Origin: Lysobacterales bacterium
Lineage (GTDB): Bacteria; Pseudomonadota; Gammaproteobacteria; Xanthomonadales; Rhodanobacteraceae
Reading direction: 5' to 3'
Length of the DNA stretch: 43,901 bases
Assembly (NCBI GenBank): GCA_017305055.1
Contig: JAFKMZ010000028.1
Location: 1-43,901, forward strand
Every line of letters starts with the position of its first letter. The stretch's first letter is position 1. Below the pieces are notes generated by a model. That model ran no database searches. It was not told the DNA's origin and saw nothing but the letters and a program-made list of their open reading frames with translations. Below, piece by piece: positions 1-43,901 of this stretch. A program made the position numbers and the translations under genes.

Positions 1-1
1 G

Positions 2-208
2 CTCGACCGGGAGTACAAGGCGGCGAACGAGGCGATCATGCTCGATCCGGGACTGGATTATGGCGCGATCGGTGGATTGTCGCGCGAGATGGTCGAACGT
101 CTGACCAAGGCACGCCCCGAAACATTGGGGCAGGCAGGACGGATCGACGGCGTGACCCCGGCGGCGTTGACCGCGATCATGGTGCATAGCCGTCGGCGGG
201 CGGCATGA
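2..208 (+). CDS. mnmG: MnmG (GidA) tRNA uridine-modification protein, C-terminal end
   Basis: Only the last 68 codons are in the window; the 5' part lies upstream. The translated end ([20 protein letters not shown], then [19 protein letters not shown] and VH) matches the conserved C-terminal helical domain of MnmG/GidA, with its GLS-RE, RP-TLGQA-RI and GVTPAA signatures. MnmG is the FAD-dependent partner of MnmE and installs the 5-carboxymethylaminomethyl group on wobble U34 of certain tRNAs in the cytoplasm. The gene ends in TGA only three bases before the parS site. In many bacteria gidA is followed by gidB (rsmG) and parAB near the origin; here the next gene is instead a convergent hydrolase. 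The identification is firm despite the small fragment. Confidence 0.9.
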
Positions 209-211
209 CGA

Positions 212-227
212 TGTTTCACGTGGAACA
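212..227. promoter_or_regulatory. parS centromere-like ParB-binding site
   Basis: The 16 bases TGTTTCACGTGGAACA match the bacterial chromosomal parS consensus (TGTTNCACGTGAAACA) when read on the other strand, including the CACGTG core and both TGTT/AACA ends. ParB-CTP clamps load at such sites, usually clustered near the replication origin, to drive chromosome segregation and SMC loading. It lies just after mnmG, where origin-proximal parS sites are commonly found, and overlaps the last codons and stop of the convergent hydrolase gene. No second copy was noticed in the window. parA and parB themselves are not in view. Confidence 0.85.
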
Positions 228-758
228 GATCGCGCGCGTCGGATCACCGCTGCCCAGCGCGAGCATGCGTCGGCGCCATGCAGCCGGCACGGGTGGCGCC
301 GGCAGCAGATAGCGGGCCAGGTCGAAGATGTTCCGCAGGTCGTAATGCTGGCCGAGCCGCGCCATCACGTAATCCACCACCCGATGTGCGTCGGCGTCGT
401 CCAGGCCCACGGGGCGGCAGATGCGCAGATGCAGGTCGCCGAGCCGGCGCAGGTCGAACAGGTGGATGCCCAGTTCGGTGTCCGCCTCCACCAACAGGTG
501 GTTGCTGCCCTCGAGGGTACGGCCGGCATACTCGCCCACGTACAGCGCGACGTGCGACCAGGTGGACTGGGTCAGGTACTTGATTGCCGTGCTGATGCGC
601 GCCCGTCCCTCCACCAACACCACATCGGCCGGGCGCAGGATGCGGCGCAGCGTATCCAGATCGGCCGGCCAATGCGGATAGGGGCCGCGCGACGGTTGGT
701 TGAGGTAGCGGGCCAGCGCGTTGCCCAGCCGTTGGGCCAGGCGGCTCACCAGACGCAT
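216..758 (-). CDS. YiiX/YebB-like (permuted NlpC/P60) cysteine hydrolase, C-terminally truncated
   Basis: A 180-residue product starting at MRLVSRLAQRLG; a TTG start 48 bases upstream is possible but adds low-complexity sequence. It shows the permuted papain-like order of the YiiX/YaeF family: His in STWSHVALYVGE, an acidic segment LLVEAD, and a late Cys in RAICST, which would be the nucleophile. In this family the Cys is normally followed by some tens of residues (about CSxLIAQAF in relatives, from memory). Here the frame stops two codons after Cys, inside the parS sequence, and beyond lies mnmG on the other strand. The protein therefore looks truncated and possibly inactive. Family members are cysteine amidases or lipid hydrolases of uncertain substrate. 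The gene converges on mnmG and shares no operon. Confidence 0.7.
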   Translation of the reverse strand: MRLVSRLAQRLGNALARYLNQPSRGPYPHWPADLDTLRRILRPADVVLVEGRARISTAIKYLTQSTWSHVALYVGEYAGRTLEGSNHLLVEADTELGIHLFDLRRLGDLHLRICRPVGLDDADAHRVVDYVMARLGQHYDLRNIFDLARYLLPAPPVPAAWRRRMLALGSGDPTRAICST

Positions 759-857
759 CCGACGTCGATGCGATGGACCGGTTCCGGATGCATGCGCGCC
801 GCCCAAACAGATCGTGGATTGCTTGCCGCATCATAACGCGGCAGTCGCGGCGACTGG

Positions 858-2024
858 CTAGGCTGGTTGAATCCGATGCAGGTCGTGGGTCACAAACGGC
901 TGCGTGGGGTCGGGTGGCGCCAGCCAGTCCGGGTGCGACAAGGTTTGCCGCATGTCGTCCAGTCCAGCCTGCCAGTGCCGGTGCATGCTGTCGCGGCTGA
1001 ACTCGAAGTCGCGGAAATGCGCGCCGGAGGGCTTGCTGGTGTAGATCAGGTGGATGACGTTGGTCAGGTCGGCCGATTGCTGTGCCTCGGCCCGGCGATA
1101 GGCGGCCTTGTCGCGTTGTGCTTCCGGCACCAGCGCCATCAGGTCGTGCACCAGGCGGCGCTGTTCCTGGGTGTGGCGCATGAATTCGGTGAAGAAGCGC
1201 GTTCGGCTGGAATACTGGATTTCCTTGCGGCGTTCGGCGGCTCCCACCAGGTCATGTGGCAGCGCGCCGCGCGCGCTCCACAGGTCCACCTGGAACACCA
1301 GCGTCTCGTGGCCGGGATGACCCTCCAGCACTTCGTACAGCGGCGTGTTGGAAACCACGCCGCCGTCCCAGTAATACTCGCCGTCGATCTCGATGGGCGG
1401 CAGGCCGGGGGGCAAGGCGCCGGAGGCCATGAAATGCTCGGCGCCCAGGCGTTGGCGGCGATTGTCGAAGCGGGTGAAGTTGCCGTTGCGTACGTTCACC
1501 GCGCTGACCACCACATGCAGCGCCCGCTCGTCGTTCAGGCGGTCGAAATCCACCAGGCGCTCCAGCGTGTCGCGCAGTGGAGCCGTGTCGTACCAGCTGA
1601 CCTGGTCCGGGGTGGCGCGCAAGCCGAAACCGATCGGCGGCAGTACGCGCGGGTGGAAGAATCCCGGTTGCCCGGCCAGCACGGTGCGCCAGGCCGCCAA
1701 CTCACCCAGGCGCTCGACCACACTGGCTGGCCACGTCGTGGGGTCGACCCACGCCGCAGCGCGTGGCGTACTGCAGATCGTGTCCCAGAACTCGTGCAGG
1801 CGCCCGACGCGTTGCCCCGGTGGATTGCCGGCGATGATCGCCGAGTTCAAGGCGCCAATGGAAATGCCGGACAGGCGATTCGGCAGAATGCCAGCCTCGT
1901 CAAGCGCCTCGTACACCCCGGCCTGATACGCGCCGAGCGCACCGCCACCCTGCAAGGCCAGGGCGATGGTGTCGTAGCCGGCGACATGGCTGGCGAGCGA
2001 TGCGTCGGGAGCCGTGGCAGCCAT
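858..2024 (-). CDS. Patatin-like phospholipase (DUF3734 type), PatD-like
   Basis: The 388-residue protein has all patatin hallmarks: glycine-rich oxyanion loop GGGALG at residues 26-31, nucleophile elbow GISIG with Ser55, and the catalytic Asp in DGG at 220-222. The remainder corresponds to the DUF3734 C-terminal region common in proteobacterial patatins. Patatins hydrolyse acyl esters of phospholipids and related lipids with a Ser-Asp dyad. Its start is two bases after the stop of the 3-hydroxybutyrate dehydrogenase gene, so the two are co-transcribed and probably translationally coupled. The same pair is known as the bdhA-patD operon in Legionella pneumophila, where it was linked to poly-3-hydroxybutyrate metabolism. 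Lipase family is certain; a role in PHB or ketone-body use is inferred from the neighbour. No signal peptide is seen, so a cytoplasmic location is likely. Confidence 0.93.
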   Translation of the reverse strand: MAATAPDASLASHVAGYDTIALALQGGGALGAYQAGVYEALDEAGILPNRLSGISIGALNSAIIAGNPPGQRVGRLHEFWDTICSTPRAAAWVDPTTWPASVVERLGELAAWRTVLAGQPGFFHPRVLPPIGFGLRATPDQVSWYDTAPLRDTLERLVDFDRLNDERALHVVVSAVNVRNGNFTRFDNRRQRLGAEHFMASGALPPGLPPIEIDGEYYWDGGVVSNTPLYEVLEGHPGHETLVFQVDLWSARGALPHDLVGAAERRKEIQYSSRTRFFTEFMRHTQEQRRLVHDLMALVPEAQRDKAAYRRAEAQQSADLTNVIHLIYTSKPSGAHFRDFEFSRDSMHRHWQAGLDDMRQTLSHPDWLAPPDPTQPFVTHDLHRIQPA

Positions 2025-2026
2025 GG

Positions 2027-2812
2027 CTACTGCATGTACCAGCCGTGGCTGACCACGATCGATTGTCCGGTCAGGGCTGCCGACGGGAAGGCCGCCAGGA
2101 ACAGGGCAGTCTGGGCAATGTCATCCACCGTGGTGAAGGTGCCGTCGACCGTATCCTTGAGCATCACGTTCTTGATGACCTCTTCTTCGCTGATGCCGAG
2201 TTCCTTGGCCTGCTCGGGTATCTGCTTCTCCACCAGCGGCGTGCGCACGAAGCCCGGGCAGATCACGTGCGATCGCACGTTGTGCACCGCGCCTTCCTTG
2301 GCCAGGGTCCGGGCCAGGCCAAGCAGGCCGTGCTTGGCGGTGACGTACGGGGCCTTGAGCTTCGAGGCCTCGTGCGAGTGCACCGAACCCATGTAGATCA
2401 CCGTGCCGCCGCGGTCGCCCTGGTACATGTGCCTGAGCGCGGCCTTGGTGGTGAGGAAGCCGCCATCGAGATGGATGGCCAGCATCTTCTTCCATTCGGC
2501 GAACGGGAACTCCTCGATGGGATGCACGATCTGCACGCCGGCGTTGGAAATCAGGATGTCCAGCGCGCCGAACTGCGCCACCACCTTGTCGGTACCGGTG
2601 TTGACCGCATCCTCGTTGGTGACGTCCATGGCGATGCCGATGGCCTTGCCACCGGCGCTGTTGATTTCCGCCGCGGCCTGGTCCGCGGCCTGCTGGTTGA
2701 TGTCGGCAATGGCGACACGTGCGCCGTGCTTGGCGTACAACTCGGCAATCGCCTTGCCGAGGCCGCTGGCCGCACCTGTGATGATCGCGACCTTGCCTTC
2801 GAGACTGTTCAT
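2027..2812 (-). CDS. bdhA: 3-hydroxybutyrate dehydrogenase (SDR family)
   Basis: A 261-residue short-chain dehydrogenase. The nucleotide-binding TGAASGLG is at 12-19, NAGV near 90, and the catalytic Ser143, Tyr156 and Lys160 sit in [10 protein letters not shown] and YVTAKHG. The ending [15 protein letters not shown] and the stretch [16 protein letters not shown] are typical of bacterial D-3-hydroxybutyrate dehydrogenases, which interconvert 3-hydroxybutyrate and acetoacetate with NAD. The start is set by a strong ribosome binding site (AAGGAG, five bases before ATG); the frame is open further upstream but that extension reads as junk. A 124-base gap separates it from the upstream oxidoreductase genes, so it may have its own promoter. 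It is followed immediately by the patatin gene. Confidence 0.93.
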
Positions 2813-2936
2813 GCGTACTCCTTGGACTCGTGCGAAAACGCCGATGTCCCGACGTGGGGCGTGGCGTACCCCAAGCACATGCGGCCTGCTGGTGCCGGGT
2901 TCAATATGCGCCGGTCCAATCGGCCGGGTGTTGGCG

Positions 2937-3992
2937 TCAGCGCAGGCCGGCGTTGATCGCCTCCAGCGCTGCCGTGCCCGGGCACAGCTCGGCCTCGCCC
3001 AGGGTGTTGAACGCGGCCGGCGTCGTGTCCAGGTGCGCGTGCAGGTCGCCGGCGTCGGGATCGACGTAGAGCAGGCCGGTGACGATCTCGCCACGCGCCT
3101 GGCAGGCGTGCAGATAGTTCATGGCGCCGACGCGGTCGGCGCTGTCGTGGCTTTCCGGCAGCTTGTGCAGGCGCAGGACGCTGCCGTCGTGCTGGGTCAC
3201 TTCATGCACTTCGCCGGGCGCGTACTCGGCGGTGATCTCGGCGTGGTGGGGGATGAAATCCATGCGGCACAGGGCGTGGTTGTGCTCGCGCACGTAGTCG
3301 TAGCTCTTGGTGCTGCCTTCATGGTTGTTGAAGGTGACACAGGGGCTGAGCACATCCAGGAACGCGGCACCCTTGTGGCGCATGGCCGCCTTCAGCAACG
3401 GCACCAGCTGCGCCTTGTCGCCGGAGAAGCTGCGGGCCACGAAGCTCGCGCCAAGTTGCAGTGCCATGCCGACCATGTCCACCGGTGAGTCGGTATTGAT
3501 CGCGCCCTTCTTGGATTTGCTGCCCTGGTCGGCCGTGGCCGAAAACTGTCCTTTGGTCAGGCCGTAGACGCCGTTGTTCTCGACGATGTAGACCATGTCC
3601 ACGCCGCGGCGGATCGCGTGCACGAACTGGCCGATGCCGATCGAGGCCGAATCGCCGTCGCCGGAAACGCCGAGGTAGAGCAACTCACGGTTGGCGAGGT
3701 TGGCGCCGGTGAGCACGGAAGGCATGCGCCCGTGCACGGCATTGAAGCCGTGCGAGGCGGAGAGAAAATACGTCGGGGTCTTGGAGCTGCAGCCGATGCC
3801 GGAGATCTTCGCCACGCGGTGCGGTTGGATGTCCAGCTCCCAGCAGGCCTGGATGATGGCCGCGGAAATCGAGTCGTGCCCGCAGCCGGCACACATGGTC
3901 GAGATGGCGCCTTCGTAGTCGCGACGCGTGAAACCGACCCGGTTGCGCTGCAGCGAGGGATGGTGGAGCTTGGGCTTGGGCAGATAAGTCAT
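2937..3992 (-). CDS. korB: 2-oxoacid:ferredoxin oxidoreductase, beta subunit (KorB-like)
   Basis: A 351-residue thiamine-diphosphate-binding subunit. The TPP/Mg motif is visible as GDGD at 111-114 followed by ENNGVYG around 138-144. Four cysteines in the pattern of ferredoxin-linked beta subunits (Cys34, Cys37 in CAGCGHD, Cys68 in GIGCSS, Cys218 in [11 protein letters not shown]) should hold the proximal 4Fe-4S cluster. The enzyme oxidatively decarboxylates a 2-oxoacid, most likely 2-oxoglutarate, to acyl-CoA and reduced ferredoxin, or runs in reverse. Its ATG lies one base after the alpha-subunit stop, so translation is probably coupled. The substrate cannot be fixed from sequence alone; 2-oxoglutarate is favoured by overall similarity to KorB. 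Confidence 0.9.
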
Positions 3993-3993
3993 G

Positions 3994-5832
3994 TCATGCC
4001 ACCTTGTCGTCGCGCAGCTGGGCCACCCCGACGCCGTGCACACGCTCGCCGATGCCGCGGACGATGAAGCGCGCGGTGATTGGCGTGCCGTCGTAGTGCA
4101 GGATCGGGATGAGGCGCGCAGGGTCGACCTCGAACTGCTCGATCAGCAAGGCGCGCAGCTGCGCGTCGCGGTTCTGCTCCACGACCATGACCTGGTCGTG
4201 CTGGTCGATGAAGTCCAGCACGGTGTCGGCAAACGGGTAGCCCCGTACGCGCAGCGCATCGACGTGCGTGCCGTCGGCTTCAAGCCGGGCAATGGCCTCG
4301 TCCATGGCGGGCGCGGTGGAGCCGTAGTAGATCACCCCACGGTGCGCGGACTGTCGCGCACGGTGCAGGATCGGCTGCGGGACGAGCGTCCTGGCCGTGG
4401 CGAGCTTGCGCTGCAGACGCTGCATGTTCTCGATGTAGTCCTCGCCCTTTTCTGAATATTTCGCGTCGGCGTTCTTGCTGGTGCCGCGGGTGAAGAAGCT
4501 GCCGCGCGTGGGATGCGTGCCGGGATAGGTGCGGTAGGCGATGCCGTCGCCGTCCACGTCGCGGTAGCGGCCAAACGGCACCCCGGCTTCCAACTGCTCG
4601 GTACTGAGCACCTTGCCGCGGTCATAGCGGCGCGCCTCGTCCCAGGCAAACGGTTCGCACAGGCGGCTGTTCATGCCGATGTCGAGGTCGCTCAGCAGGA
4701 ATACCGGCGTCTGCAGCCGGTCGGCCAGGTCCAGCGCCGTGGCGGCGAACTCGAAACATTCGTGCGGATCCTGCGGGAACAGCAGCACGTGGTTGGTGTC
4801 GCCATGCGAGGCGTGCGCGCAAAACAGCACGTCCGATTGCTGGGTGCGGGTTGGCATGCCGGTGGACGGGCCGCCGCGCTGCACGTCGACCAGGGTCACC
4901 GGGATCTCGGCGAAATAGGCCAGGCCGATGAACTCGTTCATCAGCGAGATGCCCGGACCGGAGGTCGCGGTGAACGCGCGGGCGCCGTTCCAGCCCGCGC
5001 CGGTGACGATGCCGATCGACGCAATTTCGTCCTCGGCCTGCACGATGGCGTAGTTGTGCCTGCCGGTTTCCTTGTCCACGCGCAGCTTGGCGCAGTAGGT
5101 CTGGAACGACTCGGCCAGCGACGACGAGGGGGTGATCGGGTACCAGGCGCATACGGTGGCTCCGCCGTACACCATGCCCAGCGCGGCGGCGTGGTTGCCG
5201 TCGACGAAGATGCGCTCACCCACCGCATCGCGCCGTTCCACGCGCAGCCCGAGCGGGGCGAGGTTGTCCGTGGCGTAGGCGCGGCCGAGGTCGAGTGCGT
5301 GCACGTTGGGCTCGCGCAGCGCCGGCTTGCGCCGATACTGCTCGCCGATCAGCTCGACGACCACGTCGCGCTCGATGCCAAGCAGTGCCGACAGCGCGCC
5401 CAGGTACATGATGTTCTTGAACAGCTGGCGTTGCCGCGGATCATCCCAGTGCCGGTTGGCCATGGCGGTCAGGGGCACTCCCAGCGTGGTGACGTCGTCA
5501 CGGAACCTGGTCTTTGGCAGCGGCTTGCTGCTGTCGTAGAACAGGTAGCCGCCGGGGGCGATGCCGGCGACGTCGGCATCCCAGGTCTGCGGATTCATCG
5601 CCACCATGAGGTCGTAGCCACCGCGCCGGCCGAGCCATCCGGCCTCGCTGACCCGTACCTCGTACCAGGTCGGCAGGCCCTGGATGTTGGACGGGAAGAT
5701 GTTGCGCGGGCTGACCGGCACGCCCATGCGCAGGATGGATTTGGCGAACAGTTCGTTGGCCGAGGCGGAGCCCGAACCATTGACGTTGGCGAACTTGACG
5801 ACGAAGTCGTTGGTGGCCTGGAGCGGGTTCAT
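3994..5832 (-). CDS. korA: 2-oxoacid:ferredoxin oxidoreductase, fused gamma-alpha subunit (KorA-like)
   Basis: At 612 residues this is a fusion. Residues about 1-190 form the gamma (CoA/pyruvate-flavodoxin-like) domain (FANVNGSGSASANELFAKSI, then RRGGYDLMVAMNPQTWDADV). Residues from about 210 form the alpha pyrimidine-binding domain, with GNHAAALGMVYGGATVCAWY and PITPSSSLAE. The alpha domain contacts TPP bound by the beta subunit. The gene sits 28 bases after the FAD/Fe-S oxidoreductase gene and directly ahead of korB, giving a three-gene unit. Fused gamma-alpha subunits are the usual form in aerobic and microaerobic bacteria. The assignment to the family is firm; calling the substrate 2-oxoglutarate is inference. 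Confidence 0.9.
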   Translation of the reverse strand: MNPLQATNDFVVKFANVNGSGSASANELFAKSILRMGVPVSPRNIFPSNIQGLPTWYEVRVSEAGWLGRRGGYDLMVAMNPQTWDADVAGIAPGGYLFYDSSKPLPKTRFRDDVTTLGVPLTAMANRHWDDPRQRQLFKNIMYLGALSALLGIERDVVVELIGEQYRRKPALREPNVHALDLGRAYATDNLAPLGLRVERRDAVGERIFVDGNHAAALGMVYGGATVCAWYPITPSSSLAESFQTYCAKLRVDKETGRHNYAIVQAEDEIASIGIVTGAGWNGARAFTATSGPGISLMNEFIGLAYFAEIPVTLVDVQRGGPSTGMPTRTQQSDVLFCAHASHGDTNHVLLFPQDPHECFEFAATALDLADRLQTPVFLLSDLDIGMNSRLCEPFAWDEARRYDRGKVLSTEQLEAGVPFGRYRDVDGDGIAYRTYPGTHPTRGSFFTRGTSKNADAKYSEKGEDYIENMQRLQRKLATARTLVPQPILHRARQSAHRGVIYYGSTAPAMDEAIARLEADGTHVDALRVRGYPFADTVLDFIDQHDQVMVVEQNRDAQLRALLIEQFEVDPARLIPILHYDGTPITARFIVRGIGERVHGVGVAQLRDDKVA

Positions 5833-5860
5833 GCGGCCACCTTGCGATGATGTGGAAGCT

Positions 5861-7714
5861 TCAAATCGTCACCTTCTGCTGTGGCGAGGCGGGAGGTGCG
5901 GCGGCTTGGCCTTCGCCGGCGTGCGACTCGGCAAACAGGTAGCGGTGCATGTCCCAGGCGCCCGTCGGGCAGCGCTCCGCGCAGATGCCGCAATGCAGGC
6001 AGACGTCCTCATCCTTGACCATGATCCGGCCGGTCTTGACCGGGCCGGACACGTACAGGTCCTGGTCGAGGTTCTGCGCCGGCGCGGTGAGGCGTTCACG
6101 CAGGTCCAGCTCCGGGCCGTCGACGGTGAAGGTGATGCAATCCATCGGACAGGCGTCCACGCAGGCATCGCATTCGATGCAGATGTCCTTGGTGAACACG
6201 GTCTGCACATCGCAGTTGAGGCAGCGCTGGGCTTCCTTCCACGCGGTCTGCAGGTCGAAACCGAGTTCCACCTCCTGGTGGATATTGGCGAGTGTCAATT
6301 CCTTGGGCGCCCACGGCACCACGTAGCGCTCGTCGGGCGAGATGTCGTTGTCGTAGCTCCACTCGTGGATGCCCATCTTCTGCGACACGAGGTTGGTCAG
6401 CGGCGGCGGCCGCTTGCGCACGTCCTCGCGCTGCAGCAGGTTGTGGATCGACACCGCGGCCTGGTGGCCGTGCTCGACCGCCCAGATGATGTTCTTCGGC
6501 CCGAACGCCGCGTCGCCGCCAAAGAACACCCCGGGCAGGGACGACTGCATGGTCAGCTCGTCGAGCACCGGCATGCCCCATTCGTCGAACGCCATGCCGA
6601 GGTCGCGCTCGATCCACGGGAAGGCGTTCTCCTGGCCCACCGCGATCAGCACTTCGTCGCATTCGATGAGGCGGTCCGGCCCGCCGGTCGGCAGCAGCTT
6701 GCGCCTGCCGTTGGCGTCGACCCCCGCGTGCATCGGCGTGAACCACATGCCGGTCAACTTGCCGCCCTCGTGCACGAAGGATTTCGGGTTCAGCCAGTTC
6801 AGGATCTCCACGCCCTCGTGCTCGGCGTCCTCCTTTTCCCATGGGCTGGCCTTCATCTCGTCATAGCCCGAGCGCACGATGACCTTGACCTCGTCGCCGC
6901 CCAGGCGCCGCGCGCTGCGGCAGCAGTCCATGGCAGTGTTGCCACCGCCCAGCACCAGCACACGCTTGCCGACGCGCTTGATGTGGCCGAAATACACCGA
7001 GGCCAGCCATTCGATGCCGACATGGATCTTCGCCGCCGCCTCATCGCGGCCGGGGATGTGCAGGTCGCGGCCGCGCGGCGCGCCGCAGCCGATGAAGACC
7101 GCGTCGTAGCCTTCGGCCAGCAGTGCCTTCAGCGAGTCGATCCGGCGCTGGCCGACCAATTCGACGCCGAGCCTGAGGATGTAGCCGACCTCCTCGTCGA
7201 TCACCGCCTCGGGCAGGCGGAAGCGCGGCACCTGGGTGCGCATGAAGCCGCCGCCCTTGGCGTCGGCCTCGAACAGGGTGACGCGGTAGCCCAGCGGCGC
7301 CAGGTCGCGGGCGACGGTGAGCGCGGATGGCCCCGCGCCTACGCAGGCCACGCGGAAGCGTTCGGCGCCGGGTATCCGGTCGGGCAGGCGTTCGCGCATG
7401 CGCTGCTCGATGTCGGCGCTGCGGTGGTCGGCAGCCACGCGCTTCAGGCGGCAGATCGCCACCGGCTCGGGCTTCTCGCCGTTGTTCTCCTCCACGCGTC
7501 CGCGCCGGCAGGCCGGCTCACAGGGCCGGTCGCAGGTGCGGCCGAGAATGCCGGGGAAGACGTTGGAGTCCCAGTTGAGCAGGTAGGCGTCGTCGAAGCG
7601 CCCGGCCGCGATCATGCGGATGTAGCGCGGGACCTGGGTATGCGCTGGGCATGCCCACTGGCAATCGACGACCTTGTGGAAGTACTGCGGGTTGCTGATA
7701 TCGGTGGGTTGCAT
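5861..7714 (-). CDS. GltD-like FAD-dependent oxidoreductase with N- and C-terminal Fe-S domains
   Basis: A 617-residue protein with three parts. The N-terminal Fer4_20-type domain has Cys18, Cys22, Cys61, Cys65 and Cys69 (CQWACPAHT; CDRPCEPACRRG). The middle is a two-dinucleotide-fold flavoprotein like the small subunit of glutamate synthase (VGAGPSAL for FAD near 130; LGGGNTAMDCCR for NAD(P) near 260). The C-terminal part is a two-cluster ferredoxin domain (CIECDACVDACPMDC and CLHCGICAERCPTG). No glutamate synthase large subunit is nearby. As first gene ahead of korA and korB, it probably carries electrons between the 2-oxoacid oxidoreductase and NAD(P)H. Family membership is clear; the partner role is inferred from the operon. 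A TAGACT hexamer lies about 60 bases upstream of the start. Confidence 0.87.
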   Translation of the reverse strand: MQPTDISNPQYFHKVVDCQWACPAHTQVPRYIRMIAAGRFDDAYLLNWDSNVFPGILGRTCDRPCEPACRRGRVEENNGEKPEPVAICRLKRVAADHRSADIEQRMRERLPDRIPGAERFRVACVGAGPSALTVARDLAPLGYRVTLFEADAKGGGFMRTQVPRFRLPEAVIDEEVGYILRLGVELVGQRRIDSLKALLAEGYDAVFIGCGAPRGRDLHIPGRDEAAAKIHVGIEWLASVYFGHIKRVGKRVLVLGGGNTAMDCCRSARRLGGDEVKVIVRSGYDEMKASPWEKEDAEHEGVEILNWLNPKSFVHEGGKLTGMWFTPMHAGVDANGRRKLLPTGGPDRLIECDEVLIAVGQENAFPWIERDLGMAFDEWGMPVLDELTMQSSLPGVFFGGDAAFGPKNIIWAVEHGHQAAVSIHNLLQREDVRKRPPPLTNLVSQKMGIHEWSYDNDISPDERYVVPWAPKELTLANIHQEVELGFDLQTAWKEAQRCLNCDVQTVFTKDICIECDACVDACPMDCITFTVDGPELDLRERLTAPAQNLDQDLYVSGPVKTGRIMVKDEDVCLHCGICAERCPTGAWDMHRYLFAESHAGEGQAAAPPASPQQKVTI

Positions 7715-7774
7715 GCAAGCCCTCCAGCGAACCGCGGGGCGCCGGCGGTCTGTCGGCGCATGCCCGTGTTCCGG

Positions 7775-7780
7775 AGTCTA
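7775..7780 (-). promoter_or_regulatory. Possible -10 element for the oxidoreductase operon
   Basis: On the minus strand this reads TAGACT, about 60 bases before the start at 7714. A weak -35-like TTTCGT lies 16 bases upstream. The same hexamer occurs upstream of three other genes in the window, which is the main reason for listing it. The rest of the 290-base divergent gap (7715-8004) shows nothing else I can name. Confidence 0.3.
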
Positions 7781-8004
7781 ATGGCTTTGCGCGGAAACGA
7801 AAGGGGGTGCGGACGATGCCGGATCGTCGTCACCGCAACCCGCATCATTTGCCGCCCGGGCATGCTAAGTTTTGCAGCCGGGCTGCGGCATGCCTTGCCG
7901 CGGCGTCTGGGGAGTTTTGGGGAGGGGGATCAGCCTGTGGGCCGGTGATTCCTTCCACGATTGCATCCTGGCTGCGGCCGCTCACGTTTCCACAGGAGAG
8001 ACCC

Positions 8005-9732
8005 ATGAAAACCTTTGCTTGCGGCATTGCCCTGGCGTTTGCCGCCTGCGTTGCTCCTGCGGCCGCCATGCAGGCCCCGGCCGCGCCATCCGGCGGTGCC
8101 ATGGCGGCGGGCGCTTCGGATTCGGCAACCTATCCGGCAAACTATGCCGAGCTCACGGCCCTGTTCGCCGACTGGCGCCAGTTCCTCGAGCCGGTCACGC
8201 GCGACTTCAAACCGGACTATTCGCTTGCGGCCATGGCCGCCAAGCAGGCCGAGCTGCCGAAATATGTGGCCCGCCTGCATGCGATCGACACCTCGGGCTG
8301 GCCCAAGGGCGCCTTGATCGACTACAAGCTGGTCCAGGCCGAGATGAACGGCCTCGACTTCGATTTCCGCATCCTCAAGCCCTGGGCGCGGGATCCGACG
8401 TTCTACGCGACGGTGTTCGCCGAGCAGAGCGACGTGCCGGTGCATGAGGGGCCATGGGCCTATCCCCACATCGACCTCTACGCGTTCAAGTATCCGCTCA
8501 ACGCCGCGGACGAGAAGAAACTCACCGCCATGCTGGCCGCCGTCCCGGCCAACCTGAAGGCGGCCAAGGTCAACCTCAGGGACAGCAACGCCAGGGGGCT
8601 GTGGGAGTTCGGCGACCGCGCCTTCAAGGAACAGGGCGAGGCACTGGCGGCGATGGCTGGGGGCAAGCTGGTCATGCGCACGCTGGAGGGCGAGATCCCG
8701 GCCGACATGAAGGGTGCCAGCCCGCGTTTGCTGGCCGCCATCCGCAATGCCAAGGCCGCGACCGACGACTTCGCTGCCTGGGTAGCCGCCGAGGCGCCGA
8801 AGAAGACCGGCCCGACCGGCGTCGGCAAAGAGAACTACAACTGGTACGCCAAGAACGTCCAGCTCATTCCCTATGACTGGGATGCGCAGGTACTGCTGAT
8901 GCAGCGCGAACTGGACCGTTCACTGTCGTCGTTGAAGCTGGAGGAATTGCGCAACCGCGACGTGCCGCCGATCAAGGAAATCACCGACCCGGCCGCCTAC
9001 GACAGGATGGCCCAGGAGAAGGCGTCGTACCTCGTCGACTTCATGCAGAAGGCGGGCTTCGCCGGCAACGAGCCCTATGTGCGCCCCGCGCTGATGGCGC
9101 AGGCGGGGGTCTACACGCCGCCGGACCAGCGTGTGTTCTTCACCCATGTCACGGCGCTCGACCCGCTGCCGCTGCAGTCGCACTCGACGCACTGGGTCGA
9201 CCTGGCGCGGCTCAAGCACGAACCCAATCCGAGCCCGATCCGGCGCGCACCCTCGGTGTTCAACATCTTCGACGTGCGTTCCGAGGGCTTCGCCACGGCG
9301 TTCGAGGAAGTGCTGATGCACGCCGGACTGTATGACGACGTGCCGCATGGCAAGGAGCTGGTGTGGATCATGGCTGCCAACCGCGCGGCGCGCGGACTGG
9401 CCTCGCTGTATGTGCAGGCCAACGAGTGGGATCTGGACCAGGCCGGCCGGTTCCACGGCGAATGGACGCCGCGGCACTGGTCGGACCCGAAGAGCAAGCT
9501 GGTCGGCTTCGAGCAGCTGCTGTACGCCCGTCAGCCCGGCTACGGCACGAGCTACATCCTCGGCAAGCTCCAGCTGGACCATCTCATCGCCCGCGTGGCG
9601 CATGACGACGAGCAGGCCGGACGTCCGTTTGTGATGCGCGACGTGATGAACCGGATCTGGGCGGCGGGCATCCTGCCCGTGCAGCTGATCGAAGCCGAGC
9701 TGACGGACGAGCCGGTGACTGTCAGCAAATAG
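8005..9732 (+). CDS. Exported DUF885 family protein, divergent active-site region
   Basis: The 575-residue product starts at MKTFACGIALAFAACVAPAA, a clear Sec signal peptide with AAA-M cleavage region, preceded by AGGAGAG. The C-terminal half carries the DUF885 signature RSEGFATAFEEVLMHAGLYDD, corresponding to the EGWA-YxE-LM-EAGL block of the family. Canonical DUF885 proteins also carry an HE-PGHxLQ metal-binding-like motif before this block. The corresponding region here (around QSHSTHWVDLARLKHE) keeps histidines but not the standard motif. It may be a divergent hydrolase or a protein that has lost catalysis. The function is unknown; a periplasmic peptidase-like role is only suggested by the family. 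Confidence 0.75.
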   Translation: MKTFACGIALAFAACVAPAAAMQAPAAPSGGAMAAGASDSATYPANYAELTALFADWRQFLEPVTRDFKPDYSLAAMAAKQAELPKYVARLHAIDTSGWPKGALIDYKLVQAEMNGLDFDFRILKPWARDPTFYATVFAEQSDVPVHEGPWAYPHIDLYAFKYPLNAADEKKLTAMLAAVPANLKAAKVNLRDSNARGLWEFGDRAFKEQGEALAAMAGGKLVMRTLEGEIPADMKGASPRLLAAIRNAKAATDDFAAWVAAEAPKKTGPTGVGKENYNWYAKNVQLIPYDWDAQVLLMQRELDRSLSSLKLEELRNRDVPPIKEITDPAAYDRMAQEKASYLVDFMQKAGFAGNEPYVRPALMAQAGVYTPPDQRVFFTHVTALDPLPLQSHSTHWVDLARLKHEPNPSPIRRAPSVFNIFDVRSEGFATAFEEVLMHAGLYDDVPHGKELVWIMAANRAARGLASLYVQANEWDLDQAGRFHGEWTPRHWSDPKSKLVGFEQLLYARQPGYGTSYILGKLQLDHLIARVAHDDEQAGRPFVMRDVMNRIWAAGILPVQLIEAELTDEPVTVSK

Positions 9733-9737
9733 CCGCT

Positions 9738-9825
9738 GGAAAGTGGGTCAGAGTGCACTTTCGACTGAAGGTCCGGAGGACTTCCCAGCCCCTCGCGTCG
9801 AAAGTGCACTTTGACCCCACTTTCC
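9738..9825. repeat. MITE/REP-like long inverted repeat
   Basis: Two arms of 28-29 bases, 9738-9765 and 9797-9825, are nearly perfect inverted copies. Each contains GTGCACTTTCGAC or its complement and a GGGTCA end; there is one mismatch and one extra base. The 31-base loop itself holds a smaller hairpin around GTCC-GGA-GGAC (9771-9784). The element lies between the DUF885 stop and the radical SAM gene and could act as a transcription terminator for the former. Sequences of the GGGTCAGAGTGCACTTT type recur in Lysobacterales genomes (recollection) and are probably mobilised in trans. No transposase is present here. Confidence 0.75.
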
Positions 9826-9906
9826 TCTGGTCCCACTTTTCGCTTCCCCTCACCACCTTCCCGCGCTTTCGCACTGGCTGAGACGCGGCCTTGGCACACT
9901 GTCGGC

Positions 9907-11019
9907 ATGGACGATGTCTCTCCAGCTCCCGACGATGCCTTGCCGACGACGCGCCTGATCAAGGGCCGCGGTGCCGCATCCAATCCGGAAGGCCGCTTCG
10001 AGTCGACCCGCCATCGCGCCGAGGACGACGGCTGGCAAAGCGCGCTGCTGGACGAGGAGGCACCACGCCCACGCACGGAAGTCACCGAGGAACGGGCGCG
10101 CAGCGTGATCAGCCGCAACGACTCGCCGGACATCGGCTTCAGCCAGGCGATTAACCCCTACCGCGGCTGTGAGCATGGCTGCATCTACTGCTATGCGCGG
10201 CCGTCGCACGGCTACCTCAACCTCTCGACGGGGCTGGACTTCGAGACCAGGCTACGCGCCAAGGTCAACCTGGCCGAGGTGCTGCGCGCGGAACTGGGCA
10301 AGCCGGGCTACGTGGTCAGCCCGATCAACATCGGCAGCAACACCGATCCCTACCAGCCGGTGGAAAAGCGCTGGCGCCTGACCCGCGCCGCGCTGGAGCT
10401 GCTGGCCGAATGCCATCACCCGTGCACCATCGTCACCAAGAACGCGCTGGTGGAGCGTGACCTGGACATCCTGGTGCCGATGGCGCATGAACGTCTGGTG
10501 CAGGTATTCGTGTCGGTCAACTCGCTGGACAATCGTCTTGCGGCCAAGCTCGAGCCACGTGCCAGCGCGCCGCACCGGCGCCTCCAGGCCATCCGCGCGC
10601 TTACCGACGCGGGCGTGCCGGCCGGGGTGATGGTGGCCCCGATCATTCCCGCGCTGAACGACCGCGACATGGAAGCCGTGCTGGAACAGGCGGCCGCTGC
10701 CGGCGCGCGTTCGGCCGGCTATACCACGCTGCGCCTGCCGTACGAGCTGAAGTCCCTGTTCCGCGAATGGCTGGCGCTGCATGCGCCGCAGCGCGCCGGG
10801 CATGTGATGAGCCTGGTGCAGCAGATGAACGGCGGCCGCGACTACGACAGCGACTTCGCCACCCGCATGCACGGCCAGGGCGTGTTCGCCGACCTGCTGC
10901 GCAAGCGCTTCCGCATTACCTGCCGCAGGCACGGCCTCAACCGCACCCGCGACCTGCGCCTGGACACCACCCGCTTCGTCCCACCCCGGCCGGTCACCCC
11001 ACAGGGCGAGTTGTTCTGA
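9907..11019 (+). CDS. PA0069-family radical SAM protein
   Basis: A 370-residue radical S-adenosylmethionine enzyme with the cluster motif CEHGCIYC (Cys88, Cys92, Cys95) and the surrounding AINPYRGCEHGCIYCYAR typical of the PA0069 group, a relative of the spore photoproduct lyase family. The SPINIGSNTDPYQPVEK and VSVNSLD segments are also standard for this group. The substrate is unknown for PA0069-type proteins. The start at 9907 was chosen because the frame upstream runs into the inverted repeat and reads as low-complexity. The gene stands alone, 38 bases ahead of the GFA-like gene, with which it may form a short operon. Confidence 0.88.
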   Translation: MDDVSPAPDDALPTTRLIKGRGAASNPEGRFESTRHRAEDDGWQSALLDEEAPRPRTEVTEERARSVISRNDSPDIGFSQAINPYRGCEHGCIYCYARPSHGYLNLSTGLDFETRLRAKVNLAEVLRAELGKPGYVVSPINIGSNTDPYQPVEKRWRLTRAALELLAECHHPCTIVTKNALVERDLDILVPMAHERLVQVFVSVNSLDNRLAAKLEPRASAPHRRLQAIRALTDAGVPAGVMVAPIIPALNDRDMEAVLEQAAAAGARSAGYTTLRLPYELKSLFREWLALHAPQRAGHVMSLVQQMNGGRDYDSDFATRMHGQGVFADLLRKRFRITCRRHGLNRTRDLRLDTTRFVPPRPVTPQGELF

Positions 11020-11056
11020 TCAGCGTCGCCATCAATTTCGTATGAGAGGAGTACCC

Positions 11057-11401
11057 ATGAAGCACAAAGGCAGTTGCCATTGCGGGCAGATCCGGTTCGA
11101 GGTCGAGGGCAGCTTCGACGAAGTCGTGGAGTGCAACTGCTCGCATTGCAGTCGCAAGGGCTACCTGCTCTGGTTTGTGCCGCGCGGGCAGCTCACGTTG
11201 CACAGCGCGGAATCCGCGCTGGCCACCTACACCTTCAACAAGCACGCCATCAAGCACCACTTCTGCCCGAACTGCGGTTGCGCGCCGTTCGGCTTCGGCG
11301 CGTCGAACGGCACCGAAATGGCGGCGGTGAACGTGCGCTGCCTGGAAGACGTCGAGCTGGCATCGGTCAAGCGCAAGTCCGTCGACGGGCGTTCGTTCTA
11401 G
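11057..11401 (+). CDS. GFA/CENP-V-like zinc protein
   Basis: A 114-residue protein preceded by GAGAGGAG. It has the zinc-binding cysteines of the GFA (glutathione-dependent formaldehyde-activating enzyme/CENP-V) fold: SCHCG (Cys7, Cys9), ECNCSHCSRKG (Cys26, Cys28, Cys31) and FCPNCGC (Cys70, Cys73, Cys75). Members named after Gfa bind glutathione in formaldehyde detoxification, but most small homologues like this one have no proven substrate. No formaldehyde dehydrogenase gene is nearby, so I make no pathway claim. The fold assignment is strong. Confidence 0.88.
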   Translation: MKHKGSCHCGQIRFEVEGSFDEVVECNCSHCSRKGYLLWFVPRGQLTLHSAESALATYTFNKHAIKHHFCPNCGCAPFGFGASNGTEMAAVNVRCLEDVELASVKRKSVDGRSF

Positions 11402-11524
11402 CAACACCCTGATCACCTTTCAACCAATCTGTCATCCCCGCGCAGGCGCACTGCTGTCCGGAACGTTTTTGGAACCGCGTTTGCCTCATCCGTGGCATCA
11501 CGCCAAGACGCCGCCGCCCTCGGC

Positions 11525-11613
11525 GTCATTCCCGCGAAAGCGGGACAAGCGCGAAGCGCGCAGAACGCCCGAAGGGCGGCCCCGCAGGGGCGAGCACAGC
11601 GAGTCATCCAGTG
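11525..11613. repeat. Multi-hairpin palindromic repeat
   Basis: This intergenic stretch begins GTCATTCCCGCGAAAGCGGGA, with stem CCCGC-GAAA-GCGGG, then holds further short hairpins (GCGCGAAGCGCGC, GCCCGAAGGGC, CCCCGCAGGGG) and ends ATCCAGTG. Its start, its CGAAGGGC middle and its ATCCAG end all recur in the segment 28708-28806 inside hsdS. It looks like a dispersed REP/BIME-type repeat of the host genome and may end transcription from the GFA gene. The rest of the gap 11402-11689 shows nothing else. Confidence 0.7.
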
Positions 11614-11689
11614 CCTTTGCTTCCAGGCAACTACGCAGGGCAGGTGTCGGCTAAGCTTCGGCGTCAGTTGCTGGAGGCGAACCGGGGCC

Positions 11690-12178
11690 ATGGATATTCG
11701 GGAAGCCACGCGGGAGGACTTCGACCGGATCTGGCCGTTCTTCCACGAGATTGCCGCCGCTGGCGAAACCTACGCCTATCCCCGCGACATCACCAAGGAG
11801 CAGGCCGCACGGCTATGGATCGACACGCCCCGGCACGCCTATGTGATCGAGGAGAACGGCAAGGTCCTCGGCTCGTACTACATCAAGACCAACCAGGCCG
11901 GCTCCGGCGACCACGTCTGCAACTGCGGCTACATGGTTGCGGCGCAGGCCAGGGGACGCGGCCTCGCGGCGGCCATGTGCGAACACTCCCAGCAGGTTGC
12001 CAGGACGCTCGGCTACCGGGCCATGCAGTTCAATTTCGTGGCCGCCAGCAACGAGGGCGCCGTGAGGCTGTGGAGCAAACTCGGTTTCACCATCGTCGGC
12101 CGCCTGCCCAAGGCCTTTTGTCACCCGACCAGGGGCTACGTCGACGCCCTGGTCATGTACAAGTGGCTGGCAGAATGA
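11690..12178 (+). CDS. GNAT family N-acetyltransferase
   Basis: A 162-residue protein starting MDIREATREDFDRIWPFF, preceded by a GGAGG about ten bases upstream. The acetyl-CoA-binding motif A is seen as YMVAAQARGRGLAAAMCEHS (Q-x2-G-x-G/A type), followed by the motif B segment NEGAVRLWSKLGFTIVGRLP, close to family members that end KAFCHPTRGYVDALVMYK. Such proteins acetylate amines on small molecules or proteins; the acceptor is not predictable. An in-frame extension upstream would translate the palindromic repeat and is rejected. The gene is followed 88 bases later by a small membrane-protein gene. Confidence 0.87.
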   Translation: MDIREATREDFDRIWPFFHEIAAAGETYAYPRDITKEQAARLWIDTPRHAYVIEENGKVLGSYYIKTNQAGSGDHVCNCGYMVAAQARGRGLAAAMCEHSQQVARTLGYRAMQFNFVAASNEGAVRLWSKLGFTIVGRLPKAFCHPTRGYVDALVMYKWLAE

Positions 12179-12266
12179 ACGTGGCACGGCGCCTTCGCGT
12201 TCGCGCCGACTGGCTGATCATGCAGGATCAAAATACGATGGTGGCGCCCCCACCGGATGCACGTTC

Positions 12267-12671
12267 ATGACCCCTGACATGGCCAGCATGCGCAAAGCGC
12301 GGATCGTGGTGGTCGTGATTGGCGTGCTCTTGCCGTTTGTGGCGCGACTGCCGGGCGGCCCGGATTGGATGGGACAATATCTGCTGGGTGGTGTTGGCCT
12401 GCTGCTGTTTGTCAGTGGGTTCAACGCCATCGCCTGGGGCGCAATCCTGGCTTGCAGCCTGGCATACAGGCGTCCGGCATCGCTGGTGTTGCCCGCACTC
12501 TTTGGTTTTGCCTTCCTGGCCTGGGGCCACTACGAGGTGGATCTCAGGGCAGACGCCCAGGCGTCGCTTGCGCTGGTCTTCCTGCCGATCTACGCCCTGT
12601 TGCCGATCGCCATCGGCGGGGCGCTGGGCTACTTGCTGGACCGGCACCTGAGGCGCGCGGCGGCGGCTTGA
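12267..12671 (+). CDS. Small membrane protein of unknown function
   Basis: A 134-residue hydrophobic protein with about four predicted transmembrane segments: RIVVVVIGVLLPFVA, YLLGGVGLLLFVSGFNAIAW running into GAILACSLAY, LVLPALFGFAFLAW, and LVFLPIYALLPIAIGGALGYL. It ends in a basic tail (DRHLRRAAAA). I do not recognise the family. Starts at codons 1, 5 or 8 are all possible. It follows the acetyltransferase in the same direction, but an 88-base gap makes co-transcription uncertain. Confidence 0.6.
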   Translation: MTPDMASMRKARIVVVVIGVLLPFVARLPGGPDWMGQYLLGGVGLLLFVSGFNAIAWGAILACSLAYRRPASLVLPALFGFAFLAWGHYEVDLRADAQASLALVFLPIYALLPIAIGGALGYLLDRHLRRAAAA

Positions 12672-12679
12672 TCCGCAAA

Positions 12680-12702
12680 CGGGGTCAGGTTGACTTTTCC
12701 GC
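12680..12702. repeat. Single copy of GGGTCA-type repeat end
   Basis: The segment GGGGTCAGGTTGACTTTTCC resembles the arms of the inverted repeat at 9738-9825 (shared GGGTCA and TGACTTT/GCACTTT blocks) but has no partner arm nearby. It lies in the 68-base gap between two convergent genes and may be a decayed or solo element. Confidence 0.45.
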
Positions 12703-12739
12703 CCAGATGCGGAATGCGCGCGGCCGCGCTGAAGCTTGC

Positions 12740-13549
12740 CTAGCTGGCCGGTGGCGGTTGAGCGCAGGCATTGCCGCCGCCGTCGATCTGCTGTGCCAGG
12801 TTGTACAGGATCTGCAGGTCCTGTGCGTCCAGCGCCTCGCCCTGCATGGCGCGGAAGTGGTGATGGAATGCACGCACGGCGGCGGGTCGGTCATCCAGCG
12901 CATAGCCGATCAAGCCAAGCGCCATCCATGGGTCGAAGCCGGTGGGGGGATCGCACAGTGGTGACTGTGGCCAGCGCCCGAAGCCGGCGGCGGCGAGCTG
13001 CGCCCATGGGAAGTACGGGCCGGGATCGATCTTGCGTGTGGGCGCGAGATCCTCGTGGCCGATGATCTGCGTGGGCGGGATATTCAGGCGCGTGGTGAGG
13101 TCGCCAAGCAAGCTGACCAGGCTGGCGATCTGCGGTGCGGCGAATGGCGAGTGGCCGTCGTTGTCCAGTTCGATGCCGATGGATGCGGAGTTGAGGTCGG
13201 TGATGGTGCCCCAGCGCCCTGGGCCGGCCTGCCAGGCGCGCATCGGGTCGGCCACAAGCTGGTAGATGTGGCCGTCGCGGCCAATCAGGTAATGCGCGCT
13301 CACCGGGCCGCCGCTGTTGCGCGTGCGCAAGGTGTCCAGGCTTTCCTGCGCGGACTGCTGCTCGGTGTAGTGCAGCACGATCAGCACCGCCCGACGCGTG
13401 TCGTAGTTGGGCGATGGCACCCAGGTTGCCAGCGGATTGCGCGGTGGCGCGTGCGCGCAGGCGCCGAGCAGTACGAGCAACAGCAGCACACCGCCGAGGC
13501 GCAGCGAATGGTGGGCTGTCGAGATCGGCTGCAAGGCTGTTGCCTTCAC
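12740..13549 (-). CDS. N-acetylmuramoyl-L-alanine amidase lipoprotein (AmiD/AmpD-like, Amidase_2)
   Basis: A 269-residue protein beginning at a GTG codon. A hydrophobic leader LLLLVLLGAC gives a lipobox with the lipidated Cys at 31, so an outer-membrane or periplasmic lipoprotein is expected. The Amidase_2 domain shows VLHYTEQ with His60, IGIELDNDG with Glu127, and IIGHEDLAPTRKIDPG with His165 and Asp175, the zinc and catalytic pattern of AmpD/AmiD. A C-terminal segment (about 190-260) resembles the peptidoglycan-binding helical domain. It should cleave the MurNAc-L-Ala bond in peptidoglycan fragments. The GTG overlaps the stop of the upstream membrane-protein gene as GTGA, indicating translational coupling. 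Confidence 0.9.
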   Translation of the reverse strand: MKATALQPISTAHHSLRLGGVLLLLVLLGACAHAPPRNPLATWVPSPNYDTRRAVLIVLHYTEQQSAQESLDTLRTRNSGGPVSAHYLIGRDGHIYQLVADPMRAWQAGPGRWGTITDLNSASIGIELDNDGHSPFAAPQIASLVSLLGDLTTRLNIPPTQIIGHEDLAPTRKIDPGPYFPWAQLAAAGFGRWPQSPLCDPPTGFDPWMALGLIGYALDDRPAAVRAFHHHFRAMQGEALDAQDLQILYNLAQQIDGGGNACAQPPPAS

Positions 13550-14004
13550 GGGTCGAGTTTGCCGAGAGCGGACAGCAGGCACAGCAAGCCACCGATGAGG
13601 GCGACGACCGCATGCGGCAAGGCCACATGGGGCCACAGCAGCAACCTCGCCCAGGCGCGGCTGCCACCGGCGTGCCAGTGCGCGAACCAGGCCTTGCCGA
13701 TCTGGAAGGGCGCGCCCAGGACCTGTTCGCCGCTGAAGTGCCGCTCGATGCTGGCCGCACGCTCGTAGTAGCCAAGTTGAAAGGACTTCCATATCGCTTC
13801 GAGCAGCCAGAACAGCAGGGCACTGATGAAGGCCACGAACAGCACCAGGCTCGACTTGCCGGCAAAGGCCCCGACGATGGCCGCCAGACTGAAACTGATG
13901 CTCCACGCCTTGATGCCGATGGCCTTGGAGTCGAAGTCCTCGATGACCGTCTGCAGGTGGAAGTATTCAGCCCGCAGCGCGGAATCCAGCTCGGTGTCGT
14001 TCAT
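13546..14004 (-). CDS. Small membrane protein, middle gene of LOTUS-amidase operon
   Basis: A 152-residue protein with an N-terminal helix (EYFHLQTVIEDFDSKAIGIKAW), two adjacent transmembrane segments (about 34-70: SISFSLAAIVGAFAG and LVLFVAFISALLFWLLEAIW), an amphipathic stretch, and a third hydrophobic segment near 125-147. The layout of soluble helix, two TM helices, then helix recalls SLATT-type membrane proteins, but I cannot show homology. The start lies 15 bases after the LOTUS-protein stop and the gene end overlaps the amidase start, so it is the middle of a three-gene operon. Function unknown. Confidence 0.7.
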   Translation of the reverse strand: MNDTELDSALRAEYFHLQTVIEDFDSKAIGIKAWSISFSLAAIVGAFAGKSSLVLFVAFISALLFWLLEAIWKSFQLGYYERAASIERHFSGEQVLGAPFQIGKAWFAHWHAGGSRAWARLLLWPHVALPHAVVALIGGLLCLLSALGKLDP

Positions 14005-14019
14005 GGCTGACGCCTATTG

Positions 14020-14898
14020 TCACTGATGAGGTTTTCGCTGAGTGTGTTTGGTCCGATACCAGGCCACGCGTTTGCCGTCCACATCGCGATATCGAAGCTC
14101 GAACAGGCGCGATTCGTGGACGACCTGCCGCCAGCTGCTGCAACCATACTTGGCGGGCGGGTGATCTGGGTGTCGCTCCGCGACCCACCGCCCCGCAGCG
14201 TCGACCTGCGTCCAGCCGTCGACCGCCAGTTCAGCGGCGGCTTCCCGCAGCGTGCGTACGATCCCGGCGGCAGCCCAATCCACCGAACCGTCCGGCGCGA
14301 TACCGTGGATTACGAGGTCGTGAAATGTATCGGATTGGCAAAACTCCGCGGCCAGCCGTCGGGCCTCATCCATGTGCTCGGCCCAACTCCGCAATTGCTC
14401 GAAGTGCTGATCGATGCGGTTGTAGGCGGCCGTCAGCGTGTCGCGGGCGCTGCGGCATCCATCCAGGCTCCAAACATCGTGCTGATCGATGAAGTGGTGC
14501 ACCAGATTGTTTCGCAACAGCACCAGCTCCTTCAGATCGCTTTGTATTCTGTCGTAATCCCCGATCGACGTGTGCAGGTTCACCTTCATCTTGAACGACA
14601 TGGTGTCGTCGCGTGCATCAGGCCCGGAAGCATTCTCCATCGCGTCGGTAATGACACATGAACCCAGAAGTGTGCCGACCAAGGTTCCCAGCGTTTTGCT
14701 GGCCGCATCCGTGATGCGTTGCTCCTGGTCTGACACCAACGGTAATCCAGTGGCCGAGATTTCGTGGTGGGCCACGATGGCTTTCATCAGCTTTTCGTAC
14801 TGCTGCAAGCGCAACAGACAACGCCCAAGCAAGCGCTGAACGTCACGCTGCAGCGTTTGCAGCCCGTTGTCGACACATGAAGGTGATTGCGGTGACAA
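14020..14898 (-). CDS. LOTUS (OST-HTH) domain protein with HEPN-like motif
   Basis: A 292-residue protein. Residues about 225-283 (DGWTQVDAAGRWVAERHPDH and YGCSSWRQVVHESRLFELR) fit the winged-helix LOTUS/OST-HTH domain, a predicted RNA-binding domain found in bacteria with NYN nucleases and in germ-line RNA regulators. The helical middle contains LLRNNLVHHF, where Arg129 and His134 form an R-x4-H motif like that of HEPN ribonucleases, followed by a long helix (about 145-175). The first 80 residues are helical and unassigned. What is seen is the motif and the LOTUS domain; an RNase activity is inference. It is first gene of an operon with a membrane protein and an amidase. Confidence 0.72.
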   Translation of the reverse strand: MSPQSPSCVDNGLQTLQRDVQRLLGRCLLRLQQYEKLMKAIVAHHEISATGLPLVSDQEQRITDAASKTLGTLVGTLLGSCVITDAMENASGPDARDDTMSFKMKVNLHTSIGDYDRIQSDLKELVLLRNNLVHHFIDQHDVWSLDGCRSARDTLTAAYNRIDQHFEQLRSWAEHMDEARRLAAEFCQSDTFHDLVIHGIAPDGSVDWAAAGIVRTLREAAAELAVDGWTQVDAAGRWVAERHPDHPPAKYGCSSWRQVVHESRLFELRYRDVDGKRVAWYRTKHTQRKPHQ

Positions 14899-15001
14899 GA
14901 TATTGAGTCGCAGCGATGGCGATAATCGTCGGGGTCAACGTACTGGTGCGATGGATGGCGGTTTGGCTTGCGACGCCATCGCGCCACAGTGTGGAAGGTC
15001 G

Positions 15002-16531
15002 TCAGCGCTTGCCGCCCAGGATGCCGCCGAGGACGCCGCGCAGGATCTGGCGGCCGAGCTGGCTGCCCATGGTGCGTGCGGCCTGCTTGCCCATGGTTTC
15101 CACCATGCCCTGGCGGCGCCCGGTGCCGAACAGCACGTCGTGCATGACGCCGCCCCAGGCGGGGCCGGCGGTGGTGGCGGGGACTTCGCCGGATGGTGCC
15201 TTGCCGCGGCCGTTGCCGGCACGGGCGGCCGGCGTGGCCGGCGCGGCCTTGGCGTCGGCGCGGGCGGCGAGGATCTCGGCGGCGGATTCGCGGTTGATGG
15301 GGGTGTCGTATTTCGCGCCGACCGGTGAGCGCGAGCGGATGGTGGCGCGCTCGGCGTCGGTGATCGCGCCGATGCGGCAGCAGGGCGTGGTCACCAGCAC
15401 CTGCTGTACCGGTGCCGGCACGCCGCCGTCGCCCAGGGTCGAGGCCAGCGCCTCGCCGACGCCGAGCTTGGTGATGGCGGCGGTGACGTCGAGCTTGGGG
15501 TTGACGACAAAGGTTTCCGCCGCGGCCTTGACCGCCTTCTGGTCGCGCGGCGTGAACGCGCGCAGCGCGTGCTGGATGCGGTTGCCGAGCTGGCCCAGGA
15601 TCACACCCGGCACGTCGTCGGGATTCTGCGAGCAGAAGTACACGCCGACGCCCTTGGAGCGGATCAGCCGCACGACCTGCTCGACCCGCTGCTGCAGCGC
15701 CGGTGCCGCGTCGTCGAACAGCAGGTGCGCCTCGTCGAAGAAGAACACCATCTTCGGCTGCTCGAGATCGCCGACCTCGGGCAGCTGCTCGAACAGTTCG
15801 GACAGCAGCCACAGCAGGAAGGTCGAATACAGGCGCGGCTTCAGGATCAACTGGTCGGCGGCAAGGACGTTGATGATGCCGCGACCACTCATGTCCTGGC
15901 GCATCAGGTCGGTGAGCTCCAACGCGGGTTCGGCGAAGAATTGCTCGCCGCCGTCGTTTTCCAGCTGCAGCAGGGCGCGCTGGATCGCGGCGATGCTGGC
16001 GCTGCTGATCAGTCCGTAATGGCCGGAAATCTCCTTGGCATTGTCCGCTGCATAGCTGAGCATGGCGCGCAGGTCCGCCAGGTCCAGCAGCAGCCAGCCC
16101 TGGTCGTCGGCCAGCTTGAACACCACCTCGAGCACACCCTGCTGGGTGTCGTTGAGCTCCAGCACGCGGCCGAGCAGGGGCGGCCCCATCTCGCTGATGG
16201 TGGCGCGCACGGGATGGCCGAGCTTGCCGTAGAGGTCCCAGAACACCACCGGGTTGGCCTGCGGCTTCCAGTCGCCGAGCTTGAGTTTCGCCAACCGCGC
16301 CTTGAGCTTGTCGCCGGGTTCGGCTGCCGGCATGGCCAGGCCGGCCAGGTCGCCCTTGGCGTCGGCCAGGAAGCAGGGCACGCCGAGCCGGGAGAAGCCC
16401 TCGGCCAGCACCATCAGCGAGACCGATTTGCCGGTGCCGGTGGCGCCGGCGATCATGCCGTGGCGGTTGCCGTAGCGCGGCTCCAGGCTGACGCTGGTGT
16501 CGTCGTTGCGCCCGATCAGGATGTCAGTCAT
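15002..16531 (-). CDS. HerA-like P-loop ATPase (DUF853/YjgR family)
   Basis: A 509-residue ATPase. Walker A is GATGTGKS at 29-36, the Walker B segment is MVFFFDEAHLLF, and an arginine-rich sensor region (RVEQVVRLIRSKGVGVYFCS) follows. The long central part and the glycine/alanine-rich tail ending in GRQILRGVLGGILGGKR are typical of DUF853 (YjgR) proteins, distant relatives of the HerA/FtsK DNA translocases. Their cellular role is not established. The start at MTDILIGRND was chosen because it matches the family N terminus and follows a GGGGA sequence. No nuclease partner such as NurA is adjacent. Confidence 0.88.
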   Translation of the reverse strand: MTDILIGRNDDTSVSLEPRYGNRHGMIAGATGTGKSVSLMVLAEGFSRLGVPCFLADAKGDLAGLAMPAAEPGDKLKARLAKLKLGDWKPQANPVVFWDLYGKLGHPVRATISEMGPPLLGRVLELNDTQQGVLEVVFKLADDQGWLLLDLADLRAMLSYAADNAKEISGHYGLISSASIAAIQRALLQLENDGGEQFFAEPALELTDLMRQDMSGRGIINVLAADQLILKPRLYSTFLLWLLSELFEQLPEVGDLEQPKMVFFFDEAHLLFDDAAPALQQRVEQVVRLIRSKGVGVYFCSQNPDDVPGVILGQLGNRIQHALRAFTPRDQKAVKAAAETFVVNPKLDVTAAITKLGVGEALASTLGDGGVPAPVQQVLVTTPCCRIGAITDAERATIRSRSPVGAKYDTPINRESAAEILAARADAKAAPATPAARAGNGRGKAPSGEVPATTAGPAWGGVMHDVLFGTGRRQGMVETMGKQAARTMGSQLGRQILRGVLGGILGGKR

Positions 16532-16636
16532 GGGTGTCCCCTGCGTGGATCGCGTGATTGTAACCAACGGGCGGAGCACTGCGGCCCTCGGGCCGCATGG
16601 TTGGGAGCCCTGGTCGTGATCGGCCAGTGCCAGCAG

Positions 16637-17539
16637 TCACCAGTCGCCATACTTGTTGCGGTACATGGTCGCTTCGGCAAGCAGCCAGGCGCGAAACTCC
16701 GCCAGGGCGGGGTCGTGTGCACGTGCCGGGCGGTAGGCCAGATACCAGCTTTCGTATTTCTTTCCGGTGGCATGGAAGGGGGCGACCAGGCGCCCGGATT
16801 CGAGTGCATCGCTGACGTAGGGAAGCTGGGCCACGGCGACACCCACACCATCCAGCACGGCCTGGATGGCCATTGCCGAGCTTTCGAAGGTCACTTCCGC
16901 CTTTGGCTTGAAGGCGGGGCGTACTCCTGCGGCCTTGAACCACCACGCCCATTGTTCGTGCAGGTGTGCGACCACGATCAACGTGGCCTGGCGCAGGTCG
17001 CGCGGGTGATGCAAAGCCTTCGCCAAGGCGGGCGTACACACCGGGATGAGGGTGGACGGAAACAACTCCTCGGCGATGTAGCCGGACCAGGCACCGGCGC
17101 CGCGGCGCACGGTGCAGGTCCAGTCATCACGCAGCGGGTTCATGAGGCCACCGGTGGCCACCCGGACCTCGACCTGTGGATGGTCGCGGTTGAAGCCGGC
17201 CAAGCGGGGAATCAGCCAGTGCAACGCCAGGGCAGGCGCCACGCCCACGGTGAGCACCGGGCCGGCGCGCATGGCCGTGACCTGCTCGACCAGGCGCGTG
17301 ATGGCCTCGAAGGCATCGGTCAGCCCAGGCTGCAGGGCGCGCCCCTGCGCCGTGAGCTCCAGTCCGTTGGCGTGACGACGGAACAAGGGGAAGCCGAGAC
17401 GGCGCTCGAGCAGGCGTACGCTCTGGCTCACTGCAGCCTGGGTGACGTGCAGGTCGTTGGCGGCCGAGGTGAAACTGCCGCAGCGGGCCGCCGTTTCAAA
17501 GGCACGCAGTCCATTCAGGAAGGGGAGTGGTCCGGTCAT
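16637..17539 (-). CDS. LysR-type transcriptional regulator (GcvA-like)
   Basis: A 300-residue regulator. The N-terminal winged helix (LNGLRAFETAARCGSFTSAA, then NDLHVTQAAVSQSVRLLERRLGFPLFRR, residues about 8-60) is the LysR DNA-binding domain, closest in style to GcvA/AmpR-like members. The rest is a periplasmic-binding-protein-like effector domain (VGVAPALALHWLIPRLAGFN; AIQAVLDGVGVAVAQLPYV). It is transcribed divergently from the RND permease gene across a 273-base gap containing two short palindromes, the usual arrangement for a LysR regulator controlling its neighbour. The inducer is unknown. Much longer in-frame reading upstream is antisense to the permease and not coding. Confidence 0.92.
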   Translation of the reverse strand: MTGPLPFLNGLRAFETAARCGSFTSAANDLHVTQAAVSQSVRLLERRLGFPLFRRHANGLELTAQGRALQPGLTDAFEAITRLVEQVTAMRAGPVLTVGVAPALALHWLIPRLAGFNRDHPQVEVRVATGGLMNPLRDDWTCTVRRGAGAWSGYIAEELFPSTLIPVCTPALAKALHHPRDLRQATLIVVAHLHEQWAWWFKAAGVRPAFKPKAEVTFESSAMAIQAVLDGVGVAVAQLPYVSDALESGRLVAPFHATGKKYESWYLAYRPARAHDPALAEFRAWLLAEATMYRNKYGDW

Positions 17540-17613
17540 GACGGTCAGCCCAAGGAAATCTTTTGCGACAGCAAGGATTAGTCGCTGGCGGGGTGTGGTG
17601 TCTGCACCCGAAG

Positions 17614-17638
17614 ATAGCGCTATTGCATGGCTTTGCCA
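17614..17638. promoter_or_regulatory. Candidate LysR operator region
   Basis: Two dyads lie side by side in the divergent gap: the perfect 10-base palindrome ATAGCGCTAT at 17614-17623 and TGGC-TTT-GCCA at 17628-17638. LysR proteins bind interrupted dyads in such gaps. Which, if either, is the site is inference. The rest of 17540-17812 shows nothing I can name. Confidence 0.35.
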
Positions 17639-17812
17639 CGCAAACCTAGCTCCTTTCAGGTTGCCTTGTCGAATGACCCACCCCAAGCCTGGCTTATCCT
17701 GCTTTCCTGCCGGGCGTGGCCCGGCTGCCGGATCCGGTGGCGGGCATTGGGCGGGGGTTGCCTGGCACGCTGCCGACACCGTGGCGGGCTTCTGCCGTGC
17801 TGAATCGCCCCG

Positions 17813-20800
17813 GTGAGCTTGTCTACGCCGTTCATCGCGCGACCGGTCGCCACCGCCCTGCTCATGGCCACGGTGGCCCTGGCGGGCATCGTCGCGTTTC
17901 CGTTGTTGCCCGTCGCGCCGTTGCCGCAGATCGACGCGCCGACCATCCAGGTGACGGCGACCCTGGCCGGTGCCAGTGCGCAGACCATGGCCTCGTCGGT
18001 GGCGGCGCCGTTGGAGCGGCAGCTGGGACAGATTGCCGGGGTCAGCGACATGACCTCGTTCAGCGCCATGGGCGCGACCTCGGTCACCATCCAGTTTGAG
18101 CTGGATCGCAACATCGACGCGGCGGCGCAGGATGTGCAGGCAGCCATCACGGCCGCCGGCAACACCTTGCCGCGGGCCATGACCACGCCGCCGACCTACA
18201 GGAAATTGAACCCGACGGATGCGCCGATCCTGGTGCTGGCCGCGAGTTCCGACGCGCTCCCGCTGACTGGCGTCTCCGATGCCGTCGACAATTTCCTGGC
18301 CCGCAGGATTGCCCAGGTACCGGGCGTGGCCCAGGTCTCGCTTGGCGGCGAACAACGGCCCTCGATCCGGGTGCAGGCCGATCCTGGCCGGCTTGCCGCC
18401 GTCGGCTTGACTCTGGAGCAGGTGCGCGCCGCGCTGGTCGCGGCCACCACCGACGCCGCCAAGGGCACGATCGACACCCCCACCACGAGCTTTCCGATCG
18501 CCGCCAACGACCAGATCGTCCAGGCGCAACCGTTCGCCGATGTCGTGCTTGCCTACAAGCAGGGTGCGCCCATCCGGGTGCGCGATATCGGGCGGGTGGT
18601 CGCCGCCGCCGCCGATCGCAACGCCGCGGCGTACTACAACAATCGGCCGGCCATCCTGCTCACGGTATACAAGCAGCCCGACGCCAACGTCATCGCCACG
18701 GTCGGGCGCATCAAGGCGGAGCTGCCGCAACTGGTCTCCGACATCCCCACGGCCATCAGCATCGATACGGTCCTCGACCGTACCGTCACCATCCGTGCAG
18801 CGGTGCACGATGTCGAATTTACCCTGGTGTTGGGGGTCATCCTGGCGGTAGGGGTGGTGCTGCTTTTCCTGCGCAACCTGTGGGCGACCCTGGTGCCCGG
18901 CATCACCATCGTGCTCTCACTGCTCGGTGCGTTCGCGGCAATGTGGCTGTTCGGGTTCAGTCTCGACAACCTGTCGTTGATGGCCTTGACGCTGGGCATC
19001 GGCTTCGTGATCGACGATGCGATCGTGATGGTGGAAAACATCCAGCGCCACGTCGAGAGCGGCATGCCGCCGATGCAGGCTGCGCTCGAGGGTTCACGCG
19101 AGATTGCCTTCACCGTGTTTTCGATCGGCCTGTCGATGCTGGCCGTGTTCGTGCCGTTGTTGCTGATGGGCGGCATCGTTGGCCGCCTGTTCCAGGAGTT
19201 CTCACTGACCATGATGGCGTCGATCGTGGTGTCCATGCTGGTGTCGTTGACCCTGGCACCGATGCTGTGCTCGCGCTTCATGCGCCCGGGGAGAGCATCG
19301 CATGGTCGTTGGCATGCCCGGATCGAGGGAGCATTCAATGCGCTTGTGGATGGCTATCGGCGCACGCTGGACAGCGTGCTGGGCCATCCAGCCATCACCA
19401 TGGGGGTGTTTCTCGCCACGGTGGGCTTGGCGCTGGTACTGGCCATCTGGATCCCCAAGGGCTTCTTTCCGATCCAGGACACCGGGCTGATCCAAGGATT
19501 GGCCGAGGCGGCACAAGGCACCTCGCCGGTGGAAATGCGACGTCTCGAGCGCGAGCTTGACGCGGTGCTGTTGCGCGATCCCGGTGTGGCCGGGGTGGCG
19601 TCCTGGACCGGCACGACCGGTGGCAGCGGCTATGCGCAGACGGCGAACACGGCACGCTACTTCGTCGTGCTCAAGCCGCTCGAACAGCGCAGGCTGTCCG
19701 CCACGGAGATCATCCGCCGACTGAAGCCACATGTCGGTGCCGTCGCCGGTGTCGAGTTGCGGCTGAAGCCGACGCAGGACATCACCACAGGCGGACGCAA
19801 TGCGCGCGGCAGCTTCGAGTACACGCTGCGCGGCGCCGACGTCGACGAGCTCGATGGGTGGTCGAAGAAGATGCTGGCGAAGATGCGCACGTTGCCGCAA
19901 TTGACCGATGTGGCGAGCGACCTGCAATCCAGTGCGCCGCAACTCACGCTGCATATCGAGCGCACGGTGGCGGCGAAATTCGGCATTTCCGCGCAGACCA
20001 TCGACGACACGCTGAATGACGCCTATGGCCAACGTCAGATCACCCAGTACTTCACCCAGGTCAGCACCTATCCCCTGATCCTCGAGGTCACGCCCGACCT
20101 GCAGCACAAGCTTGCCTCGCTCGATCGGCTGTACGTCCAGTCGCCCCTGACCGGCGACGTGGTGCCGTTGTCGGTGATGACGCGAGTGGACTCCAGCGAA
20201 GTGGGGCCGCTGTCGGTGATCCACCAGGGATCGTTCCCCGCCGTCACGCTGTCGTTCAACCTGCCGCCCGGGGTGGCGCTGGGTGAGGCGGTCACCGCGA
20301 TCCAGCAGGCTGCGGCAGCGATCGGCATGCCCGACGGGGTTCACGGTGCCTTTGCGGGCAATGCCAAGGCGTTCCAGGCCTCGTTGGCGAACATGCCGTG
20401 GCTGGTGCTGGGTGCCTTGGCGCTGATCTACATCGTTCTGGGAATACTGTACGAAAGTTTCATTCACCCGCTGACGATACTGTCGACCTTGCCCTCTGCC
20501 GGCGTCGGTGCACTGGCCATACTCTGGATCATGCACATGGGCCTGACCGTCATCGGCATCATCGGCATCATCCTGTTGATCGGCATCGTCAAGAAGAACG
20601 GCATCCTGCTGGTCGACTTCGCCGTGGTGGCCATGCGCGAACGCGGCCTCCCGGCGGTGGAGGCCGCGCGGGAGGCATGCCTGCTGCGCTTCAGGCCGAT
20701 CCTGATGACGACCGTGGCCGCCATGCTGGTCGCCGTGCCGCTGGCGTTTGGCCGCGGCGTCGGCTCCGAACTGCGCCAGCCACTCGGCTACGCGATGCTT

Positions 20801-20923
20801 GCCGGCTTGCTGCTGAGCCAGTTGCTGACGCTGTACACCACGCCGGTCATCTTCATCTACATGGAGCGCCTGCGGGTCTGGCTGACGCAAGGCAGGCAGC
20901 CGACACTGAGGACTCCGTCGTGA
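17813..20923 (+). CDS. RND-family efflux permease (AcrB/MdtC-like)
   Basis: A 1036-residue inner-membrane transporter starting at a GTG codon (translated [16 protein letters not shown] after the initiator). It has the 12-helix RND layout with two large periplasmic loops. The proton-relay aspartates are Asp401 and Asp402 in TM4 ([16 protein letters not shown]), and the TM10 lysine appears in [16 protein letters not shown]-terminal [13 protein letters not shown] and [14 protein letters not shown] are typical of MdtB/MdtC-type hydrophobe/amphiphile pumps. RND pumps normally work with a periplasmic adaptor and an outer-membrane channel, and no gene for either is within this window on either side. 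It either borrows partners or is an orphan. The divergent LysR gene probably regulates it. Confidence 0.93.
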
Positions 20924-20936
20924 CGGGCGCGATGGG

Positions 20937-22994
20937 CTACGGCGTGGCCGGCAGGTATTTGGCGAACCAGCCGAGTGCGCGCTGCAGCACGTCGCGCTGG
21001 TGCGCCGGGTCGACGAAGTGGTGGCCCTCGTTCGGGTAGACGACCAGCGAGGTCGGCACGTTCTGCGCGCGCAGCGCGTGCCACATCTCGAAGGACTGCG
21101 GCGCAGGACATTCGGCATCGCGGTCGCCGACCACGATCAGCATGGGCGTCTTCACCTGCTTGATGAAGTTGATCGCCGAGCTCTTGGCATATACCGCCGG
21201 GTCGTCGTACACGGTGGCGCCGAAGAACGGCGGCATCCACTGGTCGATCAGGTTCTGGCCGTAGTAGCTCTGCCAGTTGGAGATGCCGGCGCCGGCCACC
21301 ACGGCGCGGAAGCGCTGGGTCTGGGTGGGCGCGAACATGCTCATGAAGCCGCCGTAGCTCCAGCCGGTGAGGCCAAGGCGGTTGTCGTCCACCGGATACT
21401 TCTTCTCCACCGCGTCGATGCCGGCCAGGGTGTCGCGCAGGTCGCCGTAGCCGAAGTCGCGGCGGTTGGCCTGCACGAACTTCTCGCCCTGGCCGTAGCT
21501 GCCGCGCGGGTTGGGCATGAACACGAAGTAGCCCAGGGCGGACAGCGGCGCGCCGCCGTAGCCCACGCCGGGCCAGCGCGGCTGCACGGCGCTGGCCGGA
21601 CCGCCGTGCACCATCACGACCATGGGGTAGGTCTTGGCCGGGTCGTAATCGGCCGGATACAGCAGCCAGCCCTGGACGTGGAAGCCTTCGTTGTCCCATT
21701 CCACCGATTCGGCCTTGCCCCAGGCCGGGCGCAGCGCGGCGTTGATCGTGGTGACCGCCGGTGGCGGCTGGTTGCCGAGCTTGCCAGCGTGGACTTCCGG
21801 CGCCTTGGCGAACGTGCTCTGCACGTAGGCGACGTGGCTTGCACCATGCGAGAGCGACAGGCCCATGGCGGCGCTGCCGTCGCCGATGCTGGCCGGTACG
21901 CTGAAGCGCACGTGCCGTTGCGTCGCCGCGTTCGCGTTCACCGCATAGTCGGCCACTTCGCTCTGGCCGTTGCGGATCTGGCCGACGAGCATGGCGTTCG
22001 GTGCGGTCCAGGTCAGCCAGCGCGGCGTGACCAGGATGCCGGGGGTGAGATCGACGAGCCCGCCACCGTTGGCAGGCACGGCGTAGATGTCGCCGCCGGT
22101 GCTGCCCTGGTCGCTCATCAGGCCGCCGATGAAGGCGATGCGCGCGCCATCCGGCGACCAGCGCGGCAGGGCGATCTGCAAACCGCGCAGCGAGCCGCTG
22201 GCGGCGGTGGCCGGATCGACCAGCACGCTGGCCTTGGCGTCGGGCTGCGCCGGCTGCACGTAGAGTTTCGCCACCCACCAGTTGTTGTCGCCGGGCGGCT
22301 GCGCGGCGGTGTAGGCGATGCGCGAACCGTCCGGCGACCAGTTGAATTCATAGGCGTACATGCCTGCCGGGGTGAGCTCCTGCAGCGTGCCGCTGGCGAC
22401 GTCGATGCTGGCCACGCGCTGCACTTCCACGCCGCTCACGCCCACCTCACCGGTCAGCGGCTTGGCTGCCGCCACCGCGCTGGCGTGGCGCGTGGCGCCG
22501 CGCACGAAGAGGAAGCCGATGGATTTGCCGTCGGCCGTCCATTGCAGGGCGCGCACGTAGCCGGAGAGCTCGGCCAGGCGTACCGGAGCAGTATCCGCGC
22601 TGGTGTCGGCAAGGTAGATGTCGTTGTGCATCGGCTGCGTGCTGGTCAGGTCGATGCGGCAGTTCGAGATGAAGGCCAGGTGGCGCGAATCCGGCGCCCA
22701 GGCAATGCCGGATTCGCTGCAGGTGCCCGGCTTGGCCGCCGCAGTCAGCGTGCGTGGGTGCGTGCCATCGGCGGCAGCCAGGGTAATCACTCCCTTGCCC
22801 TCGTGCTGGATCACCCATGCGAGCTGCTTGCCGTCGGGCGAGATGGCCGTGGCCTCGATGGGCTGCGCCTTGGCCAGGTCGGCCAGCAGCGCGGCGATGC
22901 GCGGGTCGGCGTCATCCGCTGCGGCCAGGGCAGCCGTGCTCAGCATGCTGGCCAGCGCCAGGAGTGCGATGCGGCGGAACGGGGATGGCGACAT
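20937..22994 (-). CDS. Exported S9 family peptidase (prolyl oligopeptidase superfamily)
   Basis: A 685-residue protein with a Sec signal peptide (FRRIALLALASMLSTAALAA), a beta-propeller of TolB/WD-like repeats (several SPDG and SPDGxRIA blocks, residues about 45-400), and a C-terminal alpha/beta hydrolase. The catalytic triad is Ser546 in GWSYGG, Asp626 in VGDRDAECP and His658 in NEGHHF. This is the layout of acylaminoacyl/dipeptidyl peptidases that cut short peptides. The gene converges with the RND permease, with only 13 bases between the stops. Substrate specificity is not visible. Confidence 0.92.
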   Translation of the reverse strand: MSPSPFRRIALLALASMLSTAALAAADDADPRIAALLADLAKAQPIEATAISPDGKQLAWVIQHEGKGVITLAAADGTHPRTLTAAAKPGTCSESGIAWAPDSRHLAFISNCRIDLTSTQPMHNDIYLADTSADTAPVRLAELSGYVRALQWTADGKSIGFLFVRGATRHASAVAAAKPLTGEVGVSGVEVQRVASIDVASGTLQELTPAGMYAYEFNWSPDGSRIAYTAAQPPGDNNWWVAKLYVQPAQPDAKASVLVDPATAASGSLRGLQIALPRWSPDGARIAFIGGLMSDQGSTGGDIYAVPANGGGLVDLTPGILVTPRWLTWTAPNAMLVGQIRNGQSEVADYAVNANAATQRHVRFSVPASIGDGSAAMGLSLSHGASHVAYVQSTFAKAPEVHAGKLGNQPPPAVTTINAALRPAWGKAESVEWDNEGFHVQGWLLYPADYDPAKTYPMVVMVHGGPASAVQPRWPGVGYGGAPLSALGYFVFMPNPRGSYGQGEKFVQANRRDFGYGDLRDTLAGIDAVEKKYPVDDNRLGLTGWSYGGFMSMFAPTQTQRFRAVVAGAGISNWQSYYGQNLIDQWMPPFFGATVYDDPAVYAKSSAINFIKQVKTPMLIVVGDRDAECPAPQSFEMWHALRAQNVPTSLVVYPNEGHHFVDPAHQRDVLQRALGWFAKYLPATP

Positions 22995-23250
22995 GTCCTG
23001 GGCTCCATGGCGTACGGATACTGTGGTCAGGTCAGGGTAATGGGATGGCTATGCCGGAACATTCGGCATGGCGGTGGCTGATCGCGTCCCCATGCGCCGA
23101 CCCGGGTCCAGCGTGGCCTCGTCGAGTGTAGCAACCCTGCCCTCGAGCGTCATGGCATCAGCTGCCGGCAAGCTGTGTAAGCCCGGACGTGTATTGGTTC
23201 CGGGAACAGGCCAGTTCGGCGTTGTCGCCTCGTCGTCGCGGGTTTGCTGG

Positions 23251-23532
23251 CTAGATGTGGTCGACCCATGGGTTATGGGCCAGATGTGCCCTCAAAGTGG
23301 CGGCGAACAGCTTGCCGTGATTGCGAATACGCAGGTGCAGCAACTCGTGGACAATCACGCAATCCTGGAACGCCGTGGGTTTGCCGAGCAGTTCGAGGTT
23401 GAACGTGACGCGGCCCGCCGATGAGCAGGAGGCCCATTTTCGGGTCATTCGCTGAAGCCGGATCTGGGTGGGATTCACCTTCAGCGTGACAGTCCACTGT
23501 GCGATGCGCTGGCGCATTTGGTCGGCATGCAT
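23251..23532 (-). CDS. Mini YgjP-like (DUF45/M48-type) metallopeptidase, last gene of hsd operon
   Basis: A 93-residue protein matching only the core of YgjP/WLM-type zinc peptidases: LQRMTRKWASCSSAGRVTFN, the HELLH motif (His62, Glu63, His66) and the downstream ligand His72 in RNHGKLF. YgjP itself is more than twice as long, so this is a minimal form. It starts 12 bases after the hsdR stop and is co-directional, so it is part of the restriction operon. Such peptidases are often found at the end of type I RM operons; turnover of HsdR is a natural guess but unproven. The downstream gap 22995-23250 shows only an 11-base palindrome at 23197-23207. Confidence 0.85.
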   Translation of the reverse strand: MHADQMRQRIAQWTVTLKVNPTQIRLQRMTRKWASCSSAGRVTFNLELLGKPTAFQDCVIVHELLHLRIRNHGKLFAATLRAHLAHNPWVDHI

Positions 23533-23544
23533 GGTCGTGCTGTC

Positions 23545-26496
23545 TCAGTTCCGCAGCATGCGCAACACGGCATCGCCCAGGTACACCATCTGCGCGCCGT
23601 CGGTGCCACGGGTCACCAGGCTGCGGTAGATCTCGGATTTGAGCTGTCGGCGTTCGTCGTCGTTGTCGCGATGGTTCGGGTACTTGGCCGCTGCCGCCAT
23701 GATCTCATTGGCAACAGCCAGTGCATCCTTGATGGCGTTACCCCGCAGGTGCCAATAGACCGCGAACGTGGTCGGTTCCAGGCCAAGCTTCGCGCGTTCG
23801 GCATCGGCCTGATCGCGCTCACCGGCCAGCAGCGACAATTGCTCGATGGCTTGTTGCGTATGGATCGTGCGTTGTTCCAGCGCGTCGAGGATAGCTGTCG
23901 CGCGTTGAGCAATGTCGAGTAGTACCGGCTGCTGGTCCGCCTTCTCTTCGGCCTCGGTTTCGATCGCACGTACCAGGTTGATCACAGTGGCGTTGTCGTC
24001 GTCACCTTGATTACGCAACGCCTGCAGAGTCTTCAGATCAAACTCCACCACCTTGCCTGCGGCGACTGTTCCATAGTTGCTGGCCATCTCGCGCACCATT
24101 TTCTCGGTTTTGCGCGCCACGTCCTCGTAGAAGCGGGTAGGGCTGGAATAGGCATTGCGAACCATCAGGTAAAGATCGACCAGCCGTTGGAACGTCTCGA
24201 TGTGTTCGCGCAGCTCCGGCGAGGGCGAAAGGATTTCGTACAGGCTTTCGATCTGGCGGTAGCTGTCGTTGAATTCCTGGCGCGCCTCCGGTGCGAGGAA
24301 TACGTCATACAGCAGGGCTTCGAGCTGCTTGTCCTTGCCGCCCTCAAGCGGTGCCAGATAACGCATCTGTGCTTCGCCCAGCAAGCGGCGGAACTCCACC
24401 AGCAGCAAATCCAGATCCTCGATCACGCCGGACACGTCCTGCGAGTCGAACGCCAGCGCCTTGTTCAGATCACGCAGCATGCCGATGAAATCGACGATCA
24501 GCCCGCCTGGCTTCTGTCGCCCGGCGGCGTCTTCATAAGGGCGGTTGACGCGCGATATCGCCTGCAGCAACACGTGATCGCGCATCGGCTTGTCCAGGTA
24601 CATCGCGTACAGGATGGGTGCGTCGTAGCCGGTCAGCAGCTTGTCGGTAACGATCAGGATCTTTGGCTGCTTGTCCGCCTTGCGGAACAGCTTGCGGACG
24701 CTCTTTTCCCCGGCCTTGTCGATCTGGTGCAGGGCCACCAGCGGATAGTCGATCGCGTCGGCGGCGCTGGCGGTGTACACCGGCACGGAATAGTCCGCCG
24801 GCAAGTACTTGTCCAACGCCTGCTTGTACAGCGCGCAAGCCTCGCGATCCACGCCGACCAGGAACGCCTTGTAGCCCAACGGCTCCACGTTCTCGCGAAA
24901 GTGCCGCGCCACGAACCGGGCCACGGCGTCCACGCGTTCGTCCGATTTCAGGAACGCGCGCAGGTTCACCGCACGATCGAGGATGCGGTTCAGATCCTCG
25001 ATGTCGCTGATGCCCTCGCTTTCCGCCAGCGCGTAGAACTCCTTCTCCAGCTTTTCGACCGGCAGCAGTACCCGCGCTGGCGCCAACGTATGGCGCAGCC
25101 GTACCGTGGTGCCGTCGGCGACAGACTCGGCGATCGAGTACTTGTCGAGATAGCCGGACTCGTCCTCGTGGCCGAACGTCTTGAACGTGCCCTTGCCGTA
25201 GGCAGTCTTGTCCACCGGCGTGCCGGTGAAGCCGATCAGTGTGGCGTTCGGCAGGGCGCCCATCAGGTAGTTGCCCAGGTCGCCGCCGGTGGAGCGGTGC
25301 GCCTCGTCGATCAGCACGAATACGTTGGCGCGCTCTGACAGTTTGGCGTCGGCTTTGTCGAACTTGTGGATCATCGTGACGATCAGGCCGCTGAACTGTT
25401 GCCGCAGCAGGTCATGCAATGCACGCTTGCTCTGCGCGATCTTCACGGCGATACCGCTGCCCTGCAGGTCACCCATCAGCGCAGCGACCCAGCCGGTGAG
25501 CTGGCCCTCCAGTTCGTTGCGGTCGATGACCATCACCACGGTGGCGCCGGGGAACCGTGCCGGATTTTCCAGGATCAGTCGCGCCGCCGTGATCATGGTG
25601 AACGTCTTGCCCGAACCCTGCGTATGCCAGACCAGGCCGCTGCGTTTGGCCGGGTCGGCGCAGCGCTCGGCCACCTTGATCGCCGCACGGGTCTGGTGCT
25701 GGCGCAGGATGGTCTTGCGCAATTCGTCGTCCTGTTCGAAGAACAGGATCCAGTCCTTCAGCATGCGCAGGAAGCGGCTGTGGTCGAAGAAGTGCTTTAC
25801 CCGATCCTCGTAACAGCCCGGTTGTTCTTCCTTCCAGTTGAAAACGAACTTGCGCTGGGTATTCCAGGTGGCGCCGTAGAAGTACTCGATCAGATGGGTG
25901 ATGTTGAACACCTGTGGCGCGGTGAGCATCTCCGGCGTTTCCAGCTCGTAGCGGCGCAACTGCACCAGCGCCTTGCTCATCGCGTCCTTCGACTTGGGGT
26001 TCTTGTTCTCGACAATCGCCACCGGCACGCCGTTGATCAGGAACACCACGTCGGCGCGGTTGCCCTTGCGCGTGCCGTTGCGGTACGCCCATTCCCAGCT
26101 CACCTGGAACGTGTTGTTGCCCGCCTTGTTCTCGTAGTCCACCAGCCGCACGTTGCGGTGGCGCTTCTCGCTGTCCACGTAGAGGGTCTGTTTGCCGCGC
26201 AGCCATTCCAGCACTTCGCGATTGCCGGCGATGGTATTGGGCAGGCTTTCCAGCCGCTGGATGATGCCGGGGACGTCGGCGGCAGTGACCACACCAGGAT
26301 TCAGGCGGAGCAAAGCCGCTTCCAGTTCGTCGTAGAAGAACAGGCCGCCCTCGCCGCGGCGCTTGCGCAGCGCGTCCGCCTCGTTCACGCGCTCCCAGCC
26401 GGCTGCGGCGGCGTGGTCGACCAACGGGAATTGCACGGTGGTCGACTCGATGGCCAGCTTCGACTGCCGTGGTTTGGGTGTGGGGCGTTTGCTCAT
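23545..26496 (-). CDS. hsdR: Type I restriction endonuclease subunit R
   Basis: A 983-residue HsdR. The PD-(D/E)xK nuclease site is seen as RADVVFLINGVPVAIVENKN with Asp149, Glu163 and Lys165. The helicase motor has Walker A QGSGKT (294-298), the DEAH box at 397-400 (VLIDEAHRS), motif III GFTGTP and further motifs such as LTGYDAP and QAISRVNRPY. The C-terminal helical region is assigned to HsdM/HsdS docking by family knowledge. The enzyme translocates DNA and cuts unmethylated invader DNA in complex with HsdM and HsdS. The start at 26496 fits the family N terminus; a longer frame exists but its extension is not conserved-looking. A 133-base gap separates it from the NYN gene. Confidence 0.95.
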   Translation of the reverse strand: MSKRPTPKPRQSKLAIESTTVQFPLVDHAAAAGWERVNEADALRKRRGEGGLFFYDELEAALLRLNPGVVTAADVPGIIQRLESLPNTIAGNREVLEWLRGKQTLYVDSEKRHRNVRLVDYENKAGNNTFQVSWEWAYRNGTRKGNRADVVFLINGVPVAIVENKNPKSKDAMSKALVQLRRYELETPEMLTAPQVFNITHLIEYFYGATWNTQRKFVFNWKEEQPGCYEDRVKHFFDHSRFLRMLKDWILFFEQDDELRKTILRQHQTRAAIKVAERCADPAKRSGLVWHTQGSGKTFTMITAARLILENPARFPGATVVMVIDRNELEGQLTGWVAALMGDLQGSGIAVKIAQSKRALHDLLRQQFSGLIVTMIHKFDKADAKLSERANVFVLIDEAHRSTGGDLGNYLMGALPNATLIGFTGTPVDKTAYGKGTFKTFGHEDESGYLDKYSIAESVADGTTVRLRHTLAPARVLLPVEKLEKEFYALAESEGISDIEDLNRILDRAVNLRAFLKSDERVDAVARFVARHFRENVEPLGYKAFLVGVDREACALYKQALDKYLPADYSVPVYTASAADAIDYPLVALHQIDKAGEKSVRKLFRKADKQPKILIVTDKLLTGYDAPILYAMYLDKPMRDHVLLQAISRVNRPYEDAAGRQKPGGLIVDFIGMLRDLNKALAFDSQDVSGVIEDLDLLLVEFRRLLGEAQMRYLAPLEGGKDKQLEALLYDVFLAPEARQEFNDSYRQIESLYEILSPSPELREHIETFQRLVDLYLMVRNAYSSPTRFYEDVARKTEKMVREMASNYGTVAAGKVVEFDLKTLQALRNQGDDDNATVINLVRAIETEAEEKADQQPVLLDIAQRATAILDALEQRTIHTQQAIEQLSLLAGERDQADAERAKLGLEPTTFAVYWHLRGNAIKDALAVANEIMAAAAKYPNHRDNDDERRQLKSEIYRSLVTRGTDGAQMVYLGDAVLRMLRN

Positions 26497-26629
26497 GGAT
26501 GGGCTCGTCAGCCTGAACACGGCGGGGTTGAAAACTCCCACCCTGAAGACAGAAGCCTGCCGGGCGCCCCTGCAAGGGTGGTCGGGACGGTCATTTTCCG
26601 GCCCGTGGTGATCAAGGCAGGCACGCCGT

Positions 26630-27418
26630 TCAACCTGCCTTGCCCGCAGGCTTCGCGTTGGTTTTCCCCGGACGGGGGCAAACCGACTTGAGGCCGTCGA
26701 TGTGTTCGTAGAGATTTGGTCGGATGGTTGACCACATGGGGTCAAGCACGAAGTCGATGCCCTCGCGACGGGCGAGTTTCGCGGCCGGCACGAAATCGGA
26801 GTCGCCGGAAACCAGCACGATCTGGTTGATCTGCCGCTTGTAGGCCAGCGAGGCGATGTCCAACCCGATGCGCATATCCACGCCTTTCTGGCGAAAGTTC
26901 AGATGGAAAGCGTCATCGGTGATGGCGGCCCAGTTCTGCTTGCCGGCAGCAAGCGCCTTGAGCGCTTCGGGCTTGAGTTGCCAGCTGACTTGCGAGGTGG
27001 GAATTTCCCCCAGTCGCAAGGCCACTTTGCGCAAGCATTTCAGATGTTCGTGAAATGCGAGGCGCCAACGTGCGGCATCGGACTGGCCGAAGTCGACGGC
27101 CTTTTTGCTGATCGGGCGATGTCCCTTCCAGGCCACCGGTGGCGCGTCGTAGACGAAGATGCGGTACAGGCGGGAGACTCGCCGCCCCTTGTCGTCATTC
27201 AGGTGTTCGAGCGCCAGCTTGTGCAGGTTCCGCGCGATGACCTCGGGCGGTTGGTGCCCGTAAACGTGCAGTGCGCGTTTGAGGAAAAATCCCGCGTCCA
27301 CCAACACCGCCGTCAACGTCGGGCTGGCGTGCCGCAGAAAAGAAAAGCCCTTGGGTTCGGCCTGCCCTGGATTGGTGAGGGCGGGCTTACTGCCAAGGGC
27401 GGATTCACGACGGATCAT
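26630..27418 (-). CDS. NYN-domain (LabA/DUF88-like) predicted ribonuclease inside the hsd operon
   Basis: A 262-residue protein. The NYN (PIN-like) nuclease fold is visible: first acidic residue in AVLVDAGFFLKR (Asp41), RIFVYDAPP, then QKGVDMRIGLDIASLAYKR (Asp181), and VLVSGDSDFVPAAKLAR (Asp206 and Asp208), the acidic set expected to bind Mg and cut RNA. It has a basic C-terminal tail. The ATG overlaps the hsdS stop as ATGA, so the gene is translationally coupled to hsdS and sits between hsdS and hsdR. Its role in restriction is unknown; an anti-phage RNase arm or a regulator are both possible. The domain call is firm. Confidence 0.88.
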   Translation of the reverse strand: MIRRESALGSKPALTNPGQAEPKGFSFLRHASPTLTAVLVDAGFFLKRALHVYGHQPPEVIARNLHKLALEHLNDDKGRRVSRLYRIFVYDAPPVAWKGHRPISKKAVDFGQSDAARWRLAFHEHLKCLRKVALRLGEIPTSQVSWQLKPEALKALAAGKQNWAAITDDAFHLNFRQKGVDMRIGLDIASLAYKRQINQIVLVSGDSDFVPAAKLARREGIDFVLDPMWSTIRPNLYEHIDGLKSVCPRPGKTNAKPAGKAG

Positions 27419-29013
27419 AGGGGCGCCTCCATGGCCGGGTCAAGATTGGCGTGATCCCGGTTCAGCGTATGCGCGGGGCGCCGATCCTGATCGGAGACTT
27501 CCGAGGTGTCGATGTCGAGACTGGCCACGCGGATCTGCGCGGTCATCAGCTGGTGCAGGGTGGTCTGGAACAGGTCGTTGAGGGCGGCGCGCTTTTGCTG
27601 GTGGTGGGCGAGCTTGCGGTCGATGGCGGCGAGGGCGGCGGCGATGGCGTGTTGTTCGGCGAGGTCGCTTGGGAGGCCAAACGAGAAGCCGCGAATCAGA
27701 TCGGCATTCAGGTTCTGCTGCTGACCGCCATGAGCAAGGCCGCGCAGCTGTTCATAGTTATGGGTGAGCACGTAGTACAGGAAATCCGGATGTGTGCGGT
27801 CACCGTGTGTCTGGATGGCGGCGCAGGCTTGATTGATCGAAGCGTCGATTCCAAGCATTGCAACCTTGCCGCGAGTGATGCCCTGACCATACATCGCCAT
27901 CAGCAAAGTGCCCTTGGAATAGATCTTGGCTGCCGAATTTCGCAAGCCTTCTGGCGTGATTTTTTCCTCGGTGTCGTTGATGACGCAGTAGTCAACTTCA
28001 CCGGTCTTGACCCAGGGGATCGTGCCGTCAAGCCAATACGCCGGATTGGTGCGGGATGGCGTTCCGCCAGAGCCTACCGAGGCGATATCGCCGATGGTGA
28101 TGGGCTTCCAGCTTTCCGGCATCGGACCGATTGTGGTGTCCTTGAGCGGTTCGCCGCGCAGACCGTGGGTGAAGAGCTGCTGCATGGCTGATTGCTTGAG
28201 GTCGCGGGTGGTGGCGATCAGGCGATCCTGGGTGGCGATGGCGCGCTGCATCTTCCACAGCACGGCGGCGATTTTTTGCTGTTCGGGTTTTGGAGGGGCG
28301 AAGCATTCAAAACTCGAAATCCCGTTCCATGACGTGCGTGGATGATTTACGCCTTGAGTCGTAGCGGTAGCGTTGTCACGGAATGCTTCGGAATGAATGA
28401 TTCCGAGCGCGTAGGCTGCAACAACATTGGGTTTGGGCCGGAGAACAAGAATGTCGGTTGAACAGATGCCCTCGCAGTCCGCAAGGATTGCCTTGTTCAG
28501 GTATGGGCGCAATTTCCCGTAAAGAATGTCGTCACGACGGAAACGAGTCTTCGCACTGGTTACGTCGCCTGGATGGCCGAAACGCCCTAGCTGGAACGCA
28601 CCGCTGTCGATGTGTTCGAGCCCCACATAAACTTCGGTCTCGGCATTCGACGGAAGGCACGTATCTGCAACGCATTCAACGAGATCAGCGAACCGCGTGA
28701 GGGTCGCTGGATTACGCGCGGCTCCTGCCGCGCGCCCTTCGGGCCATTCGCTGCGCGAATGTTCGCTTCGGCTTCCTGCCTCCGCAGTCCCGCTTTCGCG
28801 GGAATAACGAGCTTGTGTGGCGGCGGGTGTTTTCCCTTCTCCCTCCGGGAGAAGGTGGCGCGAAGCGACGGATGAGGGTTCGGACGCATCGCGGCGCTTG
28901 GCTTCGGCCGTACCCTCACCCCTGCCCCTCTCTCCCACGGGGACTTCCTTCGGTCGCCGGGGGGAGAGGGGTTCAAGCATGGCGCTCGTGGTGTGTCGCT
29001 TCGACTTGCTCAT
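27415..29013 (-). CDS. hsdS: Type I RM specificity subunit with repeat-derived N-terminal insertion
   Basis: A 532-residue HsdS with two target-recognition domains. TRD1 runs from about 105 ([20 protein letters not shown], then [17 protein letters not shown]). After the central conserved region ([20 protein letters not shown]), TRD2 starts near 300 ([20 protein letters not shown]), and a distal conserved region follows ([23 protein letters not shown]). Residues about 13-103 are translated from two palindromic repeats at 28705-28977 and resemble no HsdS sequence. The ATG overlaps the hsdM stop (ATGA), and the first 11 codons precede the insertion, so the repeats seem to have entered the native N terminus in frame. 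Whether TRD1 still folds is unknown. The downstream NYN gene overlaps its stop. Confidence 0.9.
28708..28806. repeat. Multi-hairpin palindromic repeat within hsdS
   Basis: This segment is the reverse-oriented relative of the intergenic repeat at 11525-11613. On the minus strand it begins ATTCCCGCGAAAGCGGGA and ends near ATCCAG-like GTAATCCAGCG. It contains perfect small stems CGCGCGGC/GCCGCGCG (28715-28734 region), CCCTTCGGG, and CCCGC/GCGGG. It is read through in frame by hsdS. Confidence 0.75.
28833..28971. repeat. Second palindromic repeat class within hsdS
   Basis: A segment of about 139 bases bounded by hairpins at both ends. On one side there is a perfect 9-base stem CCTTCTCCC-TCC-GGGAGAAGG (28835-28855). 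On the other, CCCCTCTC (28925-28932) pairs with GAGAGGGG (28964-28971). Between them lies a GGTGCGAAGCGACGGATGAG-like stretch. From memory this resembles a dispersed repeat of Lysobacterales genomes. It is translated in frame as part of the HsdS N terminus. Confidence 0.7.
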
Positions 29014-30821
29014 AGCTGCGCCAACACCTTCGCCAGTTCCTTGTCGAGCTTGGCTTCATCCTTCTTGAGCGTCGCCAGTTCCGCCACGATCTCGGGAATC
29101 TCGCGCATCACCTTCGCATCGCCATTGGCCAGATACCGCGACGGCGACAGGTTGTAATCGTTCTCTTCCGCCCTGGCCTTGTCGATCACGGCGACCAGGC
29201 CGTCCAGCGATTCGCCTTTCAGATACGCCACGGCGATGCGGCTGATGGCGTCGTCAGTAAGGTGGTTCTTGGGGTTGCCCTTGCGGAATTCACGGCTGGC
29301 GTTGACCAGCACGATTTTCCCCTTGCGATCCTTCGGCTTGGTTTTGCGCAACACCACGATGATGCCGGCGGCGGTGGTGTTGTAGAACAGGTTGTCGGGC
29401 AGCAGGATCACGCCGTCGATCAGGTCGTGCTCGACGAACCAGCGGCGGATGTTGCGCTCCTTGTCCTCGTTCCTGCTGCCGCTGCCGCGGGTGACCGCGC
29501 CGGTGTCGAGTACCACGGCGGCGCGGCCGTTGTCGCCGAGGCTGGCGATGGTGTGCTGCAGCCAGGCCCAGTCGGCCTTGCCGGTGGTGACGCCGCCGGC
29601 TTCCTCGAAGCGGTTGAACGGGTCGTTGTCGTAGATGGCCGGGTCGAAGCTCTGGTTCCACATCGGGTTGGCGATGACCAGGTCGAAGCGTTTCAGGGCA
29701 TTGCCGTCGCGGTATTTGGGGTTGCGCATGGAGTCGCCGCGCAGCACCTCGCCCTGCATGTCGTGGATGATGCGGTTCATGCAGGCGATGGCGTAGGACG
29801 AGCCGGTGAGCTCCTGGCCGTAGAGCCTGAGCGGTATCTTGCTGAGCGGATCGAGCCGGCGGCAGACCAGTTGCAGCTTGATCAGCAGGCCAAAGCTGCC
29901 GCAGGCATAGTCCAGTGCCTGTTCGCCGGGGCGGGGGCGCAGGATTTCCGCCATCAGGAAACCGACTTCGCGCGGGGTGAAAAACTCACCCGCACTCTGG
30001 CCCTGGCCTTCGGCGAACTTGCGCAGCAGGTATTCGTAGCAGCGGCCGAGGAAGTCCGGCTCCACGTCGTGCAGGCCGAGGCGGTAGCGCGGGTCGCTGA
30101 AGGTTTCGACGATGCCTTTGAGCGCCTGGTCGGAAATCTCGCGCTCGCCGTTGCGCGTCTCGTTGAAATCCACGGTGTCGATCACGCCGGCCAGGTCGGG
30201 GTTGGCCTTGACCAGCGCGCGCACGGTGGTGGTGAGCTGCTCGCCCAGTGTCTTCGGTGCTTGCTTGGGCGGCCAGGCAAATGCCTCGCGGCCACTGATG
30301 ACCGGCCAGCGGGTTTCCGGCGGCAGGTAGAAACGCACCAGGCTGGGGTCGGCATCCAGCACCTTGAGTGCGGTGTCGCGCTCGCCGTAGGTTTCCGCGA
30401 GGCGCTGCACCTCGTCGTCGAACACGTCGGACAGGCGCTTGATGAACAGCAGCGGCAGCAGGTAATCCTTGAACTTCGGCGCATCCTTCTCGCCGCGGAT
30501 CTGGCAGGCCGCATCCCACAGCATCTGCTCCATCGGCTTGGTGCCCAGCACCTGGCTGTGCGCCACACCGCGGCGGCGGCGGCCTGGTTTGGCTTCGCTG
30601 GGTGGTGCTGGGGTGTCGTCGATGGAGTCCGGCACCAAGCCGGCTTCTTCCATCAATTCCAGGATGGCGTCCTGTTGCGCCTTCTGTGGCTTGGATTTGC
30701 CAAGCTCCCAGCGGTTGATGGTGGCGTAGGCGACGTTGAGGCGGGCGGCGAGTTGCTCCTGGCTCAGATTGAGCTGGACCCGGAGCAGGGCGACGAGTTT
30801 GGCTACTTGATCATGGTTCAT
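29010..30821 (-). CDS. hsdM: Type I RM methyltransferase subunit with fused N-terminal XRE helix-turn-helix
   Basis: A 603-residue protein. Residues about 5-60 ([20 protein letters not shown], then [19 protein letters not shown]) form an XRE/Cro-type helix-turn-helix not found in classical HsdM. A basic linker (GRRRRG) follows. The methyltransferase part has an HsdM N-terminal helical domain ([14 protein letters not shown]), the SAM motif DYACGSF at 304-310 and the catalytic NPMW at 385-388 (a known variant of NPPF/NPPY), consistent with N6-adenine methylation. It is first gene of the operon; hsdS overlaps its stop as ATGA. No Shine-Dalgarno sequence precedes the ATG, and the predicted -10 is only eight bases upstream, so the mRNA may be leaderless. 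The fused HTH probably autoregulates at the palindrome just upstream. Confidence 0.92.
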
Positions 30822-30856
30822 GACATGAATGCTATAGCATAATCATGTCGTGTCAA
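30822..30856 (-). promoter_or_regulatory. hsd operon promoter overlapping a palindromic operator
   Basis: On the minus strand, TTGACA (30851-30856) is followed after 16 bases by TAGCAT (30829-30834), a good sigma-70-type pair. The perfect 12-base palindrome ATGCTATAGCAT covers 30829-30840, and outside it GACATGA (30822-30828) is mirrored by TCATGTC (30843-30849). The dyad thus covers the -10, the spacer and the presumed start of transcription. This is what one expects of a binding site for the XRE-type domain of the first gene product. The predicted transcript start is at or within a base or two of the ATG. Confidence 0.6.
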
Positions 30857-30969
30857 AGGGGTGTGTCCCGGATGGAACCGTCGCACCTTATGCGACCAGC
30901 GCGCATGTCAACTCGTCGGAAGCCGGGTCAACGGTGATTCGGTGCATGGCGAATGAAGGAGCAGGCGGT

Positions 30970-31251
30970 ATGACGATTGAGATCAAATGCATCAGCAAGA
31001 GCGAGCGCTACAACCCGCATGAACGGATTCTGCGTGTCGGCGGCATCAATCCGGACGGTGGCCGCTGGAGCCGAAGCCAGGCCGAGGCCATCGCTGGCAT
31101 AGAACGCGGCGAGTGGTCATTCCACGTCCGGCAAGGTCTCAGATCGGTGCGGGTCATCGTGGCAGTCAGTCGTTTCGGCAACAAATACCTGAAGACCGAG
31201 TCGGACGGTGAACAGCCGAACAATCTGCTCAGCCTGCCTGAGTGTCCATGA
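30970..31251 (+). CDS. DUF3892 domain protein
   Basis: A 93-residue protein. The stretch IKCISKSERYNPHERILRVG, then W-RSQAEAIAGIERGEWSFHV and V-V-SRFGNKYLKTESDG fit the small DUF3892 family, whose function is unknown. The ATG at 30970 follows AGGAGCAGGCGG; an upstream in-frame ATG at 30946 is less well placed. It is divergent from the hsd operon with 148 bases between the starts, and such proteins are often carried on genomic islands with RM genes. The downstream gap 31252-31413 shows nothing identifiable. Confidence 0.75.
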   Translation: MTIEIKCISKSERYNPHERILRVGGINPDGGRWSRSQAEAIAGIERGEWSFHVRQGLRSVRVIVAVSRFGNKYLKTESDGEQPNNLLSLPECP

Positions 31252-31413
31252 TGTTGAGTCGCCGTCGCGTTCCACCATTCGGGGCACGTTGATGTTGCCA
31301 ATGGGGGATGAATTCTCTATCCACGATCGCGGGTGTCGGGGGGTGGTGTACCAGGTCGCTCTGCGCCCGTAGTCCCATTTTTCCCCCGTTACCGGGTAGG
31401 GTAGGCATCAGCC

Positions 31414-32784
31414 ATGACTCCGGGCAGTGACATGCGCGCAGCCATCCGACGCCTGTTCGACATCCGCCGCGGCGAAGTGGTGCCGGTGCTGCTGGCCATG
31501 GCGTTTTTCTTCTGCATCCTCACCGCGCTGATGGTGCTGCGCCCGGCGCGTGACGCGCTGGGCATGCAGCGCGGCATCGAGGCCGTGCGCTGGCTGTTCG
31601 TCGGCACCGCCGTGGTGACCTTGGTCGCCAACCCGGTATTCGGCTGGCTGGTCAGCCGCTACCGGCGCCTGCGCTTCATCACCGTGACCTACCTGTTCTT
31701 CGCCCTGAGCCTGCTCGGCTTCTACCTGCTGCTGGTGGCGGCGCCGGCGGCGGTGGGCAGCGCCAGCGGACAGGTGTTCTACGTCTGGTTCAGCGTCAGC
31801 AACCTGTTCGTCACCATGGTGTTCTGGGCGTTGATGGCGGATCGCTTCACGCTGGAACAGGCCCGGCGCAGCTTTGCGCTGATCGCCGTGGGTGGCACCC
31901 TGGGCGCGATCTTCGGGCCGTGGCTGGCTGCCGTGCTGGCCCGGCCGCTGGGCACGCCGGCGCTGCTGCTGGTTGCGATTGGCTTCCTGCTGCTTGGGGT
32001 GGGCTTTGCCTGGGCCCTGGCCGGGTGGCCGCGGCGTGACGCCGATGCTGCCGCCGTCGCCCACCTGCCCGGACCGGCGCGCGAGGATGTGCACGCGATC
32101 ATCGGCGGCAGCGCCTGGCAGGGCTTCAAGGCCGTGTTCCGCTCGCGCTACCTGGCCGGCATCGCCGGCTACCTGGTGATCATGACCATCATGAGCACCT
32201 TCCTGTATTTCACCCGCCTGCAGCTGGTGGCCGAACTGGGCGACGACGTCGACCTGCGCGCCAGCATCTTCGGGCGCATCGACCTGATCACCCAGGTCGC
32301 GACCCTGCTGGTGCAGGTGCTGATTGCCGGGCGGCTGATGAAACGCCTGGGCGTGCACGTCGTGCTGGCGCTGCTGCCGCTCACCGCCATGCTGGGCTTC
32401 ATTGGCCTGGCCATGGTCGGCTCGTTGGCGGCGCTGATCGCGTTCGAGGCGGCGTTCCGCGCCGTGCAGCGTGCCCTGGCCCGGCCGGCGCGGGAGACGC
32501 TGTACACCGTGGTCAGCCGCGAGGACAAGTACAAGTCCAAGGCCTTCATCGACACCTTCGTCTACCGCGGTGGCGATGTACTCGGCGCCCAGCTCGAGGG
32601 CGGCCTGGGACGGCTGGGCCTGGGCCTCGGTGCGCTGGCCAGCGTGGCCGTGCCACTGGCCATCGTCTGGGCCGTGCTCGGCATCTGGCTCGGACGCCGC
32701 CAGCTGCGCCTGGCTGCCGCCGGCGAGATCGAAACCACCAACCCTGTGGCCATCACGCGCCCCTACCTCCGGAGTACGCCATGA
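31414..32784 (+). CDS. MFS-like permease related to NTP/NDP exchange transporters
   Basis: A 456-residue membrane protein with about 12 hydrophobic segments. The first helix region RRGEVVPVLLAMAFFFCILTA, followed by LMVLRPARDALGMQRGIEAVRWLF, is typical of the Npt1/Npt2 (TLC, ATP/ADP translocase-like) branch of the MFS superfamily found in free-living bacteria. True nucleotide exchange is proven mainly in obligate intracellular bacteria, so the substrate here is unknown. A start at codon 7 is also possible. Its stop overlaps the ATG of the aldo/keto reductase gene (ATGA), so the two are translationally coupled. Confidence 0.78.
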   Translation: MTPGSDMRAAIRRLFDIRRGEVVPVLLAMAFFFCILTALMVLRPARDALGMQRGIEAVRWLFVGTAVVTLVANPVFGWLVSRYRRLRFITVTYLFFALSLLGFYLLLVAAPAAVGSASGQVFYVWFSVSNLFVTMVFWALMADRFTLEQARRSFALIAVGGTLGAIFGPWLAAVLARPLGTPALLLVAIGFLLLGVGFAWALAGWPRRDADAAAVAHLPGPAREDVHAIIGGSAWQGFKAVFRSRYLAGIAGYLVIMTIMSTFLYFTRLQLVAELGDDVDLRASIFGRIDLITQVATLLVQVLIAGRLMKRLGVHVVLALLPLTAMLGFIGLAMVGSLAALIAFEAAFRAVQRALARPARETLYTVVSREDKYKSKAFIDTFVYRGGDVLGAQLEGGLGRLGLGLGALASVAVPLAIVWAVLGIWLGRRQLRLAAAGEIETTNPVAITRPYLRSTP

Positions 32785-33725
32785 TCACCCGTCGCGAATA
32801 TCTCAAACTTTCCCTGGCTGCCGGTGCTGTCCTGGTGCTTGGCCCACGTTGGTCCCGGGCCACGGACCAGCCGCTGCAGCTGATCAGCCGGACCATTCCT
32901 GGCACCAGCGAGCGCCTGCCGGCGGTCGGCCTGGGCAGCTCGGCCACCTTTGCCCAGGTCGCCGGTGGCGCCGACGTGGCCGCGGTGCGCGAGGTGCTGC
33001 AGGCGCTGTACCAGGATGGCGGACGGGTGTTCGACACCGCGCCCAGCTATGGCGCCTCCGAGGAGGTGGCCGGCAAGCTGGCGCAGGAGCTGGGGTTGGC
33101 GGACAAGCTGTTCTGGGCCACCAAGCTCAACGTTGCCGGCCGCGGCAACGGCAAGGCCGATCCGGCGGCGGCGCGCGCCCAGCTGGCGACCTCGTTCGAG
33201 CGCATCGGCAAGAGCCCGATCGACCTGGTGCAGGTGCACAACCTGGGCGACCCGCCGACCCAGCTGGCCATCCTCCGCGAGGCCAAGGCTGCCGGCCGCA
33301 TCCGCTACGTCGGCATCACCAATACTGCACCGTCGCTGCACGCCGAGCTGGAGCGCGTAATGCGTGCCGAGAAGTTGGACTTCATCGGCATCGACTACGC
33401 CATCGACAACCGCATGGTGGAGGAGCGCATCCTGCCGCTGGCCAGGGACAAGGGCATTGGCGTGCTGGTCTACGCGCCGTTCGGCCGCACCCGGCTGTGG
33501 GCCACGGTGCGCAGCAAGCCGCTGCCGGAGTGGGCAGCCGAGTTCGACGCGCACAGCTGGGCGCAGTTCTTCCTGAAGTTCGTGCTCGCGCACCCGGTGG
33601 TGACGGTGACCACGCCGGCGACCAGCAAGGCCGCGCACATGCTCGACAACCTGGGCGGCGCGGTGGGCCGGCTGCCCGACGAGGCCATGCGCCAGCGCAT
33701 GATCGCCTACGTGCAATCGCTCTAG
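32781..33725 (+). CDS. Tat-exported aldo/keto reductase
   Basis: A 314-residue protein. The N terminus MITRREYLKLSLAAGAVLVL contains TRREYLK followed by a hydrophobic stretch and an SRA cleavage region, as in Tat signal peptides. The mature part has the AKR catalytic set: Asp and Tyr in VFDTAPSYG, Lys in WATKLN and His in LVQVHNLGD. Periplasmic AKRs exported by Tat with a folded cofactor are uncommon but known. The physiological substrate is unknown. It overlaps the upstream permease gene by four bases. Confidence 0.87.
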   Translation: MITRREYLKLSLAAGAVLVLGPRWSRATDQPLQLISRTIPGTSERLPAVGLGSSATFAQVAGGADVAAVREVLQALYQDGGRVFDTAPSYGASEEVAGKLAQELGLADKLFWATKLNVAGRGNGKADPAAARAQLATSFERIGKSPIDLVQVHNLGDPPTQLAILREAKAAGRIRYVGITNTAPSLHAELERVMRAEKLDFIGIDYAIDNRMVEERILPLARDKGIGVLVYAPFGRTRLWATVRSKPLPEWAAEFDAHSWAQFFLKFVLAHPVVTVTTPATSKAAHMLDNLGGAVGRLPDEAMRQRMIAYVQSL

Positions 33726-33820
33726 TGCGGCCGAACGGGTGTCACGGGCAACGGACTCGGCGGCTTGGCTTTGCCCACCTGTGTAGTGATCCCTGACGCG
33801 CCTTCGTCGCCGTGGCCGAC

Positions 33821-33856
33821 TTGATCCCCACCGCACGCGTATATACATTGTGCACA
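33821..33856 (+). promoter_or_regulatory. Promoter and operator of the TacAT toxin-antitoxin pair
   Basis: TTGATC (33821-33826), a 17-base spacer and TACATT (33844-33849) make a plausible promoter. The perfect palindrome TGTGCACA at 33849-33856 sits next to the -10, where the RHH antitoxin of such pairs normally binds to repress its own operon. The rest of the gap 33726-33871 shows no other signal. Confidence 0.5.
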
Positions 33857-33871
33857 CATGAGGCCTCAGCC

Positions 33872-34150
33872 ATGAATGTCACTGCCACCCGTGAAAAGAC
33901 GATCAACCTGCGCACCACGTCTGCCCAGAAGGCGGTCATCGAGCGGGCGGCCGAGACGTCCGGCAAGACGCGAACCGCGTTCATTCTTGACGCCACGTTG
34001 CAGCGCGCTGAAGCGGTACTGGCGGATCGGACGCGCTTCGTGCTTTCCGATGCGCAGTTGAACCGCTTTGTCGCCGCACTGGATGCACCATCGCCCAAAC
34101 CTGAGGCGCTGCGCTCGTTGCTTTCCCGCAAGCCGCACTGGGCGCGCTGA
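33872..34150 (+). CDS. tacA: DUF1778 antitoxin (TacA-like, ribbon-helix-helix)
   Basis: A 92-residue protein whose start EKTINLRTTSAQKAVIERAA, then SGKTRTAFILDATLQRAEAVL is the ribbon-helix-helix domain of DUF1778 antitoxins. The C-terminal part (DAQLNRFVAALDAP, then LLSRKPHW) is the toxin-binding tail ending in the typical hydrophobic aromatic residue. TacA neutralises the acetyltransferase toxin and represses the operon. Two bases separate its stop from the toxin start. An in-frame extension to 33812 crosses the promoter and is rejected. Confidence 0.9.
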   Translation: MNVTATREKTINLRTTSAQKAVIERAAETSGKTRTAFILDATLQRAEAVLADRTRFVLSDAQLNRFVAALDAPSPKPEALRSLLSRKPHWAR

Positions 34151-34152
34151 GC

Positions 34153-34650
34153 GTGGCGCTGGGCGCGCCGGCCCCGCTTGCGTCGCGTCACGACTGTTCC
34201 ACGTTCGATTGCGGCAACGCTGAATTGTCGGAGTGGTTGCGGGCACGTGCGCAAGACAATGAAACCTTGCGTGGCTCACGCTGCTTTGTCGCCTGTGATG
34301 GCGACCACGTGGCAGGCTCCTATGCACTGGCTGCCGGTAGCGTGGAGTGTCGGAACGAGCGTGGCTCGATTCGACGCAACATGCCTGATCTGGTGCCCGC
34401 TGTGGTCCTGGGCCGCCTCGCCGTCGATCGCGCATGGCAGGGCCAAGGTCTCGGCGCCGATCTCCTGCAGGATGCCACACTGCGTGCGCTGCGGGCGGGG
34501 CAGGAAATTGGTGCTCGCGTGCTCCTGTGTCATGCCATTGACGACGCGGCGCATCGGTTCTATCTGCACCATGGCTTTGTTGATTCCACGTTCGATCCAC
34601 TCACGGTCATGCTCGACCTGCGCAAGGTCGAGGCTCTGTTGCGTGCGTGA
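34153..34650 (+). CDS. tacT: GNAT toxin (TacT-like, tRNA-acetylating)
   Basis: A 165-residue acetyltransferase starting at GTG. The N terminus LASRHDCSTFDCGNAELSEW, and ARAQDNETLRGSRCFVACD are standard for TacT/AtaT toxins. The acetyl-CoA motif is VLGRLAVDRAWQGQGLGADL and the catalytic Tyr is in AAHRFYLHHGF. Family toxins acetylate the amino group of charged tRNAs and stop translation. It is paired with the DUF1778 antitoxin. Just after its stop, GCGGCATA[A/G]GTAC is present twice in tandem (34659-34685), of unknown meaning. Confidence 0.9.
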   Translation: MALGAPAPLASRHDCSTFDCGNAELSEWLRARAQDNETLRGSRCFVACDGDHVAGSYALAAGSVECRNERGSIRRNMPDLVPAVVLGRLAVDRAWQGQGLGADLLQDATLRALRAGQEIGARVLLCHAIDDAAHRFYLHHGFVDSTFDPLTVMLDLRKVEALLRA

Positions 34651-34702
34651 CATCGTGCGCGGCATAAGTACCGCGGCATAGGTACTTTGGGGTGGATCCA
34701 GG

Positions 34703-35221
34703 TCAAACCGTTGCGGTGGTGGGTGCTGTGGGCCGCGTGGAGGGCCCAGGCGCTTCGGCCAGCAGCAGACCGATCTCGGTGCCCAGCCACAGGTCGTCGC
34801 AGGCGCCGAAGACCTGCTGGCGCAGGCGGCCTTCGGCATCGATCAGGATCGTGGTCGGCGTGCCCTGCATGCCATAGGCGCGCATGGTGCGTGGCAATGG
34901 ATCGCCATCCTCACCCGGCAGGTCGATGCCGATCGGGAACGCCAGCCGGTATTCGTGGACGAAGGCGCGCAGCGCCTCCGGCCCGGCCACCGCATGGTGC
35001 TCGAACACCGTGTGCAGGCCCACGACCGCGAGCCGCGGATTGCCGGCAAAGAGCTGTGCCGCGCGCTTGGCCTGCGGCAGCGCGTGGGCGACGCAGCCCG
35101 GGCACAGCATCTGGAACGCATGCAGCACGATCACCTTGCCGCGCAGCGCCTCGACCTGCAGCGGCTGCGGCGTGTTGAGCCAGGTGCTGGTCTGCCAGGG
35201 TGCTGCCATGCGGAAGCTCAT
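34703..35221 (-). CDS. Redoxin/TlpA-like thioredoxin-fold protein
   Basis: A 172-residue protein with the thioredoxin-like motif CPGC (Cys40, Cys43) in VLHAFQMLCPGCVAHALPQA, and an AhpC/TSA-redoxin fold with the conserved cis-Pro segment QGTPTTILIDAEGRL. No signal peptide is seen, unlike periplasmic TlpA. The start is chosen by GGAGG eight bases before the ATG. It is the last gene of a three-gene run with an SDR enzyme (13 bases upstream) and an AhpD-like protein. The shared theme is thiol redox or peroxide handling; the actual partner is unknown. Confidence 0.82.
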   Translation of the reverse strand: MSFRMAAPWQTSTWLNTPQPLQVEALRGKVIVLHAFQMLCPGCVAHALPQAKRAAQLFAGNPRLAVVGLHTVFEHHAVAGPEALRAFVHEYRLAFPIGIDLPGEDGDPLPRTMRAYGMQGTPTTILIDAEGRLRQQVFGACDDLWLGTEIGLLLAEAPGPSTRPTAPTTATV

Positions 35222-35234
35222 GTGCGGCCTCCGT

Positions 35235-36029
35235 TCAGGCGATGCTGTCGACCACGCCGCCGTCCACGCGCAGTGCGGCGCCGGTGGTGGCCGAAGCCTG
35301 GGGCGAGGCGGCATACACCACCATGTTGGCCACTTCGTCGACGCTCGCGGCGCGGCGCAGGATCGACGAGGGCCGGTGGCTGCGCACGAAGGCGGCAGCG
35401 GCCTGCTCCAGGTCCTGGCCGTCCCGGCGCATGTCGTCGGCCAGCATGCCGGCCATGCCTTCGGTCAGGGTGGGGCCGGGCAGCACCGCGTTCACCGTGA
35501 CTCCGGTTCCCGCCAGGCGTTTGGCCAATCCGCGCGAGAGCCCGAGCAGCGCGGTCTTGGTCATGCCGTAGTGGATCATCTCCACCGGCAGGTTGAGCGC
35601 CGATTCGGAGGAGATGAAGATGATCCGCCCCCAGCCGCGCGCCTGCATGCCTGGCGCGTAGGCCCGCGACAGCCGCACGCCGGAAAGCACATTGACCGCG
35701 TAGAAGCGTTCCCAGTCGGCATCCGGTATCTCGAAATAATCCTGCATGGCGAAGATGCCGGCGTTGTTCACCAGGATGTCGACCTGGGGCGCGGCCCGGA
35801 TGAGTATGTCGCAGCCTTCCGCGGTGCCGACGTCGGCCGCCACGCCACTGGCCACGAGCCCGGGCACATCGCGCCGCAATCCGGCCAACGCCCGGTCGAG
35901 CGCGGCCTGGTGCCGGCCGTTGACAATCACGCTGGCGCCGGCGCGGCCCAGGCCGCGGGCGATGGCAAGACCGATGCCGGCCGTGGACCCGGTGACCAGG
36001 GCGGTCTTGCCCGACAGATTGATATTCAT
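35235..36029 (-). CDS. Short-chain dehydrogenase/reductase
   Basis: A 264-residue classical SDR. It shows TGSTAGIG at 13-20 for NAD(P), NNAGIF, the catalytic Ser in ISSESALN, YGMTK with the Tyr-x3-Lys pair, and the ending TTGAALRVDGGVVDSIA. The substrate cannot be read from the sequence. It lies between an AhpD-like gene (68 bases upstream) and a redoxin gene (13 bases downstream). Confidence 0.9.
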   Translation of the reverse strand: MNINLSGKTALVTGSTAGIGLAIARGLGRAGASVIVNGRHQAALDRALAGLRRDVPGLVASGVAADVGTAEGCDILIRAAPQVDILVNNAGIFAMQDYFEIPDADWERFYAVNVLSGVRLSRAYAPGMQARGWGRIIFISSESALNLPVEMIHYGMTKTALLGLSRGLAKRLAGTGVTVNAVLPGPTLTEGMAGMLADDMRRDGQDLEQAAAAFVRSHRPSSILRRAASVDEVANMVVYAASPQASATTGAALRVDGGVVDSIA

Positions 36030-36097
36030 GGGATTTCCCTAAGGCGCTGCCAGCGGCGCTTGCGTGCCGCCGGCAGCAGGTGGCGGCTGTGGCGCAC

Positions 36098-36568
36098 TCA
36101 GGCCGCCTTGGTCTTCTTTTGCGGCTGGTAATGGCCGGGTTCGGAGCGGAACGGGATGGCCAGGCGATTCCAGCCGTTGATGGCGATGATGGCAAACGAC
36201 AGGTCGGCCAGTTCCTTCTCGCTGAACTGGCTGCGGACCTCGGCATACAGCTCGTCCGGGACGTCGCCGCCGGCGATGCGGGTCAGTGCTTCGGTCCAGG
36301 CCAGCGCCGCGCGTTCGCGCGCGTTGTAGAACGGCGCCTCGCGCCAGGCGTTCAGCACGTACAGACGCTGCTCGGTCTCGCCGGCGGCGCGCGCATCCTT
36401 GCTGTGCATGTCCAGGCAATAGGCGCAGCCGTTGATCTGCGAGGCGCGCATCTTCACCAGCTCCAGCAGCGGATGCTCCAGCCCGGAGCCCTCCACATAG
36501 GCCTGCAGGTCGCGCAGTGCCTGGAAGCCGCCGGGGGCGGCCTGGACGTAGTTCATTCGTTGGGTCAT
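36098..36568 (-). CDS. Carboxymuconolactone decarboxylase (AhpD-like) family protein
   Basis: A 156-residue all-helical protein with the family signature ELVKMRASQINGCAYCLDMH (Glu36, Cys48, Cys51, His55), the CxxC-xxx-H redox site of AhpD-like peroxidases. Later segments AWTEALTRIAGGDVPDELY and SFAIIAINGWNRLAIPFR are typical of the subgroup that occurs in small redox operons. It has a strong ribosome binding site (AAGGAGTACGAA before ATG) and heads the operon with the SDR and redoxin genes. A disulfide-based hydroperoxidase role is likely by family but not proven. Confidence 0.88.
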   Translation of the reverse strand: MTQRMNYVQAAPGGFQALRDLQAYVEGSGLEHPLLELVKMRASQINGCAYCLDMHSKDARAAGETEQRLYVLNAWREAPFYNARERAALAWTEALTRIAGGDVPDELYAEVRSQFSEKELADLSFAIIAINGWNRLAIPFRSEPGHYQPQKKTKAA

Positions 36569-36872
36569 TTCGTACTCCTTGCATATGCGTGGCGCCGGCT
36601 TGCGGCCGGCACGCCACGGCCGGGGGCAGACTGGCGTGTGCGTCCGGGACAGGTGTCACGCGCCTGGTGCGGCATGGGACGCGTGTTGCGGCAGGCGTCG
36701 GCGCGGTCCGGCACAGGTCATGCGCCTCATGTGGGCACATGCGGTCGCCTCGGCGGCGATGCAAGGGCCATGTTCGCCCTGCGCGCCGGGTCCGCGCAAG
36801 CGCGGCTTCGCGGCAGGGCGGGGTTGTAGACTGCCAAACGGCCAATACCGGCAACGGGGGCGAGGCGGCGCG
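36569..36872. other. Divergent intergenic region
   Basis: This 304-base gap between the AhpD-like operon and the P1 peptidase gene is very GC-rich. The frame of the peptidase stays open through it, but the translation is arginine-rich and unlike protein. The only signal I see is TAGACT at 36827-36832, 41 bases before the peptidase ATG, without a good -35. Confidence 0.5.
36827..36832 (+). promoter_or_regulatory. Possible -10 element for the P1 peptidase gene
   Basis: TAGACT, preceded by TTG in GTTGTAGACT, lies 41 bases before the proposed ATG. The -35 region is unconvincing. It is listed because the same hexamer recurs upstream of three other genes here. Confidence 0.3.
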
Positions 36873-38156
36873 ATGGATACGGTGTGTGACGACACGGAGG
36901 CGGGGATTCAGCGCTGGCGTACTGCCACAGGTGCGCTGCGGCCCACGCGCGATGGCCATCACCGGCGAGTGCGGCGGTCGTTGCGTGCGCTGGCATGCGC
37001 CCTGGTGCTTGCCAGCCTGGCGGCAGTGTCGGCCCCGCCTGCGCTGCACGCACAGGAGACGCGGGTCCGCGCGCGCGCCCTCGGCGTGGCGCCAGGCATC
37101 TTCACTCCCGGGAAATGGAACGCGATCACCGACGTCGCCGGCGTGCTGGTCGGCCAGACCACGCTGGCCAAGGGCGACGTGCACACCGGCGTGACCGCGA
37201 TCCTACCGCACGGCGGCAACATGTTCTTCGACCGGGTGCCGGCGGCGGTGTTCGTCGGCAACGCCTTCGGCAAGATGGTTGGCGTCACCCAGGTGCAGGA
37301 ACTTGGCGAGCTGGAGACGCCGATCCTGCTCACCTGCACGCTGTGCGTGTGGCGCGCCGCCGACGCCATGGTCGCCGAGCTGCTGGCCATGCCCGGCATG
37401 CAGGGCGTGCATTCGATCAACCCCGTGGTGGGCGAAACCAACGACGGCACCCTGAACGCGATCCGCGAGCGCCCAATCACGCCGCCGGACGTCCATCACG
37501 CGCTGGCCACGGCCTCGACCGGACCGGTGGCCGAGGGCAGCGTGGGCGCGGGCGCGGGGACGGTCGCGTTCGGCTGGAAGGGCGGCATCGGCACCTCGTC
37601 GCGCGTGCTGCCGGCAAGCCTCGGCGGCTGGACCGTCGGCGTGCTGGTGCAGTCCAACTTCGGTGGCGTGCTGCAGGTGCTCGGGGCACCGGTCGGCCGC
37701 GAGCTGGGGCAATACGCGTTCAAGGACCAGGTGCAGCGCGAGCGCGGCGACGGTTCCATCATGATCGTGGTTGCCACCGATGCGCCCTTGTCGGACCGCA
37801 ACCTGAAGCGCCTGGCGGCGCGCGCGATGCTGGGTCTGGGGCGCACGGGCTCCAGCGCGTCCAACGGCTCGGGCGACTATGTCATTGCGTTCTCGACCGC
37901 CGCGCAGGTGCGCCGCCGTGTCGACCCGGCGGGTGCCTCGGCATCGGTGTCACGCGACGCGTTGCGCACCACGCGGGAAGTGGCCAACGATGACATGTCG
38001 CCGCTGTTCGAGGCGGTCATCGAGTCCACCGAGGAGGCCATCTACGACTCCCTGTTCATGGCCACCACGGTCACCGGCAACGGCCATACTGTCGAGGCCA
38101 TACCGCTGGACCGGGTGCGCGGGATCCTGGAGCGCTACCGGGCGTCCTCACGCTAG
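36873..38156 (+). CDS. P1 family aminopeptidase/amidase (DmpA/BapA-like), exported
   Basis: From the ATG at 36873 the product has 427 residues; a GTG at 36969 would begin directly at a signal peptide (RRSLRALACALVLASLAAVS, then APPALHAQE) and is a real alternative. The body is a P1 (DmpA/BapA) N-terminal-nucleophile hydrolase: GIFTPGKWNAITDVAGVLVG, EGSVGAGAGTVAFGWK and GGIGTSSR. In this family the precursor cleaves itself just before the nucleophile Ser of the last motif (around 242 here), giving two chains. Enzymes of this family release N-terminal D-, L- or beta-amino acids from peptides and amides. It is probably periplasmic. The substrate preference is not visible. Confidence 0.88.
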   Translation: MDTVCDDTEAGIQRWRTATGALRPTRDGHHRRVRRSLRALACALVLASLAAVSAPPALHAQETRVRARALGVAPGIFTPGKWNAITDVAGVLVGQTTLAKGDVHTGVTAILPHGGNMFFDRVPAAVFVGNAFGKMVGVTQVQELGELETPILLTCTLCVWRAADAMVAELLAMPGMQGVHSINPVVGETNDGTLNAIRERPITPPDVHHALATASTGPVAEGSVGAGAGTVAFGWKGGIGTSSRVLPASLGGWTVGVLVQSNFGGVLQVLGAPVGRELGQYAFKDQVQRERGDGSIMIVVATDAPLSDRNLKRLAARAMLGLGRTGSSASNGSGDYVIAFSTAAQVRRRVDPAGASASVSRDALRTTREVANDDMSPLFEAVIESTEEAIYDSLFMATTVTGNGHTVEAIPLDRVRGILERYRASSR

Positions 38157-38212
38157 GCCACGGCAAGGCGCGGGGTCCGGGGCCGTGCTGCCGTCGCTGC
38201 GGATGTACCCTG

Positions 38213-38218
38213 TAGACT
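38213..38218 (+). promoter_or_regulatory. Possible -10 element for the peroxiredoxin gene
   Basis: TAGACT lies 29 bases before the ATG at 38248, with the ribosome binding site GAGGAG between. The -35 region (CTGCCG, 19 bases upstream) is weak. Confidence 0.35.
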
Positions 38219-38247
38219 CATTAATTGCCATCGATGAGGAGTGCGGC

Positions 38248-38856
38248 ATGAACAAGCACGTTGTGGGTCCCCTCGCCGCGGTGGCGCTGGGCATGCTGCT
38301 CGCCATGCCGGCCTCGGCCGCGCTCAAGCCCGGGGCGTCGGCGCCGGACTTCAGCGCCGTCGCCAGCCTGGCCGGCAACGACTTCACGTTCTCCCTGCAG
38401 CAGGCCCTGAAGAAGGGACCGGTGGTGGTGTACTTCTACCCCTCGGCGTACACCTCGGGCTGCGATCTCGAGGCGCATACGTTTGCCACCGAGAAGGAGA
38501 AGTTCGAGGCCGCCGGGGCCACGATCATCGGCGTGTCCGCCGACAGCATCCAGCGCCTGAACGAGTTTTCCAAGGATCCGAACTACTGCGCCGGCAAGTT
38601 CCCTGTGGCGTCCGATCCGGACGGCAAGGTGGCGGCCACGTATGACCTGAAGCCGGCACCCGCCAAGCCGGGGGCGAAGGACACGCGCGGTGTGGAGATC
38701 GGCCACATGTTCTTTCCGCGCACCACCTTCGTGATCGCCAGGGACGGCAAGGTCGTGGCCACGCTGTCGTCGGAGGTGGACAAGCTGCGCCCTGACCAGC
38801 ACGTGCACGAGTCATTGGCGATCGTGCAGCGCCTGCAGGCCAGCCCGACCCCGTAG
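38248..38856 (+). CDS. Exported peroxiredoxin (BCP/PrxQ-like)
   Basis: A 202-residue protein with a Sec signal peptide (VVGPLAAVALGMLLAMPASA-A) and an AhpC/TSA fold. The peroxidatic Cys is Cys72 in YPSAYTSGCDLEAHTF, equivalent to the FTPGC motif of BCP/PrxQ. A possible resolving Cys is Cys114 in DPNYCAGKFPVASD. A peroxiredoxin of this type in the periplasm is less common than the cytoplasmic form. GAGGAG precedes the ATG. It would reduce peroxides with electrons from a periplasmic thiol donor that is not identifiable here. Confidence 0.9.
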   Translation: MNKHVVGPLAAVALGMLLAMPASAALKPGASAPDFSAVASLAGNDFTFSLQQALKKGPVVVYFYPSAYTSGCDLEAHTFATEKEKFEAAGATIIGVSADSIQRLNEFSKDPNYCAGKFPVASDPDGKVAATYDLKPAPAKPGAKDTRGVEIGHMFFPRTTFVIARDGKVVATLSSEVDKLRPDQHVHESLAIVQRLQASPTP

Positions 38857-38978
38857 TTGCGTGGGACGAGCCCGCTGGCGGGCGATGCCCTTCGGTACCT
38901 GGCCGGAGAAACCATCGCCCGCCCACAAGGGATTCCCTCCGGTCGCGAGCGGACTCCGACATCACTGGTATCGGTGGG

Positions 38979-41237
38979 TCAGTCCTGGGCTGGCGATGAC
39001 GCCGGTGGTTGAGGCGCGCGCAGATAGCGCTCGAAATAGTCGACCAGCCTGTGGTAGCCGTAGCGCGTCTGTGCCATGCCTTGCGTATCCCAGCTGTGCG
39101 GGGCATTGGGCAGGGGCACCAGGTCCACGTTCCCGCCCTGCAGGATCAGGCGCTGGGTCAATGTCACCGAGTCCTTGAACAGCACGACCTCGTCGCGCAT
39201 GCCGTGCAGCAGCATCAGGTGGCCCTTGAGGCCGCCGGAGTGCATGAACGCCGAGGACTTGGCGTACTGCGCCTCGTGGCCCTGCGGCATCATCATCACC
39301 TGCATCTCGCCGGTGAGGGCGTGGAACAGGCTGGTGGCGGGCGCCGCGGCCACGCCGGCCCGGTAGACGTCCGGATAGCGGAACATCGACATGGCGGTCA
39401 GCAGGCCGCCGTAGCTGCTGCCCCAGATGCCGATGCGCGAGGGGTCGACGTAGCCCTGCGCGACCAGCCAGCGCGTGGCGCTGTACAGGTCGTCGACATC
39501 GACGCCGCCGTAGTCCTCGCGGATGCGCTGGCGGAACGCCTTGCCATGCCCGGAGCTGCCGCTGATGTCCACGTTGATGACCACGAAGCCGCGCTGGGCC
39601 AGCAATTGGTCCAGGCCCCAGGTCGGGTGGTAGACGCGCCCGCCCCACTCGTTGTGCACGGTGTTGCTGTACACCGAGCCCAGGATCGCCGGGTACTTCT
39701 TCGCCGGGTCGAAGTCCGGCGGCAGGGTCAGCCGCGCGTGCAGCGGGGTGCCGTCGTTGACGTTGTTGAACCTGACGTACTTCGGCGCAACCCAGTGGTA
39801 CGCGGAGAATTCCGGCAAGGGTGAATGCGTGACCTGGCGACGATCCTTCGCCTTGGCTGCCGTGCCAGTGGCGGCCTGCAGGTACAGGTCTGGTGGCGTC
39901 ACGTCATTGGAATACAGGTCGGCGAGCAACTTTCCATCCGGCGACATCGTCGGATGATGCGCGCCTTCGGCCGGGGTCACCGGCTGCGCCGCACCGCCGC
40001 CGAGTGGCACGCGGTACACGCGGCGCGACTCCGTATTGCCGGCGTTGCTGACCACGAACAGCGCACGTGCCGCGGGTGAGATGCTGGCCGAGAACACCGC
40101 CCAGTCACCCGCGGTGATGGCCTTGGGCGCGCCACCGGCAAGCGCCTGGTAGTACACGTGGTAATCATTGCCGCGGTCGGAGGTAAAGTACACGCCGTAC
40201 CCGTCCGGCGCCCAGTCGGCCCACCACTCGGCGCTGACGTTGTGTGGGTCGCGCTCGCGCACCAGCAACTGCGACTTTCCGTTGGCGGGGTCGAGCAGCA
40301 GCAGGCGGCGGTCCTTGACGTACAGGTCGCTCTTGTCCGTCAGCAGCCGGCTGTCGTCCGGAGACCAGCGTACGCTGAAGATCTGGTCCAGCGGATCGGG
40401 GCCGAGGTCCATCCAGCGCACCGCGCCGCCGCTGGCGGCAACCACGCCCAGGCGCCGTGACGGCGAGGGCTCGCCCGGATACGGACGCTCGACCTCGACC
40501 AGTCGCGTCTCCGCACCCAGGTAATCCGGGATGCCGCGCATCGGCACCTTGCTGTTGTCGGCCTCGATCACGGCCAGCTGCTTGCCGTCGTGCGACCAGG
40601 CGAAGGACTCGACGCCGACCCTGCTGCCGCCTGCGGCGTAGACCTGACGCGGCTGCGGCGTGTCCGTGCCAAGCTCCACCATCCACAGGCTGCCGGACGC
40701 CAGATAGGCAACGGCCTTGGCCCGGGCGGAGGCGGCCGGGTCGGCGGCGGCGCTGCCGGCCTCGCTTATCGGCTGCGCCGGCTGCCCCGGCAGGACCCGG
40801 TACAGGCGCCCATGCAGGTTGAACACCAGGTGCCGGCCATCCGGCGCCCAGATCACTTGCGAGACGCCATGGTCATTCTCGGCGCGCTCGACCTGTTCCA
40901 GCTTGGCGATGTCGCTGCCCGGATCGGCCGGGCTATCCGGGCGCGGCATGCGCGTCACCCGTACCGGCTTGCCGTTTGCGGCATCGGCCACCCAGACGTC
41001 CATGAAATTGCCGCCCTCGTCGTTCCACAGGAACGCCAGGCGCCTGCTGTCCGGCGACCACGCCGGGTCCGTGGGGGCAGTGCCGGTGACCCAGGGCAGG
41101 CTGTACAGCCGGTCGATGGTCATCGTTCGCGGCGCTGGGGCGGCGGTTGTGGCCTGGTCGCCGGCACTTGCCGGCCACGCCAGCAGGAGACCGCACAGCG
41201 CCACGCAGCCCAGCGACAATCGGTACAGGGAGTTCAT
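38979..41237 (-). CDS. Exported S9 family dipeptidyl-peptidase-like serine peptidase
   Basis: A 752-residue protein with a Sec signal peptide (LGCVALCGLLLAWPASAG), a long beta-propeller (repeated W-PD-R-L blocks, about 50-500) and a C-terminal alpha/beta hydrolase. The catalytic triad is Ser608 in GSSYGG, Asp682 in HGMRDEVV and His714 in APHSWD, the arrangement of DPP4-like enzymes. It is distinct in sequence from the S9 peptidase at 20937-22994. It should trim dipeptides or short peptides in the periplasm. The gene converges with the peroxiredoxin gene; the 122-base gap (38857-38978) holds nothing evident. Confidence 0.92.
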   Translation of the reverse strand: MNSLYRLSLGCVALCGLLLAWPASAGDQATTAAPAPRTMTIDRLYSLPWVTGTAPTDPAWSPDSRRLAFLWNDEGGNFMDVWVADAANGKPVRVTRMPRPDSPADPGSDIAKLEQVERAENDHGVSQVIWAPDGRHLVFNLHGRLYRVLPGQPAQPISEAGSAAADPAASARAKAVAYLASGSLWMVELGTDTPQPRQVYAAGGSRVGVESFAWSHDGKQLAVIEADNSKVPMRGIPDYLGAETRLVEVERPYPGEPSPSRRLGVVAASGGAVRWMDLGPDPLDQIFSVRWSPDDSRLLTDKSDLYVKDRRLLLLDPANGKSQLLVRERDPHNVSAEWWADWAPDGYGVYFTSDRGNDYHVYYQALAGGAPKAITAGDWAVFSASISPAARALFVVSNAGNTESRRVYRVPLGGGAAQPVTPAEGAHHPTMSPDGKLLADLYSNDVTPPDLYLQAATGTAAKAKDRRQVTHSPLPEFSAYHWVAPKYVRFNNVNDGTPLHARLTLPPDFDPAKKYPAILGSVYSNTVHNEWGGRVYHPTWGLDQLLAQRGFVVINVDISGSSGHGKAFRQRIREDYGGVDVDDLYSATRWLVAQGYVDPSRIGIWGSSYGGLLTAMSMFRYPDVYRAGVAAAPATSLFHALTGEMQVMMMPQGHEAQYAKSSAFMHSGGLKGHLMLLHGMRDEVVLFKDSVTLTQRLILQGGNVDLVPLPNAPHSWDTQGMAQTRYGYHRLVDYFERYLRAPQPPASSPAQD

Positions 41238-41596
41238 GATGCAGGTGGGTCCGGTTGATGGGACAGCAGAAGTTGTCAGGCGCGGGCTGCGCCGTCAAGC
41301 CTCATCGCGGGGGGCGGAGCCGGCGGTGCGGAGTGCCAAGACAGGGCGCTGGGCGTGGCCTGCGAGCGGTTGCCGCGAGGCGCTTGACCACGTAGGCGCG
41401 CAGCGTAGACTCGGTGCGTCGATGGCAGTTTTCTGCGCCACCCGGTGGACGGTCACGGGTTCCGGCGCACACCAGGCGGGATGCTTCGGTCACCACGCTG
41501 TTCGCGCATTGCGCTACGCATGCCGGTGGAGGCTTTCATCGCGACGGACGCCAGTTGAGCTGCATACGCCGCCACAAGGTTGGATCGGAGCTCGCC
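41238..41596. other. Intergenic region with promoter and long leader
   Basis: This 359-base gap lies between two divergent genes. It contains one good promoter (41384-41411) for the rightward gene, leaving an untranslated leader of about 180 bases. The frame of the downstream protein is open through the leader from 41414, but that part resembles non-coding sequence. I see no promoter that I trust for the leftward peptidase gene and no riboswitch. Confidence 0.5.
41384..41411 (+). promoter_or_regulatory. Sigma-70-type promoter upstream of the DUF4157 gene
   Basis: TTGACC (41384-41389), a 16-base spacer and TAGACT (41406-41411) form the best promoter match in the window. Transcription would start near 41418, about 180 bases before the chosen ATG at 41597. 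Confidence 0.55.
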
Positions 41597-43702
41597 ATGA
41601 CTACTGAATCGACATGCGTGCACGCGCAGCGTCGGCATCCGCAGCAGATGGTTGCCGTCACGCCGGTGCGGCAGCGTCATGTGCTTCCGCGCGATGAGCC
41701 GGATCGGTGCGCGCGCTCGGTGCTTCCTGGCGCGTTCGCGCACATCCCGGTATGGCCGTCGGAAGAGCCTGGGCATGCACCCGCCAGCGCTCACTCCCAG
41801 TACCTTCCGTTGCAGCGCAAGCTCGCTGTCGGCTTGGCAAACGATCCGCTCGAGGCGCAGGCCGATGTGCTGGCCGAGCAGGCGCTGCGCGGCGGAGTAT
41901 CCATGCGGACCGCTGCGGAGGCGCCGGCTTTGCGCCGCACAGGGACCACGCGCGTCGCCCCGGTGGAAGCGCCACCCCTGGTGCATACCGTGCTGGGTAC
42001 TGCCGGTGTGCCATTGGATGCGGAGGCGCGGGCGTTCATGGAGCCACGCTTTGGCCGCGATTTCGGCGCGGTGCGCATCCACACCGATCATCAGGCTGCC
42101 GCGTCGGCACGCGTCATCGGTGCTTCCGCCTACACCGTCGGCCAGCACATCGTCTTTGCCGCAGGGTCGTACACCCCGGGTACGGATGATGGCAAAAGGC
42201 TACTGGCGCATGAGTTGGCGCATACCCTGCAGCAGGATGCCGGCACCGCCGCGGCTCGGCGCGACGTCGTGCGCTGTCGCCGCGTACCGAATGCAACCAC
42301 CCTGGCCGCGACGCTGCCAGCCGGAGGCACCGACCTGGCCGCGCACGAAGCCGGCCTGGTGCGGCTGCTGCACAGCGCGTGGCGCGAACTCACTCCCGCC
42401 AATCGACTGAAGGTGCGCACTGATGCGGCTGCGTTCGGGATTGCCGGACCCACCGAGGCCATCTTGTTTGCGGCACTCGCGGCGGGCTCGCGCGATCAGA
42501 TCCTGCAATTCGCGCAGGCGATGCGGGCCGCCGATCCGAGCGTGACGCTGGGTGATCCGCGCCTGATCGATATCGGTGCGCGGCCGGCGACCCCCGATAC
42601 CGCCAATATTGCCAAGCTGGTGCAGGGCGCCGACAAGATCTTCGACGCCGTCGCCTCGGGGGCGAGAAACACCGACCTGAGCGATATTTTCGGCCCGTCG
42701 CACGTGGCTGCGGCGCGCGCCAAGTTTGCTCGCGGCCGCGCCGCCATGCACCGCCTGCAGACCGCGAGGAAAATCGTGACCGACCGCTCGGGCTACAACG
42801 AGGAGGTGGAGCTTGGCGGCCTGACCAATTCAAGCCAAATCGCGCTCGCGTCGAGCAACATCGACAATCCGACACAGGCGGACTCCATCTCCACCATGGT
42901 GCATGAAAGCATGCATGCGGGTAACGCCAGCGTGACCGATCTGGGGTACATCGGCAGCAATTCGTTCACCGAAATGACCGCGGCAGACAAGCTGGACAAC
43001 GCCGCCGATTATGAGGTGATCGCAAACCGCATCCTGACCCCGACCGCGGCGGCCGCATTCCCCGGCAAGAAGTTTGTTCCGGCCGGGACCACGGTGGGTG
43101 CGGTCACACGACCAGCACTCACCCAGCGCCAGTCGGCGATGCGTCAGGCATCGGAGGCCTATCGCGGAGCATGGACGACTGGGCTCAACCTGCACACCCT
43201 GTTCGTGCGCGAGTACACGCACCCGGCCGAGTGGAACACGCTGGACCTGCACGCGGAATTTGGCGTGGCCGCAGGAACCCACTTTGCCGACTCGCTGCCG
43301 TACTGGTCGAAAGTCGAGAACATGACGATTCACCAGCGGCCTGGAATCAACGCCGCAGCTGGCGCGGCGCCGACCAGCCCGGTGACGCAGATCGACATCG
43401 CCCAATCCGAAGGCGTCATTCGCAAGCTCGCACAGGGCATGGATGTGGCGACGATGACAGAACCGGCGGCGATCCTCCTGGAATCCAAGGCCAGTGCGGC
43501 GCAGAAAACCGAAATGGCCAAGGGAGCGGTCGAGGAAGGCAAGGTGCTGGTTTCGCTTATCCGCAGCGAGAAGGTTGGTGAGATCACCGGCCGGGTGGAG
43601 CGCGACGAACGGGTCATTGCGCGCCTTGTCCAGGCGGACAAGGCCGCGAACTTCTTTGATGATGTGTTGGCGCCCAAGAGCCCCTCGACCTTTGCCAACT
43701 GA
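41597..43702 (+). CDS. eCIS-core (DUF4157) protein with second, aspzincin-like metallopeptidase domain
   Basis: A 701-residue protein without signal peptide. Residues about 70-215 are the DUF4157/eCIS-core domain: LPLQRKLAVGLANDPLEAQA, FMEPRFGRDFGAVRIHTD, SAYTVGQHIVFAAGSYTPGT and the zinc site HELAHTLQQ (205-213). This domain occurs in cargo and toxins of extracellular contractile injection systems. A second peptidase-like site lies in the C-terminal half: HESMH at 436-440, TDLGY at 447-451 and NAADYEVIAN at 468-477. This matches the HExxH, GTxDxxY and N-AD-YExxA-N pattern of aspzincins (M35, Lys-specific type). The long linker and the last 150 helical residues are unassigned. The start is uncertain. 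An effector role is inference; no injection-system genes are in view. An ankyrin-like gene follows 21 bases later. Confidence 0.82.
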   Translation: MTTESTCVHAQRRHPQQMVAVTPVRQRHVLPRDEPDRCARSVLPGAFAHIPVWPSEEPGHAPASAHSQYLPLQRKLAVGLANDPLEAQADVLAEQALRGGVSMRTAAEAPALRRTGTTRVAPVEAPPLVHTVLGTAGVPLDAEARAFMEPRFGRDFGAVRIHTDHQAAASARVIGASAYTVGQHIVFAAGSYTPGTDDGKRLLAHELAHTLQQDAGTAAARRDVVRCRRVPNATTLAATLPAGGTDLAAHEAGLVRLLHSAWRELTPANRLKVRTDAAAFGIAGPTEAILFAALAAGSRDQILQFAQAMRAADPSVTLGDPRLIDIGARPATPDTANIAKLVQGADKIFDAVASGARNTDLSDIFGPSHVAAARAKFARGRAAMHRLQTARKIVTDRSGYNEEVELGGLTNSSQIALASSNIDNPTQADSISTMVHESMHAGNASVTDLGYIGSNSFTEMTAADKLDNAADYEVIANRILTPTAAAAFPGKKFVPAGTTVGAVTRPALTQRQSAMRQASEAYRGAWTTGLNLHTLFVREYTHPAEWNTLDLHAEFGVAAGTHFADSLPYWSKVENMTIHQRPGINAAAGAAPTSPVTQIDIAQSEGVIRKLAQGMDVATMTEPAAILLESKASAAQKTEMAKGAVEEGKVLVSLIRSEKVGEITGRVERDERVIARLVQADKAANFFDDVLAPKSPSTFAN

Positions 43703-43723
43703 CGCGCTGCGCCTCGGGTCGCC

Positions 43724-43901
43724 ATGACCGGTTCGACCGGGTTGCCAGAGCAGCTTTGCCGGCTGATCGCCACCGGCGATGTGCCGGCCGTGGAGGCGAT
43801 GCTGCGTGACAGGCGCGTGCAGGTGCCGGCGTTCGACATCAACCAGGCCTGCGACCCGAACGCGCAGGTGCCGGTGTCGCCGTTGGCGCTGGCCCTGGCC
43901 A
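43724..43901 (+). CDS. Ankyrin-repeat-like protein, 5' part only
   Basis: The window ends after 59 codons. The visible part (LPEQLCRLIATGDVPAVEAM, LRDRRV, then INQACDPNAQVPVSPLALAL) has the spacing of an ankyrin repeat pair: a GD-xx-V-AMLRD helix, then a loop ending in SPLALA. It starts 21 bases after the DUF4157 gene in the same direction, so the two are likely co-transcribed. A role as a protective or partner protein for its neighbour is possible but speculative. Confidence 0.5.
   Translation, partial: MTGSTGLPEQLCRLIATGDVPAVEAMLRDRRVQVPAFDINQACDPNAQVPVSPLALALA

Follow-up and report, generated by a model that had tools for sequence, protein, structure and literature searches.

A DUF4157 protein with a predicted aspzincin-like domain, encoded beside an ankyrin-repeat gene, as a probable cargo of an extracellular contractile injection system

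The window analyzed here, 43,901 bases long, is the whole of contig C97, and a gene for a protein with two HExxH sites stops 199 bases short of the contig end. This raises the questions of what the second site is and how such a protein could be delivered. An earlier note had proposed a two-part effector, with a DUF4157 (eCIS_core) domain for loading or processing and an aspzincin-like domain as the toxin. The division into these two domains is backed by the family-level comparisons described below and by a cluster for an extracellular contractile injection system (eCIS) in the same genome; loading, processing and toxicity would be the corresponding functions by analogy. The ORF starts with an ATG at 41597. 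An in-frame GTG upstream at 41414 would add 61 residues if it were used, and in the alignment the starts of the relatives line up near the ATG. The features of the gene are as follows.

41597..43702, + strand: two-domain protein of 701 aa, eCIS_core/DUF4157 plus C-terminal aspzincin-like domain (ORF, Pfam, alignment)
41810..41821, + strand: LQRK, residues 72–75, an instance of the hydrophobic-Q-R motif
41843..41875, + strand: DPLEAQADVLA, residues 83–93, ExxAD segment upstream of the DUF4157 core
42011..42244, + strand: eCIS_core/DUF4157 domain, residues 139–216, with HELAH at 205–209 (Pfam)
42275..42289, + strand: CRRVP, residues 227–231, junction of the two halves (alignment)
42674..43204, + strand: predicted aspzincin-like catalytic domain, residues 360–536 (alignment, profile comparisons)
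42902..42916, + strand: HESMH, residues 436–440, two putative zinc-ligand His and putative catalytic Glu
42938..42949, + strand: Asp448, putative third zinc ligand, and Tyr451, putative proton donor, by comparison with D130 and Y133 of 1g12
42998..43015, + strand: NAADYE, residues 468–473, counterpart of the M35 NADNxE segment
43205..43699, + strand: C-terminal extension, residues 537–701 (165 residues)

A sequence check recovered the ORF, the residue numbering and both motifs as the earlier note had given them. HELAHTLQQ at residues 205–213 lies within a complete PF13699 match (residues 139–216, E=2.7e-31), which reached 108 bits against a cut-off of 22 in the HMM check that the note had suggested. 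HESMH (436–440), TDLGY (447–451) and NAADYEVIAN (468–477) were likewise all found in place. In the Pfam scan of the 701-aa protein, eCIS_core (PF13699) alone exceeded its cut-off, and at the second site no match reached one. The same was true for the C-terminal extension, in which K/D/E positions are conserved in the five aligned sequences and which matched no family over a cut-off.

This alignment comprised the window protein and four relatives that are 24, 25, 38 and 46% identical to it. Twelve positions (H436, E437, H440, N443, D448, Y451, F457, K465, N468, A470, E473 and R478) were invariant in all five sequences, and because of this conservation the second HExxH site is, judged from the alignment, more than a chance occurrence. 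Arg229 and Pro231 of the CRRVP junction were also invariant in all five, including the window protein. The eCIS_core domain was found in four of the five aligned members. Six carriers of the protein are known, namely the own genome, G049, G277, G402, G324 and G040; the G402 copy is cut by a contig end ahead of the second site, and in the G040 copy no DUF4157 match was found.

The C-terminal family is rare. A query with the whole protein matched 41 of 197 host-family genomes, nearly all of them through the DUF4157 part. With the profile of the C-terminal family (A2, built from the five sequences), matches were obtained in 3 of 233 host-family genomes; a single-sequence query yielded 4 of 369 genomes of the class, and the own genome was the sole match among 398 genomes sampled from the phylum. 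These genome sets overlap, and the own genome is contained in each. In the family of G277, the profile matched one of six genomes, G277 alone; the truncated copy of G402, which breaks off ahead of the site, gave no match. Searches of viral contigs and phages revealed no relative, and the search of a genome-contig database returned one match, to the DUF4157 part only. Four matches of the C-terminal half to Streptomyces plasmids (E 0.1–0.5) were all dropped because the one that was inspected overlies frames of ordinary enzymes on the other strand. Two Klebsiella matches of the C-terminal half had E-values of 0.6–0.8.

Next, the second domain was compared with known structures. Using phmmer with the window protein alone, the sole match in the PDB was 1eb6 (neutral protease II, which we take to be deuterolysin; E=0.32, residues 429–479). 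The A2 profile placed a peptidyl-Lys metalloendopeptidase (1g12, presumably GfMEP) first with E=0.0082, followed by two matches to replication proteins near E=1. In the profile alignment, HESSH (H117/H121), D130 and Y133 of 1g12 correspond to HESMH, Asp448 and Tyr451. In one small point the spacing put forward in the earlier note departs from the best structural match: the distance from His to Asp is 8 in the window protein versus 9 in 1g12. The pair of Asp and Tyr three residues on, which is characteristic of M35, is present at the sequence level and invariant in all five members, and Asp448 would act as a ligand. In M35 enzymes, the Asp within GTXDXXYG is the third zinc ligand (PMC7215534) and the Tyr three residues past it is the proton donor (PMC11985622). 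The full GTXDXXYG motif is absent from the window protein, in which SVTDLGYI keeps the D and the Y alone. A zinc site built from His436, His440 and Asp448 is a prediction from the sequence. At the position of D154 of 1g12 the A2 alignment has the invariant Ala470. We take D154 to bind the substrate lysine in this Lys-specific relative, and with Ala at the corresponding position of the window protein the substrate choice should differ.

In the Pfam scan, PF14521, which has a gathering cut-off of 30 bits, did not match the window protein, G277 or G049. Two other relatives matched below the cut-off: G324 with 24.4 bits (E=4.4e-5, profile positions 26–138 of 142) and G040 with 20.0 bits (E=1e-3). 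The HMM check proposed for this family thus gave no match for the window protein and matches below the cut-off for two relatives, and by the curated rule the C-terminal domain is not a PF14521 member. PF14521 itself is common in the host family, with matches in 55 of 230 genomes at E up to 0.01, of which 51 had a match over the cut-off. Fusions of DUF4157 with an aspzincin occur there repeatedly: six ORFs (L083–L088, in G046, G106, G057, G091, G094 and G081) combine DUF4157 with PF14521 over the cut-off, and in a seventh fused ORF (G029) PF14521 stayed below it. Searched against the PDB, a profile of the six fused domains found 1g12 at 3.9e-11 and 2x3a, a toxic extracellular endopeptidase that is presumably AsaP1, at 1.4e-9. 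Six fused ORFs in one bacterial family suggest that the aspzincin class is a regular eCIS payload and not an isolated case.

These domains could be used for comparisons at the family level. With hhalign, A2 reached 63% (E=6.9e-5) against canonical M35 domains, a set of 14 of 30 PF14521 loci whose site a script recovered, and 84% (E=7.4e-6) against six of the seven DUF4157-fused M35 domains, G029 being omitted as below the cut-off. As a negative control, A2 against DUF4157, the other HExxH domain, yielded 2.2%, and M35 against DUF4157 yielded 10%; as a positive control, canonical M35 domains compared with the fused ones reached 98.9%. In addition, a profile of all 20 of these aspzincin domains, with no member of the window family among them, was run over 2276 ORFs, of which 130 contain HExxH. 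Over its full length the window protein obtained E=2.6e-5, to which a weak match at the HELAH site also contributes; residues 424–477 by themselves gave 0.0041. The relatives obtained 1.8e-5 (G040), 0.0028 (G324), 0.0054 (G277) and 0.25 (G049), and two DUF4157 ORFs outside the window family scored 0.0012 and 0.0017. When canonical M35 domains alone served as the profile, the value for the window protein was 0.062. The E-values of the single methods are modest and depend on the family. A different zincin, SprT-like or an uncharacterized MPTase, with a resemblance to aspzincins limited to the HExxH surroundings, might be considered, and weak matches to the SprT-like family PF10263 were indeed present in three of the five members (best 6.7e-4, none over the cut-off). 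However, the D..Y and N(A/S)A..E positions past HExxH vary little or not at all and have counterparts in the M35 alignment, PF14521 spans most of the domain in G324, and the profile-profile comparison preferred aspzincins over DUF4157, the sole control compared. This alternative appears improbable, and the C-terminal domain is very probably a divergent relative of the aspzincins.

How could such a protein be delivered? The earlier note had left the route open and suggested a genome search for eCIS genes, which revealed a cluster on another contig, C55. The likely answer is thus an eCIS in the same genome, encoded on a different contig from the effector. In the Pfam scan, the cluster contained genes for a tail tube (PF06841), Pvc16_N, an AAA ATPase, Phage_base_V, gp25 and DUF6519 (identifiers PF06841, PF14065, AAA, PF04717 and PF04965), and PHROGs added a tail sheath and a baseplate wedge. 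The sheath gene contains a run of unknown bases and had no Pfam match in the scan. The one further DUF4157 gene of the genome lies at the end of this cluster. A cognate N-terminus was not seen, as the product of this gene next to the eCIS shares 45% identity with the window protein over the match; among the DUF4157 proteins of other genomes, several were 47–48% identical over similar stretches and one was 65% identical over a shorter stretch.

The eCIS marker Pvc16_N was present in all six carriers versus 28 of 97 host-family genomes, three carriers being among the 28. These counts are support and not a test, because the carriers are not independent and do not all belong to one family. In G049, the effector gene lies just beyond an eCIS operon, next to two other DUF4157 genes. 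In the other five carriers (own genome, G277, G402, G040 and G324), the effector gene and the Pvc16_N genes lie on separate contigs, and for this reason delivery in trans is circumstantial. For comparison, 88% of EATs are encoded within about ten genes of an eCIS operon (PMC11297309). The window effector was not found within this distance, with the cluster on C55, the effector gene at the end of C97 and no linkage seen between the contigs. This separation would also fit a T6SS effector, another secreted effector or an orphan relic in a genome that contains an eCIS by coincidence, all the more as VgrG2b of a T6SS carries an M35 toxin domain (PMC10673891) and DUF4157 sometimes occurs in T6SS effectors (PMC11297309). 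Yet the distribution of Pvc16_N, the position of the G049 relative, and an intact effector frame with conserved sites make this improbable, and delivery by an eCIS is preferred.

The role of the DUF4157 half has been termed elusive (PMC11297309). One Streptomyces DUF4157 protein interacts with proteins of the CIS spike complex (PMC13277306), a second one elutes together with proteins of the spike and the tube initiator (PMC11126660), and autoproteolytic release by DUF4157 has been proposed (PMC3482391). Docking is the favored role and processing its rival, because DUF4157 proteins have been reported with the spike complex and in the tube, whereas autoproteolytic release is a proposal. If the DUF4157 half were an active protease, it might free the C-terminal half at the conserved junction, and the second site would perhaps be secondary. 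An intact HELAH, the conserved basic motif at the junction of the halves and the hydrophobic-Q-R motifs that many DUF4157 cores have on either side agree with this, as does the proposal in PMC3482391. On the other hand, it is uncertain which residue of the window protein would be the third zinc ligand at the DUF4157 site, and the reported findings are spike association (PMC13277306, PMC11126660) and tube loading (PMC8894135), with no cleavage reported in the accessible text of these papers. Release by the DUF4157 half is therefore regarded as unlikely.

Glu86 of DPLEAQADVLA is a candidate for the third ligand of the DUF4157 site. In a first set of 39 proteins, the ExxAD segment was found near-exclusively on one side of HExxH: upstream only in 16, downstream only in 11, on both sides in 1 and on neither in 11. 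The same regex applied to 25 cores from loci outside the family gave 3 upstream and none downstream in register. With a looser regex, 18 outside cores yielded 4 upstream only, 7 downstream only, 1 both and 6 neither (Fisher p 0.31), and 52 of the first set yielded 26, 6, 1 and 19, respectively (p 0.046). The position of ExxAD upstream or downstream of HExxH is thus only a lead.

The effector gene is followed by one further feature.

43724..43901, + strand: 5' part of an ankyrin-repeat gene, encoding 59 aa up to the contig end; candidate immunity or partner protein

This ORF begins 21 bases past the effector stop. The 59-aa fragment had no Pfam match on its own, but in a tblastn search of 16 sequences it matched the N-terminus of the ankyrin proteins of G402 (E 1.0e-4) and G277 (E 3.5e-4). 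In both genomes, the ankyrin gene lies directly upstream of the effector gene; the two proteins are 68% identical and have Ank_2 scores of 140 and 166 bits. When the G277 protein was searched in the own genome, its residues 55–375 matched, with 46% identity, the extreme end of contig C21. Since the remaining part of a G277-like ankyrin protein sits there, the ends of C97 and C21 most likely carry one gene. Judged by eye, the ankyrin-repeat protein is without a signal peptide.

The ankyrin gene adjoins the effector gene in three of the six carriers (window, G277 and G402). This adjacency in two bacterial families, in opposite order, suggests a functional pair, and the ankyrin-repeat protein is a candidate immunity partner. 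Ankyrin immunity proteins have precedents in Imm-ank (PMC3482391) and in Tli, which belongs to the Tle6 lipases (PMC11470151). It is also conceivable that the ankyrin protein is a co-effector, an adaptor or an unrelated neighbor and that eukaryotic cells are the target of the pair. Ankyrin repeats serve as binding modules of a general kind, and G049, G040 and G324, half of the carriers, lack a close homologue. For a co-effector role there is a precedent in EAT2, an antibacterial eCIS toxin that itself encodes ankyrin repeats (PMC8213781). Against these roles stand the pairing in two bacterial families, in reversed order, and a rarity equal to that of the effector, as at E up to 1e-10 the ankyrin protein occurs in 1 of 230 host-family genomes, the own genome. 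They are considered somewhat doubtful, and immunity is retained as the preferred function.

Taken together, the protein is probably an eCIS cargo with an aspzincin-like zinc endopeptidase and an ankyrin protector. We hypothesize that the N-terminal tail, the segment from LQRK to DPLExxAD and the DUF4157 core would dock the cargo to the spike and baseplate of the particle encoded on C55, and that the N-terminal part may also take part in processing. Upon firing, the protein would be carried into the target cell, where the C-terminal domain could act as a zinc endopeptidase, with zinc held by His436, His440 and Asp448, Glu437 as the base and Tyr451 as the proton donor. The adjoining ankyrin-repeat protein would most likely protect the producer by binding the protease.

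A far bolder version describes an unlinked eCIS effector-immunity cassette that joins a divergent aspzincin, its specificity altered by the Ala in place of Asp, and a dedicated ankyrin inhibitor to a DUF4157 carrier; the helix with the third ligand would have shifted to the upstream side of HExxH in this carrier, which would cut or dock at the flanking hydrophobic-Q-R sites. As a whole this is a long shot; if it were true, a recognizable mobile-cassette logic would apply to eCIS toxins, and DUF4157 would have a site of action open to testing. For most of the antibacterial eCIS toxins of PMC8213781, an adjacent immunity gene could not be identified. DUF4157 is a marker of eCIS cargo, and a small effector-ankyrin pair away from the particle genes would offer a simple test of the DUF4157 role and of eCIS immunity.

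Several known systems share parts of this architecture. The M35 aspzincins 1g12, 1eb6 and 2x3a have HExxH, Asp as third ligand and Tyr three residues on, residues that the window protein shares at the sequence level; they are stand-alone enzymes and keep the full GTXDXXYG, which the window protein does not, and D154 of 1g12 contrasts with the invariant Ala of the window family. Fungal M35 enzymes are described as secreted (PMC7215534). VgrG2b of Pseudomonas aeruginosa has an M35-annotated toxin domain, delivery by a contractile machine and an immunity gene, much as is proposed for the window protein, but the toxin domain sits on a spike protein, no DUF4157 is stated in the accessible text and the immunity gene is a different one (PMC10673891). 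In Tle6/Tli, as in the window, the effector gene has a gene for an ankyrin-repeat protein as its neighbor; Tli cups around Tle6, which is a T6SS lipase, unlike the window effector (PMC11470151). Cgo1 of AlgoCIS, which together with Cgo2 fills the tube, is a reported cargo with DUF4157 and a second HExxH in the C-terminal domain; the likeness is one of domain layout, and the growth inhibition of E. coli by Cgo1 is independent of either HExxH motif (PMC8894135). EAT4 of Mucilaginibacter sp. OK098 is an eCIS-associated toxin with DUF4157 and a predicted peptidyl-Lys metalloendopeptidase, thus of predicted M35 type, and is active against E. coli and not yeast (PMC8213781, Table 1). It differs in its origin from Bacteroidetes and in DUF4157 lying mid-protein, no immunity partner is named in the accessible text, and the likeness is one of description, not of sequence. 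PMC3482391 lists several metallopeptidase toxins, some of them behind PVC-metallopeptidase; the words deuterolysin and aspzincin were not found in its accessible text. In the open-access literature searched, no description of the window aspzincin-like subfamily or of its ankyrin pairing was found. In the L083–L088 fusions a single ORF encodes DUF4157 and, C-terminal to it, an aspzincin, an order shared with the window protein. Both GTxDxxY and NADSY are retained in two of these six fusions, whereas members of the window family combine D..Y with N(A/S)A(D/H)(Y/F)E and have the long C-terminal extension. Because related DUF4157-aspzincin fusions are already known, the window protein adds a variant to an existing type of system.

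The window protein (701 residues, 41597-43702, forward strand) carries two short segments upstream of the HELAH motif of its DUF4157 core, and both were compared with the surroundings of other DUF4157 cores.

41810-41821, forward strand: LQRK (residues 72-75), an instance of a hydrophobic-Q-R motif
41843-41875, forward strand: DPLEAQADVLA (residues 83-93), the ExxAD segment

When all residue pairs following a hydrophobic residue were scanned, QR was the most enriched pair both upstream and downstream of DUF4157 cores. The motif was present upstream in 25 of 38 cases and downstream in 19 of 39, versus 2.1 and 2.2 expected from shuffling; these and the following counts come from related sequences and are thus not independent. 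At 150-250 residues downstream of the cores it occurred once in 49 cases (1.7 expected). For 25 cores from outside the host's bacterial family, 10 upstream instances were found versus about 2.7 expected, and 10 downstream instances versus 1.7 expected. The motif is a candidate processing or docking site flanking DUF4157 cores.

The ExxAD segment may provide the third zinc ligand of DUF4157. Where it occurs among the ORFs with DUF4157 from the first set of loci, it lies either 115-136 residues before HExxH (in one case 73) or 24-29 residues after it. Placement in this set (n = 39) was upstream only in 16 cases, downstream only in 11, on both sides in one, and on neither side in 11; the pattern in cores outside the host's family was mixed. 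A second type of DUF4157 protein has HEAWH in place of HELAH (L041:11617-13290, L042:11098-12993; loci L123-L139), and eight such cores outside the family contain an LExEADxxG segment about 30 residues after HEAWH.

Two relatives of the window protein differ in architecture. The relative from genome G277 (L041:8078-10351) has a LysM domain (PF01476, 26.5 bits, residues 593-635) inserted in its C-terminal extension, and L040:7649-9241 is related to the catalytic domain but gave no match to DUF4157; in its vicinity lies a repeat-rich ORF of 2183 residues that reads like an autotransporter.

In the window, the gene is preceded by a neighbor that is probably unrelated to it:

38979-41237, reverse strand: S9 prolyl oligopeptidase/DPP4-like peptidase

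The eCIS sheath gene of the same genome (L045:15591-17711) contains a run of unknown bases; it gave PHROGs matches, tail sheath among them, and a Pfam match was not found for it. The window contig (C97) and contig C21 of this genome most likely adjoin inside the ankyrin-repeat gene, parts of which would lie at the window end and at the end of C21 (L100:17213-18187).
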